Origin: an uncultured Myxococcales bacterium | GTDB lineage: Bacteria; Myxococcota_A; UBA9042; DTJE01 | DNA length: 64,000 nt | NCBI GenBank assembly: GCA_903936705.1 | Contig: CAIZWN010000020.1 | Coordinates: forward strand, 1-64,000 | Direction: 5' to 3' | Shown here: piece by piece, positions 1 through 64,000 of the stretch | Layout of the letters: each line of letters starts with the position of its first letter | Numbering within the stretch: position 1 is the stretch's first letter | Notes under the pieces: generated by a model | What the model saw: only the letters and a program-made list of their open reading frames with translations | Told to the model about the DNA's origin: nothing | Database searches by the model: none | Program-made: the position numbers and the translations under genes

Positions 1-141
1 CATGGTCGGCCTGAAAGCACAAATTCACGCCGTCATATTTACGCAGTCGGTATTGCCAGGAATGTGCAGTCCGGATTTACGCAGTTTTCATGTCCAGAAA
101 TCCGCCGTCCACTTTTCCGCAGTATCGCGTGCGCGTCTACA
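1..141 (-). mobile_element. Probable insertion-sequence end (IS21-like), partial, running off the left edge
   Basis: Seen: three 11-bp motifs lie at exactly 38-bp spacing (see repeat entry), and an ATG on the minus strand at 3..1 sits just beyond them, where a transposase frame could begin outside the window. The metallo-beta-lactamase gene loses family similarity at about 141, where the minus strand reads TGTAGACG. Known: IS21-family ends begin with TG and carry several spaced transposase-binding repeats before istA. Inference: an element entered the 3' end of the gene at 39-1304. The transposase is not in the window and the exact boundary is uncertain. Confidence 0.42.
37..123. repeat. Three 11-bp repeats at 38-bp period
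   Basis: ATTTACGCAGT occurs at 37-47 and again at 75-85, and a variant TTTTCCGCAGT at 113-123. Start-to-start spacing is 38 bp both times, about 3.6 helical turns. Regular phasing of near-identical sites fits protein-binding sites at a transposon end rather than coding sequence, although the metallo-beta-lactamase frame reads through them to its stop at 39-41. Confidence 0.75.
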
Positions 142-1304
142 TCTGCCAGACGGCGCAAGTCCTGGATGCTAGCGTGGCCGGAGGTGTGAAGAACCTCGAC
201 CGGGATGCCGAGGGCGGCCAGGTCTTGTTGCAGACGGAGCCCTGACCGATCTTCGAGGTATCCTTTCCACAAGGACCACCAGGCCTTTGCACCAGCCAGC
301 CCACCTAGGCTTCCGAGATGTCGGATGTCCCACATCATCGATCCGCGGAACAGCAGGACGAAGCGTTCGGGATGGCGGGCCAGTTCCTCGGAATATACCC
401 GGACACTCCGGATCCATTCCAGCCGCTCGAATTCCTCCAGGTCCTTGACCTTGACACGCTGCCTCTGTGGAACATACACCCGATAATGGCCGAAGCGCCC
501 CCCATCGGCAGGCGGCTGGGGGATGCTGGATCGACCGGTCGCCCGCGCGACCGTGGCCGAGTAGAGATCCACGGCCAGTTCCCGACCGGCCCTTTTAGCC
601 GCTCGGTAGACCGTTACCAGGCGGTCGATATTCTGGACCGAGAAGGCAACTAGGGCGATCCCCTTCGTGGCATGGAATGCATCGACGAAGCGCTCCTCGA
701 GGTCGGCTTCGCTCCAGACGGGGCCATCCGGGACGACGTTCTCTCGGACGTTCGTCGCCTCACTCAGCAAAAGGTCGATATCCCTGGGAGGATCGTCCAG
801 CAGCCGCTGGAACAGCGCCGCCTTGCGCCCGTGCCCCCGCAGGTCCCCGGTGTAGAACAGCCGCTTGCCCACCGCCTCTACCAGCAGGGCGTATGCGTCG
901 AAGGCGGAATGGTCTACCAGGTATGGCGTCACGCGGAAGGATCCGATTTCCATGCAAACGCCGTCCTGCAGGAACCCTGAGGGCTTTGGAATCACCGGAT
1001 CCTTCAGGAAGAAGGCCGCCTCGGCCAGGATGCGAGCCGCCGCCTCCCCCATGAATACTGGGACCTTGGGGTGCGCCCGTTCCAGTAGTCCATAGTGATC
1101 CAGGTGTCCGTGGCTGATGACGATCCCGCGAAGCGTGGGATCGTCGCCCGTTTCAAGGCCGGCAACGACAGGCATCAATACGTCATCGTCTGGCCCCGCG
1201 GAAAGTGGACGGCCCAGATCCAGCAGCAGGCGTTCGCCGCCCGCCTCCAGTTCGATGCAGTTACCTCCGATCTCGTGGGCCCCACCCAGAATACGGATGT
1301 TCAA
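39..1304 (-). CDS. RNase J-like MBL-fold hydrolase with a disrupted C-terminus
   Basis: This 421-aa protein belongs to the metallo-beta-lactamase fold. The zinc motif HGHLDH is at residues 65-70, after the Glu-Ile-Gly-Gly-Asn N-terminal strand typical of RNase J/beta-CASP-like proteins. A downstream His (VDHSAF) and Asp (YTGDLRGH) supply further metal ligands, and HTSGHAS near the C-terminus matches the beta-CASP end of the family. After that motif the last 35 or so residues no longer resemble the family and lie in the insertion-sequence-like end, so the natural C-terminus is probably lost. The start overlaps the upstream stop by 4 nt (ATGA), so it is probably translated by coupling. A nuclease acting on RNA or DNA is likely; the substrate is unknown. 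Confidence 0.8.
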   Translation of the reverse strand: MNIRILGGAHEIGGNCIELEAGGERLLLDLGRPLSAGPDDDVLMPVVAGLETGDDPTLRGIVISHGHLDHYGLLERAHPKVPVFMGEAAARILAEAAFFLKDPVIPKPSGFLQDGVCMEIGSFRVTPYLVDHSAFDAYALLVEAVGKRLFYTGDLRGHGRKAALFQRLLDDPPRDIDLLLSEATNVRENVVPDGPVWSEADLEERFVDAFHATKGIALVAFSVQNIDRLVTVYRAAKRAGRELAVDLYSATVARATGRSSIPQPPADGGRFGHYRVYVPQRQRVKVKDLEEFERLEWIRSVRVYSEELARHPERFVLLFRGSMMWDIRHLGSLGGLAGAKAWWSLWKGYLEDRSGLRLQQDLAALGIPVEVLHTSGHASIQDLRRLADVDAHAILRKSGRRISGHENCVNPDCTFLAIPTA

Positions 1305-2764
1305 TGCCGTTTCCCCCGGCTGGAGGAACGTTCAGTGGCGTCGCCAGTTTGAAGTGCGCCTGACAGGCAGTCCAGGCAACCGCCGGCCCAGGTTTGCTCG
1401 ACGTTCCCGTTCTGGTCCAGGGATACCCGGAACAATGTCGGCATTCCACGGTTGCGCAGAACGTTCATCACATGCTCAACGTTCTCCACATCTTCGCCTG
1501 CCGTTCCGACCTGGATGCGATATCCCTTCGTGAACCCCATCTCCGGAGCCACGTGGAGGCTGGACTTCCCGTTGCGACGCAAGGTGGCACGCCAAGGATG
1601 AATCCGGTCCGCCACTGTCCAGTCGGCGCCATCGTCCCGTAAACGCATGAACGCAAGCAACTTGTCCATGGAACCTGCGGCGGCGGCCTGGGGCCAGAAG
1701 GTGAACTTCTCCTCGTTCTCGGTCAGGCAGTTTTGCACACGGGAAAGGTTGTGCCGGTCCGCCCAGTCCCAAACGTCACGCCAAGACAACAGGCTCGACA
1801 TCTTGTACCAGGAGCCGGCGGGATTGCTGCGAGGCCATTCCGGGTCGCTATCGTTCCACTCGGACATCTTCAGAAACCGTTCGGCGACGGCCACTCCCAG
1901 GGGCCAGGCCAGTTCCTCCGTGAGTTCCGGAGCGGGCGGGGGATCCGTTGTCAGCGAGACGAACCTGGCCAGCGAACCTTGCTTGCGCAGGCGATGGAAC
2001 AGGCGCAGGACCACCGGGTCGTCCCCCACCTTCCTTTTTCGTTCCTTCTTTGCAGCGGTGGCCGGCGGGACGTATGCCTTGAACCCCTCGTACCACCGGC
2101 TACCCGGAGCAAGTTTCTCCGAGCCTTGCAGATGGGACTCCCAGAATCGGAATTTCAGGAACAGCTCGTGAAGGATCGTACTGGCATTTGTCTGGTAGAA
2201 ACTGCGTTCCGGGATGGCTCGACCGACGAGCGAGCGCCACAACCCTTCGAGGCTGCCCTTTGACAAGAAGGAACCGAAGTCGCATCCGGTCAGGAACTCG
2301 GCCAGAAGCCGGTAATCCGGCGGCCGATCGAATGTGCCCCCGGATCCACTCCCAGGCGATTTCGGGGGAACCAGTTCCTCCATCGTAGGCGGGGAGCTCA
2401 TAAGAAATGGCTCCATCTTGGCCTCAATGAAGTACGTTTCCCACCACGTACGTTCGTCATCCAGATCCTGATACTTCGCGAACACCAGCACATCCGGGTC
2501 TCCGAAGTCGGAAAGGGAAGGTTCGATGTAGATGTCGAAATCGACCAACCGATCCTTGCGGAGCGAAAGTCGACAAACGCTGTGCCGGTTCTCCCACAGG
2601 ACCAGCTTGCGGAGCAAATCGTCCAGGAGTTCATTACCATCCGGGTGGACAGCGATCGTCTCGAAAACAGCGTTGACGACGCCGCGCTCGGAGTACCCGT
2701 GCAAGCGGTCTTCACGATCGGTGTGGTTCACAACGCCTCCTATGTCAAGTTCGAATGGTATCAC
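1301..2764 (-). CDS. PD-(D/E)XK nuclease-like protein of unknown family
   Basis: This 487-aa protein belongs to no named family I recognise. Residues 40-120 have the layout of a PD-(D/E)XK nuclease: Glu45 in a helix, Asp89-Pro-Asp91 on a strand, then Glu114-Ala-Lys116 on a strand 22 residues later. The rest is rich in Trp and charged residues with no signal peptide or membrane segment, so it is probably cytoplasmic. The GTG start overlaps the polymerase stop by 4 nt, and the stop overlaps the MBL gene start by 4 nt. An in-frame GTG at 2731 has a closer AGGAGG and could be the real start. Position between a polymerase and an MBL hydrolase suggests a DNA-processing role. Nuclease activity is inference from the motif. 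Confidence 0.6.
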   Translation of the reverse strand: MIPFELDIGGVVNHTDREDRLHGYSERGVVNAVFETIAVHPDGNELLDDLLRKLVLWENRHSVCRLSLRKDRLVDFDIYIEPSLSDFGDPDVLVFAKYQDLDDERTWWETYFIEAKMEPFLMSSPPTMEELVPPKSPGSGSGGTFDRPPDYRLLAEFLTGCDFGSFLSKGSLEGLWRSLVGRAIPERSFYQTNASTILHELFLKFRFWESHLQGSEKLAPGSRWYEGFKAYVPPATAAKKERKRKVGDDPVVLRLFHRLRKQGSLARFVSLTTDPPPAPELTEELAWPLGVAVAERFLKMSEWNDSDPEWPRSNPAGSWYKMSSLLSWRDVWDWADRHNLSRVQNCLTENEEKFTFWPQAAAAGSMDKLLAFMRLRDDGADWTVADRIHPWRATLRRNGKSSLHVAPEMGFTKGYRIQVGTAGEDVENVEHVMNVLRNRGMPTLFRVSLDQNGNVEQTWAGGCLDCLSGALQTGDATERSSSRGKRH

Positions 2765-5136
2765 CGCGGCCCCACCCCGATACGTTGAATTGAAAGCTTG
2801 GTTTCACGACCTGCCATACGCTCGAACTCCACGGGAAAGTGCGCCTTCAGCCAGGCCATACGATACGTGACCATCGCGTACCCCACAGAATGGCTCTTGT
2901 TGAAACCAAGGTCGGCGACGGCAGCCATTTTCTGGAACAGTTCGGCGGCGGCGGCCGGGTCGATTCCACGCTCCACGGCGCCCGCCACAAATACTTTCCG
3001 CTGAATCTTCAGCGCCTGGGCGTCCCATTTGCACATTGCCCGACGCAGGAGGTCGGCGGCGCCCAGGGTGTAGCCCGTCAGGTCCCGGGCAATCACCATG
3101 ATTTGTTCCTGGTACAAAATCAGTCCGCGCGTCTCCCGCAGGATTGGTTCCAGCGCAGGGATGGCCTGAACCAGTTGATTGTGCCTGTTCTTGAACGCCA
3201 CGAAGTCCAGGTCCAGGCCGGCTTCCATCGGCCCCGGCCGGAACAGCGTTATCATTGCGACGAGCTCCTCGAAGCACTCAGGCCGGATGCGGCGGGCAAG
3301 GTCCCTCATTCCAGGTTCTTCCATCTGGAACACACCATCGGTCTCGCCGGCGGCGATCAACTCGAAGGTGGCAGCATCGTCAAGCGACACGTCCTCGATA
3401 CGGAGGTCAGTCTGACCACCGGCGTGAATTGCGTCCACCACGGCCTGGGTGTTCGTCAGGGCCGTCAGGCCCAGAAAGTCGAACTTGACCAGCCCGACGG
3501 CATCGAGGTCCTTCATGTTGAACTGCGTCATCACGCGGCCGTCCGGGGCACGGCACAGTGGAACATGCTTGGCTACGGGACCATCGGCGATGACCAGGCC
3601 AACCGCATGCGGGTTGGCAGATGTGGGCAGACGTTCCAGTCTCGTGGCTACGGCCCAAAGTTCCCCGACGGCGGAATCCATCGAAATGAGACTTGCGAGT
3701 TTCGGTTCCCTGACACGGCTTCCCTCCAGGTCCGCTGGCGGTTGTTGAGCGACCATCTTCGCGATACGTATCGCCTTCGCAGGGGAAATCCCCATGGCGC
3801 TGGCAACCCTCCGGACCAGAGGTCGGCCGTGCAACGACCCAAACGTCACGATGTTCACGACACGATCCCGGCCGTACTTCTCGATGACGTGCTGAAGCAC
3901 CTGGTCACGCCTTTCCATGCAGAAGTCGATGTCGAAGTCCGGAGGCGAAACCCGCTCCGGGTTCAAAAAGCGTTCGAACAGCAGGCCGAAGCGCATGGGA
4001 TCGATGTCGGTGATGCCCAGCGCATATGCGACCAGGGATCCTGCGCCCGATCCGCGGCCAGGGCCAACAGGTATACCGTTGTCCCGGGCCCACTTGACGT
4101 ATTCCGCGACGACCAGGAAGTACCCATCGAAACCCAGCCGAATGATGATGTCCAACTCGTGCTCAAGGCACTTTCGGTAGGTGATTACATCGGGAGCCTG
4201 TCCCTGATTACGCAACTGTTGTTGGCGTCGATCCAGTCCCCAGTTGGCGAGATTGGCCAGATACTCGGGCGTCCGCTGGCCCGTCGGAGTGACGAAAGTC
4301 GGGACGTGATGCGTGTCCGTGGGTCGAAACAGATCTCCATCAATGCGGTCCGCGATGCGCCAGGCATTTTCCATGGCCTCCGGGAAATCAGCGAACCAAG
4401 CGGCCATCTCCTCGGGCGACGCGAGGTGGAAGGCCCCCGAAACCGGGCGGTGACACAGCTTTGCTGTCGGCTTCTGCTTGCAACCGATGTCAACCAGCAC
4501 AGCGCATGCCAGGGCATCGTCGCGATCAAGGTAATGGGCGTTGCCAGTGGCAACCAGGGGAACTCCGGTACGACGCGACAGGTCGACCAGGGCAGCGTTG
4601 ACTTTCTGTTGCTCGGGGAGCCCGTTGCCCCCCAATTCCAGGAAGAAATTGCCGTCGCCGAAGATCCCGACATGAAACTCCAGGGACTCCAGGGCCGCAT
4701 TGTCTTCGCCCGCCAGAAGCGCCTTGGGAATCTCGCCGGCCAGACATCCGGAAAGACCAATCAGGCCGACGGAATGCTCGGCAAGGATCTCGCGGGAAAG
4801 GCTGGGCGCGCGGCCGTGCGGGCTTTCCAGGTGGGCCCGGGACACCAGTGATCTGAGGTTGGCGAACCCCTCCCCATCGCGAGCGAGGACAACGAGGTGG
4901 TGGGCGCGGTCGGGACGCTGCGGGTCCAGGATTTGCAGTTCGGATCCGTAGATCGGCTTGATCCCGTTGGCATTACAGGCCTTCGAGAACCGTACCGCAC
5001 CGAACAGGTTCACGTGATCCGTCAGGGCCACCGCGTTCATACCCAGGCTTTTCACCCGCGCCGGAAGTTCCTCGATACGAACAGTGGAATCCAGGAGCGA
5101 AAAGGACGAATGGACGTGCAGATGAACAAAGGACAT
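2761..5136 (-). CDS. DnaE-type DNA polymerase III alpha homologue, C-terminally short
   Basis: The ATG at 5136 follows a perfect AAGGAGGTGG and gives 791 aa beginning directly with the PHP domain (His5-Leu-His7-Val-His9). The polymerase core carries GPGRGSG near 358 and the catalytic Asp402 and Asp404 in DFDIDF. The third Asp, at 553 (KFDFLGL), corresponds to D401/D403/D555 of E. coli DnaE. The protein stops about 25 residues after the fingers motif NKSHSVGYAM. It therefore lacks the beta-clamp-binding region, OB fold and tau-binding tail of the usual roughly 1,160-aa alpha subunit. The last 20 or so residues are unlike the family and overlap the next gene by 4 nt. A dedicated repair or element-borne polymerase is more likely than the replicative enzyme. 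Confidence 0.85.
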   Translation of the reverse strand: MSFVHLHVHSSFSLLDSTVRIEELPARVKSLGMNAVALTDHVNLFGAVRFSKACNANGIKPIYGSELQILDPQRPDRAHHLVVLARDGEGFANLRSLVSRAHLESPHGRAPSLSREILAEHSVGLIGLSGCLAGEIPKALLAGEDNAALESLEFHVGIFGDGNFFLELGGNGLPEQQKVNAALVDLSRRTGVPLVATGNAHYLDRDDALACAVLVDIGCKQKPTAKLCHRPVSGAFHLASPEEMAAWFADFPEAMENAWRIADRIDGDLFRPTDTHHVPTFVTPTGQRTPEYLANLANWGLDRRQQQLRNQGQAPDVITYRKCLEHELDIIIRLGFDGYFLVVAEYVKWARDNGIPVGPGRGSGAGSLVAYALGITDIDPMRFGLLFERFLNPERVSPPDFDIDFCMERRDQVLQHVIEKYGRDRVVNIVTFGSLHGRPLVRRVASAMGISPAKAIRIAKMVAQQPPADLEGSRVREPKLASLISMDSAVGELWAVATRLERLPTSANPHAVGLVIADGPVAKHVPLCRAPDGRVMTQFNMKDLDAVGLVKFDFLGLTALTNTQAVVDAIHAGGQTDLRIEDVSLDDAATFELIAAGETDGVFQMEEPGMRDLARRIRPECFEELVAMITLFRPGPMEAGLDLDFVAFKNRHNQLVQAIPALEPILRETRGLILYQEQIMVIARDLTGYTLGAADLLRRAMCKWDAQALKIQRKVFVAGAVERGIDPAAAAELFQKMAAVADLGFNKSHSVGYAMVTYRMAWLKAHFPVEFERMAGRETKLSIQRIGVGPR

Positions 5137-5267
5137 GGCGACCACCTCCTTGGCAATTACAGCGTATCCGGTAGGTGCGACATGGGCAGGGCACAACCTT
5201 CGTCGAACCGGAGGATTGAGAGAAATTCAATACTGATCATATTGTTTGGGGATACACCTTCCGCAAT

Positions 5268-5296
5268 AGCTTTCAGGACGCAGACATGCGTATAAT
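5268..5296 (+). promoter_or_regulatory. Candidate sigma-70-type promoter for the histidine kinase
   Basis: A perfect -10 hexamer TATAAT lies at 5291-5296, 57 bp ahead of the chosen GTG start. The region 17 bp upstream (5268-5273) is a poor -35 match, so activator help or an extended -10 (TG two bases upstream) may be needed. The 216-bp divergent gap must also hold the polymerase-operon promoter; TATGAT on the minus strand near 5238 is only a weak candidate. Confidence 0.35.
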
Positions 5297-5352
5297 TGGC
5301 CTACACTTTCCGCTGTGTTTCCGTGCAAGGATCTCTCGAAGGGGATTGTGCG

Positions 5353-8244
5353 GTGAGAGACAGAACCTCGATCTGGTTGTTCGTCGGAGCCTTCGTCCTG
5401 GCCTTCTGCTTTGCCGCGGCTGGCTACGGGTTCTATTCGCACAAGCGAGAGGTTATCCGGAATACCAAGTCGGCCGAGTTGAAGGTCATCGCCAAGCTTC
5501 GGGCCGGCGAGATTGCCCGTTGGCGACAGGAACGGTTGAACGACGCCCGCCTCGACTCGTCGGGCATCGTTCGCCTTCTCATGCAGTCCTGGACCGAACA
5601 TGCCGGAGGCGAGAACGAAAGGAGCGAACTGCTGGCCCGGATGAAGATGTTCCAGGAGGTCCAGGGCTACGAGAGCCTGATCGTGGCCCGACCCGACGAA
5701 CGCGTTCTGCTGTCAACCGATCCCGGCATCGTCGATCTCGAGCCCCAGGCGCGGCGCCTGATTCGCCAGGCCATCGCATCGAATGGCGCCGTGTTCGGCG
5801 AACTGTTCCGATGCAAGGACTGCGCCCACGTGCACCTGGACGTTGTGTCTCCAATACTGGACGCGCAGGATCGCCCGATAGCTGCGCTGATTCTGCGCTA
5901 CGATCCGCAAACCAGTCTGTTCCCGCTGGTGCAGTCATGGCCCACGCCCAGCCCAAGCGCCGAGACGCAACTGGTCAGGAGGGACGGCGAGGATGCGCTG
6001 CTGTTGAACGTTCTGCGCCATCGGGTCGATCCCGCGCTGACTGTCAGGTTCCCGTTATCGCGAACCGACGTCACGGCAGTCCAGGCGGCGCTGGGCCAGA
6101 TAGGCAAGTTCGAGGGACTGGACTACCGGGGAGAGGAGGTACTGGCCGAGATCCTGCCGGTGGAAGGATCCCCCTGGTTCATAGTGTCCAAGGTCGATAG
6201 GGACGAACTGCTGGCCCCGCTCTATGACGAGGGCAGGTTGATCCTGATCGTGGTCACGTTGGCCATAGCGATGACTGGAATCCTGGGCCAACTCGCAAAC
6301 CGCACGCGCAAACTGAGGCTTCAACAGCACCTGCTGCAGGCCGAAAAGGAACGACGGACAAGCGAGGAGCGGTATCGATCCATTCTTCACGCCTCTTCAG
6401 GCGTCCTGTCGATTCTGGATTTGGATGGGCGCGTCGTCACTGTTTCCCCTGGGGGCGTCGCCATGTTCGGCTGTGATCGGGAGGAAGAACTGATCGGGCA
6501 CCCGCTGACCGATCGGATCCTTCCCGACGATCGGGCTCGGGCTTCTTCCACCATCGCCCTGATTCTCAGTGGCGAAGCACCCGGACCGACCGAATACCGC
6601 GCGCTGCGCGCCGATGGAGGAACCTTCGTCGTGGAAATAAACGGCGAGGTCGTCCGGGACGCTGATGGGCAGCCAGCCCAGGTGGCAACTATCGTCCGCG
6701 ACATCACGGAAAGAAAGCGGGCCGAGGAAGCACTGGCAGCCGAAAAGGAGCACCTGGCCGTGACCCTCCGCAGCATCGGGGACGGCGTAATCACGACCGA
6801 CGTGCGCGGAACGGTAGTCCTGATGAACCGGGTGGCCGAGGATCTGACCGGCTGGAAGCAGGACGAGGCGGCAGGCATGGTGCTGGGCGATATCTTCCGC
6901 ATCATCCACCAGGCGACTCGCCTGCCGTGCGAGGACCCAGTGGCAAAGGTGCTGGCGTCGGGAATGATTGTGGGCCTTGCCAACCACACGGTGCTGATTG
7001 CGAAGGACGGCACCGAAAGGGTCCTGGCCGACAGCGGGGCTCCGATTCGGAACCGCGACAGTCGAATCACCGGCGTGGTACTGGTCTTCCGGGACGTTAC
7101 GCAGGAACACCTGAGGAAGGAGGATCTGCAAAAGGCCCAGAAGCTGGAATCGATCGGACTTCTGGCAGGTGGCATCGCGCACGACTTCAACAACCTTCTG
7201 ACCGCGATTCTTGGCAACATCTCACTGACACGGCTCGGCAACGCGTCCGCAACGCAACAGGCCGAATGGCTGACCGAGGCCGAGAAGGCGGTGGGCCGCG
7301 CCAGGGATCTGACGCAGCAACTCCTGACTTTCTCGAAAGGGGGATCGCCTATCCGGAAGACCGCCCGGCTGGGCGAGATGATCATGGACTCGACGGGATT
7401 CTCGCTGCGTGGCTCGAACGTGCGTTGCAGCTTCTCGATCCCTGAAGACCTCTGGCCGGTCGAGGCGGACCTGTGCCAGCTGAGCCAAGTCATCAGCAAT
7501 CTTGTGATAAATGCGGACGAGGCCATGCCCAGCGGCGGCACGATCCGCGTCAGCGGGCGGAACCTCGAGATCGGTATGCCACGCCCCGAGTCCTTGCCGG
7601 AAGGCCGGTTTGTTGAGATCTCGGTCGAGGACGAGGGGTTCGGTATCGACGAGGAGCATCTTCAACGGGTATTCGACCCATATTTCACCACCAAAAAGAA
7701 GGGGAACGGCCTCGGCCTCGCCACCTCCTATTCCATCGTCCGGCACCACGACGGGCTGATCTCGGTGAATTCGAAGCGCGGCCACGGCTCGACCTTCAGG
7801 ATGTTCCTGCCGGCATCGGAAAGGCAGCCGCCACCGCCGGCGGTGAACCAGGCGGTGTTGCCGGGCAACGGACGCATCCTGGTGATGGACGACGAGGAGA
7901 TGATCCTCCGTGTCGCCAGCCAGATGCTGTCTTTTCTGGGATACGAGGTCGAGACAGCCAGCGACGGAGCCGGGGCCATAGAAAGATTCGCCGCAGCGCA
8001 GGCGTCGTCTCGACCGTTCGATGCGGTCATCCTGGACATCACTGTGCCTGGCGGGATGGGCGGCAAGGAAACGGTGCAGAGGCTTCGGGCGTCCGACCCC
8101 GATGTCCGGGCCATCGTGTCAAGCGGCTACTCCAACGACCCGATCATGGCGGACTTCCGCACCCACGGCTTCAAAGGCATCGCCGTGAAGCCCTACGAAC
8201 TGCTCAGCCTGAGCAGGGCCCTGCACGACGTGCTCTCATCGTAG
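5353..8244 (+). CDS. Hybrid PAS-sensor histidine kinase with C-terminal receiver
   Basis: The chosen GTG at 5353 has GAAGGGG 8 nt upstream and gives 963 aa. A TTG at 5296 is open but lies in the -10 box. Order: membrane segment about 5-27, an extracytoplasmic sensor region to about 290, second membrane segment about 295-315, two PAS domains about 337-455 and 465-595. Next come HisKA with phospho-acceptor His610 in GGIAHDFNN, and HATPase with N box (NADEAM) and G boxes (DEGFGID, GNGLGLA). The receiver has acidic Asp846/Asp847, phospho-acceptor Asp895 and Lys946. It should sense a periplasmic or membrane signal and phosphorylate its own receiver. No separate regulator gene is adjacent, so its output partner is unknown. 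Confidence 0.9.
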   Translation: MRDRTSIWLFVGAFVLAFCFAAAGYGFYSHKREVIRNTKSAELKVIAKLRAGEIARWRQERLNDARLDSSGIVRLLMQSWTEHAGGENERSELLARMKMFQEVQGYESLIVARPDERVLLSTDPGIVDLEPQARRLIRQAIASNGAVFGELFRCKDCAHVHLDVVSPILDAQDRPIAALILRYDPQTSLFPLVQSWPTPSPSAETQLVRRDGEDALLLNVLRHRVDPALTVRFPLSRTDVTAVQAALGQIGKFEGLDYRGEEVLAEILPVEGSPWFIVSKVDRDELLAPLYDEGRLILIVVTLAIAMTGILGQLANRTRKLRLQQHLLQAEKERRTSEERYRSILHASSGVLSILDLDGRVVTVSPGGVAMFGCDREEELIGHPLTDRILPDDRARASSTIALILSGEAPGPTEYRALRADGGTFVVEINGEVVRDADGQPAQVATIVRDITERKRAEEALAAEKEHLAVTLRSIGDGVITTDVRGTVVLMNRVAEDLTGWKQDEAAGMVLGDIFRIIHQATRLPCEDPVAKVLASGMIVGLANHTVLIAKDGTERVLADSGAPIRNRDSRITGVVLVFRDVTQEHLRKEDLQKAQKLESIGLLAGGIAHDFNNLLTAILGNISLTRLGNASATQQAEWLTEAEKAVGRARDLTQQLLTFSKGGSPIRKTARLGEMIMDSTGFSLRGSNVRCSFSIPEDLWPVEADLCQLSQVISNLVINADEAMPSGGTIRVSGRNLEIGMPRPESLPEGRFVEISVEDEGFGIDEEHLQRVFDPYFTTKKKGNGLGLATSYSIVRHHDGLISVNSKRGHGSTFRMFLPASERQPPPPAVNQAVLPGNGRILVMDDEEMILRVASQMLSFLGYEVETASDGAGAIERFAAAQASSRPFDAVILDITVPGGMGGKETVQRLRASDPDVRAIVSSGYSNDPIMADFRTHGFKGIAVKPYELLSLSRALHDVLSS

Positions 8245-8318
8245 GCTGATGTCGCTGTCCTTGGCTTGCTGCCACGTCGCGTGAACCGATCGAGATTTTC
8301 AACGTGACCTGCGCACAG

Positions 8319-9197
8319 TCACCGTTCGGCGTCGCCGAAAACACCAGCCAGCTTCCACGACCCTGCCGAATGACGCAGCCGTTCGTTGACACCCGGGATG
8401 CGAACACCGGCAGCTTCCAGGCGGGTGTTCAGCAGCGCAGAACATTTTGGTCGCGGCGCACGACTGGGGAATTCGCTGGCCTTGACGGGAAGAACGTGGA
8501 CTTCATCACGACCGACGCTTGCCAGGGCAAGCCGTGCCCAATCGAATGGATTGACTGCATCCGAACCGGCCGCATGATACAATCCTGGCGGGAGCTCCCG
8601 GCATACCAGTTCAATCGTCGCCGCCGCAAGATCCGCCGCAAGGGTCGGGGTGCATAACGTGTCGCATATGAATCGCAGCTCGCCAGCGGACTCTATCCGC
8701 GAAAACAGCCTGGTCACGAAATTGTGGCCCTCGGCCGAGTAGACCATCGATGTCCGCAAGACGTGAGCATCCGGATGCTCGGCCAGCACCGCCTGCTCGC
8801 CGGCCAGCTTGGATCTGCCGTAGACCGAGATTGGAGCCGGCAGATCGACCTCGGTATACGGTCGCCCCGACGCCCCGTCAAACACGTAGTCGGTCGAGTA
8901 GTGCACCAGCCTGATCCCCGACCGATGCAAAAGCATCGCAAGGTGGCCCGGGGCGCTCCCGTTGACTAGAAAAGCAGTATCAGGCTTGTCCTCGGCCAGG
9001 TCCACGGCATTCCACGACGCGCAATTGACAACCACATCGGGTCGAACCGCGCCAACCGCCGTCTCGAGGGCCTCGCTATCCGCGATATCCAGAGCCGCCC
9101 GGTCCAAACCTACGACATCCAGCCCACGCATGGGAGCCTCGCGCAGCAGCGCGCGCCCCACCTGGCCTCCGGCCCCCAGCACCAGCATCTTCATCAT
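8319..9197 (-). CDS. rmlD: dTDP-4-dehydrorhamnose reductase
   Basis: This 292-aa short-chain dehydrogenase makes the last step of dTDP-L-rhamnose synthesis, NAD(P)H-dependent reduction of the 4-keto sugar. It begins with the nucleotide-binding loop GAGGQVG. It has the family sequence STDYVFDG and the catalytic Tyr-x3-Lys as YGRSK. The ATG at 9197 overlaps the stop of the fused rmlB-rmlC gene by 4 nt (ATGA); a GTG at 9206 is possible but less fitting. It is the last gene of the rhamnose set and converges on the histidine kinase gene, with 74 bp between them and no clear terminator hairpin. Confidence 0.9.
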   Translation of the reverse strand: MMKMLVLGAGGQVGRALLREAPMRGLDVVGLDRAALDIADSEALETAVGAVRPDVVVNCASWNAVDLAEDKPDTAFLVNGSAPGHLAMLLHRSGIRLVHYSTDYVFDGASGRPYTEVDLPAPISVYGRSKLAGEQAVLAEHPDAHVLRTSMVYSAEGHNFVTRLFSRIESAGELRFICDTLCTPTLAADLAAATIELVCRELPPGLYHAAGSDAVNPFDWARLALASVGRDEVHVLPVKASEFPSRAPRPKCSALLNTRLEAAGVRIPGVNERLRHSAGSWKLAGVFGDAER

Positions 9198-10750
9198 TTT
9201 GGGCACCCGATCTTGAACACCGCAAGATCAAGCATGAAGGGAGATTCGGGGTCGTTCTCATAGCGGATCTCGTCCACCTCATCCCGGCGTCCGGTCCCGC
9301 GATACAGCCGGTCAGGCAGATTGGCCACTAAACCGCCACCCTCGGAAATGCAGCAATAGGCATGCACAACGCCCGGCGGCACAAGGACCACCGCCGCAGC
9401 GCCTTCGCCAGCATCCATCACCATCCTGTTCCCGAACGTCGCCGAGTCAGCCCGGTTGTCCCACAGAACCAGCCGGAAAGTCCCGGATGATCCAAAGAAG
9501 AAGGCATCCGTCTGAAGTCGGTGTTCATGCGGGCCTCTATCCATCCCAGCCCTGGTCATGGACACATATCCCATCTGCGGCAAGAAACCGTCGGGAGCCT
9601 CGTCCGCACGGTAGAATTCGGCCAGCCATCCGCGGGCGTCCTCGAAGCTTTCGGGATGACGGACGGCCACCCCATCAATTGGTCCATGCACGAAAGATTT
9701 CCCTGAATCGACGGGACCAGCCTCGCCGGGAATCGTCATGCCACGGCTGTTGTAGTTGTCGTTGAAATAGCGGGCGAACTCGTCCGGCCTTTTGCCGTCC
9801 AGCGAGCCAGGATGCTGGACGTACCATTGCACGGTCGCCAACAGGGCGGTTTCAAACTGAAGGATTGGCAAGAAGCCCAGTTCGTCACGGGCCTTCGAGA
9901 AATCCAGGGCATAACGAAAGTCGTGCCCCGGACGATCCTCGACAAAAGTCAGAAGATCACGCGAACAGCCCAGATGGTCCAGGACCACCCTGGCAACATC
10001 AAGATTAGTCCTCTCGCAGGATGCCCCCAGGTTGTAGACCTGTCCCGAACTGCCCCGATCAAGCGCCGCCAGGATTCCGCGGCAATGGTCGTCCACATGG
10101 ATCCAGTCCCTTATGTTGTGGCCATTCCCGTATATCGGCACCGGCAGCGACCGCGTGGCCCGCAAAACCACCATCGGCAGGAATTTTTCGGGAAACTGGA
10201 AGGGGCCATAGTTGTTGGAACATCGCGTTATGACGACAGGCAGGCCGTGTGTACGAAACGCCGCAAGACACATGAGGTCGGCCGATGCCTTGGACGCGGC
10301 ATATGGGCTCGATGGTCTCAGGGCCGATGCCTCGGTGGCAGGCGGCGCCTCAAGGGGAATGTCCCCATAGACCTCGTCGGTCGACACCTGAAGAAAGCGC
10401 GAGACGCCGTGGCGAACGGCGGCATCCAGCAACGTCTGCGTGCCGACAACGTTGGTCCTGGCGAATGCTGAGGCCCCGAGAATACTGCGATCGACATGGG
10501 TCTCGGCAGCCAGGTTGATGATCGCGTCAAAGCCGGCGCCGCCCAGGATCCGGTCAAGCAGCCTGACGTCACAGATGTCCCCATGTACGAAATCGTACCG
10601 CGCGCCTCCCTCCAGGTCCCGAAGGTTCTCGCGCCGGCCGGCATATGTAAGAAGGTCAAGATTCGTGGCGATTACATGATCGTCGGCATGCAGAAGTCGC
10701 AGCAGATTCGAGCCGATGAACCCCGCGCCGCCGCACACCAGAATCTTCAT
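9194..10750 (-). CDS. rmlB: Fused dTDP-glucose 4,6-dehydratase and RmlC-like cupin
   Basis: The 518-aa product joins two enzymes of the rhamnose pathway. Residues 1 to about 320 are RmlB: GGAGFIGSN at the NAD-binding loop, STDEVYGD, the catalytic SPYAASK, and NNYGPFQFPEK. From about 345 to 510 a cupin of the RmlC type follows, with PHEH where RmlC has its Leu-His-Tyr/Phe-Gln motif, and VPPGVVHAYC near the end. This half would perform, or derives from, the 3,5-epimerase. It diverges around the catalytic His, so activity is less certain. The ATG at 10750 overlaps the rmlA stop by 4 nt. No separate rmlC is present in the window, which supports the fusion doing both jobs. Confidence 0.88.
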   Translation of the reverse strand: MKILVCGGAGFIGSNLLRLLHADDHVIATNLDLLTYAGRRENLRDLEGGARYDFVHGDICDVRLLDRILGGAGFDAIINLAAETHVDRSILGASAFARTNVVGTQTLLDAAVRHGVSRFLQVSTDEVYGDIPLEAPPATEASALRPSSPYAASKASADLMCLAAFRTHGLPVVITRCSNNYGPFQFPEKFLPMVVLRATRSLPVPIYGNGHNIRDWIHVDDHCRGILAALDRGSSGQVYNLGASCERTNLDVARVVLDHLGCSRDLLTFVEDRPGHDFRYALDFSKARDELGFLPILQFETALLATVQWYVQHPGSLDGKRPDEFARYFNDNYNSRGMTIPGEAGPVDSGKSFVHGPIDGVAVRHPESFEDARGWLAEFYRADEAPDGFLPQMGYVSMTRAGMDRGPHEHRLQTDAFFFGSSGTFRLVLWDNRADSATFGNRMVMDAGEGAAAVVLVPPGVVHAYCCISEGGGLVANLPDRLYRGTGRRDEVDEIRYENDPESPFMLDLAVFKIGCPK

Positions 10751-11475
10751 GTGGCAGACTCCCCGGAAACCGCAAGGCGGTTGGCAGCAGCCAGCGACTC
10801 GAATGTTCCGGCGTCGGTCCACCAGCCGTCAAGATTGTCCCACGCAAGGCGTCCTTGCGAGGCATACGCATTGTTCACGTCGGTGATTTCAAGCTCGCCA
10901 CGATCCGACGGCCTCAGGGAACGAATGTGGTCGAAAACGTCCGCGCTGTAGAAATATATGCCGGTCACCGCCAGCCTCGAAGGCGGCACTTCCGGCTTTT
11001 CGACAACACGCACCAGCCGATCGCCTTCCATCTGGGCGACTCCGAACCGGCCCGGATCATCGACCTCCTTCAACAGCAGCCTGGCGCCTGATGCCTGGTT
11101 CTGAAAGCCCAGGTATGCCTTCTCGAGGCTGCTTTCGAAGATGTTGTCGCCCAGGATCACAAGCATGGGAGAGCCGTTGCAGAATGACTCGGCAAGGCCA
11201 AGCGCCTGTGCGATCCCGCCCGGCTGGTCCTGGACTTTGTAGGTGAAGTCGCACCCGAAATCCCGACCGCTACCCAGCAGCCCCACAACATGCCCCATGT
11301 GTTCGCGCCCGGTGACGACAAGGATGTCGGAAATTCCAAGTGCCGTGAATTTCCCGACCGGGTGAAGGATCATCGGCAGTCGGCCGACCGGCAGAAGATG
11401 CTTGTTGGTGACCTGTGTCAACGGGTGCAGCCGGCTACCAGTCCCGCCTGCCAGAAGAACACCGCGTGTACGCAT
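10747..11475 (-). CDS. rmlA: Glucose-1-phosphate thymidylyltransferase
   Basis: This 242-aa nucleotidyltransferase starts dTDP-rhamnose synthesis by making dTDP-glucose from dTTP and glucose-1-phosphate. It has the signature LLAGGTGSRLHPLT at residues 7-20, the metal-binding Asp in ILGDNIFE, and VVEKPE. It is the short type, lacking the roughly 50-residue C-terminal extension of E. coli RmlA. ATG is preceded by AGGAG eight bases upstream. A 100-bp gap with a short CCCTG/CAGGG hairpin separates it from the radical SAM gene upstream. It is translationally coupled to the rmlB-rmlC fusion. Confidence 0.9.
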   Translation of the reverse strand: MRTRGVLLAGGTGSRLHPLTQVTNKHLLPVGRLPMILHPVGKFTALGISDILVVTGREHMGHVVGLLGSGRDFGCDFTYKVQDQPGGIAQALGLAESFCNGSPMLVILGDNIFESSLEKAYLGFQNQASGARLLLKEVDDPGRFGVAQMEGDRLVRVVEKPEVPPSRLAVTGIYFYSADVFDHIRSLRPSDRGELEITDVNNAYASQGRLAWDNLDGWWTDAGTFESLAAANRLAVSGESAT

Positions 11476-11575
11476 GAAGGCAGCTCCTGTTCAGGCCACA
11501 TCGCCCCCTGTCGCAACGGCACCGGCTGGTCCCTGCAAAACTCCAGGGATGGCCAACATCCCGGTAAGGAACAAT

Positions 11576-12667
11576 CTAGAGTTTGCAGCACCTGGCACAA
11601 CCTGGCAGCAAGCCCCGCCTGATCTCGCGCCTGAATGATCTATATCGCTTGTTGTTCCAAATCTGCTGCAGCGGTTCCTCAAGGATGTTGCCCATCGAGT
11701 ACGGATAGTACTGGCAAGGAAAGACCTGGCCGTCAGCCTGGATGTTTGTCGAATGCCAGATGAACAGGCACCGACGCCGACTGGCATACCCGGGTGCATA
11801 CCATTCGGAACACTCGGATGGCGAAAGGACCGGTCGTGTGGTCAGCCTGGCGTGCCTTCTGTTGGTCAGAATCCGCGGCAGATCAGCAAACTGTTCCGGA
11901 CGAACGTCGTGCAGGAACGTGAACAGTGCAGGTGCAGCGTCGCCCAACCTGGCCTTCCAGACCACCTTGTGCGCATCAGCCTCGGACGGCGTCGCGAAAC
12001 TCAGGTGACCCAGTCGAACTACCACCCCGGGCAGTGGCAGAACATCGTCAAGAAAGGCTTCGACGGTAGCAGATGACTCCCCGGTCAACACATAGTTCAA
12101 CTGGATTCCCGATCGCGGCATCCGTTCGGCCAGCCTGACCGCGGCATTTCGCAGGACATCATAGGCGCCAGGTCGGTTCACCTCGGCATCATGAAGGGTT
12201 CTATCACCACGGACACTGAGTACAACCATGTCCAGTCCGATGCCTACAAGACGATCGACCATGGATGGTTCAAGGAGAATGCCGTTTGAGACCAGTCCTG
12301 TCTTCAGGCCAGCCTTCCTGGACAACGCCAGGATATTGAAAACATCCGAACGAACCAGGGGCTCGCCGCCTGTAAGAAAGATGCCAGCCCGGTACGGGGC
12401 CGCCTGTGCGACCAGCGATGCGAAATCATTGATCCCAAGTTCTGATGCACCTCGATTGTCGCGGTTATAACAGCACTCGCACGCGAGGTTGCATCGGTTC
12501 GTGACCGACACGTTCAACGTGGTAGGAAATTCCGACGCAGTCCCGTCGCCGCGGTAGCGCAGGGCAAGCTTGACCCCTTCGGCAACCATCCTGCCAAACG
12601 GCATCCAGGCCCTGTACAGCCTGAATTCGGTCAGCTTCGAACCCAGCGTGATTCCAAGACCCGGCAT
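11576..12667 (-). CDS. Radical SAM protein with SPASM-like C-terminus
   Basis: This 363-aa protein has the radical SAM cluster motif Cys59-x3-Cys63-x2-Cys66 and the SAM-binding GGEPL. A Cys-rich C-terminal part (CSEW, RRCLF, FPCQYYP, GCARCCKL) resembles SPASM or twitch auxiliary-cluster domains. Such proteins modify peptides or other small substrates by radical chemistry, often with an extra Fe-S cluster. No small precursor peptide was seen beside it. It lies upstream of rmlA on the same strand with a 100-bp gap, so a role in decorating a rhamnose-containing polymer or lipid is possible but unproven. The ribosome site is weak (GAGTTGGGG). Confidence 0.8.
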   Translation of the reverse strand: MPGLGITLGSKLTEFRLYRAWMPFGRMVAEGVKLALRYRGDGTASEFPTTLNVSVTNRCNLACECCYNRDNRGASELGINDFASLVAQAAPYRAGIFLTGGEPLVRSDVFNILALSRKAGLKTGLVSNGILLEPSMVDRLVGIGLDMVVLSVRGDRTLHDAEVNRPGAYDVLRNAAVRLAERMPRSGIQLNYVLTGESSATVEAFLDDVLPLPGVVVRLGHLSFATPSEADAHKVVWKARLGDAAPALFTFLHDVRPEQFADLPRILTNRRHARLTTRPVLSPSECSEWYAPGYASRRRCLFIWHSTNIQADGQVFPCQYYPYSMGNILEEPLQQIWNNKRYRSFRREIRRGLLPGCARCCKL

Positions 12668-12869
12668 GCCCCAACTCGTGCAGTCCCCGACCGATTATAG
12701 CGACGAAGACATCCAAAGGCCCCCAATACGTTTTCATTCCGGCTTGGGCGGGTCGCCGACTAGCACGTCAGCGGGTTGACGTCTCAACGCGGATCGCAGA
12801 TACCTGCCGTCAAGACCGAGGGACGAAGTCGGGTAAGGTGCGGGTGTGCATCCTGCTGTGGAGGATACG

Positions 12870-14594
12870 ATGAGACGTCACTTCGTTTGGACCAGGTTTG
12901 CGGTTGTTGCCATCGCTGCCCTTCTGGCGACGACCTGCGCGAAGGAGGCTGCCTTGACGAAAACGAAGAGTGCCAATGACCCGGCTGATGAAGCCAGGTC
13001 CTTCCTGGGCGGCTACAACATACGACGCACCCAACTGGACAAGGTTGCGGCCGAGGCCTATTGGAAGGCGGCCAACACCGGGAACAAGCAGGATTTTGAG
13101 GCATTCGCCGCGGCGGATCTGGCCTCGCGCAGCTATCACAGTGATCCCGACGCATTTGCCACGATACGTCGTCTTCTGGGGCAGTCCGACCGCCTGGATT
13201 CCGTGACGAACCGTGCCCTCCAGGTGGCCAAGCTGGCGTTCGAAGAAAACCAGTTGGCCCAGGCCGTGCTGCAGGAACTGGCCAGCAAGGGTTCCGAAAT
13301 CGAGCAGGTTTTCAACACATACCGAGCCACTCTGGACGGCAAGGAGTACACGAACAACCAGCTTCTGGAAGCCCTCGAGAAAGAGAAGAAATCCCCCCGC
13401 AGGAAGGCGGTCTGGGAGGCGCTGAAGCAGGTCGGCGCAAAGGTCGGCCCCATGCTGGTGGATCTTGCGCACGTGCGAAACCGCGCTGCAGTTACTCTGG
13501 GCTACAAGAATTTTTGGGACATGAAGATCAGGATGCAGGAACACGATCCTGCCATGCTGCTGACGCTGTTCGACCGTCTGGAAGCCGAGACAAACGCGCC
13601 GTTTGCGACCATGAAGGCAAGCCTGGATGCCGAACTATCGGCCCGCCTGAAGGTGTCGGTCGGTGCGATGATGCCCTGGCACTACGACAATCCTTTCTTC
13701 CAGGCTGCGCCGCCCTCGGCAAAAATCGACCCCGACGTGTTCTACGCGAAACGCAAGAAGGAAGACATCGTCGCAATCGCACAGCGTTTCTACACGGACA
13801 TCGGGTTGCCACTGGACGCGATCATCGCGAAATCGGACTACTACGAACGCGAGGGCAAGGACCAGCACGCCTTCTGTATCGACGTGGACCGTGCCGGCGA
13901 CGTCCGCATGCTGCTGAACATCCAGCCGAAGGCCGAGTGGATGGACACCATGCTGCACGAGTCCGGCCACGCAGTTTACGCGGCTTACAACGACCCGGCG
14001 ATTCCCTACAACATCCGCGACGCAGCGCACATCCTGACCACCGAGGGCGTTGCCATGCTGTTCGGGGCGCTGGGACAGAACCCGACGTGGATGGTCGCCT
14101 ACGCTGGCGTTGATCCGACCAAGGCCGAGAAGGCAAAGGACGCCCTGTACGAGCAACGCCGCCGCGAGCAACTGATCTTCGCTCGCTGGGCGATGGTCAT
14201 GTTCAGGTTCGAAAAGGCTCTGTACGAGAACCCGCAGCAGGATCTGAACCGCCTGTGGTACGACACCGTCGAGAGACTCCAGTTGCTGAAGCGTCCCGCC
14301 GGCCGTGACCTGCCAGACTGGGCGGCCAAGCCGCATTTCACGATCGCGCCGGTGTACTACCACAACTACCTGCTGGGCGAGCTGTTCGCTGCCCAGTTGA
14401 GGTCGCAACTGGCAACGATGTCCGGGCACAAGGGGCCTGTGAAGACGCTGTCCTTCAACGGCCGCAAGGACTTCGGCAAGTTCTTCGAGGAACAGGTCTT
14501 TGCTCCGTGCATGCGATGGGAGTGGCCCGAGTTCGTGCGCCGATCCACCGGGCGCGACCTGGGTCCCGAGGCCTTTGTGGCCGAGGTACAGTAG
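12870..14594 (+). CDS. M2-like zinc metallopeptidase, probable lipoprotein
   Basis: The ATG at 12870 follows GGAGG by 5 nt and gives 574 aa with a hydrophobic signal segment ending at Cys23 (ATTC; Thr at -1 is unusual for a lipobox). Zinc-binding HESGH is at 363-367 with the third ligand in TTEGVA about 25 residues later. This fits peptidase family M2 (angiotensin-converting-enzyme-like dipeptidyl carboxypeptidase) and the helical body before it. It probably trims peptides at the envelope. Its stop lies 8 bp before the next gene, suggesting co-transcription with the membrane protein. Confidence is high for a peptidase and lower for anchoring. Confidence 0.85.
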   Translation: MRRHFVWTRFAVVAIAALLATTCAKEAALTKTKSANDPADEARSFLGGYNIRRTQLDKVAAEAYWKAANTGNKQDFEAFAAADLASRSYHSDPDAFATIRRLLGQSDRLDSVTNRALQVAKLAFEENQLAQAVLQELASKGSEIEQVFNTYRATLDGKEYTNNQLLEALEKEKKSPRRKAVWEALKQVGAKVGPMLVDLAHVRNRAAVTLGYKNFWDMKIRMQEHDPAMLLTLFDRLEAETNAPFATMKASLDAELSARLKVSVGAMMPWHYDNPFFQAAPPSAKIDPDVFYAKRKKEDIVAIAQRFYTDIGLPLDAIIAKSDYYEREGKDQHAFCIDVDRAGDVRMLLNIQPKAEWMDTMLHESGHAVYAAYNDPAIPYNIRDAAHILTTEGVAMLFGALGQNPTWMVAYAGVDPTKAEKAKDALYEQRRREQLIFARWAMVMFRFEKALYENPQQDLNRLWYDTVERLQLLKRPAGRDLPDWAAKPHFTIAPVYYHNYLLGELFAAQLRSQLATMSGHKGPVKTLSFNGRKDFGKFFEEQVFAPCMRWEWPEFVRRSTGRDLGPEAFVAEVQ

Positions 14595-14601
14595 GCTCGG
14601 A

Positions 14602-15927
14602 TTGAATTCAACCAGCAACGATGAACGATCGGTGTTCCGTCACTGGTGGCCGCTTGCCGCTTCGTGGCTGATGATGGGCCTTGAACTGCCCCTGGTCACC
14701 GCCACGATGGCGAGGCTGCCCGACCCGCGCATTTCGCTGGCCGCTTACGGCGGAGTCGTCTTCCCAATATCGCTGGTGATCGAGGGCCCGATCATCATGC
14801 TGTTGTCAGCCTCCACCGCCATGGCGCGAGATCGCCATTCCTACGAGCTGATGAATCGCTTCACGTGGGCTTTGGCTGGCGCCCTTACTGCCATTCACGC
14901 GCTAGTGGCATTCACTCCTCTGTTCGACATAGTTGCCGGCCAATGGCTGGGCGTGCCGGTCGAGACCCTGGAACCGGCACGAATCGGCCTGCGCATCCTG
15001 ACTCCGTGGACCGCTGCAATCGCCTATCGCCGCTATCAGCAAGGGGTCCTGATCCGATACGAGCGGACCGGCTGGATCGGCGTGGGCACGGCCGTCCGGC
15101 TGGCAGCCAACCTGCTTGTTCTTGGTGTCGGACTAGCCCATGGCCGTGTGCCAGGAATAGTGGTTGGGGCCTCTGCCGTGGCGGCTGGCGTTCTCAGCGA
15201 AGCCGCGTTCATGGGGATCGCGGTTCGACCGGTGCTGCGACAGTTCGTGTACCCGGCAACGACGCAGACTCCGCCGCTGCGGCTGGCGGCATTTCTTCGC
15301 TTCTACGTGCCGCTGGCGCTGACACCATTGATCGGCCTGGCATCCCTGCCTCTGGCCAGCGCAGCGGTCAGCCGAATGCCGAATGCCTTCGACTCACTGG
15401 CAACATGGCCGGCTTTGAACGGCGTGGTGTTCCTGCTGCGCAGCGTGGGCTTTGCGTTCAACGAGATTGTGGTGGCGCGAGTGGAACAGCCCGCCGCCGT
15501 CCCGGCCTTGCGTAGATTCGCGATAGTTCTGTCGATGGTGGTGACAGGCGTGCTGGTCCTTGCGGTTGTGACACCTCTGGGCCATGTCTGGTTCGAGGAC
15601 GCATCCGCCCTGTCCGGGGATCTGGCTGCCCTTGCCGGAACCGCGCTGATCTTCTCGCTGGCCCTCCCGGCCCTGGCGGTCCAGCAAAGCTGGTACCAGG
15701 GCCTCCTGGTTGCCGGCCGCAAGACCAGGGCAGTTATTGAAGCCGTCCTGGTGTACGTGATTCTTCTGGTCGCGTGCCTGGTTGCCGGGGTGATTTCAGG
15801 AGCCGTCACCGGCCTGTATGTAGGGGTGCTGGCCAATACAATCGCCAGCCTCGGCCAGAACTTGTGGATGCGCTCACAAGCCAGAAGCGTACTGGACAGG
15901 CTGGCCACCACCGAAGCGCAACGCTGA
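14602..15927 (+). CDS. Polytopic membrane protein, MATE/ANKH-like
   Basis: About 441 aa with roughly twelve hydrophobic segments. The start is uncertain: TTG at 14602, just after the peptidase stop, or GTG at 14632. The N-terminal HWWPLAASWLMMGLELPL and the paired architecture recall the multidrug/oligosaccharide flippase superfamily, including the ANKH-like branch. I cannot assign a substrate. No cluster of charged residues or soluble domain is present. It follows the metallopeptidase by 8 bp and converges on a TetR gene 17 bp away. Confidence 0.6.
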   Translation: MNSTSNDERSVFRHWWPLAASWLMMGLELPLVTATMARLPDPRISLAAYGGVVFPISLVIEGPIIMLLSASTAMARDRHSYELMNRFTWALAGALTAIHALVAFTPLFDIVAGQWLGVPVETLEPARIGLRILTPWTAAIAYRRYQQGVLIRYERTGWIGVGTAVRLAANLLVLGVGLAHGRVPGIVVGASAVAAGVLSEAAFMGIAVRPVLRQFVYPATTQTPPLRLAAFLRFYVPLALTPLIGLASLPLASAAVSRMPNAFDSLATWPALNGVVFLLRSVGFAFNEIVVARVEQPAAVPALRRFAIVLSMVVTGVLVLAVVTPLGHVWFEDASALSGDLAALAGTALIFSLALPALAVQQSWYQGLLVAGRKTRAVIEAVLVYVILLVACLVAGVISGAVTGLYVGVLANTIASLGQNLWMRSQARSVLDRLATTEAQR

Positions 15928-15943
15928 CCGACCTCGGTGCCGA

Positions 15944-16594
15944 TCAGGAAGTTCCTTCGGGGACGTCCCTGGGTCTGCCGGCGCCCTGGTGATTGACCTC
16001 CGACCTCGTCATCAGCCTGGCCACAATGGGATCCAGGTCTGAAAGCACGGCGACCAGGTCGTCACCAACGTTGATCAAATCCTCGACGCAGCCGTTCGAG
16101 AACCACTCCTTCAGTGTGGCGCGAACCCCACCGTATATGATCCCGGCAAGCATCCGGGCCGCCTTTCCGGGGACGGCCCCTGCCTCCAGGGATTTCGCGA
16201 TCAACTCCTCGTTGGATCGATCAACCTCGGCCTCCAGAGCCAACAGCGATGCCGATGTGCTGACGTAGGCCATTTCGCGCAGCAACTGATCCTTCTGGCC
16301 CACGTACCATCGACTGTATCCAAGAAGGCCATTGATCACGGCTCGCAGGGGTGACGCAGGGTCCCGGCACTTGTCAAGGTTCTCCCTCAGCAGCCTGGTG
16401 CTCTCCTCGGCATTGGGGAAGGCCACGTCCAGCTTGGTCGGAAAGTACCTGAAGAAGGTCCGCTGCGAGATCCCGGAGGCTCGGGCGATATCGTCCACGG
16501 TAGTACGATCGTACCCCTGGTCACAGAACTTTTCGGCGGCGACCGCAATCAATCGGTCTCGTATCGCCTGCTTCTTTTCGGCGCGTCTTGCCAT
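15944..16594 (-). CDS. TetR/AcrR family transcriptional regulator
   Basis: This 216-aa protein has a TetR helix-turn-helix at residues about 10-55 (TTVDDIARASGISQRTFFRYF) and a helical ligand-binding C-terminal domain. It lies 73 bp downstream of the PEP/pyruvate-binding gene on the same strand. It is the probable regulator of that gene, the RND exporter and the PhnD-like protein, as TetR repressors often sit at the end of exporter operons. The effector is unknown. A separate promoter in the 73-bp gap is possible but none is clear. Confidence 0.88.
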   Translation of the reverse strand: MARRAEKKQAIRDRLIAVAAEKFCDQGYDRTTVDDIARASGISQRTFFRYFPTKLDVAFPNAEESTRLLRENLDKCRDPASPLRAVINGLLGYSRWYVGQKDQLLREMAYVSTSASLLALEAEVDRSNEELIAKSLEAGAVPGKAARMLAGIIYGGVRATLKEWFSNGCVEDLINVGDDLVAVLSDLDPIVARLMTRSEVNHQGAGRPRDVPEGTS

Positions 16595-16667
16595 GAAAAT
16601 CCCCGCTTGCCCGACAGGCAGGAACCTACACCGTCAAACCAGTTTCTACAACGAAGGGCTGGCCTGA

Positions 16668-19661
16668 TCACACCTCTTGAACGTTGCCGCTGCGGCATTT
16701 TCGAATCTCGGCCCGCCCGTTGCGACCATCCATCCTGACTATGCAACTGGTCTGGGCCCGGGCGTGGACGCAATGGGTCGTGCGTTCGACAACCTCCTTG
16801 CGTGCCAGGTTTCCCCAGTCCATCCAGGAGGTCGCGCTGTCGTGGCGCACCTTCAGGTAACCTACGCGCCGGGCTATCAAATTGTGGAAGAAGTGGCTGC
16901 CCTGCGACGACTCGACCTGGAAGTCCGGCAGGTCGACTTCCACGATGACCCGGGCTTCACTGATGTCCGACCACGCCACCGGAATGCCCAGGAACCGATC
17001 CCTCGATCCCCATCGCCCAGGTCCGATCAGCAGATACGGCCTCCCTTCCTCGCGCAACTTGCGGTTGAGTACCGCAACCTCGTCCCGAATCGCGACGGTT
17101 TCGGTGGGCTTGAACGCACCTGCATCGACGTAGACTATGTCCATCACTCCTTCGACCACGCCATTGCCCAGCGCCTCGTCGGTGTACAAAAGGACATCGC
17201 CATCGCGCGGCGGAGATTCCACCGAAACTTCCACGTCGCAGAGATCCACGTTCAACGGGCGAATCTGCAACGGGAAGAATGTCGGCATCGATTCGCGCCC
17301 GGTTCCGCCGGTCACCAGTGCCGCGAACTCCACCTCGACCGGCATCCCAAGGGCCCGCTCGCCTATCGCCAGCAGATGTTCCAGCAATTGCGCCAGTGGA
17401 AACTGCCGATATCGCAGAATGTTCGCAAATGTCACGACCCGTGGGCCTGCTATCGCAAGGCCGTCAACCATCCTGTCATTATCGCGATCCCAGACTGATG
17501 CCACATGCCCCAGCGTGCCATGGCGCTCGGCCGCCGCAAGATCCAGGCGAGCCAGCGTACCCTCCTCACCCGCGCGAATCGCCCCGGGTGGAGAATCCAT
17601 GTCGATTGCCCAGAAGTCGCGCTGCGAGCCGCGCAGGATGTCCTCGGTGGACATCAGGTCGTGGTCCGGAAAGCGCGGACAGAACCGCATGACCCTGCGC
17701 CCCTCCATCACGGCCTTCCCAAGCCCCAGGGCCACCGACGCGACTCCGTCCTGAGGGCGGGCCGGTCCAGATGGGTAGAAATTGTAGGACTGCGCAACGC
17801 CCGACAAGTCCGGATACAGATATCGCCCATGCGCTCGGCCGACGATCTCCTGGATGACCACAGCCATCTTCTCGTCCTCGATGCTGTATCCGGCTCCATC
17901 CAGATACTCCCTGGACTGACGCTCGAAGACCGACGCAAAGACAAGCTTGATGGCGGTGGCCAGGTCATCGAATCGCGCGGCGGTGCCGCTGTCGCGGTTG
18001 GGGATCATGAACGTGTGGTAGACACCGGCCAGCGGGCACGCCTGCGAATCCTCCAACAGACTTGACGATCGAACCGCAAGCGGGGTGTGCACTCGCTCGA
18101 CGAAACGCCTCAGGCGTTCTGTAAGTTCATCGGACAGACTGCCAGCCAGAAACGCTGCCCGAATCTCGTCGTCGGTAAGCCTGATCAGGTCGCGCGTCAA
18201 AAGGTTTCGCTCAAGGAATTCGTCAAACTCTGCCGTGCCCACCACCGCCGTGACCGGCAACGTCACCTTCACACCTGGCACAACATTGCGCAGGTCCATC
18301 GCATGCAGCAGGCTGTTCAAGAAGGCCAGGCCTCGCCCCTTTCCACCCAGAGACCCCTCCCGTAAACGCACCACCTGGGACCGGTTCAGGCCCTCCCAGG
18401 CCCCTGCATCCACGATGCGCCCGTCCAGCTTGTCCTTGCGGACTCCGACGAACGCGTCGATCAGGAACTGGCGCAGGCCGCTGGTGTCCGGAAAGTCGGC
18501 CACCTTCACGGGCCTGATGCGCCTGGCTGCCAGCACCTCGTTGTGCGCCACCAGCCAACCCGAGAAGTGGTCGTTACGCGCGTGATACACGATTGTCGAA
18601 TCCGGGACCGTACGCAGCAGCTGAATCAAGTCCAGCATGGACGCTGCGCGCGCCAACTCCTCTCCACCTTCGGCACGAAACACGAAGTCGCCATATCCCA
18701 GCTCGGCTACGATGAAATCGCGAAGCTCGGACCGCAGATGCGGCGACTTCTTGTGAACGAAACGAGCACCCAGCCGGAAGGCCATCGTGGCGTTGCCCGG
18801 GTCCATGGATTGCAACAACACCGGCAATGTCTGGTTGTCGCTGCGCAGCAGCTCCACGAATCGCAGGCCAGCCTCCTCGTCCAGACGGCCCGCGCGCTCG
18901 AACTCGACATCGGTGATCACGCACGAAAGATACTCTCGGTAGTCGCGATGAATACGCTCGGCAGACGCGAAGTCATGCACGAGGATGACCTTGGGTCGCA
19001 TGCGCATGCGCAAGCGCCTGTTCGCCTCGGTCAATTCCTCGGACAGCAGTTGCTGGGTCTGGCGGACAAGTGCCTGGTACAGCACCGGCAGAAAGGTCGA
19101 ATAGTGCGGGACCGAATCTTCCACGACCAGGATGACGCGAACCAGCCCGTTGCGAGTGTCCTCGGCAAGGTTCAGTCGGTCCTCGACACTCTTGATCATC
19201 GCCAGGAACACCGACGAATCACCGGTCCACATAAAGATGTCGTCGATGTCCTTGACCCGATCCCTGCGAGCCTCGACCAGCCGCAGATCCTGCGGGCTGG
19301 ACAGCAACAGAAGAATCGGGATGCCCGGATGACTTTCGCGAATGCGGGAAGCAACGTCAAAGGGGGTCATTTCGCCGACGCGCATGGTGACGATCACCAT
19401 GTCGAACGGACGCGACTTCATCATGCGCAGCGCGTCGATCCCGGTCACCGCATTTGTGACTCGAGGGGGCGAGGACAGGTTCAACTCGCCGTAGTGGCCT
19501 ATGAGCATCTCGGAAAGGACCCCGTCCTGCTCGAAAACAAAGGCATCGTAGAACGACGACACCAGCAGAATCTCACCGATCCGGTGACGGAACAGGTCGT
19601 ACGACGCATCCTCGCGAGCCCTGAAACGGTTGTAGGAGGACAGCAGATCGTCGATCGGCAT
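16668..19661 (-). CDS. Receiver-like plus PEP/pyruvate-binding domain protein
   Basis: A 997-aa cytoplasmic protein. Residues about 28-160 and again about 175-320 resemble response-regulator receiver folds. A PEP/pyruvate-binding (PPDK N-terminal-like) region runs from about 435 to 760 (GGKGRGLAFLNSLL, AVRSSSLLEDS, FASVFERQSREY). The C-terminal part carries LLIGPGRWGSRDR and SSQGSHFFHNL. There is no swivelling phospho-His domain or PEP-binding barrel, so it is not a full PEP synthase. Similar architectures are annotated as PEP/pyruvate-binding regulators; phosphotransfer is inferred only. It starts 7 bp after the RND gene stop, so the two are co-transcribed. Confidence 0.75.
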   Translation of the reverse strand: MPIDDLLSSYNRFRAREDASYDLFRHRIGEILLVSSFYDAFVFEQDGVLSEMLIGHYGELNLSSPPRVTNAVTGIDALRMMKSRPFDMVIVTMRVGEMTPFDVASRIRESHPGIPILLLLSSPQDLRLVEARRDRVKDIDDIFMWTGDSSVFLAMIKSVEDRLNLAEDTRNGLVRVILVVEDSVPHYSTFLPVLYQALVRQTQQLLSEELTEANRRLRMRMRPKVILVHDFASAERIHRDYREYLSCVITDVEFERAGRLDEEAGLRFVELLRSDNQTLPVLLQSMDPGNATMAFRLGARFVHKKSPHLRSELRDFIVAELGYGDFVFRAEGGEELARAASMLDLIQLLRTVPDSTIVYHARNDHFSGWLVAHNEVLAARRIRPVKVADFPDTSGLRQFLIDAFVGVRKDKLDGRIVDAGAWEGLNRSQVVRLREGSLGGKGRGLAFLNSLLHAMDLRNVVPGVKVTLPVTAVVGTAEFDEFLERNLLTRDLIRLTDDEIRAAFLAGSLSDELTERLRRFVERVHTPLAVRSSSLLEDSQACPLAGVYHTFMIPNRDSGTAARFDDLATAIKLVFASVFERQSREYLDGAGYSIEDEKMAVVIQEIVGRAHGRYLYPDLSGVAQSYNFYPSGPARPQDGVASVALGLGKAVMEGRRVMRFCPRFPDHDLMSTEDILRGSQRDFWAIDMDSPPGAIRAGEEGTLARLDLAAAERHGTLGHVASVWDRDNDRMVDGLAIAGPRVVTFANILRYRQFPLAQLLEHLLAIGERALGMPVEVEFAALVTGGTGRESMPTFFPLQIRPLNVDLCDVEVSVESPPRDGDVLLYTDEALGNGVVEGVMDIVYVDAGAFKPTETVAIRDEVAVLNRKLREEGRPYLLIGPGRWGSRDRFLGIPVAWSDISEARVIVEVDLPDFQVESSQGSHFFHNLIARRVGYLKVRHDSATSWMDWGNLARKEVVERTTHCVHARAQTSCIVRMDGRNGRAEIRKCRSGNVQEV

Positions 19662-19668
19662 GGCGGAT

Positions 19669-21978
19669 CTACTCCCTGGTCTTCATCGCGTCAGGCTTGT
19701 CCCTGAAGACCATCCAAAGCGATCCGGGAAGCGCCGTAAAATCCGCAATCATCGACAGGACGAAGGCCACCGAGGCCAGAATCGCAAACTGCCGGATCGG
19801 CGGCAGATCGGACAGGGCAAAGGCCAGGAATCCCAGCGCGTTGATGAGCGTCGCGAAGAAGATCGATCTGCCCGCAATCAGTGTGGTGTGGCGCAACCCA
19901 GTCTCGGTGGTTCCGCCGGTCTTCTTCTCGAGGAAGTGATAGAAGAAGTGGATCTGATCGTTCTCGGAAGTTCCCAGCACGGTCGATGCGATAAGGATCG
20001 TCGCCACGTTCAGCGACATCCCCAGCAGGCGCATCACCCCGAACATCACCAGTATGGCGAACAAGGACGGGATCATGGCCATGACCCGCGCGGCGCCGTT
20101 GCGGAAAACCAGCAGGAACACGCTGAAGATGATGGCGACCGTCAGCGCAAACGACTCGGTCAGTGTCGGCACCAGATTGTGCGCGACCTTCGACTGCAGC
20201 CGTCCCAGGCCGACCATCCTGGGGGGCTCGGTTTCCATCTCCTTCAGTGCGGGGTGCTTCAGGACAGTCGCCTTCCACAAATCCTGGACCCGCTGATCCA
20301 GTTGCTGCCACATCGGGAACTCGTTGATGCGCGACACCAGCGTGATGTGGGTCTGGGACATGTCCTTGACGTCCATGAATCGCGAAAGCAAAGGCTCCTG
20401 GCGCACAGCCGTTTCAAGACTGTCCGCCACCGTTTCCATCTCGTCCTCGTCGTCCGGAAGCCGATCGCCCTTGCCCCCGATGTACCTCATCATCCGGAGC
20501 ACAGTCGTCGGCCCGACCGCCGAACCGACAAGAGGCTCGGCCTCCAGCGCGCTCTGGAAGGCGTCCAATCCGCTGAGAATCTGAGGCTGGTTCAGACTGC
20601 CAACCTTGCCCTTCAGCCAGACCTCCGACATCGAAAGGCCCGGCATCAGTTCGCCCACGCGACGGGTATCCTTGTACAGTTCCGAGTTCGAATTCACATA
20701 CTCGATAGGGTCGGTCAGCATCTTCATGGGCTCGATGTAGCCTGGCAGCCCGAACAGCGCCACTGCGCCCGCTGCCGACATCGCCAACGACAAGCCCACT
20801 GTCCACCAGCGCCAACGGTACGTCGCGGCAGGCATCCACTCCGAAGCGCGCACAAACCACTGGGCGGCGGTCTTGCGCTCGACCTGCGTCGGCGTACGGA
20901 AGACCCGCTGCAGCGCCGGGAAAAGCGTGAACGAGATCAGCCACGTGATCACCAGCCCCATGGCCAGCCAGATGCCCATCTCGCGAATCGATCTGATATC
21001 GGAAACGACCAGCGCCGCGAAACCGGCCGCCGAGGCGAACACCGAGGCGGTGCAGGGCAGGAACTTGTTGGACAGCGCGAAGATGTGGTGTTCCAACACC
21101 TCCTGATCGGGCGGCCTTTCCACGAAGCGGGAATGGATGTACACCAGCGTAGCCAGGCAGGTCACCATCAGCGTCATCGGCACCAGAACGGTCACGATCG
21201 TGAAGGTCCCCCCAAGTACACCAATCAGGCCGACAGCCAAGGCTACGTTGATCAGCATCGAAATCACTATGGCACCCAGCGCTCGGAAGGATCTGTACAG
21301 GCCGAAGCACAGCAGAATCACGAACGCGCCGAACACGGGGAACAGCCGCATGCCGCCAGAAGTAGTCTTCTCGTTCAGATGCGCGTTGACGTACGGTTCC
21401 CCGACCTTGCGCAGGGCCGTGAACGGTTCGGGGTTCGTTACGAAACCGGCCACGGCGGCATCGATCACGCGCAACGCCTCCTGGCGCTGCTCGCTATTGC
21501 GAACGTCCAGGATGAGGGGCAGGCCGTAGAAGCCAGGTCCGACCAGTCCCTGCTTCGAAAACAATTCACTTCCGGTGGCAAATGTCTTGAAGTCCTCGGG
21601 ATGGGCAACCGGATCGGAATCGGGACGCGCCCGACGGTAGATCGACAGCAGCGAATTGGACGCCACGCGCGGCAGTGCCTGCAGCTTGCGATCCAGTTGG
21701 TCCAGCGCCGCAATCACCTTGGGATCGAACGGGTCCTTGGCCTCCACGAAAAGGACGACGAACTCTCCGCCGCCGAAGACCTTCGCGAAATCCTTGGTCG
21801 CGATCGTATCCGGATCTTCCTGGACAATCAGACGATCAATGCCGTTGTCCTGGTCAACTCTGAGGGCGAACGGGATGGCAGCCGCCAGCAGAACGACGTA
21901 AACGCCGATTACCCACCACGGCCTCGCAAGCAGGAACCTGAACAGGGCAGGGAGAAAGGGTTCACGCGGCTTCGTCAT
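19669..21978 (-). CDS. RND superfamily (MMPL-type) exporter
   Basis: The ATG at 21978 (GGAG about 9 nt upstream) gives 769 aa; an ATG at 22008 is an alternative. The pattern is the RND one twice over: a first membrane helix about 17-40, a large extracytoplasmic loop to about 210, five to six helices, a second loop, and a final helix bundle. The size fits the MMPL/hopanoid-lipid exporter class rather than the 1,000-residue AcrB class. It probably moves lipids or other hydrophobic compounds. It sits between a PhnD-like binding protein (43 bp upstream) and a PEP-binding protein (7 bp downstream), with no outer-membrane channel or adaptor gene beside it. Confidence 0.82.
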   Translation of the reverse strand: MTKPREPFLPALFRFLLARPWWVIGVYVVLLAAAIPFALRVDQDNGIDRLIVQEDPDTIATKDFAKVFGGGEFVVLFVEAKDPFDPKVIAALDQLDRKLQALPRVASNSLLSIYRRARPDSDPVAHPEDFKTFATGSELFSKQGLVGPGFYGLPLILDVRNSEQRQEALRVIDAAVAGFVTNPEPFTALRKVGEPYVNAHLNEKTTSGGMRLFPVFGAFVILLCFGLYRSFRALGAIVISMLINVALAVGLIGVLGGTFTIVTVLVPMTLMVTCLATLVYIHSRFVERPPDQEVLEHHIFALSNKFLPCTASVFASAAGFAALVVSDIRSIREMGIWLAMGLVITWLISFTLFPALQRVFRTPTQVERKTAAQWFVRASEWMPAATYRWRWWTVGLSLAMSAAGAVALFGLPGYIEPMKMLTDPIEYVNSNSELYKDTRRVGELMPGLSMSEVWLKGKVGSLNQPQILSGLDAFQSALEAEPLVGSAVGPTTVLRMMRYIGGKGDRLPDDEDEMETVADSLETAVRQEPLLSRFMDVKDMSQTHITLVSRINEFPMWQQLDQRVQDLWKATVLKHPALKEMETEPPRMVGLGRLQSKVAHNLVPTLTESFALTVAIIFSVFLLVFRNGAARVMAMIPSLFAILVMFGVMRLLGMSLNVATILIASTVLGTSENDQIHFFYHFLEKKTGGTTETGLRHTTLIAGRSIFFATLINALGFLAFALSDLPPIRQFAILASVAFVLSMIADFTALPGSLWMVFRDKPDAMKTRE

Positions 21979-22021
21979 GTCAAGGTCACTCCAGATACGG
22001 CGCCGCATGGCACCGAAAAGG

Positions 22022-22855
22022 TCATTCGCCGAAGCGCTTGCGAACTGCCGAGAAGGCAGACTCGTCCAGCGGCACAAAACGACCGATGTGCATCTCCTTG
22101 CAGATTCCGGCCCCCTCGGACGTCTGGCACATCGCCTTCAGGACCTTCAGCAGGGCCTCCCTATCGACCGCGGACATCCCGCCGCCGAACAGCACCACAG
22201 GAATGGCGGTCAGCACGGGTGACGAAAAGACCGATCGCAAGTCCTGGCCTCCCGATATCTCGCGGGCCCTGGCGAACTGCTCGTCATCAAGAATCGTCGC
22301 CTCGGCGTCGCCACGAAGGACGGCCTTTGCCCCGCGAAGCGCCTGTCCGATCTGCTTCAGCACAAAATGTGTAGAGGCATCCACCTTGCCATCCAGCACA
22401 ACCTTCGTCAGATATGTCGGATAGTCGGCAAGGAGCGTCCACAGACGCTTGCCATTCAGGTCCGCCAGCGACTGGATAGCCGGGTCCTTGACCACAACGT
22501 GCAGCCGCTCGGACACGAGTTCCTTGCTGTCCACCTGGAGAATGGGCTGCATCTGCCAAGCCTTGGACATCTCGAAGAACAGGGGCGGATCCATCATGCC
22601 AATCCCAGGCTTGGCGTCGGCGACGAAAGCGTTAACGTCCTTCCGGGTCATCAGGAAAGACCCCTTCACCGAACCGGCCTTCCAGCCGACCTTCGACTCC
22701 AGATAGCCCAGAAAACGGTCCACGAAGGGCTGGGCCGAGACCGTGTCTCCACCCAGGCGCGTGACCGAGATGGCAACATCCGTCGTACCGGCCTGCACCA
22801 GCGGGGCTGTCAGCAGCCCGAACGCCAGGAACGTCAAAGCCAGCAGATGGCGCAT
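22022..22855 (-). CDS. PhnD-like periplasmic binding protein
   Basis: This 277-aa secreted protein has a classic signal peptide (residues 1-22, ending Val-Gln-Ala) and a phosphate/phosphonate-type binding fold of the PhnD family. Strong GGGAGGG precedes the ATG. PhnD proteins normally deliver phosphonates to an ABC importer. No ABC permease or ATPase is present here and the next gene is an RND exporter. It may instead sense or hand over an organophosphorus or phospholipid ligand to the RND protein. The ligand is not readable from sequence. Confidence 0.75.
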   Translation of the reverse strand: MRHLLALTFLAFGLLTAPLVQAGTTDVAISVTRLGGDTVSAQPFVDRFLGYLESKVGWKAGSVKGSFLMTRKDVNAFVADAKPGIGMMDPPLFFEMSKAWQMQPILQVDSKELVSERLHVVVKDPAIQSLADLNGKRLWTLLADYPTYLTKVVLDGKVDASTHFVLKQIGQALRGAKAVLRGDAEATILDDEQFARAREISGGQDLRSVFSSPVLTAIPVVLFGGGMSAVDREALLKVLKAMCQTSEGAGICKEMHIGRFVPLDESAFSAVRKRFGE

Positions 22856-22968
22856 GAAGACCCTCCCTCCGGTTCCAGGTCGCGGATCATACTACCGCCT
22901 TGCCAGGACTCCTAGGGCCAGAACACTGAACGCGAGCCACATGGGAGTGGAATTCATGGTACTGGGCG

Positions 22969-25434
22969 TCACGGCGCCGGGAAGGGGCGGCAGGGCTGGC
23001 CCCGCAGCGCTGCGCAATCGGGAAGGGCCGTGGGCACGCCGACACCGGTAACCAGAGGCAGGGCAACACTGGAAGGGTGACTTGCCTCGTGGCCCACCTC
23101 GATTGCGGGCGGGGTGTCGTATTCCTGCAGGCGGAAGCGCCACTCGGCACGGCTGTCGCCCGGGGTGTCCACGGCAACGCGGATCCGGGAACCGGCCCGG
23201 AAGACGTGGGCAAAGGGCATTATCTCGACGCGCACCAAGGTCCACTGGCCGGCGGACAGCAGAGCCTGGTTTTCGAAGCGGTAAGTGTGGATGGGACGCA
23301 ATTCGGTGGCGTCGTCTCGCAAAGCCCGATGACTGGCACGCAGCCAACCGCTCTGGACATAGGACTCGTTACCGTCGGGACGCACCTCCGAAAGGTTCAC
23401 CTCCAGATCCACGTCCGTCGCATCAGTACGGATCCACAAGTCCACGCTGCCGTGGCCGATCATCACGCGGTCCGCGTCCAGTGCCGCAGTGACGAAGGCG
23501 ACTTCCTTGCCCGGGTCGGGTTGGCGCCAGGTCCAGTTCGGCGGCAGGCCGTAAACCGATCCCGAGACCTGTGTGCGCTGGCCCGCGTCGGGGTCATGGA
23601 GGAATGTGCTGGAACCTCCATCGGCGGCGGGCAGGCTGGAAGCCAGGGTGCCATCGGCCTGGAAGTGCCAACGGTCGGCCTTCGTACCTGGGATGGGCCA
23701 GGCGGCGAAGGCGGCCTCGAAGGCGGACTTGGGAGCGCCGGCCGTGATGCCTGGGGCGGCACCGGTATCGAAGAGAACTCGGATCCTTGGCAGCGCACGC
23801 CAGGCAGCCAGGGCCGAAGCGACGTCAGGCTGCGATGCAAAGCGCGACTCGGCGAACGGTAGTGCAGCTCCAAAAACCTGCTCCATGAATACCGAACCCA
23901 GAGCCTGGACCTCGGCCGGGACCGATGGGACCCGGTGGGCCACGAACAACTGAATGAAGTCCATCCACTCCAGCAGCCGCTCGGGCGCGAAGCCGTCGTT
24001 ATGGAAGCCGTTCGTGACGACGGCACGCAGATCCGGGGCACCGGTAAAACGGTTCAGCAGGGCCGCGAAGTGTGGGCCCGTCTGCTCGTCCTGCCACTGG
24101 CCCGTCAGGAAGACCGGCACCTGGATACGGTCCACCCAGGCCGAGGGGTCCACCGGTCGCGCCACGTCGTCGGTGTAGTAGAGGTGGTCCAGGGCCTCCG
24201 TGATGGCATCGCGCTGCTGGCCGTGCATGCGCTGGTGGGCATCGCACAACGTGTCGCCGGCCGCCACCACGTCCTTCACCCAGCCAGGGTCCCAGGGGCG
24301 GGCCGCGTACAGCACCATGTCATGCCAGTTCTTCGCGAAGCCGTCGTTGTATATGCCTCCGGGAGCCAGGCAGGACGACGCCGAGTCGGCGATGACCGAC
24401 TGTGGTGCTATGGCGGCCAGGCTTGGAGGTCTGGCTGCTGCCACAAACAGCTGGCCAATGCCGGGGAAGGAAAGGCCCACCATGCCAACCTTCTGGTCCA
24501 GCACCCAGGGCTGGCGGGCTGCGATCTCAACCACATCGTAGCCGTCGGTAGTCTGGAGTGGTTCGAAGTAGTCGTAAGCGCCATCCGAACAGCCTGTCCC
24601 GCGCATGTTGACGCCCAGCGTCGCAAAGCCCAGCAGGGCGGCCACCAGGTTGCTGGGGTCGTCGGGGGCGTTGCAAAGGATGGGGTAGTCGACGCAAAAA
24701 CCCTCGACCGCTGGGTTCAGGACGCGGCCCGGGCGGGAGGGGGAGTAGCCCGAATAGCTGACGACCGTCGGATATGGGCCATCCTCCGGAGGACCGGGAA
24801 GGGTCAGGAAGTACGACAACTGCGTGCCATCGCGAACCGTCAGGTAGCCAAAACCGGGCTGAAGGACCTGGGCCTCGTAGAATGAATTGGGGGGCAGGCT
24901 GTTCTCGACGGACCAGACCTCCATTGGGCCCGTGTAGTCCGACGTATCGGCAGCTGGGCGGACGCTATAGCCGCGGCCGGGCGGGATAAGGCGGAAAACC
25001 AGGCTGCCCAGGTCGTCCACGGCCTTCTCGGCCACAACCACGCCATCGGCGTCAACCACCTGCAGCAAGGATCCGGGAGTCGCGGTCCGCACGTGAACCT
25101 GTTCAACGCTGCCCCGGGCGTCGAAAGCCGTCGAGACGTGAGGCGGCGGCCCCACCGGGACGTCGGGGGGCACGTCCTGCAGCGTCAAGTCGGTCCGGAC
25201 GTCGGGCAGATCTGCCGGAGGCGGAACATCGGGGTCCAAGTCATCCTGAACCGCGTCACCTGGAACCTCCGCGCCAGGCACGTCTGGCGCCGGCACGTCC
25301 GAAAGGTGTACCTCCACATCCGTGAGATCGGTGACGATCGCGTCGGACGCGCCGCCGCCATCGCTACAGGCTGCCAACCACATGGCCAGGGCCAGGGGAC
25401 AGACCAAAGACCACCTGCACGACACATTAAACAT
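22969..25434 (-). CDS. CocE/NonD (X-Pro dipeptidyl-peptidase-type) hydrolase lipoprotein
   Basis: ATG at 25434 follows GGAGG and gives 821 aa, a lipoprotein with lipobox Cys23 and a long Asp-Val-Pro-rich linker (about 30-110). An S15-type alpha/beta hydrolase follows, with nucleophile Ser322 in GLSFPG, GYSPSRPG before it and a His in GFHNDG later. The C-terminal part has the jelly-roll of CocE-like enzymes. These enzymes cleave esters, amides or X-Pro peptides. The C-terminus ends in a Pro-rich tail. Export to the outer membrane surface is inferred from the lipobox. No operon partner is evident. Confidence 0.85.
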   Translation of the reverse strand: MFNVSCRWSLVCPLALAMWLAACSDGGGASDAIVTDLTDVEVHLSDVPAPDVPGAEVPGDAVQDDLDPDVPPPADLPDVRTDLTLQDVPPDVPVGPPPHVSTAFDARGSVEQVHVRTATPGSLLQVVDADGVVVAEKAVDDLGSLVFRLIPPGRGYSVRPAADTSDYTGPMEVWSVENSLPPNSFYEAQVLQPGFGYLTVRDGTQLSYFLTLPGPPEDGPYPTVVSYSGYSPSRPGRVLNPAVEGFCVDYPILCNAPDDPSNLVAALLGFATLGVNMRGTGCSDGAYDYFEPLQTTDGYDVVEIAARQPWVLDQKVGMVGLSFPGIGQLFVAAARPPSLAAIAPQSVIADSASSCLAPGGIYNDGFAKNWHDMVLYAARPWDPGWVKDVVAAGDTLCDAHQRMHGQQRDAITEALDHLYYTDDVARPVDPSAWVDRIQVPVFLTGQWQDEQTGPHFAALLNRFTGAPDLRAVVTNGFHNDGFAPERLLEWMDFIQLFVAHRVPSVPAEVQALGSVFMEQVFGAALPFAESRFASQPDVASALAAWRALPRIRVLFDTGAAPGITAGAPKSAFEAAFAAWPIPGTKADRWHFQADGTLASSLPAADGGSSTFLHDPDAGQRTQVSGSVYGLPPNWTWRQPDPGKEVAFVTAALDADRVMIGHGSVDLWIRTDATDVDLEVNLSEVRPDGNESYVQSGWLRASHRALRDDATELRPIHTYRFENQALLSAGQWTLVRVEIMPFAHVFRAGSRIRVAVDTPGDSRAEWRFRLQEYDTPPAIEVGHEASHPSSVALPLVTGVGVPTALPDCAALRGQPCRPFPAP

Positions 25435-25573
25435 GTAACCTCCGCCTGGAATCAGGAACGTCGGGAGGATGATAGCAGAGGCGGCAAATGGCAAAGCAAT
25501 CCGACACTGGGGGTCACGGCACATGGCTCTCCATCAATGTTTCACTGTTATTGAAGGGCGACAGGTGCCAGAA

Positions 25574-25600
25574 TCACGCGGCGTGACGGGAGCTCCCGTC
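25574..25600. promoter_or_regulatory. Two adjacent palindromes upstream of the diguanylate cyclase
   Basis: A 13-bp odd palindrome TCACGCGGCGTGA (25574-25586) overlaps a perfect 16-bp palindrome GACGGGAGCTCCCGTC (25585-25600). They lie in the 200-bp divergent gap between the CocE-like gene and the GGDEF gene, 35 bp before the GGDEF start. Dyads of this size are typical operator sites, but no cognate regulator is adjacent. Confidence 0.4.
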
Positions 25601-25634
25601 CTGGGCCATCGATCACGGTTACCGGGGATGGATT

Positions 25635-26735
25635 GTGCGTTGGGGACTGGTAAGTCGGATCAGGCGAAGTGGTATTGATGCCGCCCCGCAAGGCCTTGCC
25701 GTCCACATCGAGATCGCGAACCTGTCGGCCCTCATCGGCATGGCCGGTTCGATCCTGCTTATCGCCCTGATGCTGGCCGCTGGCCTGACGGGATCGATTC
25801 TTGTCAGCGTTGCCGCCGGGCTGGGCTATGGCCTGACCGTATGGCTTAATCACCGTCACTGGTTCCTGCTGTCGCGCCTGTGGATGGGCGGTCTGTTCCT
25901 GCTGCACGCACTGGCCCTGACATTCCTGCTGTCATCCGAAAGCCTTGTCAGCGTCTATCTTTTGGCCGGCATCCCGGTTGGTTTCCTGCTGTTCGCGTCG
26001 GAGGAACCGTGGACCCGCGCCATGGCCATCGGCGCCAGCATCGTTGCCTACGGCCTGTCCCAGACCAGCTGGTTCGACGTCCCGGTAGAGATCATCTCCT
26101 CTCGCTCACTGCACGCCATATCGTTCGCCAGCCTCATTTCGATGTTCGTCGGAATCGCCTTTGCCATCGCAAGGTTCAATTTTGTTCTCAGACGGCTGGA
26201 GGCCAGGCAACGGGTCTTCGCCTCTACGGACGAGATGACCGGCCTGGCCAGTCGCAGGCACCTGCTGGCCCAGGCCGAATCCGCCCTTCGGATTGCCCAT
26301 CGTTACGACAGGCCCTTGTCGGTCATCCTGATTGATATAGATCACTTCAAGACGATAAACGACACTTGTGGTCATCAGGACGGGGACCAATTGCTCCGGG
26401 AGGTCACGGCTTGCCTGGACCACAGCCGTCGCGAGGCCGACCTCCTGGGGCGGCATGGGGGCGACGAATTCGTCCTGCTGCTGCCGGAAACGACCCTTGA
26501 CGACGCCCTGGTGGTTGCCGAGCGGTGCCGCCGAGGCGTGGAAAACCTCGAAGTCTCACTCAGCAAAGGTCCACGATCCGTTACCATCAGCCTCGGCATC
26601 GCCGGATTGCTGCCAGGTGAGAAACACAACCTGGACGAACTGCTGCGGCGGGCCGACGAAGCGCTGTACGACGCAAAGCGGGCAGGTCGGAACCGCGCTG
26701 AATCGTGGAGTAGCGGTCCACAAGGAAGTGCCTGA
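25635..26735 (+). CDS. Membrane-bound diguanylate cyclase (GGDEF)
   Basis: This 366-aa protein starts at a GTG preceded by GGGGATGG. About six hydrophobic segments fill residues 25-185, then a GGDEF domain begins near 195. The active-site loop GGDEF is intact at 275-279. An inhibitory RxxD site (READ, 266-269) sits five residues before it, so the enzyme should make c-di-GMP and be product-inhibited. The membrane part has no domain I recognise and probably senses a signal. A 12-residue tail follows the usual C-terminal AKRAGRN. No EAL domain is present. Confidence 0.9.
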   Translation: MRWGLVSRIRRSGIDAAPQGLAVHIEIANLSALIGMAGSILLIALMLAAGLTGSILVSVAAGLGYGLTVWLNHRHWFLLSRLWMGGLFLLHALALTFLLSSESLVSVYLLAGIPVGFLLFASEEPWTRAMAIGASIVAYGLSQTSWFDVPVEIISSRSLHAISFASLISMFVGIAFAIARFNFVLRRLEARQRVFASTDEMTGLASRRHLLAQAESALRIAHRYDRPLSVILIDIDHFKTINDTCGHQDGDQLLREVTACLDHSRREADLLGRHGGDEFVLLLPETTLDDALVVAERCRRGVENLEVSLSKGPRSVTISLGIAGLLPGEKHNLDELLRRADEALYDAKRAGRNRAESWSSGPQGSA

Positions 26736-26806
26736 GATCATAGAATCCATCTCATATTCCGAAAGTTGCTGGTTTGAATCCAGCCCACACGGCCTGGAGG
26801 AAACTG

Positions 26807-27607
26807 GTGACATGCCGGCGCAACGACGTTAGACCCTACGGTGGGCAGGCTACAGTCTACGACCGGGAGTACAGATGCCACGTCCTGGACGTCCGCCTGT
26901 ACCTTGACAGACTGCGCTATCACCGTGTGCGAGGACCGGTTCTCGAACTTGGTGTTGGAACCGGCCGCGTGGCAGCTCCGATAGCCACTGCAGGCTACTC
27001 GGTTACCGGTATTGATCTGTCGGACAGCATGCTGCGCCAGGCACGGCGCCTGCGCGGCGCGCTGGATCCGGCGGTCGCGGCCCGGCTGCGTTTTTGCAAG
27101 GCCGACATGGCTTCATTCCAGTTGAAGGGCACCTTCGCCGCCATTCTAATTCCATTCAGCACGCTGAATCTCCTGCTGGACGACAGCGCGCGGACCACGT
27201 GCCTCGAGCTCTGCCACGATCATCTTGAGCCCGGGGGATTACTATGGCTGGATGCACCCATCCCGCCAAAACCGGGGGCCGACGGGAAGCTTCCCGAACG
27301 ACGCTTCACCAGCAAAATCCCGCTTTCCCGTTATGGGCATGTCATGGAGAAGGAAACAATCGACCGTCCCGACGTAGCACTCGGGATTGATGAAATCACC
27401 TACCGGTACCGCGAAACCCGCGAAGACGATGGCTTGGTAGTGCGCGCCTACGACGTGGTCTTTCAAATGGCACGCCTGTCTCCGGCTGAGGTGCAGGAAG
27501 CCGTCGAGGCAGCGGGCTTCGACGTGATGGAACGGTTCGGCGACTACCTGGGTTCACCCTTCGGGCCAGCCGCCGATCGTCTTGTGATCGAGGCCGTCAG
27601 GCCCTGA
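26807..27607 (+). CDS. Class I SAM-dependent methyltransferase
   Basis: The GTG at 26807 lies 6 nt after GGAGG and gives 266 aa. The SAM-binding motif I is VLELGVGTGRVA, followed by GIDLSDSML (motif II region) and a GGLLWLDAP strand. The N-terminal tyrosine-rich segment (PYGGQATVYDREY) is common in small-molecule methyltransferases of this fold. The substrate cannot be read from sequence. It lies 71 bp after the GGDEF gene, same strand, and 5 bp before the convergent SUI1 gene. Confidence 0.85.
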   Translation: MTCRRNDVRPYGGQATVYDREYRCHVLDVRLYLDRLRYHRVRGPVLELGVGTGRVAAPIATAGYSVTGIDLSDSMLRQARRLRGALDPAVAARLRFCKADMASFQLKGTFAAILIPFSTLNLLLDDSARTTCLELCHDHLEPGGLLWLDAPIPPKPGADGKLPERRFTSKIPLSRYGHVMEKETIDRPDVALGIDEITYRYRETREDDGLVVRAYDVVFQMARLSPAEVQEAVEAAGFDVMERFGDYLGSPFGPAADRLVIEAVRP

Positions 27608-27612
27608 CAGAA

Positions 27613-28083
27613 TCAGCTTCCCCTGACAACCTTCAACACGCCTTTTGAACGCAGCCAGTCTTCAAGACGTTCTCCAGGATCACCCTGCACGGCAACCACA
27701 TCCACTTCTGCCCGAGCCCCGCACCCCAGCGCCCGCGAAATCTCGCGGGCCAGCTGGATCATGGCAGCCTCCCCAAGTCCAAGCCCTTCGATAAGGGTCA
27801 CCGTGCGCCCCCCGTGCCCCTTGCGCTGACGCCGTATGACAACTTTCCCGCAAGTGGACAGATCGACTGGCGAAACAACAATCCCAGCCTGGGTTGACCT
27901 GACGGCATCTTCTTCCGCCCCCGATCCGCAAGCCGATTGCGGCACAAGTCCCGCATTGCGCAACAGATCACCCATCGATGTCCCTCCGCCACGCGGAGGC
28001 ACCGAATGCACCGGGATCCTTCGATCATCGTCCTTGCGTCGCAATATGGCCTCCCGCTCGCCCGCCAGCTTGGCGGATTTCAT
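27613..28083 (-). CDS. yciH: SUI1/YciH family translation factor
   Basis: About 156 aa from ATG 28083, or 162 aa from TTG 28101; neither has a clear ribosome site. The C-terminal 85 residues match the SUI1/eIF1-like fold of bacterial YciH: KVVIRRQRKGHGGRTVTLIEGL, then LAREISRALGCGA and the final GDPGERLEDWLRSKG. The N-terminal part is a basic, low-complexity region. Known members influence start-codon fidelity. It is transcribed divergently from the Na/Pi cotransporter gene, with promoter elements overlapping its 5' end. Confidence 0.85.
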   Translation of the reverse strand: MKSAKLAGEREAILRRKDDDRRIPVHSVPPRGGGTSMGDLLRNAGLVPQSACGSGAEEDAVRSTQAGIVVSPVDLSTCGKVVIRRQRKGHGGRTVTLIEGLGLGEAAMIQLAREISRALGCGARAEVDVVAVQGDPGERLEDWLRSKGVLKVVRGS

Positions 28084-28094
28084 TTGAACGTTAT

Positions 28095-28124
28095 TTGACA
28101 ATTCGATGACATTTTCGTTACAAC
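28095..28124 (+). promoter_or_regulatory. Candidate promoter of the Na/Pi cotransporter gene
   Basis: A perfect -35 TTGACA (28095-28100) is followed at 18 bp by TACAAC (28119-28124). A start site about 7 bp later would fall almost on the ATG at 28132. The transcript would then be leaderless or nearly so, consistent with the absence of a ribosome site before that ATG. Confidence 0.45.
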
Positions 28125-28131
28125 GCCGGGT

Positions 28132-29937
28132 ATGAGCATCACCGAAATACTCGTGATCCTCGCCACCCTGCTTGGGGGCCTGGCCCTTTTCCTGTACGGC
28201 ATGAAGGTTCTCTCAGGCGGTCTGCAGGCGCTGGCCGGGGTAAAACTGCGTGGGCTTCTGGGACGCCTGACTCGCAACCGTGTCGGCGCCTGGGGTGCCG
28301 GGGGATTCCTGGGCCTGCTGGTCCATTCAGGCCCCGGCATCGTGATGGTCGTGGGCTTCGTGGACGCGGGCTTGCTGACGCTGACGGCCGCCATGCCGCT
28401 GGTGCTGGGCATCAACCTGGGCACCACGCTTTCGATGCAGGTCTTTGCATTCTCGATCGGCCCTTTGTGCCACGTCGCGATCGCCGTGGGGCTGTTGCTG
28501 ATGCTGGCTGGCCGCCGCGAATCCATACGGAACATCGGTTCGATGCTTGTAGGTTTCGGCCTGCTGTTTCTGGGCATGGAGACCATGTCCAAGGCGATAG
28601 TCCCGCTGAAGGATGCCGGCGTCTTCACGAGTTTCCTGGCCCAGGCAGACGGAACGACGTTCATTGGAACGCTGACCGGCCTCATGTTCGCCGCGGCAAT
28701 CACCGCCATAATCCAGTCCAGCGGCGCCACCATCGGAATGCTGTTCGCCCTTGCCAGCGCTGGCGTGTTCACGGACATCACGCAAGCATTCCCTCTGGTT
28801 CTGGGTGCCCACATTGGAACCTGCGTGACCGGTCTGTTCGGCAGCCTAGGCACCCACATCGAAGCCCGCCGCACAGCCGTGGCACATCTTCTGTTCAACA
28901 TCATCGGGGCGCTGCTTGCCGCGGCGATGACGCCCGTCTACGTCGAGATGCTTCACTGGATCGGCGGGGACCTCGTGCGTCAGATCGCGAATGCCCACAC
29001 GCTGGTCCAGTTGATCAGCGGCTTGCTGATGCTGCCCCTGACGGGACCCTACGCGCGCCTGGTCCGCTGGGTCACGCCCAGCCGTTCGGGTCCCGCGCCC
29101 CGCAGCTTCCTGGACGAGAGGTACCTCGACACTCCCGAGATGGCAATAGTTGCGGTTATGCAGGAAACGCGACGCATGACCGCCCTTGCCCGCAAGATGT
29201 TCCGGCAGGCCATGGGCGCTCTGGTCGAACGGACTCCAGAGACTTCCGCGATAGTCTCGCGGGAAGAGGCGTCGGTGGACCTTCTGAAGGATGCGATCAA
29301 CGACTACCTGCTGCTGGTGGGCCGTCGACGACTGTCGCGACGTCAGGCAATACTGTTGCAGTACCTTCAGCGCACCGTGGTTGATATCGAACGGATCGGC
29401 GACCATGCCGAGTCGCTGTTTGAAGTCCTGTCCGAGAAGGAGGATCGCCACATCTGGTTCGACGACGAAAGCATGCACCTCCTGGTCCAGCAATACCGTC
29501 GTGTCGATGAGATCCTGGCTCTGGTGGTGGACAGCCTGGACCCGGCGCGATCCGAATTCGGAGAATGCGCCCGGAAGGTGATTGAGGCACGCGAGGCCTA
29601 CCAGACGCAAAGCCTGCGAACGCGCGACATGTACCAGGATCATGTCCTTTCAAGGCGGGCTGATGCAATCAGTGGGATCCTTTATTCCAACATCCTGAAC
29701 ATCATGGACCGCATAGTTCACCATTCTCGCAACATTGCCCGTGTCGAGAACGAGCCTCTGTTTCGCCTGAAACTGTACAAGATCGAGCGCCGCTCAGGCC
29801 GTGAGCGCCGCCCCGCCCAACCGATCGGCAAGGGTATTCGGGTGGATCCCAGCCTGTTCGCCACCGACGACATCGACCTGGAGATCCGCCTGGCCGGCCA
29901 GGTTCAGCTGAAGCCGCCCGAGAAACCCAGGTCCTGA
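28132..29937 (+). CDS. Na/Pi cotransporter family protein with PhoU-like tail
   Basis: A 601-aa protein with about eight to nine membrane helices (residues 5-310) and a helical PhoU-like cytoplasmic domain (about 345-560). It is an NptA/YjbB-type sodium-phosphate carrier. The second repeat keeps the substrate motif IIQSSGAT. The first repeat has VHSGPG where the family has Gln-Ser-Ser-Ser, so transport may be altered or the substrate different. No ribosome site precedes the ATG. PhoU-like tails usually tune phosphate flux. It is a single gene with its own promoter. Confidence 0.87.
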   Translation: MSITEILVILATLLGGLALFLYGMKVLSGGLQALAGVKLRGLLGRLTRNRVGAWGAGGFLGLLVHSGPGIVMVVGFVDAGLLTLTAAMPLVLGINLGTTLSMQVFAFSIGPLCHVAIAVGLLLMLAGRRESIRNIGSMLVGFGLLFLGMETMSKAIVPLKDAGVFTSFLAQADGTTFIGTLTGLMFAAAITAIIQSSGATIGMLFALASAGVFTDITQAFPLVLGAHIGTCVTGLFGSLGTHIEARRTAVAHLLFNIIGALLAAAMTPVYVEMLHWIGGDLVRQIANAHTLVQLISGLLMLPLTGPYARLVRWVTPSRSGPAPRSFLDERYLDTPEMAIVAVMQETRRMTALARKMFRQAMGALVERTPETSAIVSREEASVDLLKDAINDYLLLVGRRRLSRRQAILLQYLQRTVVDIERIGDHAESLFEVLSEKEDRHIWFDDESMHLLVQQYRRVDEILALVVDSLDPARSEFGECARKVIEAREAYQTQSLRTRDMYQDHVLSRRADAISGILYSNILNIMDRIVHHSRNIARVENEPLFRLKLYKIERRSGRERRPAQPIGKGIRVDPSLFATDDIDLEIRLAGQVQLKPPEKPRS

Positions 29938-30015
29938 AAACCGGCTTGGTTCGCAGGCTTGGAAGTCACCCCGAGCCACCGTCGGCCATCGATCGAATAC
30001 ATCTCCAATGCGCTA

Positions 30016-30044
30016 ATGACGCGCTGCGTCTTCCGCGTTACAAT
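30016..30044 (+). promoter_or_regulatory. Candidate promoter of the penicillin acylase family gene
   Basis: ATGACG (30016-30021, four of six matches to TTGACA) is followed at 17 bp by TACAAT (30039-30044, five of six). The predicted start lies about 35 bp before the GGAGG and ATG at 30087. The 149-bp gap holds nothing else recognisable. Confidence 0.4.
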
Positions 30045-30086
30045 TCCTGGCGACTGCCCGTGGCTCACCCTGGATCCGGAGGCTTC

Positions 30087-32450
30087 ATGGACGTTATCGA
30101 GATCCTCGCACGCATCGGCCGACGTGTAATCGTTCGGCTGGACCAGTCTCGCCTGCCCTCCCTGGACGGCACACTTGACCTTCCCGGCCTGTCGGGCCCG
30201 GTCGAGGTTGTCAGGGACCGTTGGGGCGTACCGCACATATATTCGGAGAACCGTAACGACCTCTTCCTGGCGCAAGGCTATGTGCACGCGCAGGACCGCC
30301 TGGCCCAGATGGAACTGGGACGCCGCTTCGGCCTTGGTCGCCTGTCGGAACTGTTCGGTCCTGGCGCCCTTGTCGCAGACAGGGCATCGCGGGTACTTGG
30401 ATTCGCGCGTCTGGCCAGCCTGGACCGGCAACTCGTTTCGCCAGACATGCTGGACGGGATGCAGTCCTACTGTAAGGGTGTCAACGCCTTCTTGAATGAC
30501 GCCGCCTTCAAGGCACCCGTTGAACTCTTCCTGGCACGCTGGCACCCCGAACCTTGGACACCGCACGACTGCCTTGCCTGGGCTAGGGTCATGTACTGGC
30601 AATTGTGTCGAGGCTGGTCGAACGAAGTCGTCAGGGCCATGCTGGTCGAGGCCGTGGGGCCCGAAGCCGCCGCTGAACTGGAGATCGGCCCGATCCCCGG
30701 GGAGATTCCGACCCTCCCCGACGGCATCGAGGTCCGCAAGGTTGACCCGTCCCGGCTGGTGCCAGGCTCCGGCCTAGCCGCCGCTCGCGGAATGGGCAGC
30801 AACGCATGGGCACTGTCGCCCGAACGGACGACCACCGGCGGGGCAATCGTCGCGAACGACATGCACATGCCCCTGATGCAACCCTCCTTCTGGTACGAAA
30901 ACCACCTAGTGGGAGGAGGCCTGGATGTCACTGGCGTATCCCTGCCGGGAATCCCCCTGGTGCTTGTGGGCCACAACGCCCGAATCGCCTGGGGAATGAC
31001 CCTCGCCCACACGGATGCCGAGGACACTTTCGTCGAGCGGTTCGACCCTGCGGACCCTCACCGCTACGAGATCCCAGGCGGCTGGGCCCAAGCCGACGTG
31101 CTGCGCGAGGAGATCCGCGTCCGTGGACGCCTGAAACCCCATGTAGAGGAGGTCGTGACAACCCGCCACGGCCCGATCATCTCGGACCTCTTCGGCGCCA
31201 TCCACCAGCGACTGGCCCTGCAATCCACAGCATTGACCCCATGTGAAGCGGCGCGAGGCTTCCTGTTGCTGAACACCGCGACCGGATGGGACGACTTCGT
31301 CGAGGCAATGCGCTGCATCACGACGCCTCCGCTGAATATCGTGTACGGGGACGTGGACGGCAACATCGGCTACTGGAACGCCGGAACATTGCCCGTGCGT
31401 TCGTCCGGACTGGGCGATTTGCCTTCACCTGGCTGGACAGGCCAAGGAGACTGGGTCGGAACCATCCCGTTCGACGAGATGCCCCACGCCCTGAACCCTG
31501 CTCGCGGGTACGTCGTGTCGTGCAACCACAGCCTGGTACCTGAAGGCTACCCGCATTTCCTGGGGCGTACGTTCATCAGCGGGGCCCGCGCCCGCCGCGT
31601 GCACCAGTTCATCGAGGAACGCGGGCGCCTTGGGATCCAGGACTGCCGCCTGCTGCAAGCCGACGTAACCAGCCTGCCGGCCCAGGAGTTCGTGCGATGC
31701 CTGGACGGTCTGCCAGACGGCTCCGACCCGGACGTGCGCCTTGCACTGGAACTCCTGAGGGCATGGGACGGACGCCTGACCGAGGGATCTGCTGCAGCGG
31801 CTGTCTACGAGGCAACACGCCACTGCACCATGCGACTCCTCATCGAGCCGGCCCTCGGCCAGGACCTGGCTTCGCGTGTGATGGGACTTGGCTTCGACCC
31901 GGCCGTAAACCTGACCAATGAGTTCTATGGATTCGACATCCACGTACTCTTGCGACTGCTGGGCGATCCGGACTCGTCCTGGATCCGGAAGGCTGGCGGA
32001 AGGGAAGCCGTGCTGCGGGCAGGCATGAAAGCGGCTGTAGGAAAGCTGCGCGACCGGCTGGGACATGACCCTTCGGCCTGGCGATGGGGCGATCTGCACG
32101 GGGCCACATTTACCCATATGCTGGGGGATCAGGCACCTTTGGATCGTCTGCTGAACATCGGACCGGTACCTGTGGGAGGCGATTCAGATACACCGAACCA
32201 GACAGCCATGATGCCCGACCGACCTTATGGCACACGAGCGTGGGCGCCTACGTTCCGCCAGATCATCGATCTGGCCGATCTGTCGCGCTCGCTGGTTATT
32301 CACGCCCCGGGACAGTCGGGTCATTTTGCCAGCCCCCATTTTTCCGACCTGCTTGAGACGTGGCGCCGCTGCGAACATCATCCCATGCTGTGGACGCGGC
32401 AGCAGGTGGACGCCGATTCGATCCATACACTGTGGCTGAAGCCGGTCTGA
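30087..32450 (+). CDS. Penicillin acylase family N-terminal-nucleophile hydrolase
   Basis: The ATG at 30087 is 5-6 nt after GGAGG and gives 787 aa. The fold is that of penicillin G acylase: an alpha part (VEVVRDRWGVPHIY, QGYVHAQDRLAQMEL), then the self-cleavage site Gly-Ser238-Asn-Ala-Trp. Ser238 becomes the nucleophile at the new beta-chain N-terminus. CNHSLVPEGYP and PGQSGH are later family marks. Substrates may be acylated amines or quorum-sensing acyl-homoserine lactones. There is no signal peptide, unlike periplasmic relatives, so it may act in the cytoplasm. It converges on the DUF1573 gene, 14 bp apart. Confidence 0.9.
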   Translation: MDVIEILARIGRRVIVRLDQSRLPSLDGTLDLPGLSGPVEVVRDRWGVPHIYSENRNDLFLAQGYVHAQDRLAQMELGRRFGLGRLSELFGPGALVADRASRVLGFARLASLDRQLVSPDMLDGMQSYCKGVNAFLNDAAFKAPVELFLARWHPEPWTPHDCLAWARVMYWQLCRGWSNEVVRAMLVEAVGPEAAAELEIGPIPGEIPTLPDGIEVRKVDPSRLVPGSGLAAARGMGSNAWALSPERTTTGGAIVANDMHMPLMQPSFWYENHLVGGGLDVTGVSLPGIPLVLVGHNARIAWGMTLAHTDAEDTFVERFDPADPHRYEIPGGWAQADVLREEIRVRGRLKPHVEEVVTTRHGPIISDLFGAIHQRLALQSTALTPCEAARGFLLLNTATGWDDFVEAMRCITTPPLNIVYGDVDGNIGYWNAGTLPVRSSGLGDLPSPGWTGQGDWVGTIPFDEMPHALNPARGYVVSCNHSLVPEGYPHFLGRTFISGARARRVHQFIEERGRLGIQDCRLLQADVTSLPAQEFVRCLDGLPDGSDPDVRLALELLRAWDGRLTEGSAAAAVYEATRHCTMRLLIEPALGQDLASRVMGLGFDPAVNLTNEFYGFDIHVLLRLLGDPDSSWIRKAGGREAVLRAGMKAAVGKLRDRLGHDPSAWRWGDLHGATFTHMLGDQAPLDRLLNIGPVPVGGDSDTPNQTAMMPDRPYGTRAWAPTFRQIIDLADLSRSLVIHAPGQSGHFASPHFSDLLETWRRCEHHPMLWTRQQVDADSIHTLWLKPV

Positions 32451-32464
32451 TCAGACGCGTGAAA

Positions 32465-33595
32465 TCAGTGCCGCGGCGGCGTCACGGCTGGCCTGGCAGG
32501 TGCCGGACTGGGCGCTATCCCCTTGGGCTTGCCCATCTTGGCAATCGACGCGGCAGGATCGCTGACAAGGTATGGAATGGCCATTCGAGGCTGATCCTTC
32601 CGGTCCGTCAACACGTAGACCAACCCGCTGGATGTCTTGGGTGCCTTCCGCAGAACGATCCGGACAAGCCAGCCCTGTCCCTGCGGAGCCACCGTCCCGG
32701 CCAAAGCCCCGGCTGGGTCTTCGACCTTCAACAGGCTGAACGGCTTCCCGGACGCGGACGAGACTCGCATCGTGATCTCGGGGAACGGCAGCCCCTTCTC
32801 GAATGGCGACAGAACAGCAGTCGGCGGCATGACGTCGAGGTCTCCACCAACCTTTGCCCGTACCTGCAGGGTCAATTCAGGGGCCTCCGGCACGCCGGTC
32901 GCAACAGTCACTCTGCCGCTGACCTGGGCCGGAATGGGGCCTGCCGTCAAAGTCACCGCAATGGCATCAGATCCGCCGTCCTTGACCAGTTCGGCCTTCA
33001 GCAGCAAGGGATCCGACACTTTCAGGCCCGACAGATGCAGCGAACCTGGTTTCATCGCCTCGATACGCACCTTTTCGGTACGCACGGTCCCTTCGGGTAT
33101 CCGACCAAAATCCAGGAAAGGCTTCTCGAATCCGACCAGCACGTCGATGCGCCCCTTCATCGTCAGGGTAAGCTTCGGACTGGTCGCGGAGTCCGTTGTG
33201 ACATCGACGGTCTTGGTCAATGCCCCACGGCGGCCCTTCGTGTGAATCTTGACCTCGATCTGTCCTTCCCCACCCGGGGGAAGCTCGGCCGCCGAGACGA
33301 CGGCCGCTGTGCAGCCTCAACCACCCCTCGCATTCAGGATTCTCAGAACCCCGTCCCCGACATTCTTCACCACGAAGGTATGGGAAACCTCCTGGCCCTC
33401 CATCACGGCACCCCAGTCATGCTCGGGCGTGGAGCATGCGATCACCCCGTTTCCCTTTGCCGCCGCAGCGCCCACAACATCGACTGCGACCACAACCCCG
33501 GCGCCTGTATCCGAACCAACCACGCCGCCCGTGCAAGCAGCAACGGCCAGCAAGGCCGCCGCCCAGATTCCCGACGTCCACCCATGAACCTTCAT
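32465..33595 (-). CDS. DUF1573-type lipoprotein with in-frame UGA: candidate selenoprotein
   Basis: Seen: ATG 33595 (GGAGG 5 nt upstream) opens a lipoprotein with lipobox Cys21. Codon 93 (33319-33317) is TGA, yet the same frame stays open and homologous to 32465 (376 codons). Before it the sequence reads ILNARGG; after it GCTAAVVSAAELPPGG. Known: DUF1573 (ASH/HYDIN-like) proteins have a conserved Cys-Gly-Cys-Thr here, so UGA replaces exactly the first Cys. Two further ASH-like beta domains follow (to about residue 355), then a Pro-rich tail. A SECIS-like hairpin starts 10 nt past the UGA. Inference: selenocysteine is inserted, giving an exported Sec-Gly-Cys redox-type motif. Alternatives are a TGC-to-TGA pseudogene mutation or a sequencing error. 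No selABC or selC is in the window. Confidence 0.72.
33286..33306 (-). promoter_or_regulatory. Candidate bacterial SECIS hairpin
   Basis: Counting from the base after the UGA, nt 11-18 (CGGCCGUC) pair with nt 24-31 (GGCGGCCG) in eight pairs, one of them G-U. This leaves the loop GUCUC at nt 19-23. A lower stem can form between nt 1-4 and 32-35. A stem of this size, a small loop opening with G, and a loop about 18 nt from the UGA all fit the bacterial SECIS description. A second hairpin, CUUCCCC/GGGGAAG with loop CGGGU (33265-33283), begins 33 nt past the UGA and is a less well placed alternative. Confidence 0.55.
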
Positions 33596-33744
33596 GTGAA
33601 CCTCCACAACAGGGAACGAACCTCGTCCCTGATCGGTATCAGGCTGCAACGATAACGATGCAGGCTTTCAGGCGCAAGATCACCGGCAGCTTCCGTCCGT
33701 TCGCACACGCAAATCCTGAAGTTAACTGGCAGCTTCCACGCGGA

Positions 33745-34416
33745 TCAGGTTCGCGACCCCATCGTGCGTCGCCACTGGACCACCGGCCACCCTCGGCGCC
33801 ACGCGGTCCAACGAAGGCGAGGGTCCGGATTCACAGCGACCGGCCGCCCGACAGCCTCCAGCAGAGGCTGATCCGACGTGCTGTCGCTGTAGAAAGCGCA
33901 TGCATCAAGGCCAATGCCAGCCTTCGCAGCATAAGCCTCGGCCAACGTTCGCTTGTTCACGCCATAAGGAATCGGCCTATCCCAGTCATCGATGAACCTG
34001 CCATCGCGAACGTGCTGGCGAAAGGCCACAACCCCGTCGATCGGCGCAACCTGGGAAAACCGCTCCAGCAGCCATGCCGAGGATGCTGACAGCAGGACCA
34101 CGGCCTCACCCGCGGCGCGATGCGCCTGCATGCACGCAATGCCGTCGACATGAATGTGCGGCTTCACGCAATCCCGAAACGCCTCGTCCAGGATCGCGCA
34201 ACAGCCGTCGAACGATGTTCCGACAAACGGCCGAACACCCATCGCGTAAACCCGTTCATAGTCCAGAATACCCAGGTGATGTCGAAGATGGGCCACTGCG
34301 ATTCGCACCATGTCCCGCCGTGTCAGGATGCCCTCCCGACGAAGAATTCCGGTGCAATGAAAAGCAGTCGAACCCTGTACCAGAGTGTGATCAACGTCGA
34401 AGAACGCAATGCCCAT
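33745..34416 (-). CDS. HAD-superfamily phosphatase (subfamily IB type)
   Basis: The ATG at 34416 shares its A with the stop of the upstream small lipoprotein gene (TGATG) and gives 223 aa. Motif I is Asp7-Val-Asp9-His-Thr, motif II is LLSASS, a Lys follows in GVNKRTLAE, and motif III is YSDSTSDQPLLEAVG then VAVNPDPRL. This is the SerB-like HAD-IB pattern seen in phosphoserine-type and lipid-phosphate phosphatases. The substrate is unknown. It is cytoplasmic, with no signal peptide. Confidence 0.85.
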   Translation of the reverse strand: MGIAFFDVDHTLVQGSTAFHCTGILRREGILTRRDMVRIAVAHLRHHLGILDYERVYAMGVRPFVGTSFDGCCAILDEAFRDCVKPHIHVDGIACMQAHRAAGEAVVLLSASSAWLLERFSQVAPIDGVVAFRQHVRDGRFIDDWDRPIPYGVNKRTLAEAYAAKAGIGLDACAFYSDSTSDQPLLEAVGRPVAVNPDPRLRWTAWRRGWPVVQWRRTMGSRT

Positions 34417-34646
34417 CACTTCGTCTCGGACTCGGGCGCGTAGGTCTTGTACATCGCCCCGCACGCGGTGATTTCCGCCTCGGTGTTCGCGCGACGAGCA
34501 GCAGCGCGAGCCGTCCGACAATCCTCATCGCTGGTTCCCTCGGTCCGACAAGTCAATTCTGCAAGACGATGACAATTGTTCTTGGCACAACCCACCAGGC
34601 CGGCCGATGCCAGCGCCAACACCACGCACAGGCTGGCACCTCGCAT
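34416..34646 (-). CDS. Small Cys-rich lipoprotein
   Basis: A 76-aa predicted lipoprotein: GGAGGG 6 nt before ATG 34646, signal peptide, lipobox Leu-Val-Gly-Cys20. The mature part has four more Cys (CHRLAELTC, EDC, ITAC), suggesting two disulfides. I do not recognise a family. It is translationally coupled to the HAD phosphatase downstream and divergent from the porin gene. A longer start at 34691 would spoil the signal peptide. Confidence 0.72.
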   Translation of the reverse strand: MRGASLCVVLALASAGLVGCAKNNCHRLAELTCRTEGTSDEDCRTARAAARRANTEAEITACGAMYKTYAPESETK

Positions 34647-34823
34647 GCTTTTCCCTCCTCCCCGCCGGACTGCGGCGCGTGTCCCTGGCATAACCTATCC
34701 GAACGCGATGGTCCCCCGGAACTACAGTCCATGTCAACGTCGGTTGAACCAACAAAAGGATCCGGCCAATTCCGGGAACAAACGCGCCTTGCCCTTCAAT
34801 CGCGTTCTTTTATTCAAACAGGG

Positions 34824-34851
34824 TTGACTAGCGCACCGACCACAATAGGAT
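34824..34851 (+). promoter_or_regulatory. Candidate promoter of the porin gene
   Basis: TTGACT (34824-34829) and TAGGAT (34846-34851) are 16 bp apart, 30 bp before the ATG at 34882, with GGGAGG between. The rest of the 235-bp divergent gap shows no other structure. Confidence 0.45.
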
Positions 34852-34881
34852 CAGCGCACTCGGTTTCCCTGGGAGGAATCC

Positions 34882-36036
34882 ATGGCTACCCGTATTTCGC
34901 GCTGGCTCCTGGTGACTGCCGCCTTGTTCGCGACCTCTACTGCCACTGCTGATGAAGCCTGGCGCAAGGATTTCCTTGCAACCCTGGAAAAGGGACCGGC
35001 CAGGCTCGAAGTCGGGGCATTCGACTTGTCCCTGCACGCCCGCATCAACTTATGGGGCGGCTGGGTGGCCGACGATTCCCTGCTGGACCAGGGCGACCCG
35101 ATGCAGAAGTCCGGGTTCCGCCTGCGCCGGACCAGGTTTGGCGTCGATGGCCACATATTGAAGACCGTGACCTACGAAGTCGAGATGGACATCTTCGACA
35201 GCGAAAAGCAGGGGGGCCCCCTGTACTCGGCATGGATCGACTGGACGCCTTCGCGCTGGTTCGGTCTGAAAATGGGACTGCAGAAGTTCCCGTTCGTCAG
35301 GACGGAAATGAACTCCTCGGCCGGCACCGCACACCTGGACAGGGCCATCGGGGTCAAGGCAATGGCACCCGGCGAAACGCTCGGCCTGACGGTTCACAGC
35401 CAGTTGTGGAAGGACCACCTGACGCTTACCCTGGGCCTGTTCAACGGCATCCAGCGGAAGGCCTCATTCTTCCAGGGCTACGAGGGCACAGGGGTCACGC
35501 TGGGCAACCGGTTTGAACGCCTTGCCTACGTTGGCCGTGTCGACATCGAGCCTTTGGCGCCACTGGGTCGCGGCGAACCCGATCTGGACGGTGGTTCAAT
35601 CCGCCTGGGCGTCGGCGGCAGCGGCATGTACTCGGACGGCAAGACCGACAAGATCTACGGCGCATCCGGATACGTGCACCTGAAGGCGTACGGTCTTCAC
35701 TTCCTGGGCGAGGCCACATGGGACCACGCGCAGCCGCAGGATCGCCCGACGACGACCGCGACTACGCCGACCGAGATCGATCGCCTGACCGCCCAGGGCA
35801 CGGTTGGATACGTGGCAAAAGCTGTAAACACCGGCCTTGCAGTCCGCGGCGAGTACATCAACGACAACCTGGCGCTTTCGAACGAGGGCGATCAGGTCGT
35901 CGTGGCCGTGTCGCTGACCTACTATGCGCTGGAACATTTCCTGAAGGCGACGTTCGAGTACCAGACGCGGATCGAGTTGCACGGGATGAAACTGAAGAAC
36001 GACGCGGCCATTGTGGGCGTCCAGCTGGGCTTTTGA
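34882..36036 (+). CDS. Outer-membrane porin, phosphate-selective O/P-like
   Basis: A 384-aa protein with a cleavable signal peptide (residues 1-23, Thr-Ala-Asp), then a pattern of alternating beta strands ending in a C-terminal Phe, as in outer-membrane barrels. The opening LHARINLWGGWVADDS and FRLRRTRFGVDGHI are typical of OprO/OprP-like porins, and RTEMNSSAGTAHLDR of their loop region. Diffusion of anions or phosphate is possible but selectivity is not readable. GGGAGG precedes the ATG. It is followed by the large CehA-type lipoprotein after 17 bp, so the two are probably co-transcribed. Confidence 0.83.
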   Translation: MATRISRWLLVTAALFATSTATADEAWRKDFLATLEKGPARLEVGAFDLSLHARINLWGGWVADDSLLDQGDPMQKSGFRLRRTRFGVDGHILKTVTYEVEMDIFDSEKQGGPLYSAWIDWTPSRWFGLKMGLQKFPFVRTEMNSSAGTAHLDRAIGVKAMAPGETLGLTVHSQLWKDHLTLTLGLFNGIQRKASFFQGYEGTGVTLGNRFERLAYVGRVDIEPLAPLGRGEPDLDGGSIRLGVGGSGMYSDGKTDKIYGASGYVHLKAYGLHFLGEATWDHAQPQDRPTTTATTPTEIDRLTAQGTVGYVAKAVNTGLAVRGEYINDNLALSNEGDQVVVAVSLTYYALEHFLKATFEYQTRIELHGMKLKNDAAIVGVQLGF

Positions 36037-36053
36037 TAGCCCGGGAGGCTGCC

Positions 36054-39000
36054 ATGTACTCGAATCCAATGCGGCGCATCGCGCTGATTTCGGCTCTTGC
36101 CGCCCTGATGGCCGTTTCCGCCTGCACGGACGGCCTGGGACTGAAGGCCAAGCGCGTCGAGCGACAGGACGAACTGATCGGCGGGCCCACTGCCAAGGGC
36201 AAGATCGGGGACTACCTGCTTGAAAACGACAAGGTCCGTGTGGTGATCTCGGCACCGGGAGCGACCTTCACGGCGGGCCTGTTTGGCGGGACCGTGCTGG
36301 ACGTGGACCTTCAGCGGTCCGAGTCGCAATACCGCAATGGCCGGGGCTTCGACTCTTTCGGCGAAGCATTCCCGCTGGCCAACCTGTTGATTCCCAACCC
36401 GATGAACCCTCTTCAGATCGTGAAGGCGACGGATGCCGGGTTCGAGCTTCAGCCGATCGAAGGGGCCGTCAAGGTACTGAAAGACGGGTCTGATGGCAGC
36501 GAGGCCGTCATCCGCGTCGAGGGACACTCGGCCTACATTTTCGACGTACTGAAATTCCTGAACCGCGACTTCATCGACGGACTTCTGAATCCGTTGAAGC
36601 TTGCCGGCCTGGAACTGTTTGCCCAGGATCTGGCCGATCTGCTGCCAGGCGTGCTGGAGGAACCTGATCTGAACCTCTTCGGCCTGCTGAACCGGCTGCA
36701 AATCTCCTTCGACTTTACCACCGACTACACCCTTCGACCGGGCGAATCGTTCCTGCGGCAATCGACGACGGTCTCGCTGGCCCCGCAGTCCGCGACCCTG
36801 CTGAAGGGCTGCCCTCCGGTAACCTGCAACACCCAGTGCCAATACGGGTTTGCCGTGGCGGAACTCAGCGAGGATAACGGGGGGGCAACTCCCTACAAGC
36901 GCATGTGCCCGGTATGCGCCTGCGCTGCCGAGCCTGCCCAGATGGCGACTTTCAACGAAAGCCGCGACTTCTTCTCGGTTATTCTCGGCTCGCCGAAGGG
37001 CTGGGTGGATCCGAACTGGCGCGGCGGTGTCGTCGTGGGCGACTTCCTGTTCTACGGGTCTGACGCCCCGCCTTTCGCGCCCGGCTTCGGCTTCGACGTC
37101 GATCGTAAGATCTACGAAAACATGTGGCAAGGCGTCGGGACCATGGGTAGCCCGCTGTCGATGGACTGGCTGGCCGGTGTCGGCGAAAACGTATCGTACG
37201 CCTGGACTACCATCAACCCCAACGAGCGCCAGGGTTTCGACTGCAAGTCTCACCGCCTTTCCGTGGTTCAGGTGACGGGTGACGAGGACGCCGTTGCCGC
37301 CGCGATTGCCGGCCAGGCCGACTTCGACCTTGCGCCAGAAATCGCCCTGAAGGACGCTGCTGCCAGGGTGCGACAGGCAATCGTGGACCGTCGCCCGATC
37401 CCGCTGATTACCGTCACAACGGATTTGTCCAAGGACCCGGGTGCGGATGCCCCCGTCGAACAGCGCGCCGCCGCGTATTCGACATGGGTCGCCGGAGTCA
37501 TGCAAGCCCAGGGCAATGCTCTCGCAACACGTCTAGGCGGGTCGGTCTCGGTGGACCTGCTGCCGGCCTTCGACTGTTTGCCTTCGAAGGTCCTGGTGCC
37601 CCTGTTCACTACGTCCGCTACCGCCGTCCTGACGCATTTCGCGGAAGGGGATCGCCTGGTCACGCAGCCCGACGGCACGACCGTCCAGGACGACCGCCAC
37701 GGCTATTATTTCGAACGCTTCCTGACTGTCGGCGAAGGTGACGTCGCCTCGGCCGTCAAGCACGTGTACGCCCTGCGCAACACACCGGTCGGCAGCGTGA
37801 CCGGCACGGTCTTCGAGAAGGGTTCGATGGTCCCCCTGGACCACGTCAGCGTCTTCGTGCTGAAGGACCCGCGCAAGGACCTATCCACGCCGGTGCCGGC
37901 AACCTGGGCCGAGTATCGCAATCTGGCCCAGAAGGAATTCGCATCCTCCGGCCTGACCACGCAGATGCTGACCGACGTGGGCATCCGGCCTGACTTTTCG
38001 GGCGGGTTTGATGGCATGGTTCCCCCTGACAGGTACTTCCTGATGGCCCATTCTCGCGAACGCGGCGAATCGGCACTGGAACCCGTAATTGTACGCACGG
38101 GCGAAACCGTTCGAGCCAACCTGCTGCTGCCTGCACCGGGCAGCATCGAATTCCGGATCACGGACCAGACCGGCATGCTGGTCCCGTCGCGAGTGTCGTT
38201 CCAGCGCATCGACGAATCCGGCAAGCTGCTCGACTGGGACGGATCGAACGAACCGGAACTGGGGGACAGCAGATACGACCACGGCGTGACGAAGGTGGAG
38301 CATTCCATCGACGGCACCGGCCTGGTCCCAATGGCTCCCGGCCACTACCGCGTTACCGCATCACGTGGCCTCGAATACGGAATCTCGGTTCTCGAGGATA
38401 TCGAGGTTCGCCCTGGCCAGTCCCTTCCGCTGCGTGTGTCGATCCTGCGCGAGGTCGATACCCCGAACCACGTCGGAGCCGACTTCCACGTCCATGCTGG
38501 ACGCTCGACCGACGCCAGCCTCCCGATGGATGTTCGCGTCCGTACCGCCGCAGCCGAGGGCGTGGAGTTCTTCGCGGCCACCGATCACGACGATGCCGTC
38601 GACTACATGCCCTACATTCTGAAGGACGGGCTGGAATCGTTCTTCAAGTTCGAGTTGTCTGTCGAGATCTCGCCGCTGGAGTACGGCCATTATATCGGCT
38701 TCCCGCTGACCTACGACGCGACCAAGGGATTCATGCACGACCCGCCTGCATGGCATGGCCTGACGCTGTTCCAGATGTTCCAGGACATCCGCAAGCGCAT
38801 GGACGGGCCGAAGGATGCATTCACGCTGCAGGTCAACCACCCGCGTGACGGTTTCATGGGCTACTTCGCGCAGATCGGCATGAAGGGCTACGACCTGTCT
38901 CGCAAGACTCCTGGAATGGAGATGTGCAACCAGGTAATGGAAGAGGCTCCCTGCGATTTCGACGGGATCGAGATCATGAACGGCAAGAACCTCCAGTACC

Positions 39001-40541
39001 TGCACACCCCGACGGTGGGCGAGGTTGAACGCCACAACGTCTGCTATCGCGAGATCATCGCAACCCGCGACAAGACGAAGTTGCCATACAACGGCACAGA
39101 TTCCGTGTGCGCGTGGCTGCTGGCAGACCCGACAGCCAACTGCGCCGAGGCCGCGACGAAGGCCGATGACCGCACCCAGCCTGAAGACGAGCGCGGGAAC
39201 TGGGTCGTACTGCGCGATCACTGCCGTTGGCACCAGGAGGCCCGCGCCGAATTCGACGCCTGCACCCCGGACAAGTCCCTCCTTGAATGCAAGCGCCGGG
39301 CCCTCGAGGGGCTGAAGTCGATGTCGGTCCGATACATGGTCGAGCGCACCACCGAGGAAAACGACGTCTATTTCAACACCGTATCCGAGGAGGCTGCTGC
39401 AATCGATCCGACAAAACCCGCCGATATCGGGTGCAGCCAGAAGGACGCATGCCTCACGTGCGTACAGAAGACCCATCCTGAATGCGGGAAGGCCGTCAAG
39501 GACGGCGGCATCGGCTGGGCTCCCCAGTGTGTTCTGTGGTGCCGTGACGAGTGCCCCTTGGACGACGTCCGTCCCTGCACGGACCGGTTCGAGGTGCTCG
39601 AGGACTGGTTCCACTTCCTTGACGTGGGCTTCAACGTCACCGGCGTCGGCAATTCGGATTCCCACGGTATCAGCAAGGAAATCGGCCATCCTCGAACATA
39701 CGTTGAAGTAGGTACCGATCTGCCCGGCGCCATCGACCGAGACAGGTTGAACCGAGCCTACAAGGCTGGCCGCGCAACGGTCTCGGCTGGAACCTACGTC
39801 GAGATGACGCTGCGCGAGGAAGGCAGCGACGTTCTTGCCACGATCGGCGACACGCTGAAGGCCACCGGATCAGGCAAGCTTGTGGCTCACCTGCGAGTCC
39901 AGACTCCGTCGTGGTTCAGGGCCGACCGCGTCGAAATCTGGAGCAACAGCAAGCTGATCAAACGAATCTTCACCGACAGCACTCCCGAGGACATCGTGGA
40001 CTTCGAGGGAGACGTCCAACTGGACCGCCCTGCGAAGGATGCCTGGTACCTGGCGATTGCCTACGGAACCGAAACGGCCGACACCTTGTCCCCGGTGTAC
40101 AAGCGCGAGCCCTACGGTAACATCCTGATTTCGACGGTTCTTGCGCTGGCAGCCGATCAGATCCTGGCCTCGTTCGCTTCGCTGCTGGACAAGGTGGCCG
40201 TCCTGGGTCTTGACGTGTCGTCCCTGACCGGTTCGACCGAACTGCCGGATTCCTACCCATCGTTCCCATGGGGTGCCACCAACCCGATCAGGGTCGATCT
40301 GGCCGGCGATGGATTCACGCCGCCACGCGCCGTGGACACAAACAACGATGGCAAATGGGACCTTCCCGCGTTCTGTTCGCGCCCATGCGACATTTCCAAG
40401 GAATCGGCCGACTGCCCGACAGGCCAGACTTGCGCCGTTCGCCGCGGAACCGACGGTTCGGCCGGCGGCGCCGTCTACGTCTGCCAGGTCCCCACTCCTT
40501 CCTACTGCGCTGGACTCCAGAAGATCAGCCCCGACAAATAG
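36054..40541 (+). CDS. Giant CehA/McbA-type PHP-domain lipoprotein
   Basis: 1495 aa from ATG 36054 (GGGAGG upstream), a lipoprotein with lipobox Cys24. Residues about 30-780 form a long beta-rich region with a Cys cluster near 245-285 ([15 protein letters not shown]). A PHP metallohydrolase region from about 805 follows, with [22 protein letters not shown] and GNSDSHG. These are the metal ligands of the CehA/McbA family, known for ester or phosphoester hydrolysis. A Cys-rich insertion (about 1125-1185) interrupts it and a roughly 250-residue C-terminal extension follows. The active-site ligands are complete. It shares a likely transcript with the porin and with pgm 11 bp downstream. Confidence 0.82.
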
Positions 40542-40552
40542 CGGAGGTCTTC

Positions 40553-42205
40553 GTGCCCCAACATCCTCTCGCGGGCCTTCCGGCCCCACGGGAATCGCTG
40601 ATTGATGTCGAGGCCCTCGTGGCGGCCTACTACGACATCGTCCCTGATCCGTCCGACCAGGCCCAGCGCGTGACCTTCGGCACCTCCGGCCACCGCGGCA
40701 CCTCCCTCAAGGGCAGCTTCAACGAGCCGCACCTGCTGGCGATCGCCCAGGCAATCTGCGAACACCGCGCCTCATGCGGCATCAATGGCCCCATGTTCGT
40801 TGGACCGGATACCCACGCGCTGTCCCGTCCGGCACTGCAGACGATGGTCGAGGTCCTGGCTGCAAACGGGGTCGATCTGGTCCTGCCGGAAGGGTTGGCG
40901 CCTGTACCTACCCCTGTCATCTCGCATGCCATTCTGGTCCACAATCGTGACCGACAGACCGCCATGGCTGACGGCATCGTAATCACGCCATCGCACAATC
41001 CGCCTTGTGATGGCGGCGTCAAATACAACCCGCCTCACGGTGGCCCTGCTGATACGGTCATTACAACCGGCATACAGCATCGCGCGAACGAATTGATGCA
41101 AAACGGCCTGAATGACGTCCGCCGCATGGGCTTCCGGCAGGCGCTGTCGTTGCCAACGTCACGAATGGTTGACATGGCCGGGCCGTACATCGACGACCTT
41201 CAAAGCGTTCTTGACCTGGATCTTGTCGCGGCTGCCGGCGTTCGGATCGGTGTCGATCCCTTGGGAGGCGCCTCGATCGCCTACTGGGACCGGATTGCCG
41301 ACCGTCACGGACTGAACCTCGAAGTCGCAAACCCGGCACTGGACCCGACTTTCTCGTTCATGACTCTTGACCACGACGGGCGCATCCGAATGGACTGCTC
41401 GTCGCCATTCGCCATGGCCGGCCTGATTCGACTGAAGGACCGTTATGACATAGCCATCAGTTGCGATCCCGATGCCGACCGGCATGGCATTGTCACTCCC
41501 GCCGGCGGCTTGATGAACCCGAACCACTATCTTGCAGTCGCTATTGAATACCTGTTTACTCACCGGCCTGGATGGCGACAGGACTCGGCAATAGGCAAGA
41601 CGCTGGTCTCGTCGTCGATGATCGACAAGGTAGCCACCTCGCTTGGACGCCGTCTTTGCGAGGTCCCTGTGGGATTCAAGTGGTTTGTCGAGGGATTAGC
41701 CAATGGTTCCTTCGGGTTCGGCGGCGAGGAAAGCGCCGGCGCATCCTTCCTGAGAAAGGATGGCGGTACGTGGACAACCGACAAGGACGGACTGATTCTC
41801 GGTTTGCTCTCGGCCGAGATCATCGCCAGAACAGGTTGCGATCCTTCCGCACACTACCAGGTCCTCGAGGACCGTTTCGGCCAACCGGAATACGCCCGCA
41901 TTGACGCCCCGGCCAACGCCAGCCAACGCTCTCTGCTTGGTCGACTGTCTCCCGAGGCGGTTACGACTGCGACCCTGGGGGGAGATCCAATCACCGCACG
42001 TCTGACAAAAGCCCCGGGGAATGGAGCTTCGATTGGAGGCCTGAAGGTCGTCACAGATCACGGATGGTTTGCGGCACGCCCCTCGGGCACCGAAGACATC
42101 TACAAGGTCTATGCCGAGTCCTTCAAGGGCACCAAGCATCTGTCCGCGATTCTCGACGAAGCCCAGTCGATAGTATCGACGGTCCTGTCCCGAGGGTCCG
42201 AATAG
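40553..42205 (+). CDS. pgm: Phosphoglucomutase, alpha-D-glucose phosphate-specific
   Basis: The GTG at 40553 follows GCGGAGG by 5-6 nt and gives 550 aa, close to E. coli Pgm (546). It interconverts glucose-1-phosphate and glucose-6-phosphate. The phosphoserine is Ser147 in [11 protein letters not shown], the magnesium loop is DPDADRHG, the sugar loop [10 protein letters not shown], and the phosphate-binding end [10 protein letters not shown]. It feeds glucose-1-phosphate to RmlA, encoded in this window at 10747-11475. It lies 11 bp after the CehA-type gene. Confidence 0.95.
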
Positions 42206-42328
42206 CGCCCGTCAGACACCAGCCTGTATTCTAAACCCATTGTTTTTTTATGATTTCCGACATTCTTCTGGACAGAATATGCTCCCCGCCTTATGTTGCG
42301 CCCCATCGTAATTGGGGATCGATTTCAG

Positions 42329-42853
42329 ATGGCGAAGGATGTGAGTCTTCGCAAGGCGAAAGTGTTCACCGGGATGCTTCCGGACGACATGTCTCTGCTG
42401 GAGCGGATCGGCCGCAGGGAATTGTTCAATCCGGGAGAAACCGTGTTCACCGGGAAAATAAGAGGTCATTCGCTTTTTGTAATCGAATCGGGCTGTGTCG
42501 AAGTGATGAGGCCCGAGGCTGACGGCACCCAGAAGCTTCTGGCGCGACTGCGCCCCGGCACTTCCTTCGGCGAAGCTGCCATGCTGGACGGTCATCCCCG
42601 AATTGCCATTGGAATAGCTTCAGGTTCGACGGGTTGCTGGATGCTGGATTCGGAGGGACTGCGTCTCTTGTGGACCGAGTCACCAGCGACCGCGACCCGC
42701 CTGCTGTCTAACCTTTCGCGCGTCATGGCCGGTCGTCTGGCTCGAACTGTAAGTCAGGTTTGCGGTGCCGTAGACGGACCTGAACTCGCGTTGTCGCCGA
42801 AGGCGGCCGGCAAGGTCAGCCGTTCCCTATGGGATCGCTTGATGGGACGATGA
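42329..42853 (+). CDS. Cyclic nucleotide-binding domain protein, first of a pair
   Basis: 174 aa from ATG 42329 (GGGGAT about 9 nt upstream); an ATG at 42293 is open but has no ribosome site. A CAP-type beta roll fills residues about 15-125, with the phosphate-cassette-like FGEAAMLDGHPR. It lacks the canonical Arg-Thr-Ala signature, so nucleotide binding is uncertain. There is no DNA-binding helix-turn-helix; the tail is helical. It stops 4 bp before a second gene of the same fold. Confidence 0.75.
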   Translation: MAKDVSLRKAKVFTGMLPDDMSLLERIGRRELFNPGETVFTGKIRGHSLFVIESGCVEVMRPEADGTQKLLARLRPGTSFGEAAMLDGHPRIAIGIASGSTGCWMLDSEGLRLLWTESPATATRLLSNLSRVMAGRLARTVSQVCGAVDGPELALSPKAAGKVSRSLWDRLMGR

Positions 42854-42857
42854 AAAC

Positions 42858-43586
42858 TTGGACAAGTATCTGCCGATCTTGCGTGATCTTGCCTTCTTTC
42901 GGGGCCTTCCGGATGCCGTAGTCCTCGAACTTGCCAGATGCATGGGCCGCGTGCGAATCGCCCCCGGAGACGTCCTGTACAAGACAGGCGACCCTCCTGG
43001 TTCGGCATGGGTCGTTGCACGCGGCAGCGTCCAGGTGTTATCTCCCGGGGGCCGCCCCGTGTCCGTTGCGCGAGCAGGCGAGGCGCTTGGCCTTACGGGA
43101 CTGTTCCTGGACAACCAGCGAGACGTGACTGCCGTGGCTGCCGAGGAGACCTGGCTGCTGCGGATCGATCGCGAGACCCTCGAGGCCGCCAAAACGGCAG
43201 GGGACAGGCTGGGAGCACTTCTTGTAGAACGACTTGCCCAGCTTTTGGCAATCATGTTGCGCAGCGTGGACCAGATTCTTGTTCTGGCGGAAGCGAAGCA
43301 GCGCGCCAGGCTTACCCCCATGTTCGTGCCAGTCGCAGAACCGCTTCGATCATCTTTGTCCTCCGGTTTTACCAGCCGACCGGCCCCCAGCGCCCGGCCG
43401 CAGTCAACTGCATCGGCAACGAATTCGGGCAACGACCCGTCCCGTGCGAACGAAGAAGCTCTTGACCACTGGATTGGCGAATTTTCCGAGCGCTCGGGAA
43501 TCGGCAACCTGGACAACGTCAAGGTCGTCTATAGTGGCGAAGCTCCTATACGCCCCGGAAACCCCCTGCTGTCTGGCCGCCGCTAG
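42858..43586 (+). CDS. Cyclic nucleotide-binding domain protein, second of a pair
   Basis: 242 aa from a TTG start 4 bp after the first cNMP-binding gene. The beta roll runs from about residue 10 to 105, with a degenerate cassette (GEALGLTGLFLDNQRDV). From 155 the protein is Ser/Pro/Ala-rich and disordered, ending in a short conserved-looking tail. No effector domain is visible. The pair probably forms a complex or hetero-oligomer through the beta rolls and helical segments. Confidence 0.7.
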   Translation: MDKYLPILRDLAFFRGLPDAVVLELARCMGRVRIAPGDVLYKTGDPPGSAWVVARGSVQVLSPGGRPVSVARAGEALGLTGLFLDNQRDVTAVAAEETWLLRIDRETLEAAKTAGDRLGALLVERLAQLLAIMLRSVDQILVLAEAKQRARLTPMFVPVAEPLRSSLSSGFTSRPAPSARPQSTASATNSGNDPSRANEEALDHWIGEFSERSGIGNLDNVKVVYSGEAPIRPGNPLLSGRR

Positions 43587-43620
43587 CAAATCCCGACAAG
43601 CAGGCCTTCGAACCTTATAT

Positions 43621-44946
43621 TCACACTGGTTGCTTGCTGCTGTTCCACCCCGGCAGGATGACGACTGCCAGTATCGCCACCACGGCCCAGACCCCGAAGA
43701 TCAACGGCGCATCAGACCAGGGTTTTGGCCACGGCCCCATGCCTGCCGCCGCATGCGACAGGGCCATGGTCGCATCGGGCACCAGCGCAGGGTCGGGACA
43801 CCAAAGGTCGATCAGATACCCTGACAAGCCCCATCCAACCAGGTTGGAAACCAGCCCTGTCAAGTATCCGTATCCCTGATAAAGGGCAGCCTGTCCCGGC
43901 GGTGCCAGCGCGGCCACCCGATCCAGGAAGTGCGGGATCAGGAAGCACTCCGCCAGCCCTGACATGGCACATCCGGTGATCATCGCGACAGGCATGGGAG
44001 AAACCTCGAAACCAGCCAGGTGCCATGGCCCCCCGAAATGCGTGACCAGCAAAGGTCCCGTTCCCATGATCAGCGTCGCCACCGCGAGGGTCCCATACGA
44101 GACCCTCAGGATGCGACTGGTGCTCCAGCCCCGGGTCAGGTGGTTCAGTGGAAGGATCAGCAGCACCACCACCAGAGGATTGACAACCGCATACCACTCG
44201 GGCGAGGCGTTCGCACCCGCCAGACGCAACGTGTACCGAGGCATCGTGACGTACATCTGACCCTGGACCGCCCAGAACAAGCCCACCTGCACCACCATGC
44301 CCAGAAATCGCCAGTTCCCCAACACCCGCCACATGTCGCGAAACGTTTTGACCAATCCATCGGAAACAGGTCGTTCGGGGTCGGTTCTGACGCCAAAGGT
44401 GACCCATGCCAGCATTGCGGCCACCAAAAACATACCGGCGGCGAACGCTTCCACCGACACCACACCAAGGTCAAGGCGCAGGGGCCGTGCGACCAGCTTG
44501 CCCAGGAAGCAGCCAAGGTTTATCGCCTGCATCATGACAGAGTAGGCCCGCGTGCGGCTTGACGGTTCGGTACGACCGACCGTTCCCATGAGGATGGAAC
44601 GCGTGGTCGCCCCGCCTACGGCCACGATCGCCAGGCCCGCGATTGCCGGCCATGGAGATCGCGCAATGGAAAGGATGCCGAATCCTGCCGACTGCAAGAC
44701 GTAGGCGCCAACCAGAGAGGAACGGAAACCAATACGATCCGCCACTGCCCCGGCCATCGACGGCAGCAGGCACAGAGCCATTCCGAAGGCGCCTGCCACC
44801 CAGCCGGCTCCGACGTCGTCGAAACCGGCGACCTCGACAAGATAGACGCCCATCATTATGTAGGCGGCAAAAAACGCGGTCTGTTCGACCACCGCCAGGA
44901 TATTCACGGATCGCAGGTTTACCGTATCGGATCGGTTCAGCGGCAC
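43621..44946 (-). CDS. MFS transporter, third gene of the cobalamin-riboswitch unit
   Basis: GTG at 44946 (GGGGG 5 nt upstream) gives 441 aa with about twelve helices, the usual MFS size. A longer ATG frame from 45054 overlaps the previous gene. The inter-helix motif after helix 2 is GAVADRIGFRSSLVG, a good match to the MFS signature. It lies 70 bp downstream of the LIC_13355-like lipoprotein and on the same strand as the cobalamin riboswitch. I infer uptake or export of a cobamide, precursor or cobalt compound, unlike the usual BtuCD route. The gene itself gives no substrate clue. Confidence 0.8.
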   Translation of the reverse strand: MPLNRSDTVNLRSVNILAVVEQTAFFAAYIMMGVYLVEVAGFDDVGAGWVAGAFGMALCLLPSMAGAVADRIGFRSSLVGAYVLQSAGFGILSIARSPWPAIAGLAIVAVGGATTRSILMGTVGRTEPSSRTRAYSVMMQAINLGCFLGKLVARPLRLDLGVVSVEAFAAGMFLVAAMLAWVTFGVRTDPERPVSDGLVKTFRDMWRVLGNWRFLGMVVQVGLFWAVQGQMYVTMPRYTLRLAGANASPEWYAVVNPLVVVLLILPLNHLTRGWSTSRILRVSYGTLAVATLIMGTGPLLVTHFGGPWHLAGFEVSPMPVAMITGCAMSGLAECFLIPHFLDRVAALAPPGQAALYQGYGYLTGLVSNLVGWGLSGYLIDLWCPDPALVPDATMALSHAAAGMGPWPKPWSDAPLIFGVWAVVAILAVVILPGWNSSKQPV

Positions 44947-45016
44947 AATAACCCCCGGATTCGAGGCCGGATTGTAGCGCCGCACCCATGGAAGGGAAGG
45001 ATCGCCCAGGAAAAGT

Positions 45017-45802
45017 TCAGGGGGTTGCGCCAAGATCCAGGCCGTCCGGGGCAAGATACCTGGCCACTACACCGTCAATATCCGGCCCGTTAGCGGACGG
45101 ATCATGAGGATATGTCGTGCCGGAATCGGGGTTGATCTCGGTAGCCGCCGACCGGATCCGCAGGAATCGGAATCCCTCCACTCGAATGGCATCCCCTTCG
45201 GCGCCGTCCCTGGGAAGGTCCTCCAGATCGAACTCATCTCCGCCTGCAGCATCACGGTCAAAGGGGTCAATTTCATTAATGTCGTCGTTCCATCGCACCG
45301 GCGTCACACCGGCAAACCCATTCCACGCGGCCGGATCAGCCGAGTAGACTTTCTCGTCGTACGCAACGTAGTCATGAGGGAAATCGACCCATGTGCTGCC
45401 GTCACGGGACACGGACACAATCGCAGGATCCATGAAGACGAAGTCCGAGGTACCAATCACAAATGGGTTTTCGGCCACAATCACGTCGGCACCCGGCCCA
45501 TTCTGAACCAGCCTGGCAGACCACCTCATCACTAGGAAATCGTTCTGGTTCCGGATGAACCTCAGCGAGAAGACGTCCGCGCTGCCCGCACCGTCCCCGC
45601 CGCCCCTCACTCCATTTACTGCAAGCCCCGGGTCGCCAAACGGCTCCGAATTCCGACCAGGGGCCTCGACCACCATGTCCGCGCCGACGGCACCAGACCC
45701 GACCGCCCCGGCAGCACATCCGAGCCCCCAGGGAAGAACCACGCCGATGGCAATGATCTTTATCATCTGGCAGCAGGCACTCTTGCACACGAAACCCGTC
45801 AA
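45017..45802 (-). CDS. LIC_13355-like surface lipoprotein in the cobalamin-riboswitch unit
   Basis: A 261-aa predicted lipoprotein. The TTG at 45802 has GGGGAGG 5 nt upstream; ATG 45766 would give a shorter signal. Lipobox is Leu-Gly-Cys29. The mature part has GDPGLAVNGVRGGGDGAGSADVFSL, then FLVMRWSARLVQNGPGADVIVAENPF and a SVSRDGSTWVDFP strand. This is the beta-sandwich pattern of LIC_13355-family and related cell-surface proteins. A similar domain sits in the MopE-like protein divergent from this unit (46796-48790). It probably binds a ligand on the cell surface. Confidence 0.75.
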   Translation of the reverse strand: MTGFVCKSACCQMIKIIAIGVVLPWGLGCAAGAVGSGAVGADMVVEAPGRNSEPFGDPGLAVNGVRGGGDGAGSADVFSLRFIRNQNDFLVMRWSARLVQNGPGADVIVAENPFVIGTSDFVFMDPAIVSVSRDGSTWVDFPHDYVAYDEKVYSADPAAWNGFAGVTPVRWNDDINEIDPFDRDAAGGDEFDLEDLPRDGAEGDAIRVEGFRFLRIRSAATEINPDSGTTYPHDPSANGPDIDGVVARYLAPDGLDLGATP

Positions 45803-45859
45803 GGCCGCCTCCCCGTTCCCTTTTTTCCTCCGGTCACCGCAAACAGGACCTGATGTCGT

Positions 45860-46363
45860 TCAGTTCGTCACGACAGTCAACTCGGACCATGCGAACGCGC
45901 CTCCACAACCAGAGTTGGCCGGGTCGGTAGAATCGGCCGCCGTCGCCGCAATCGCCTCGTCAATGGTCGCGGCATCGTACCTGGTCTGGCAGAAAAACAG
46001 CTTGCCGCCCGTGGTCACCCAGTCGAACCGGCTGAATTTGCCCGGAAAATACGCGTTCGACGGATCGTTCTGGCCAGCAGCCCACCGCGCAGCGTTGTCG
46101 AACTGCTCCAGGTGGAACGTGCTGGACTGCGGACCACTTCCATAGTCTGCGGTCTGCGTCCACATGTCGGCTGCAATCTCGTGCATGCCACCGTAGCCGT
46201 CTGTGTAGCTTCCCACTATTTCAAGTGTCTCTGCATACAGGTCGGTCTGAGAACCGTCCTTTCCATACCCGCCGCCGTCCGAGTCACACCCCGCCCCGGA
46301 CATCGTCAGCACCACAAAAGCCATGGCCCATGTAACAAGCGAACACCAGGCACCGAACCGCAT
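45860..46363 (-). CDS. Lipoprotein, first gene after the cobalamin riboswitch
   Basis: 167 aa from ATG 46363 (GGGAGG 6 nt upstream), lipobox Gly-Ala-Gly-Cys26, then a Gly/Asp-rich linker. The mature domain (about 45-165) alternates short strands: IVGSYTDGYGGMHEI, FDNAARWAAGQND, KFSRFDWV, LFFCQTRYDAATIDEA and an ending with SGCGGAFAW. Two Cys could bridge. I have the impression of a recurrent uncharacterised domain but cannot name it. Being first after the riboswitch makes it a candidate cobamide-binding surface protein. Confidence 0.72.
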   Translation of the reverse strand: MRFGAWCSLVTWAMAFVVLTMSGAGCDSDGGGYGKDGSQTDLYAETLEIVGSYTDGYGGMHEIAADMWTQTADYGSGPQSSTFHLEQFDNAARWAAGQNDPSNAYFPGKFSRFDWVTTGGKLFFCQTRYDAATIDEAIAATAADSTDPANSGCGGAFAWSELTVVTN

Positions 46364-46489
46364 GGCAATCCTCCCTGCCGCCATCCAGGCAGGAAGCATC
46401 GATCGTCCGTCCCTGTTGTCCGTCGCACGAGACGCGAGGCGATACGAGGGTCCGAACGCATCCGCTTCCTCCCGAAACAGCGTGCGCTA

Positions 46490-46680
46490 GCAGCTGACGC
46501 GCAGTGTCCTGACTCCCGGATCACCCTCCCCCAGGCCTTCCCGGCGCACCCGCGCCCGTGGTCACCCTGGGTTCGTCCCCGGTTACAGTTGCGGGGGCAG
46601 CGCCGGTTTCGCACCGGCTTCCTGCGACGTCGAACCGTTCGTCTTCTACCCTTTGCCACAAAAGCGGTCAACCTATCTTC
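46490..46680 (-). promoter_or_regulatory. Cobalamin riboswitch
   Basis: On the minus strand the core reads GAAGCCGGTGCGAAACCGG followed directly by CGCTGCCCCCGCAACTGTAA, the hallmark of the AdoCbl aptamer. GGGAAGGC and the B12-box-like GGGAGTCAGGACACTGCGCG follow near the 3' end (46500-46517 region). The order and spacing match the class. About 120 nt separate the aptamer from ATG 46363, room for an expression platform. Known members repress uptake or synthesis genes when cobalamin is abundant. The 432-bp gap 46364-46795 holds this and the promoters on both sides; I see no gene in it. Confidence 0.9.
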
Positions 46681-46795
46681 TTGCGCATCGATACGGCCGT
46701 AATCCCGCCCCTCACCATTTATTCATCTCTAAAGTTTTATTCCAGGGGTGCCGAACTTAATGGAGATTAACGCCCCAAGCGGGAATTGGAGGACG

Positions 46796-48790
46796 ATGAT
46801 GCGAAACAAAATCAACACATTGAGTGGCGCTGCACTGCTGGTGGCGATCACGTTGTCCGCTTGCACCCCCTTATCGGAATCGAATCCAGTACCCCAGGGC
46901 TCATACCAGTCGCCCGCCTGCGGCGGAACCGGCAACGACGTCCTGCTGTTGGTCGATACCTCGGCACGCATGGGCGAACCGTCCGGTTTCAAGCAGGGAA
47001 GCAAGTATCTGACGCGCGAGGAGCTTGTGGTCGATGCCCTCAAGCGGACCCTGCCCGACGTCAAGTCCGAAGTTGACTTCGGCCTGGTAACCTTCCCCTT
47101 CGTCAGCAAGAAGGATGGCGGAAACCAGAGTCTCTGCCCCGCGTCCTGCGACGTCAGCGACGTCATCGTCGAACCGGGAAGCCCGTACGGCTGGATCGTC
47201 TCCCGCCTCGAGGCCGTCGAGGTCGGCGGACGTGCGGCGTCGGCCCTGGCCCTGTCCAAGGCTCTTTCCTATTTCAGCGCTCAACCGGCGGCCGGTCGCT
47301 CGCGTTCAGTAGTTCTGTTCACCGCGGGGGACGACACGTGCAACGGCGACGTGATTGCAGCCATCGCCGCCCTGAAAGCGGTCGGCGTTACCACCACGGT
47401 AGTCTCGTTCGAGAATTCTGCCGACCAGGCTTTGCTGGGTCTCATGGCTTTCAATGGTGGAAAGGATTTCCCGGCTCCCCCTGCAACCGCGAAGTTCCTT
47501 CGCCCCGACTCCGGCCTTGAACTGGTCCAGGAAGCTCTGACAACAAACAATGCTATCGAGATTTGCGACGGCATCGACAACGATTGCGACGGCCTGACCG
47601 ACGAAGGTTTTGATGCCGACGGCGACGGGTTGGCATCCTGCATGGGCGACTGCAACGACCATAACCCCTTCATCTATCCCGGAGCAACCGAGGGCGGCCA
47701 CCCCGACACCTTCGCCGCAGCCAGGGTCGTCTCGTTCTACCAGGGCACGACAAAGGCTGGCGGCCTGGTGAACCTGTCCTCCTCGAATCCGGCCGAAGCG
47801 CTCGATTTCGACGCGCAAAACGATAATGGCGTCTTCTTCTCCCTGGGTTTCGACGGCTACATCGAGGTGGAATTCGACTGCCCGCTGAGGAACGGGGCTG
47901 GAGCCGACCTGCGCGTCTACGAGAAGACCTTCGTTGGCAACAATGCCTATGCCACCGAGACCGCGGATGTCTACGCCTTCGATACGATTTCGAAGTCCTG
48001 GGTCAAGCTGGGCCAGGCCTCGAACCTGCCAGTCGCCGCCAGGCCGAACGTGGCCAACGATTTCGACCTTGGTTCGGTCCTGTTGGCCAACCGGATCCGC
48101 ATCGTGAACACGACGCCCCTTTCCGGGGCCGAATCAGCGAACGACGGCTTTGATCTCAACGGGATCTACTCGCTGCACGCGTGCGGCGACTGCGACGGCC
48201 TCGACAACGACTGCGACGGCGAGACGGACGAGGGATACAACGTCGGTCAGGCATGCCAGCAGACCGTTGGCCAGGCGTGCCAGGTCCCCGGGACCATGGT
48301 TTGCGACGCCGCGACGCGCCTTGGCTTCTGCCAGGCCTCCGGCAGCACCGTCAATCTGGTTGACGAGGTGTGCGACGGCAAGGACAACGACTGCGACGGC
48401 CGGATCGACGAGGACCTTACCCAGGCTTGCAACTCGGCATGCGGCACGGGTCACAAGGCCTGCGCAGCGGGCGTCTGGGGAGAATGCGTACTCGACAAGC
48501 CCAACCCCGAACTGTGCAACGGCCTGGACGACAACTGCGATGGCCGGGTGGACGAGGGCTTTGACGTCGGAGCAACATGCACCGTCGGTCTGAATGCCTG
48601 CGCCATCACCGGAACAAAGGTCTGCTCGGCTGATGGCCTGGAAGCGGAATGCAATGCACAGGGCGCGGCTTCCGGCAGCCCCGAGCGCTGCAACGGCCTG
48701 GACGATGATTGCGACGGCGTGATCGACAACGGCAAGGGCCTCTGCTCCAGCGGCCAGACCTGCTACAAGGGCCAGTGCGTCTACGACTAG
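46796..48790 (+). CDS. MopE-like vWA lipoprotein with five metal-binding repeats
   Basis: 664 aa from ATG 46796 (GGAGGA upstream; a second ATG follows at once), lipobox Leu-Ser-Ala-Cys. Residues about 45-250 are a von Willebrand A domain, but its metal site reads Asp-Thr-Ser-Ala-Arg rather than Asp-x-Ser-x-Ser. A LIC_13355-like beta-sandwich occupies about 285-430. Five repeats of the DxDCDGxxDEG type (CDGIDNDCDG, CDGLDNDCDG and so on) occur between about 260 and 650, with Cys pairs between them. These match the MopE-type calcium/copper-binding motif family. A surface protein is likely. It is divergent from the riboswitch unit and not under the riboswitch. Confidence 0.82.
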   Translation: MMRNKINTLSGAALLVAITLSACTPLSESNPVPQGSYQSPACGGTGNDVLLLVDTSARMGEPSGFKQGSKYLTREELVVDALKRTLPDVKSEVDFGLVTFPFVSKKDGGNQSLCPASCDVSDVIVEPGSPYGWIVSRLEAVEVGGRAASALALSKALSYFSAQPAAGRSRSVVLFTAGDDTCNGDVIAAIAALKAVGVTTTVVSFENSADQALLGLMAFNGGKDFPAPPATAKFLRPDSGLELVQEALTTNNAIEICDGIDNDCDGLTDEGFDADGDGLASCMGDCNDHNPFIYPGATEGGHPDTFAAARVVSFYQGTTKAGGLVNLSSSNPAEALDFDAQNDNGVFFSLGFDGYIEVEFDCPLRNGAGADLRVYEKTFVGNNAYATETADVYAFDTISKSWVKLGQASNLPVAARPNVANDFDLGSVLLANRIRIVNTTPLSGAESANDGFDLNGIYSLHACGDCDGLDNDCDGETDEGYNVGQACQQTVGQACQVPGTMVCDAATRLGFCQASGSTVNLVDEVCDGKDNDCDGRIDEDLTQACNSACGTGHKACAAGVWGECVLDKPNPELCNGLDDNCDGRVDEGFDVGATCTVGLNACAITGTKVCSADGLEAECNAQGAASGSPERCNGLDDDCDGVIDNGKGLCSSGQTCYKGQCVYD

Positions 48791-48834
48791 AGTTCGGCCG
48801 GGGTCCGGCAACGGCCCCCTTCCTGAATGGTTCC

Positions 48835-48876
48835 TCCCAATCCCAATCCCAATCCCAATCCCAATCCCAATCCCGA
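48835..48876. repeat. TCCCAA hexanucleotide repeat
   Basis: Six perfect TCCCAA units (48835-48870) are followed by one TCCCGA, in the 239-bp gap between two convergent genes. It lies outside both coding frames. The rest of the gap holds a GGCCG/CGGCC hairpin near 48797-48817 that could end the MopE-like transcript, although no T-run follows it. Confidence 0.85.
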
Positions 48877-49029
48877 TACCTGCCGGTAGCCAATATTCCG
48901 TCCATACTGAAATCGTGGTGCTTTTCAGGTCTGACACGATCGAACTTGGTTCAGGGTCCTCTTGTCGGGATGCTTGCCAAACTGCCAGTGGGTTTTCCAG
49001 AAACTGAGAGAGGCGTTTCCCGACGACGT

Positions 49030-50511
49030 TCAGAACTTGTACATCAGGGAAACCGAGATCATGTGGTAGCTGGCGAAGTAGTTGCCAGCATTCGCGGGCG
49101 CGGAGGGCTTGCCAAGGTAGTTCGCGTTGCAACTGAAGGTGTCGGTGTAGGGGGCCTTGCACGGGCTGCCAGGCACCTGCTGGTATGAACGCGATTCCGA
49201 TTCCGTCACGGTAACGGGCATCGAGAAGAGGTAACTGTACGACGCCGACAGGTCGAACCCGTACCAGGACAGCGAGAATCCGGCGCTGGGTCCCAGGCGG
49301 GCGCCTGGAGCCGTGTCGATGTACGCGTATGCGTCAGGCGTCGCCCCGGTTTCGTAGTAGAAGCCTCCCCGCAGCGTAAAGTGGGTCGGGACGACGTTCC
49401 AGTCGCCGCCCAGCCGCAGGCTGAACGTGTCCTTCCAGTTTCGCGGAACCTTGATGGTCCCGATCGGGATGTTCTGCCCCAGCACCACAGACACCAGACC
49501 GGCGCCGTCCAGGGTGAAGGCATCGACCATCGACCACGCCTCGTAGCCAAGGTCCAGTTCGATGTCGCCCAGTTCCCGGCCCCCCTTGTCCGTAAAGACA
49601 TAGCGAGCACCCAGGCGCAGCTTGGGCGGCAGCGTGAACGAGAACGTCACGGTATCGTCTGGCCGGCCGTTGCGCATCAGTTGCGGCGCCTTGTCCAGCT
49701 TCAGGTTCAGGGCCTCGATCCCCAGGTGCGACTTGGCGTGGAACGTCACCGGGACCAGTCGGGCCGAGGTGGCGAGTTCCAGGCCTGGGATGGGGCGGTA
49801 CCACAGGCCGAGGATCGCGGTCGCGTTGACGTGGTCCGCGCCGGACACCTTCGAGAGGATATCGAACCGGCTGGACTCGGGTTCGACCGTGCGTGCCGAG
49901 GTGTCCCCGTTGATGACCAGGTTGAACTTGATGCTTTGCAGATCCACCCACTGCAGGGTCACCCCGATCCCGAAGATGTCCTTGTATTTCCAGGACACGG
50001 CGGCGTTGTAGTAAAGGATCGACACGGTGCGCGAAACCAGCATGTACTTTTGCGGGCCGTCCAGCGGAAACCGCTGGCTCATGGTCCCGGGCGGGGCGTC
50101 GACGCTGATCCCGAACCCCCAGTCCTTCAAGTTGAAATCGGTGGTGACGGCGATGATCGGACCCAGGTACTGGTTCGGGATCTCATTCTTAACTGGCTTG
50201 AACGTCAGGAACCGTGGCACTCCGTGGAGGGCCTCGCTCCAGTCCAGCGTCCGAGCACGACGATACTCCTCGCTGCCGGCGATGAAGCGGTTGCCCAGCA
50301 TAATGCGCGTGCCCCGCATCCGCGACAGGCCGGCAGGGTTGACGTCGATGGCGGTCGGGTCGTCGGCGCGGACCGTGAATGCGCCAGCGCGTCCTGCCGC
50401 CCGCGCACCCTGATCCCCGATCTCGAAACCACCTGCCGCGGCCCCGGCTGGCCACAGGGCCCAGGACACGGCCAGCACCAGACCGATCCGCATGGCGAAG
50501 GTCGCCTTCAT
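49030..50511 (-). CDS. OmpP1/FadL family outer-membrane transporter
   Basis: 493 aa with a signal peptide (residues 1-26, Ala-Ala-Ala), then GGFEIGDQGARAAGRAGAFTVRADDPTAIDVNPAGL, the N-terminal hatch signature of FadL proteins (residues 27 on). The rest is a barrel of amphipathic strands ending in Phe. FadL proteins take up long-chain fatty acids or hydrophobic compounds across the outer membrane. The gene follows a Cys-rich lipoprotein gene by 12 bp on the same strand, so the pair should be co-expressed and may cooperate at the membrane. Confidence 0.9.
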   Translation of the reverse strand: MKATFAMRIGLVLAVSWALWPAGAAAGGFEIGDQGARAAGRAGAFTVRADDPTAIDVNPAGLSRMRGTRIMLGNRFIAGSEEYRRARTLDWSEALHGVPRFLTFKPVKNEIPNQYLGPIIAVTTDFNLKDWGFGISVDAPPGTMSQRFPLDGPQKYMLVSRTVSILYYNAAVSWKYKDIFGIGVTLQWVDLQSIKFNLVINGDTSARTVEPESSRFDILSKVSGADHVNATAILGLWYRPIPGLELATSARLVPVTFHAKSHLGIEALNLKLDKAPQLMRNGRPDDTVTFSFTLPPKLRLGARYVFTDKGGRELGDIELDLGYEAWSMVDAFTLDGAGLVSVVLGQNIPIGTIKVPRNWKDTFSLRLGGDWNVVPTHFTLRGGFYYETGATPDAYAYIDTAPGARLGPSAGFSLSWYGFDLSASYSYLFSMPVTVTESESRSYQQVPGSPCKAPYTDTFSCNANYLGKPSAPANAGNYFASYHMISVSLMYKF

Positions 50512-50523
50512 GACGCACCTCCG

Positions 50524-51468
50524 TCAGTGTTTGGAACAGTCGTCCGATGCCACATGGTTGAACTTCGCATCGGGGATCATCGCGGCGTCGAAGAACGCCT
50601 GCACGAAGTACCCCGGAGTGCCCTCAGGCGTCAGGCAGCCGGGCGCCAGTTCAAAGGACCGGATGATGCTGCCGAACGACAACCAGGTCTCCCCGCAGGC
50701 CGTCTGGCAGGACGCGTCCAAGGCGTCTGGTGCGTACGTCGCCCCAGGCCCCCCTTCCCAGGCGCAGGTCCCGGGCGCGCCCATGCACATGCAGATGCGG
50801 TCTGCGGCATCGACCGTGATGCAGCCCAGCAGGAAGCCGTTGCGTATCTCGGTGCAGTCGTCGTTGAACGACGAACGGATGGTCATGTTGCTGATCGGGA
50901 TGTTGTTGGCTGGCTGGTTGTCCGGGGCACAGATCAGGGGTGCATCCTTCGGGCCCGAATGGAAGTACAGCGACGTGGGGGAGGTGCTCTTGAACTCGCA
51001 TTGCGTGCCGTGGTAGGGCGCCATCTTGACGTCCAGGCTGAGCTTGTCCAGCAGGCAGTACTCCTCCACCGCATTTGCTATCACTGGGTCGTCTTCCGCC
51101 GGCGGCATAACGTAGGGCATCTTGGGGACGCGCCAGCCCGGCCCCAACGTCAACGACAGGCTCTCGAACGCGGTCCCGGTCCCGCCGACAGCGTCGTCCA
51201 CGATGATCAGGACGTTGAGAATGTTGTTCCTCACGTCGCCCTGCCACAGCACGTTGAGGATCTGTGCGAAGGCGTCGGGCTCGTCGATCTCCAACCGCGT
51301 GACCCGGTAGACGCGGCCCTTCATGGCAGCAGCGTCACACTTCGTGCAGGTGCCGTTGCCGTCACCCCCCTGGATATTGATCGTCACCTCGGGGAACGGC
51401 GGTTCTTCGACCTTCACGCAAGCTACGGCCAGTGCCATCACGAGTACGAATCCCAAGAACGTCCGCAT
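50524..51468 (-). CDS. Cys-rich lipoprotein partnering a FadL porin
   Basis: 314 aa from ATG 51468 (AAAGGAG 5 nt upstream), lipobox Ala-Val-Ala-Cys17. The mature protein has about a dozen Cys, clustered after residue 195 (CMCMGAPGTC, CQTACGETW, DDC), suggesting disulfides. The rest alternates strands (VYRVTRLEIDEPDAFAQIL, ILNVLIIVDDAVGG). I do not recognise a family. It lies 12 bp upstream of the FadL gene, so the two may form one envelope module. Confidence 0.75.
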   Translation of the reverse strand: MRTFLGFVLVMALAVACVKVEEPPFPEVTINIQGGDGNGTCTKCDAAAMKGRVYRVTRLEIDEPDAFAQILNVLWQGDVRNNILNVLIIVDDAVGGTGTAFESLSLTLGPGWRVPKMPYVMPPAEDDPVIANAVEEYCLLDKLSLDVKMAPYHGTQCEFKSTSPTSLYFHSGPKDAPLICAPDNQPANNIPISNMTIRSSFNDDCTEIRNGFLLGCITVDAADRICMCMGAPGTCAWEGGPGATYAPDALDASCQTACGETWLSFGSIIRSFELAPGCLTPEGTPGYFVQAFFDAAMIPDAKFNHVASDDCSKH

Positions 51469-51536
51469 ATGGACTCCTTTACGCATTTCCATGGCACCGG
51501 TTCGCCGGACCTGGGGGAACCGGACCGTGCGTGACT

Positions 51537-51833
51537 CTAGCGGAGGCTTCGGACGCCCGTCAATGGGCGGTTTGGAATGGATCTTCCACATGCGCGAGGC
51601 GCAAATCGAGCGGGGAAATCACAACGTTTCCGATATGAACCCGAAGTAGCGGCCAGACCAGTAGGCCAGCAAATGGCTTCTTCTGCCGCCTGGATGGCCT
51701 CGCGGACGTCGGAATTCACATCGACAACGTCGGCTGCATCCGGAACAACCTCGGCCTGATCCGGCGCAACGTCGGCCAAGTCGGCCGCAGCATCAGCCCC
51801 TGTTGAACCGCAACAACCCAACCTGTCGCGCAA
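51537..51833 (-). pseudogene. Relic of a lipoprotein gene
   Basis: In this frame the minus strand encodes GCCGSTGADAAADLADVAPD and continues with an Ala/Asp/Val-rich linker like those of the intact lipoproteins here, then decays into low-complexity sequence. The signal peptide is missing in frame: the ATG near 51855 opens a different frame (MTRTSFARQ) that would need a shift to join. The 435-bp gap 51469-51903 holds only this relic and the ribosome site of the next gene. Confidence 0.35.
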
Positions 51834-51903
51834 ACGACGTTCTCGTCATCCCGTATGGACAGACCTTGAAGGTTGTCACAGGATTCGGACCCGGAGGTGT
51901 CGC

Positions 51904-54900
51904 ATGAAGGCCCGTTGGTCCCTGTCGATCCTGGTCACTATGGCTGCTGCGTGCGGCAGTTCCTCAGGGCGCGGACCCGAGGACGCCGCGGTCGCACAGG
52001 ATGTGGCCGACGCAACCGATGCAACCCCGGACGCCCCGCCATTGCGAAAGTTGCCGTTCGCTGCCTGGCAGGACCTGCGAGAAGCCCTGCGATCGAGCCC
52101 CGACCATCTGGCAGCGCGGGCCGACGAGGTGGTGGCTGCGAAGGATGCCCAGCGGATCTACGCCTTCGTCAGGGACCTGATCGCTGCACATCCGGCGCGC
52201 GCCAAGGACTTCGGTCTGGGCGCGGATCGCGAGGCTGTCTGGGGTCCGGCGATGACACTGCGTTCCGGGACGGGGACCCCGCGTGAAAAGGTCGAACTGC
52301 TGGCGGACTTGTACCATCGTGCCGGATTTGAGGCAGACGTCTGGAGCGGCGACAACGCCCTGTCGCCGGATCTCCGGCGCGCGTGCCTGTTTGCCAAGCC
52401 GATACCGGATTTCGCGCCAGGGAACCGGGATGCGATCGATACCTGGCGCAAGGAACTTGGAGGAGGAGTACTGCCGACGCCACTGGCTACGATCGATAAG
52501 GACGCCACCGACAGCCTGGCCCTGGCGGCTAGAATTGAGGCTTTGCTGCCGCCTACCGCTGTGGCGCAACCACTGGACCTTTCGGGCTTCGATACGATGC
52601 CTTTTGTGCGCGTGGTCGTGGACGGCCAGGAGAAGTTCGCGAATCCCCTGCCGCCCGACGGAGTATTCGGCGAAACGTACACCACAGGGACCACTGGGCC
52701 GGCACCGTCCGCCACCGGCGCACAGGACGAATTGCACGTCGCCTTGTCGTACGCCACCGCCGATGAACCCGGGACGCTGAAACCGCTGATTGAAGGCGAC
52801 TGGGCCCTGGCCGACCTTGCCGGACGGCGCCTCAGGGTCCAGATGGTACCGACCGAGGACATCGACACCCTGGCGCTGATGCCGATCGACTCGGTGCGAT
52901 CCTTTTTTCCGGTTCTGGCCCTGGACGCCCCCGGGCTGGAACCTGATGAAATCGCGTCGCATTCCATCGCCGGCACCTCCGCAGTGACCCTTGCCGGGCA
53001 ACTGATCACCGTCGACGCAACAGGGACCTTGACGGTTGACGGCGAGCCAGTGGCTAACGGGACCGCCGACCCCGCTACGCTGGCCTCGGTCGCGTCAATC
53101 GAGGTCGCCGCCGACCCTGTCGCATTCCCGCGGATCAGGCTGCAGGCGCTTGTTCGGGACGCTGGCGGAAACATGGTCTCGGGCCTGGGCGCTTCTGCGT
53201 TCCGGGTTCAGGACGAGGGCGAGGGCCGGGGATTCGTCATGGACCGGAACCGCGCTCCCGGACCACGAGTCCTGATCCTGCTGGACGTTTCGGACAGCAT
53301 TCCACTGGAGTTTCGCGAGCAGGCCGGGGTCTACGCCCAGGACCTGGCGACGGCCATCCTGACAGACCACCCGAATGCGCTGTTCCGCGTGGCAGCGGTT
53401 GCGTTCGGGGCCGCTGCCGCGGGGGAGTGGACCGCAGACCCATCGGAAGTAAAGGCGCAGGCCGATATGGCTCCGGGTGCCGCTTCTGACCTCTGGGCAG
53501 CCCTCGCCGAAGCCGGCGATCTTGGAGGCACTGTTATCGTGTACACGACGGACGGGGACCCGGACACGCCGGACACGCCGGAAGAAAAGTTGCGCATCGC
53601 CCACGGACCACCCGTGGTGGTAGTGGGAGTAGGGACGGTAGTTCCGGCAACGCTGGCCGAGATGGCCGCGTTGAGCGGTGGCACCCTGGCAATGGCAACC
53701 CAGCCGTCCGATGTGGCAACGGCCACGCTGACCTTCCTGGGCAAGCAGGTCGTCGATCCGTATCGCCTGGCGTACCAGGCTCCAACCGGTGCTACGAATG
53801 TGCGACATGTATCGATGAAAACATCGGATGGACGCGTCGAGGGCACCGCCACATACACGGTTCCAGACCCGGCCATGCGGCTGCCGGAACCTGCGATAAC
53901 CGGCCTGTACCTGACAGTCGATTGGGGCATCCAGTCAGTGACACGCACGCTGGCCGGGTTCGACCGTGCCCCAGGAACGACACCTTCGGCCACCGCTGCC
54001 TTGGAGGTCCAGGAGGCGATGTTCGGAACGGCTATCTTGTCAGTCGAGGGCGGCGCGCCGACACTGGCCGCCCGTCTGGACGACGTCCTGGCTGCCAAGT
54101 TGGCCCTGGAACCCCTTTGGGACGCGGCCGTATCGGGGGATACCGATGCGATCCGGGCAGCCCTGATAACGCCCATCGCAACCGTATCGGCTGACCTGGC
54201 GGGCATCGCGGCGCCGCTGGCCGCAGCCGACTCCACCGAGCCGACCTACGAAACGGGGCCACGCCTGGTCCTGTTGACCGTGCGACCGGAATTCGGGATC
54301 GGGCGCACTCGCCGGATTGACGTCCTTCCCCTGGCAGGGTTTGCGACGATTTCCGTGGATCCTGCACGGGCACTGCGACGCACGCTGGAAGCAACGGCGC
54401 GCCTGGCAGTGATGGAACAGGCACTGTTCACTACCAGCACCGCATCACTGCTGGAAGGCGCCGACCTGGCACTGCTGAACCCGTACGACAACATCTCGGT
54501 AGTGGCCCCCGGACTGGACGGCGCTGCACGGTCGAAATGGGAGTTCGTCATGGATCGCTACTGGGACGAATACCGCATCGTCCCAACGTCGGGCACCCCG
54601 GTTGCATTCTATTCCGTGGACCCCGAAACAGGCCGGATGATCGCGGTGCTACCGGACGGGTCGGGCGGCGGGTCGGCCACCGACGACATCCAGAAAGCAC
54701 TGAATGGTGGCAGCAGGGGTCTGGCCGCATTGTCGGTCCTGGGCAGCATGGCCGGCGGAGGCTTCGGCCTGGGCGGCTTCATCGCACTGCAAAAAGCCAT
54801 CCTGAAGGCGATCCTGCGCGAGGCGGCTGCGGTCGAGGCCCTGGATGCCACTGGACTTGCAGACGATCTGGGAAAGATCGCCCGTGACGCGGGGTGCGAC

Positions 54901-55008
54901 CTGGCCAAGGAGGCGGTGGGCGCCAAGTTTGCGCCGTTCGGAAAGGCCAACGATGCCGATGCAGTGGTCGAGGCCGCCACTGGAAGCGGCCTGATGAACT
55001 GCTTCTGA
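51904..55008 (+). CDS. Large vWA lipoprotein with transglutaminase-like N-terminus
   Basis: 1034 aa from ATG 51904 (CGGAGG 6 nt upstream), lipobox Ala-Ala-Ala-Cys17 and an Asp/Ala linker. Residues about 110-160 (SGTGTPREKVELLADLYHRAGFEADVW) recall transglutaminase-like domains, but the catalytic Cys is absent. A vWA domain runs from about 455 to 600 with an intact metal site Asp-Val-Ser-Asp-Ser. The C-terminal region (700-1030) ends in a hydrophobic Gly/Ala-rich helical stretch (ALSVLGSMAGGGFGLGGFIAL). It probably binds proteins or polymers at the envelope. No operon partner is seen. Confidence 0.72.
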   Translation: MKARWSLSILVTMAAACGSSSGRGPEDAAVAQDVADATDATPDAPPLRKLPFAAWQDLREALRSSPDHLAARADEVVAAKDAQRIYAFVRDLIAAHPARAKDFGLGADREAVWGPAMTLRSGTGTPREKVELLADLYHRAGFEADVWSGDNALSPDLRRACLFAKPIPDFAPGNRDAIDTWRKELGGGVLPTPLATIDKDATDSLALAARIEALLPPTAVAQPLDLSGFDTMPFVRVVVDGQEKFANPLPPDGVFGETYTTGTTGPAPSATGAQDELHVALSYATADEPGTLKPLIEGDWALADLAGRRLRVQMVPTEDIDTLALMPIDSVRSFFPVLALDAPGLEPDEIASHSIAGTSAVTLAGQLITVDATGTLTVDGEPVANGTADPATLASVASIEVAADPVAFPRIRLQALVRDAGGNMVSGLGASAFRVQDEGEGRGFVMDRNRAPGPRVLILLDVSDSIPLEFREQAGVYAQDLATAILTDHPNALFRVAAVAFGAAAAGEWTADPSEVKAQADMAPGAASDLWAALAEAGDLGGTVIVYTTDGDPDTPDTPEEKLRIAHGPPVVVVGVGTVVPATLAEMAALSGGTLAMATQPSDVATATLTFLGKQVVDPYRLAYQAPTGATNVRHVSMKTSDGRVEGTATYTVPDPAMRLPEPAITGLYLTVDWGIQSVTRTLAGFDRAPGTTPSATAALEVQEAMFGTAILSVEGGAPTLAARLDDVLAAKLALEPLWDAAVSGDTDAIRAALITPIATVSADLAGIAAPLAAADSTEPTYETGPRLVLLTVRPEFGIGRTRRIDVLPLAGFATISVDPARALRRTLEATARLAVMEQALFTTSTASLLEGADLALLNPYDNISVVAPGLDGAARSKWEFVMDRYWDEYRIVPTSGTPVAFYSVDPETGRMIAVLPDGSGGGSATDDIQKALNGGSRGLAALSVLGSMAGGGFGLGGFIALQKAILKAILREAAAVEALDATGLADDLGKIARDAGCDLAKEAVGAKFAPFGKANDADAVVEAATGSGLMNCF

Positions 55009-55137
55009 TTAAACCGCTCCGAATCCCGAAGCCGGCTGCAATACTTCCACGTCTTGGAATCTTCTGCCGTTGCCCCGGTCACACCCGCAAGCGCCTTATG
55101 GAAAATGCCGGGTAGATGGGCCTGGAAGCAGGGTGGG

Positions 55138-56820
55138 TTAGTGGGACCAGAGGCTGTCGGTGACCACGTCGGTCTTGTACCAGTCCTTCGCCGAGGCCCC
55201 GGATGCATTGACCCAGGTCAGGAAGTTCGGGTACGCCGTCGAGAACTCGACACCTTCGACCGGCCACGCCCACTGCTCGGGGATATCCAGCGCGAACGGC
55301 AGGTTGCAGATCGATTTGTACCAGATCCCCTGGTTCACGACCGAATTGTCGTCACCCGTCCCGAAGAGGCTCATGTCAGCCAAGGCCGTCGGGGCGTGAT
55401 TCACCATGTGGATCTCATGCCCACGCTGGGCCGTGCGGAACACGAAGGGATCCCAAGGGGGAGCGCCCAGGCTGGCCACGGTCTGGGGCGTCTTGAATGC
55501 AACACGCAACTGGAACTCGGGTCCTTCACCTGCATAGCAGCCGGTCTGGGTGTTGAACGTCGTGCATGTCGCGCCGGACGTGGCGGCAACGGCCTGCTGG
55601 TCCGCAAAGATCTGGTACACGAGGCTGGACTGGCCGGCCTCGGGCACGATTGCCTGCGCTGTTCCGCCGTTGAGGGTCAGCGTTGCGGTCTGAACCAGCG
55701 ATGCGACGACCCCCGGCAGGTGTAAGGCGAACCCGTTGTTGTTCCCGGATCCCCAGGCCGCCAGCTTGAAGGTCGCGACCAGGTCCAGCACCTTGCCGTC
55801 CCTGTTTTCGACGCGCAGGAACTGGTATCGAACCACCATGTCGTTGAAGTCGTAGTCACCGTGCAGCGGCCACGAATCCTCGAACACGAAAGTCCCAAAG
55901 CCGGCGCTGGACGGCGTGAAGATGTCGAAGGCCCGGGCAGGATCATCCGGATGATCATCGTTGCCATCAAGAACGCCGTCCTTGTCGCGGTCCAACACCT
56001 CCGGAACCGGGGCGATATCGGAAACGTCGATGGCATCAGCAGGATCAGAATGCACGCTGTAGAGCGTGTCGTTGAAATCGTGATCACAACCGCTGTCGCC
56101 GCGATTCAGGTCTTCCATGCCCAGAACGATCATGCCCGACTTGACGTCGTTCAGCAGGACCGTATGGGCCTTCATCGCCGAATCCGATTCGGGGTTCAGA
56201 TGCTTGAGCGTGTAGTAGACCGCCCCACCGCCAGGAGGTCCGCCTGTGGGTTTCGTTGTCACGCCGCTCTTGCTGTCAAAGCCGTTGGCCACAACCAGGA
56301 AACCGATGTTCTGGCCAACATCGAAGTGCCCCAACTTCACCGTATCGCCCAATCTAAGGCCCAGCGACGACCCGCCATCATTGTTGAACGAGGCGTTCGG
56401 GAACACTATCGTTTCGCGAACGTCGTTCTTCGTCTGCGGAACCTGATTGTCTGGAAACGAAAAGAACCCGAACGAATTCTTGTAGGCAGCGCCCTCGTGG
56501 ATGAAGGTCACGTAGACATCCGCGGCCTTCTTCAGGTGGACGTTGGCCCCAAAGTCATCGGTGATGAGATCGGGGTTGTTGGTCCGGATGTCTCGCCGTT
56601 CGGGCAGGACCCCGCCCAGGCGCGTCAGGAAATCGTTTGACGGAACCTTCTTGAGGCTCGCGTTGATTACCTTCGGGATACCCGAACTGTCGTAACTGGA
56701 TGAGTATGGTTCAACAAGGAAACGCCAGGTGAGCTTGCCCTTGCTGTCGAAGGTCAGAGCCATGGCGGCCGTCGAAACGACCATCAGGGCCGCAACCACG
56801 AGGATGCGCATCGTCTTCAT
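55138..56820 (-). CDS. Secreted LruC/DUF4114 domain protein
   Basis: 560 aa from ATG 56820 (AGGGGGG about 7 nt upstream; an ATG at 56826 overlaps the previous stop). A signal peptide ends at Ala-Met-Ala about residue 20. DUF4114-like CDHDFNDTLYSV lies near 270-280 and the LruC signature HGDYDFNDMVVRYQF near 325-340. These Asp-rich loops probably bind calcium. LruC proteins are surface or matrix proteins first named from Leptospira. It is coupled to the small lipoprotein gene upstream by 2 bp. Confidence 0.82.
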   Translation of the reverse strand: MKTMRILVVAALMVVSTAAMALTFDSKGKLTWRFLVEPYSSSYDSSGIPKVINASLKKVPSNDFLTRLGGVLPERRDIRTNNPDLITDDFGANVHLKKAADVYVTFIHEGAAYKNSFGFFSFPDNQVPQTKNDVRETIVFPNASFNNDGGSSLGLRLGDTVKLGHFDVGQNIGFLVVANGFDSKSGVTTKPTGGPPGGGAVYYTLKHLNPESDSAMKAHTVLLNDVKSGMIVLGMEDLNRGDSGCDHDFNDTLYSVHSDPADAIDVSDIAPVPEVLDRDKDGVLDGNDDHPDDPARAFDIFTPSSAGFGTFVFEDSWPLHGDYDFNDMVVRYQFLRVENRDGKVLDLVATFKLAAWGSGNNNGFALHLPGVVASLVQTATLTLNGGTAQAIVPEAGQSSLVYQIFADQQAVAATSGATCTTFNTQTGCYAGEGPEFQLRVAFKTPQTVASLGAPPWDPFVFRTAQRGHEIHMVNHAPTALADMSLFGTGDDNSVVNQGIWYKSICNLPFALDIPEQWAWPVEGVEFSTAYPNFLTWVNASGASAKDWYKTDVVTDSLWSH

Positions 56821-56822
56821 GG

Positions 56823-57299
56823 TCATTCCCCCCTGCCGAACTCGACGGTCACACGACCGTCGGTCACCAGCACGCGGTCCCAGTTTTTCGCGCCTACGAT
56901 GTTGACCACGATGTTGACAGCGTCCTGGTCCAGAGTCATCACCGCGGAACCGACCCACTTGCCGTTCTCATCCGTCACTCCCTTTGCCAGCAGAACCTGG
57001 TCCCCAGGCAGTTCGGACGAGTCATCAAAGACAGACACGACTACATCCGGCCACGGCTCGCCGTCCAGATGCACAACCAGAACATCCAATTCGACGCCGC
57101 TGGTCATCAGCCAGTCGAATGTGGGCTGGGCCCATACATTCTGGCTGAGACATTGGCTGCCTGGGACGTCCCCGAGTACGTCATTCGAGTCTGGCGGGTA
57201 GGCGTCTTCCTCGTACGGCAGGCCGTTTCCGCCGGAACCGTCACAACCTCCTAGGGCCGCAATGGCCACCAGGAACATCCAGAGGTTTTGTCTTTTCAT
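56823..57299 (-). CDS. Small lipoprotein with a beta-sandwich
   Basis: 158 aa from ATG 57299 (GGAGGGG 4 nt upstream), lipobox Leu-Gly-Gly-Cys19, then an Asp/Pro linker. Residues 70-155 show strands of a carboxypeptidase-regulatory-like or SpaA-like fold (GVELDVLVVHLDGEPWPDVVVSVF, TDENGKWVGSAVMTL). It lies 2 bp before the LruC gene start and is co-expressed with it. A role as a surface anchor or partner of the LruC protein is inferred from position alone. Confidence 0.72.
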   Translation of the reverse strand: MKRQNLWMFLVAIAALGGCDGSGGNGLPYEEDAYPPDSNDVLGDVPGSQCLSQNVWAQPTFDWLMTSGVELDVLVVHLDGEPWPDVVVSVFDDSSELPGDQVLLAKGVTDENGKWVGSAVMTLDQDAVNIVVNIVGAKNWDRVLVTDGRVTVEFGRGE

Positions 57300-57441
57300 G
57301 GTCCCCTCCTTCCAGCCCGCACCCAGGGAAGCGGGTCAATCTCCACGTCGTCTGCAAACCCGCATCACATCATGAACACATTGACACTCGTGCATTCATC
57401 GGACGGTCCGGTTAGAAAGTTTAGACTCTACCCATGCAAAG

Positions 57442-57462
57442 GGGCAACCAATCTACTTGCCC
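57442..57462 (-). terminator. Weak hairpin, possible terminator
   Basis: GGGCAA (57442-57447) pairs with TTGCCC (57457-57462) around a 9-nt loop, followed on the minus strand by CCTTTG. It lies 74 bp past the stop of the ZU5-like lipoprotein gene. A six-pair stem without a clean U-run makes this tentative; it could equally be an operator for the gene at 57299. The 236-bp gap shows nothing else. Confidence 0.25.
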
Positions 57463-57535
57463 TTGTCACGTGGCCCCAATGGCCAAGCGGCACACCGACC
57501 GACCTCATACGGCAACATCAACCTTGAAGGCTGGT

Positions 57536-58585
57536 TCAGCGATTCAGGACCCTCAGGACCCGGATCGGTTCGCCGCCTGCTGCAGTCCAGGTGTCCTCGA
57601 CTACCGCGACGGTTCCTGTCACACAGAAAGGTTTTCTTCCGGTTTCGATTCCATCGGCGTCCAGCAGCACCAGGTCGTTTTCATCAATCCGCAGAGGGAT
57701 GGGCTGGGAAGTGCTTACGGGAAATCGCTGCAGGCCCGAACAATGACATCCCCCTTTATTCGCCTGGCAGGAGGTGAACCACTCGTCCATCCTGGTGATA
57801 CCGGAACATGAAGAACCGTCCGGAAAGCAGGACAACGGGGCCTGGAAATCGGCCGATGTTGCATCCTGGTTCAGGAAGGTGGATTCCGATGATTCGCTGA
57901 TTGTCACTACTCCCAGCTGAGCCAGGCCCCATGTTCCTGCGCGATCAGGACAGTATGTCGGGGCCGACAACGGGAATGGAGCGCCTTCGAGGCAGGTCGC
58001 AACCTGGCGCCAGGTGGTCGCAATCTCGCCTCCGCATGGGGAAAAGTCGCGCCAAATCTTGGCGCAATCGATTGACAACTGACCTGGGGACGTTCGCAGC
58101 ACACCAGCGTATCTGCCGCCTACCGAAATCCCGCCAGATAGGCGCCCTTCGCTGAGGCTGGAACCGGCAACTTCCTCCCAAATGCCGTTTGCCAGCAGGG
58201 CCAGAACGACGATATTGCCGACACCCGGTTCTCCGTCGTAGACAATCGACAGGCTGGCAACCGGATCAAACGTCGTGTCGGCAGGATCGACGTCGTAGAC
58301 GCTGGTTACCGAGCCCGATTGGGCAGGACCTGGTGTAAGCGAGACTTCGGCGTCCTTTTCCAACGATCCCGCCGGTATGATCAAAGTCCCCCAGCCCTGT
58401 CCGGTCGAGATGGTGCCTCCGGTGGCCGCCGGTATTACCTCCGCAAAGATCGTCCCCTCATCGGGGTCAGCCGAGCCGCCGACGTCGTGGCCGTCGCCCC
58501 CGCAAGACATCGCCGGTACCGCCGCAACGACCGCCGCAACGACCGCCGCCAGAAGGCATATGGGATCCCCACGTGATCGCATCAA
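57536..58585 (-). CDS. Lipoprotein with ZU5-like domain
   Basis: 349 aa, lipobox Ala-Met-Ser-Cys28. The signal helix has a repeated AVVAAVVAAV segment, caused by a 12-bp DNA repeat (near 58520-58550). Residues about 50-110 (GGTISTGQGWGTLIIPAGSLEKDAEVSLTP) resemble the ZU5 pattern of proline-rich bacterial surface proteins. The C-terminal half is Cys-rich (DCAKIW, CGGEI, CLEG, CPDRAG, CFPDGSSCSG, CQANKGGCHCSG), suggesting several disulfides. Function is unknown. It lies 80 bp downstream of the LinD-like gene, possibly in one transcript. Confidence 0.75.
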   Translation of the reverse strand: MMRSRGDPICLLAAVVAAVVAAVPAMSCGGDGHDVGGSADPDEGTIFAEVIPAATGGTISTGQGWGTLIIPAGSLEKDAEVSLTPGPAQSGSVTSVYDVDPADTTFDPVASLSIVYDGEPGVGNIVVLALLANGIWEEVAGSSLSEGRLSGGISVGGRYAGVLRTSPGQLSIDCAKIWRDFSPCGGEIATTWRQVATCLEGAPFPLSAPTYCPDRAGTWGLAQLGVVTISESSESTFLNQDATSADFQAPLSCFPDGSSCSGITRMDEWFTSCQANKGGCHCSGLQRFPVSTSQPIPLRIDENDLVLLDADGIETGRKPFCVTGTVAVVEDTWTAAGGEPIRVLRVLNR

Positions 58586-58665
58586 GACCTCCGTGCATGA
58601 CTTCGACTCGATTGTCCTGCCGGCATTGGGCCAGTCAAGTTTTCGACCACAGGAAGGACTACGAC

Positions 58666-60330
58666 CTAGAGTGCCTGTACGACCAGATCGTGCGGCCCAT
58701 CCATTCCGACAGTGACCTCGGCTCGGTCGCTGGAAGAAACTGTCGAGACCAGGATTTTGTCGATGAATACCTGCCAGGACGAGGATGGGTCCAGGCCCTC
58801 GATGCGCACGATCGTCGTCCCGCTGGTCCTTGTTCCCGGCTCGAACGAGGCAACCAGCGCACGCCTGGATCGATCGAAAAGCGCCCGCCTCACAAGGATG
58901 GCCGGAAAATCGACCCCGGTCAGACGCGGCTGGGTGAAATGGGCGTCGTCAAACGGTCGTTCATGAACGGCCCTCCAGCCGCCCGGAGGATTAACGCGGG
59001 CAAAGGCAATCAACTTGTCGGTCAGGTTGGTGCATGGCGACGTGGACACTGGCGGACAGCGATAGTGTAGACCGCCGGCATCCTGGACCCGCGGGAACGT
59101 CCGATCGGCGTAGGCCAGCAGTCGGTCACGTGCGTCCAGATCCCCGAGTTCGCCCGCCAGCATCGCGAAAAAGCCATATCGCACCCTGGGTTCCCATGTC
59201 TCGTCCTTCAGGATCGCCGCCCCATCCGCCGTCGGCGTGTAGTGCCGCGCCTTCCATAACGGCCATCGAGATTCCACGAACCCGGGTTTCCAGGCGTGCA
59301 TGAACGTTCCGGTCCAGCCGTTCGCGGAGGCCGATTCGAAAGTGATGACGCCCTCGTCAATCAGTTGCCGGATCAGTTCGTCATTCGAGTTGCCGTAACG
59401 CGGGTTTGCCTGCGAAAGCGTCGAGTCCTGCTTGACCAGGTACAGCATTGCCGTTTCGCCAGTCTTAGAGTCGGTTAGTTCCTTGCTGACGAAAAAGTCG
59501 TAGAACTGTTCGCTGACTGCGAACCGGTCGGTTCCATGAGTGGCGTCGTACAGTTTGAATGCCAGGATCGGATGCTGGTTGCATTCGGGGAAAACGGCGT
59601 TCGGCTCGCAGCAGATCCCGTGGTAGGGGTTGTCGGCCATCTGGCGGTGCATGACGTCGATGATTGCCTTGTTGTCGTAGGTGTAGCGTTCGTCGGGGGC
59701 CCATTCATAGACGATTGACCCGGGAGTGTCCCACGAAAAATCCCTGTACAGGGCCGCATACAGGTTCATAAGGTGCGCGACGTGCCCGGAGTACATGATG
59801 TTCTTCTCACCCACGGGATCGTGCCGTTCGGGATACGGCATGTCCAGGTTGGGTTCGAGGGTCGAAATTCCCTTGCTGGTTTCGGCCCAGTACTCCCACA
59901 CCGGCTTCAGGAGGATTTTGTGAATCAGACGGTCGATGGCAGGTCCGATTGCCTCGGACCAGGCTGGCAACTGGTGGTACTGCACCACGGACAGAAAATA
60001 TCCCGAGAATGCGATCGAGTAGCGGTAAGAGGTCAGGTCAAGCTGTCCGTTCGCCTCGAGGTCGGTGAAATCGTCCAGGGGCCGTGCTGCCAGACCGAGG
60101 ATGAATTTCAGTTGGCCCATGGCATCGGGAGTCAGCGACGGGTAGGACGACGGATCGACCGCCGGCAATGATGGCCCAGGATCGGCGCCAACGGCGTCGG
60201 CTTGGGAACCCACGTCATCCAAAGCGACCACGTCCCGCAATGAACATGCCCCAGGCGCCGCAAGAAGGATCAGCCCGATGGAAACCACCAGTCGCCTCGC
60301 CGCCGTCTTGACCTGCAAGCCAGTTGCCAT
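58666..60330 (-). CDS. Linalool dehydratase/isomerase-like lipoprotein
   Basis: 554 aa from ATG 60330 (GGGG upstream), lipobox Pro-Gly-Ala-Cys29. The catalytic region shows His183 and His186 in YSGHVAHLMNLYAALY and a Cys pair nine residues apart, Cys241 and Cys250 (CCEPNAVFPECNQHP), with Cys240 beside it. Known: linalool dehydratase/isomerase uses a Cys pair with this spacing and a His on a toroidal helical barrel. Similarity of the motif is clear. Whether it acts on terpene alcohols or another substrate is open, as the family is broad. Export as a lipoprotein is unusual for a terpene enzyme, which is normally periplasmic soluble. Confidence 0.78.
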   Translation of the reverse strand: MATGLQVKTAARRLVVSIGLILLAAPGACSLRDVVALDDVGSQADAVGADPGPSLPAVDPSSYPSLTPDAMGQLKFILGLAARPLDDFTDLEANGQLDLTSYRYSIAFSGYFLSVVQYHQLPAWSEAIGPAIDRLIHKILLKPVWEYWAETSKGISTLEPNLDMPYPERHDPVGEKNIMYSGHVAHLMNLYAALYRDFSWDTPGSIVYEWAPDERYTYDNKAIIDVMHRQMADNPYHGICCEPNAVFPECNQHPILAFKLYDATHGTDRFAVSEQFYDFFVSKELTDSKTGETAMLYLVKQDSTLSQANPRYGNSNDELIRQLIDEGVITFESASANGWTGTFMHAWKPGFVESRWPLWKARHYTPTADGAAILKDETWEPRVRYGFFAMLAGELGDLDARDRLLAYADRTFPRVQDAGGLHYRCPPVSTSPCTNLTDKLIAFARVNPPGGWRAVHERPFDDAHFTQPRLTGVDFPAILVRRALFDRSRRALVASFEPGTRTSGTTIVRIEGLDPSSSWQVFIDKILVSTVSSSDRAEVTVGMDGPHDLVVQAL

Positions 60331-60486
60331 GCGCCACCCCACAAAACGGGGGAAGAATACCGGAAACACACGGCAAGCAGATATGACCTTTGACCACGGA
60401 CGTTTGGTCAGACAGACAGTACCAGTCGGGAGGTCCACGCTGTCTGAACCAGATGGTTTGCGCCATGGCACAGGGAAACGCGCCTG

Positions 60487-63069
60487 CTAGGGCTGAACCA
60501 GGATGCCGGCGTAGCGCTGCGCCCAGTAGGCCAACTGGAATGCGGTGGGACTGACCATGCCTTGGCCGTTGCTTCCGCCAACCATCTCGTATGGATTGCC
60601 GTTCCACCACATCGTGCGAATCTCATCGTAGGGAAAGACGGTGTCCCACTGCGGGTCATCGAAGCGATCATTGACGTTGCGCACGCAATCCTTTCGGTGG
60701 CTGTTGTCCACCCCCCAGTCACGAATGTCACGAGGCATTTCGCGCAAGGTCTGCACCGCCTTTGCGACCTCGGCCTCGCCGGGGACCGCCAGGGCAACGA
60801 TGGCGGCCCACAATGGCTGCCGCTCGGGCCGCTCGTACTCGTACAGCCCCAGCAGGCCGTCCAGGTACTTCGCTCGCCGCGTCGGGTTCGGTTCGTAGCG
60901 CAGCAGAGTCGCGTAGGCCAGCATCGCCAGCTCGTGGTCGCTGTGGTTCGCGCTGGACGGGTTGCTGACCGTGATGGCCTTCCTGGACCAGCGCGCCACC
61001 TCGTCGTACCGGTACTCGGTCACAAGACGATCATAGGCCGCGTACAAAGCCGGGTCGCCTGTCATGTGCCAGGCGGACAGCAGGTGTCCGAGGATCTCGA
61101 TGCCATTCAGCCAGCCGCCGCCGAATTCGGCCTCCAGGCAAGCCTCCAGCGGGTAGTCAATCCCGCAGTTTTCAAGGCCATCGACCGTGATCGAGACGCG
61201 CTCGGGCTCCCAATGCCCGAAAGAGGTGGCAATACCATCCAGATCTTTAAGCGTGTATCCGCCATCAACTATGTAGCGAGCCAGCGCTCCGGCGTGCTCG
61301 GCCACTGCCGCACGCTCGTCCGGGTTCTTGGCGCACAGATCGTAGAACAGCGGGAAGCCGAAGAAGTGTCCGGTGGTCTCGTCAGATGAAGTGTCGTCCT
61401 TCCACATGTAACGGACGCCCTCGTACGTCACTTCGTGCCAACGATCCGGTTCGTTCTGCTTGAGGGCGAACAGCGCAGTTTCGTCCTCCCGGACCAGGGA
61501 CCGCGTAATGAAACCACGCTTGAGCCCCGCGGCCTCAAAAGCGACCGCCGGAACGTCGATTTCCAGGAACATGGTGTCCATGGCCTTGCGAGCGGCGAGG
61601 TAGTACTTCTCGTCCTGGGTGACCGAGTAAGCCATGCACAGCGCGCCCACTCCCATCTGGGTCCACAGGCCGTCGTTATCGAAGTCGCTTTGAGCCCATG
61701 CGGTCGGGTTCCAGGGGTCGTCGGACCAGGTGTCCGACATCAGGAAGCCGTCCATGCGCCAGAAACGCTGTATCCACACGTCGAACAGTTCCGATTCCTT
61801 GTCGGCAATCCGACGTTCCACGAATCTGACCCTGGTTGCCCCGGCGGAAGTCCCAATCCAGTAGGAACCGTCGTCAGCCACGGCCACCGCAGTAACGGCG
61901 TCATCCGGCAGCCAGCGTTTTGACACGTAGTGACTGAACGAAAGCGGACCCGGCCCTGGGACCACCTTCACGGCACTGGCCCCTCTGGCGTGCCCGATCA
62001 GCACGTCGTCCCCGGCCTGGTCCACCGCCGTCAGATCGCTTGTCGGCAATTCGCCCTTCATCGGAACGAAGGTCAGCCCCGCATCGCCGCTGGCAGAAAC
62101 CGTTGCCAATCCGCCCTTGCACGCAACACGCACCGCTTGTCCAGACGACGAACGGGAACCTCCGAGGGCACTCGCTGCCCCAAGGGATTCATCCAGAATC
62201 AACGGATCAAGCCCCAGCCGCAGCGACCCGTCGGCCAGCAGGCTCAAGGTCTTGGTGCCGGCCACGGCAACGTCAAGTACATCCCATCCGGAGGTGCCAT
62301 CTACCGGACCGAAGTCGCCAGACGACCCCCAGAATACCCCGTCCGTGGTGCCAGCCACCAACGTTCCGTCCGGAACGAACGCGACCGACGTGAATGCCGC
62401 CAACCCAGCCCCCAGGGTCACAGTCGGGTTGCCAGCAACGTCCACCAGCTGGATCCCGTTGGCAAACGCCACGGCAACCATCGTCTCGTCGGCCGAAAGC
62501 GCAAGGTCCTGTATGGGATTAGCCATTGGCCCAACGATCAGGTCCTGGGGCAACGTCACCTTCTCGAAGCGATCCTTTGCAACAGTCCACCGGTACAGTC
62601 CCGAAGGCGTGCCGGCCCATACCTCGGCGCCCACGGCCAGCAGGGCGCGAACGTCCAGATCCGGCAGGACGTCGATCGTACGGAACTGCGTCGGTTCGTC
62701 GGCAAGGTAGGGGCTGTCAACCACCCGGTCGGCATGCTCGCGTACGGCGTGGATGAAGGCGGCATCAGGGATGACGTCCGCCTGGGAATCCGGGACGGCA
62801 TCGCCGGTAAGATCCCCCCCAAGATCGGACAAAACGTCTTGTTCGCCATCGAGCGCCAGATCGCCAGCCTCGGAATCGCCAGCCTGGTCAGGCACATAGA
62901 TGTCACCGGTTCCTTCATCCGCCGTCCCGTCAAATGCAAAATCGGTAGCCTGATCGGCCGGCAGATCCCCGCCAGAATCCGACGTTCCGCCATCCGATGA
63001 ACATCCGACCAGGGCCGCGGCGGCAGCAACAGTCAACAGCCACACTCGAACCGACACCACGCAACGCAT
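60487..63069 (-). CDS. Lipoprotein with beta-propeller and helical-barrel domains
   Basis: 860 aa from ATG 63069 (GGAGG 6 nt upstream), lipobox Leu-Val-Gly-Cys23. A long Asp/Gly-rich linker (25-110) is followed by repeated blades (GLYRWTVAKDRFEKV, SYWIGTSAGATRV) consistent with a propeller to about 430. From 440 to the end a helical alpha/alpha-toroid pattern appears (MDGFLMSDTWSDDPWNP, HSDHELAMLAYATLLRY), as in six-hairpin glycosidases and LinD-like proteins. No catalytic residue can be assigned. It lies upstream of the LinD-like gene (156 bp) on the same strand. Confidence 0.7.
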   Translation of the reverse strand: MRCVVSVRVWLLTVAAAAALVGCSSDGGTSDSGGDLPADQATDFAFDGTADEGTGDIYVPDQAGDSEAGDLALDGEQDVLSDLGGDLTGDAVPDSQADVIPDAAFIHAVREHADRVVDSPYLADEPTQFRTIDVLPDLDVRALLAVGAEVWAGTPSGLYRWTVAKDRFEKVTLPQDLIVGPMANPIQDLALSADETMVAVAFANGIQLVDVAGNPTVTLGAGLAAFTSVAFVPDGTLVAGTTDGVFWGSSGDFGPVDGTSGWDVLDVAVAGTKTLSLLADGSLRLGLDPLILDESLGAASALGGSRSSSGQAVRVACKGGLATVSASGDAGLTFVPMKGELPTSDLTAVDQAGDDVLIGHARGASAVKVVPGPGPLSFSHYVSKRWLPDDAVTAVAVADDGSYWIGTSAGATRVRFVERRIADKESELFDVWIQRFWRMDGFLMSDTWSDDPWNPTAWAQSDFDNDGLWTQMGVGALCMAYSVTQDEKYYLAARKAMDTMFLEIDVPAVAFEAAGLKRGFITRSLVREDETALFALKQNEPDRWHEVTYEGVRYMWKDDTSSDETTGHFFGFPLFYDLCAKNPDERAAVAEHAGALARYIVDGGYTLKDLDGIATSFGHWEPERVSITVDGLENCGIDYPLEACLEAEFGGGWLNGIEILGHLLSAWHMTGDPALYAAYDRLVTEYRYDEVARWSRKAITVSNPSSANHSDHELAMLAYATLLRYEPNPTRRAKYLDGLLGLYEYERPERQPLWAAIVALAVPGEAEVAKAVQTLREMPRDIRDWGVDNSHRKDCVRNVNDRFDDPQWDTVFPYDEIRTMWWNGNPYEMVGGSNGQGMVSPTAFQLAYWAQRYAGILVQP

Positions 63070-63377
63070 AATGCACCTCCGACTGGAACCACGAAAATCA
63101 GGAAGGGTAGTAATGAACCCTGGAAAACCGGCTTCAGGGAGTATCGACCGTGAAACGGAAGTGGTCAAGACGCCAGTCCACGGCCAGTCCACGGCCAGTC
63201 CACGGCCATCGCTGAATGCCGGCATCCGAGACTTTGTGGAAATCGTGAAGTAGAATCCTTGGACGATGCCCTCCCGGAGAGGGAGCCAATGGCCAGTCCG
63301 GCCGTTCCCTCCACTTTCTTCCTGAAGCGCACGTTTACGGCCACGTACCGTCAGAAGATGATTGGAGGAACTGCCAA
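63070..63377. other. Divergent intergenic region with short repeats
   Basis: This 308-bp gap separates the minus-strand lipoprotein gene from rluA. It contains three 11-bp tandem repeats (63173-63205) and a hairpin CTCCC/GGGAG (63271-63285). A small plus-strand frame follows with its own GGGAG (63290-63409, 39 codons) that overlaps the rluA start out of frame. The small frame may be a leader or chance. No clear -35/-10 pair was found. Confidence 0.5.
63173..63205. repeat. Three tandem 11-bp repeats
   Basis: CCAGTCCACGG occurs three times head to tail (63173-63183, 63184-63194, 63195-63205), outside any coding frame I support, about 105-135 bp upstream of the lipoprotein start on the other strand. 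Slippage or a multi-site operator are both possible. Confidence 0.8.
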
Positions 63378-64000
63378 ATGGCGAGGGAAAGGCGCAGTAC
63401 GGTGCTAGTCGGCGACTCCCCGCGGATCGACCTCGTGGTACAGGGCCTGACTGGCGTCTCCCGCTCGGTAGTGCGCGGGATGTTCGACCATGGCTGCGTC
63501 ATCCTGGACGGTTCGGTTTGCAAGGGGGCCGGGACGCCGGCATTGGCGGGCGCGACCATCGAGGTGTCCTATGACCCGCAATGTCGCTACAAGGAGATCC
63601 CGAGAGCCTTCTCCAACAACGCATTCAGCGTCGTGTTCGAGGATCGTTACCTGATAGTGGTCGAAAAAAGCGCTGGCATTCTGACGGTGCCGACCGTTCG
63701 CAAGGAGCAGGACACGCTGGTCCATCAGGTCGCCCGACACTTCAGCCGAGGCCAGCGCAACCCACAGAAAGCGTTCATTGTTCACCGACTGGATTGCGAC
63801 ACTTCGGGCTTGCTTGTGTTCGCGAGAACCGAGGCCATTCAGCAGGCACTGAAGCAGCAGTTCGCCGATCACAAACCGGAACGCGAATACGCAGCTATTG
63901 TTGCAGGAACGGTTGCAGAGGAAAGCGGGACATACCGCAGCTTCCTCGCGACCGACGATGACCTGGATCAGTTCTCGACCAGCGAGCCTGGCGCAGGCAA
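63378..64000 (+). CDS. RluA-type pseudouridine synthase, partial at the window edge
   Basis: ATG 63378 (GGAGG 10 nt upstream) opens a frame that runs off the window after 207 codons. Residues about 1-75 are an S4-like RNA-binding part (SRSVVRGMFDHGCVILDG). The catalytic domain follows with HRLDCDTSGLLVFART at about 137-152, where the Asp of RLD is the nucleophile that converts uridine to pseudouridine in rRNA or tRNA. The target position cannot be given. The gene is divergent from the lipoprotein genes. Confidence 0.92.
   Translation, partial: MARERRSTVLVGDSPRIDLVVQGLTGVSRSVVRGMFDHGCVILDGSVCKGAGTPALAGATIEVSYDPQCRYKEIPRAFSNNAFSVVFEDRYLIVVEKSAGILTVPTVRKEQDTLVHQVARHFSRGQRNPQKAFIVHRLDCDTSGLLVFARTEAIQQALKQQFADHKPEREYAAIVAGTVAEESGTYRSFLATDDDLDQFSTSEPGAG

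Follow-up and report, generated by a model that had tools for sequence, protein, structure and literature searches.

A Myxococcota DUF1573 lipoprotein gene with an in-frame UGA very likely read as selenocysteine

We are confident that the minus-strand gene at positions 32465-33595 of the window, the 64,000-nucleotide stretch of an uncultured Myxococcales genome analysed here, is a true selenoprotein gene, because the Sec machinery, UGA/Cys pairs, RNA structure and intact downstream sequence all support this reading. Judged from sequence data, Sec is very likely inserted at residue 93 of the product, a predicted exported lipoprotein carrying a signal peptide with a lipobox, and SelB with Sec-tRNA(Sec), aided by the RNA structure just past the UGA, would carry out this insertion. 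The DUF1573 UGC selenoprotein family is itself already known; what is new is a broader distribution, with this little-studied exported family widespread across Myxococcota, together with a possible unusual SECIS.

Gene structure and reading frame

The gene occupies one minus-strand frame (33595-32465) interrupted solely by the TGA at 33319-33317, which joins both open stretches and bears out the proposal of an earlier note on this DNA that two open frames form one DUF1573/ASH-type lipoprotein split by TGA only. Translation would run from ATG at 33595 to the TGA stop at 32467-32465, giving a read-through product of 376 residues in which the internal TGA is residue 93. A GGAGG resembling a ribosome-binding site lies 5 nt before the ATG (33601-33605), and the TTG start at 33649 given by the mechanical ORF caller is unnecessary. 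The predicted lipoprotein signal peptide with lipobox VAAC (MKVHGWTSGIWAAALLAVAAC) spans 33533-33595, and most orthologues have similar N-termini. Using Pfam, we obtained a DUF1573 (PF07610) match of 81.1 bits over residues 54-149 of the read-through protein, above the curated cut-off of 26.1 bits, with the TGA mid-domain in the motif G-G-U-G-C-T. A six-frame scan detected a single DUF1573 copy in the source genome, with one TGA inside it. Standard annotation splits Sec-type genes of this kind into two.

When all TGAs in the window were scanned for coding potential, the one at 33319-33317 proved to have coding sequence on both sides, which is rare among the window's TGAs. The other top TGA with coding on both sides lies at 50526 on the minus strand; its second part has its own start and signal peptide, and it looks like two adjacent genes sharing a frame.

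Sec machinery in the source genome

The earlier note had called for a search for selA, selB, selC and selD and had held that absence of the machinery would count against a selenoprotein; all four were found in the source genome, a 4.85-Mb assembly of 84 contigs that is 96% complete. SelA scored 485 bits, above cut-off, and tRNA-Sec scored 72 bits, with ARAGORN assigning the anticodon TCA. SelB was also above cut-off and full-length, with C-terminal SelB-wing_2 and wing_3 domains, and selD was likewise detected. No additional selenoprotein gene was recognised in the surroundings of selA, selB, selD and tRNA-Sec.

Sec and Cys forms across relatives

A single-sequence search for related loci gave no matches; an alignment-based locus query returned mostly Cys forms because its sole pattern held the Cys codon. 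At order level a relative was present in 12 of 14 genomes, ten of which retained the UGC/CxC domain, split evenly into five TGA and five Cys forms. SelA was found in all five TGA-form genomes vs none of the five Cys-form genomes, and tRNA-Sec above cut-off followed the same division, with that of one TGA-form genome (G007, 68% complete) scoring 48 bits, barely above cut-off. Two congeners carry Cys, are 66% and 61% identical to the window protein, and both are without selA, so that species of a single genus differ in Sec or Cys form, with loss of the Sec machinery accompanying the switch.

Across the phylum (379 genomes) the orthologue codon was TGA in 16 genomes and Cys in six, with TGA at exactly the window codon in independent assemblies of other species from several families. 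This confirms the earlier statement that the family has Cys at precisely this codon, and the alignment that had been suggested for finding UGA/Cys pairs places both in the same column. SelA was present in 15 of the 16 TGA-form genomes (as a fragment only in G246) vs 0/6 Cys-form genomes; Fisher's p for selA against codon form is about 1e-4 by hand arithmetic that ignores relatedness, and related genomes are not independent trials in any of these counts of codon form against selA. Under a strict threshold selB was found in 12/16 TGA-form vs 0/6 Cys-form genomes, and tRNA-Sec exceeded 60 bits in 14 of the 16 TGA-form genomes. The TGA-form genomes G006, G007 and G012 (82, 68 and 89% complete, respectively) had no selB at the strict threshold. 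In G022, which is TGA-form, 94% complete and 6% contaminated, we found no selA, no selB and only a weak tRNA-Sec-like match; missing sequence or misbinning, given that contamination, is the likely explanation of this exception.

These data bear on two other readings of the UGA. Were it a real stop, the locus would be a pseudogene or truncated lipoprotein arising by mutation or assembly error, in keeping with the two short frames that standard gene callers would give; with the same UGA shared by 15 further genomes from several families, Cys in others, conserved sequence downstream and all Sec genes in the genome, we regard this as very improbable. The downstream sequence is conserved rather than decayed in orthologues, in agreement with the earlier observation that both sides of the codon stay family-like. 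Frameshift, sequencing error and pseudogene were each rejected on the comparative data. An open frame alone does not identify the inserted residue, and decoding of the UGA as another amino acid, through near-cognate readthrough or an altered code, would also produce one. Yet the window scan revealed no other read-through UGA, TGA serves as an ordinary terminator (also for the DUF1573 gene itself), selA occurs in step with the UGA form, and the exchange partner of UGA among aligned orthologues is always Cys, which makes such decoding more improbable still. Insertion of Sec is thus the reading that we retain.

RNA hairpins downstream of the UGA

The proximal hairpin, A, lies at 33286-33306 on the minus strand and is a candidate bacterial SECIS. 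It has an 8-bp stem (CGGCCGUC/GGCGGCCG) and the loop GUCUC at 33298-33294 (+19 to +23 after the UGA), with a spacing of 18 nt from the UGA and a folding energy of -16.9 kcal/mol, just as the earlier note had described a hairpin with a G-first 5-nt loop; pairing of G with C inside the loop is also possible. The bacterial SECIS model specifies a stem of 4-16 bp, a loop of 3-9 nt with G in its first two positions, and a distance of 16-37 nt from the UGA (PMC13188914). The bacterial SECIS search that had been advised succeeded in part, in that hairpin A satisfies this published model, while a search of Rfam gave no SECIS match. Folding of this GC-rich stretch is unremarkable alone (z = -1.7, with 12 of 200 shuffles as good), and it is the comparative data, not folding stability, that make the RNA structure convincing. 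For the Sec set, RNAalifold predicted hairpin B (below) and a short helix but left out hairpin A, and the case for A is therefore made by counting pairs directly: in 15 distinct Sec genes, 81% of the cells for its five core pairs were paired, with two-sided changes at two pairs. Sliding the partners dropped pairing for hairpins A and B together from 89% to 70% or less. The early loop G is absent from hairpin A in some relatives.

The distal hairpin, B (33265-33283, minus strand), with the stem CUUCCCC/GGGGAAG and loop CGGGU (+41 to +45 after the UGA), shows the strongest conservation of any RNA element in the Sec-type genes. Its UUCCCC/GGGGAA pairing (+35 to +51) is intact in 15/16 Sec genes vs 0/6 Cys genes. 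The loop, CGGGN, has G in position 2 and so fits the SECIS model, but the 40-nt spacing falls outside the 16-37 nt range. The peptide (I/V/L)PPGGEG encoded at hairpin B persists in part in Cys forms as well, and codon choice is therefore the test of the hairpin. Within the codons NTT-CCC-CCN-GGN-GGG-GAA, all 14 genes examined use NTT, CCC, GGG and GAA, while elsewhere in the same genes these are used at 5-9%, 42%, 24% and 22%, respectively. Most Sec genes have only 24-40% identity to the window protein, and at such divergence common descent alone should not leave them with shared silent sites. Since hairpin B hardly varies, its support comes from codon choice and from the contrast with Cys forms. 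These comparisons show selection on the RNA past the TGA in TGA forms, and loss of that selection in Cys forms.

One Sec-type gene (L049, in G127) is without hairpin B in a genome that has selA, selB and tRNA-Sec, and another (L048, in G022) has a perfect hairpin B in a genome where no selA, no selB and no clear tRNA-Sec were found.

We tentatively suggest that the Myxococcota Sec-type DUF1573 genes may carry a two-hairpin recoding element, in which the near-invariant B works in Sec insertion or its enhancement and A varies. If true, this element would constitute a bacterial SECIS class of its own, and the retention of the distal hairpin by Sec genes together with its loss from Cys genes offers a well-resolved case on bacterial SECIS requirements.

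Protein architecture and candidate role of the Sec-Gly-Cys pair

Residues 155-345 had no Pfam match, and a PDB sequence search with the protein found no relative. AlphaFold2 predicted two further Ig-like domains beyond DUF1573, making three Ig-like (ASH/DUF1573) domains in all, with a mean pLDDT of 79 over the whole protein and values mostly >80 within domains (domain blocks about 75-96). The closest PDB folds were ciliary ASH/HYDIN-type domains, with low overall TM-scores owing to the loose placement of the three domains. In the model the Sec-Gly-Cys motif sits in a loop between strands 84-91 and 96-100, and among 19 aligned proteins the invariant residues near the site are Sec/Cys93, Cys95, Thr96 and Ala97, plus His72, Asn78 and Pro107. 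Two relatives (L031 and L032) have the third domain alone behind a signal peptide, with the UGC/CGC domain gone, in genomes without selA.

We lean towards a redox role for the Sec-Gly-Cys pair, which the invariant residues and the lipoprotein signal would place at the surface or in the periplasm. The Sec-Gly-Cys-Thr loop of the first domain, between two strands, would form a redox pair that probably cycles between selenenylsulfide and selenol/thiol, with thiols of the periplasm or surface as its targets. Exported beta-sandwich proteins can hold soft metals through C-x-C pairs, and the protein might instead be a selenoprotein whose loop binds metal, for example copper, with no thiol/selenol redox chemistry. 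The nearby genes, which include no redox partner, speak for metal binding, and against it stand the majority of redox proteins among known selenoproteins (PMC9312934) and the fusion of a Cys-type relative to cytochrome c; on balance we consider metal binding, the chief competitor of the redox role, unlikely. In that relative, an Elusimicrobia protein (L088:2501-3145), a Cys-type (CGCT) DUF1573 domain is joined to a c-type cytochrome that carries CAECH and CSMCH, which hints at the redox role that we prefer. Annotated by eye, the neighbours of the window gene are a HAD-type hydrolase upstream and a convergent penicillin-acylase-like gene downstream. Gene neighbours are kept in close relatives only, with no conserved partner or pathway found, and the context therefore backs no particular redox partner.

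Comparison with known families

The earlier note took DUF1573 not to be a described selenoprotein family, which is incorrect: 'DUF1573 domain-containing protein, pfam07610, UGC' is listed as one in two reviews (PMC9312934, PMC13188914), the older of which cites Zhang and Gladyshev 2007 for it, and NCBIfam models it as NF041425. NF041425, 'OS_HP2 family (seleno)protein', was the best NCBIfam match of the window protein, scoring 95.7 bits along almost the full model. This is 4.3 bits under its curated cut-off of 100 bits, and we therefore assign the protein to the literature family rather than, strictly, to NF041425; the orthologue in G006 lies above that cut-off, at 100.7 bits. The first DUF1573 UGC selenoprotein was reportedly found by Zhang and Gladyshev in 2007, in an Olavius algarvensis symbiont. 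The window gene has the features of the literature family, namely a UGA in a UGC motif within DUF1573, Cys homologues, Sec machinery and the SECIS-like hairpin A.

Compared at domain and motif level, the window gene shares its Pfam domain and Sec-Gly-Cys motif with the listed DUF1573 UGC selenoprotein (pfam07610), and differs in its occurrence in Myxococcota, its two further Ig-like domains and its conserved distal hairpin. Ordinary Cys-type DUF1573/ASH-like proteins have Cys-Gly-Cys-Thr at the same place and an Ig-like fold resembling HYDIN/ciliary ASH domains, whereas the window gene has Sec for the first Cys, as we read it, together with candidate RNA recoding elements.
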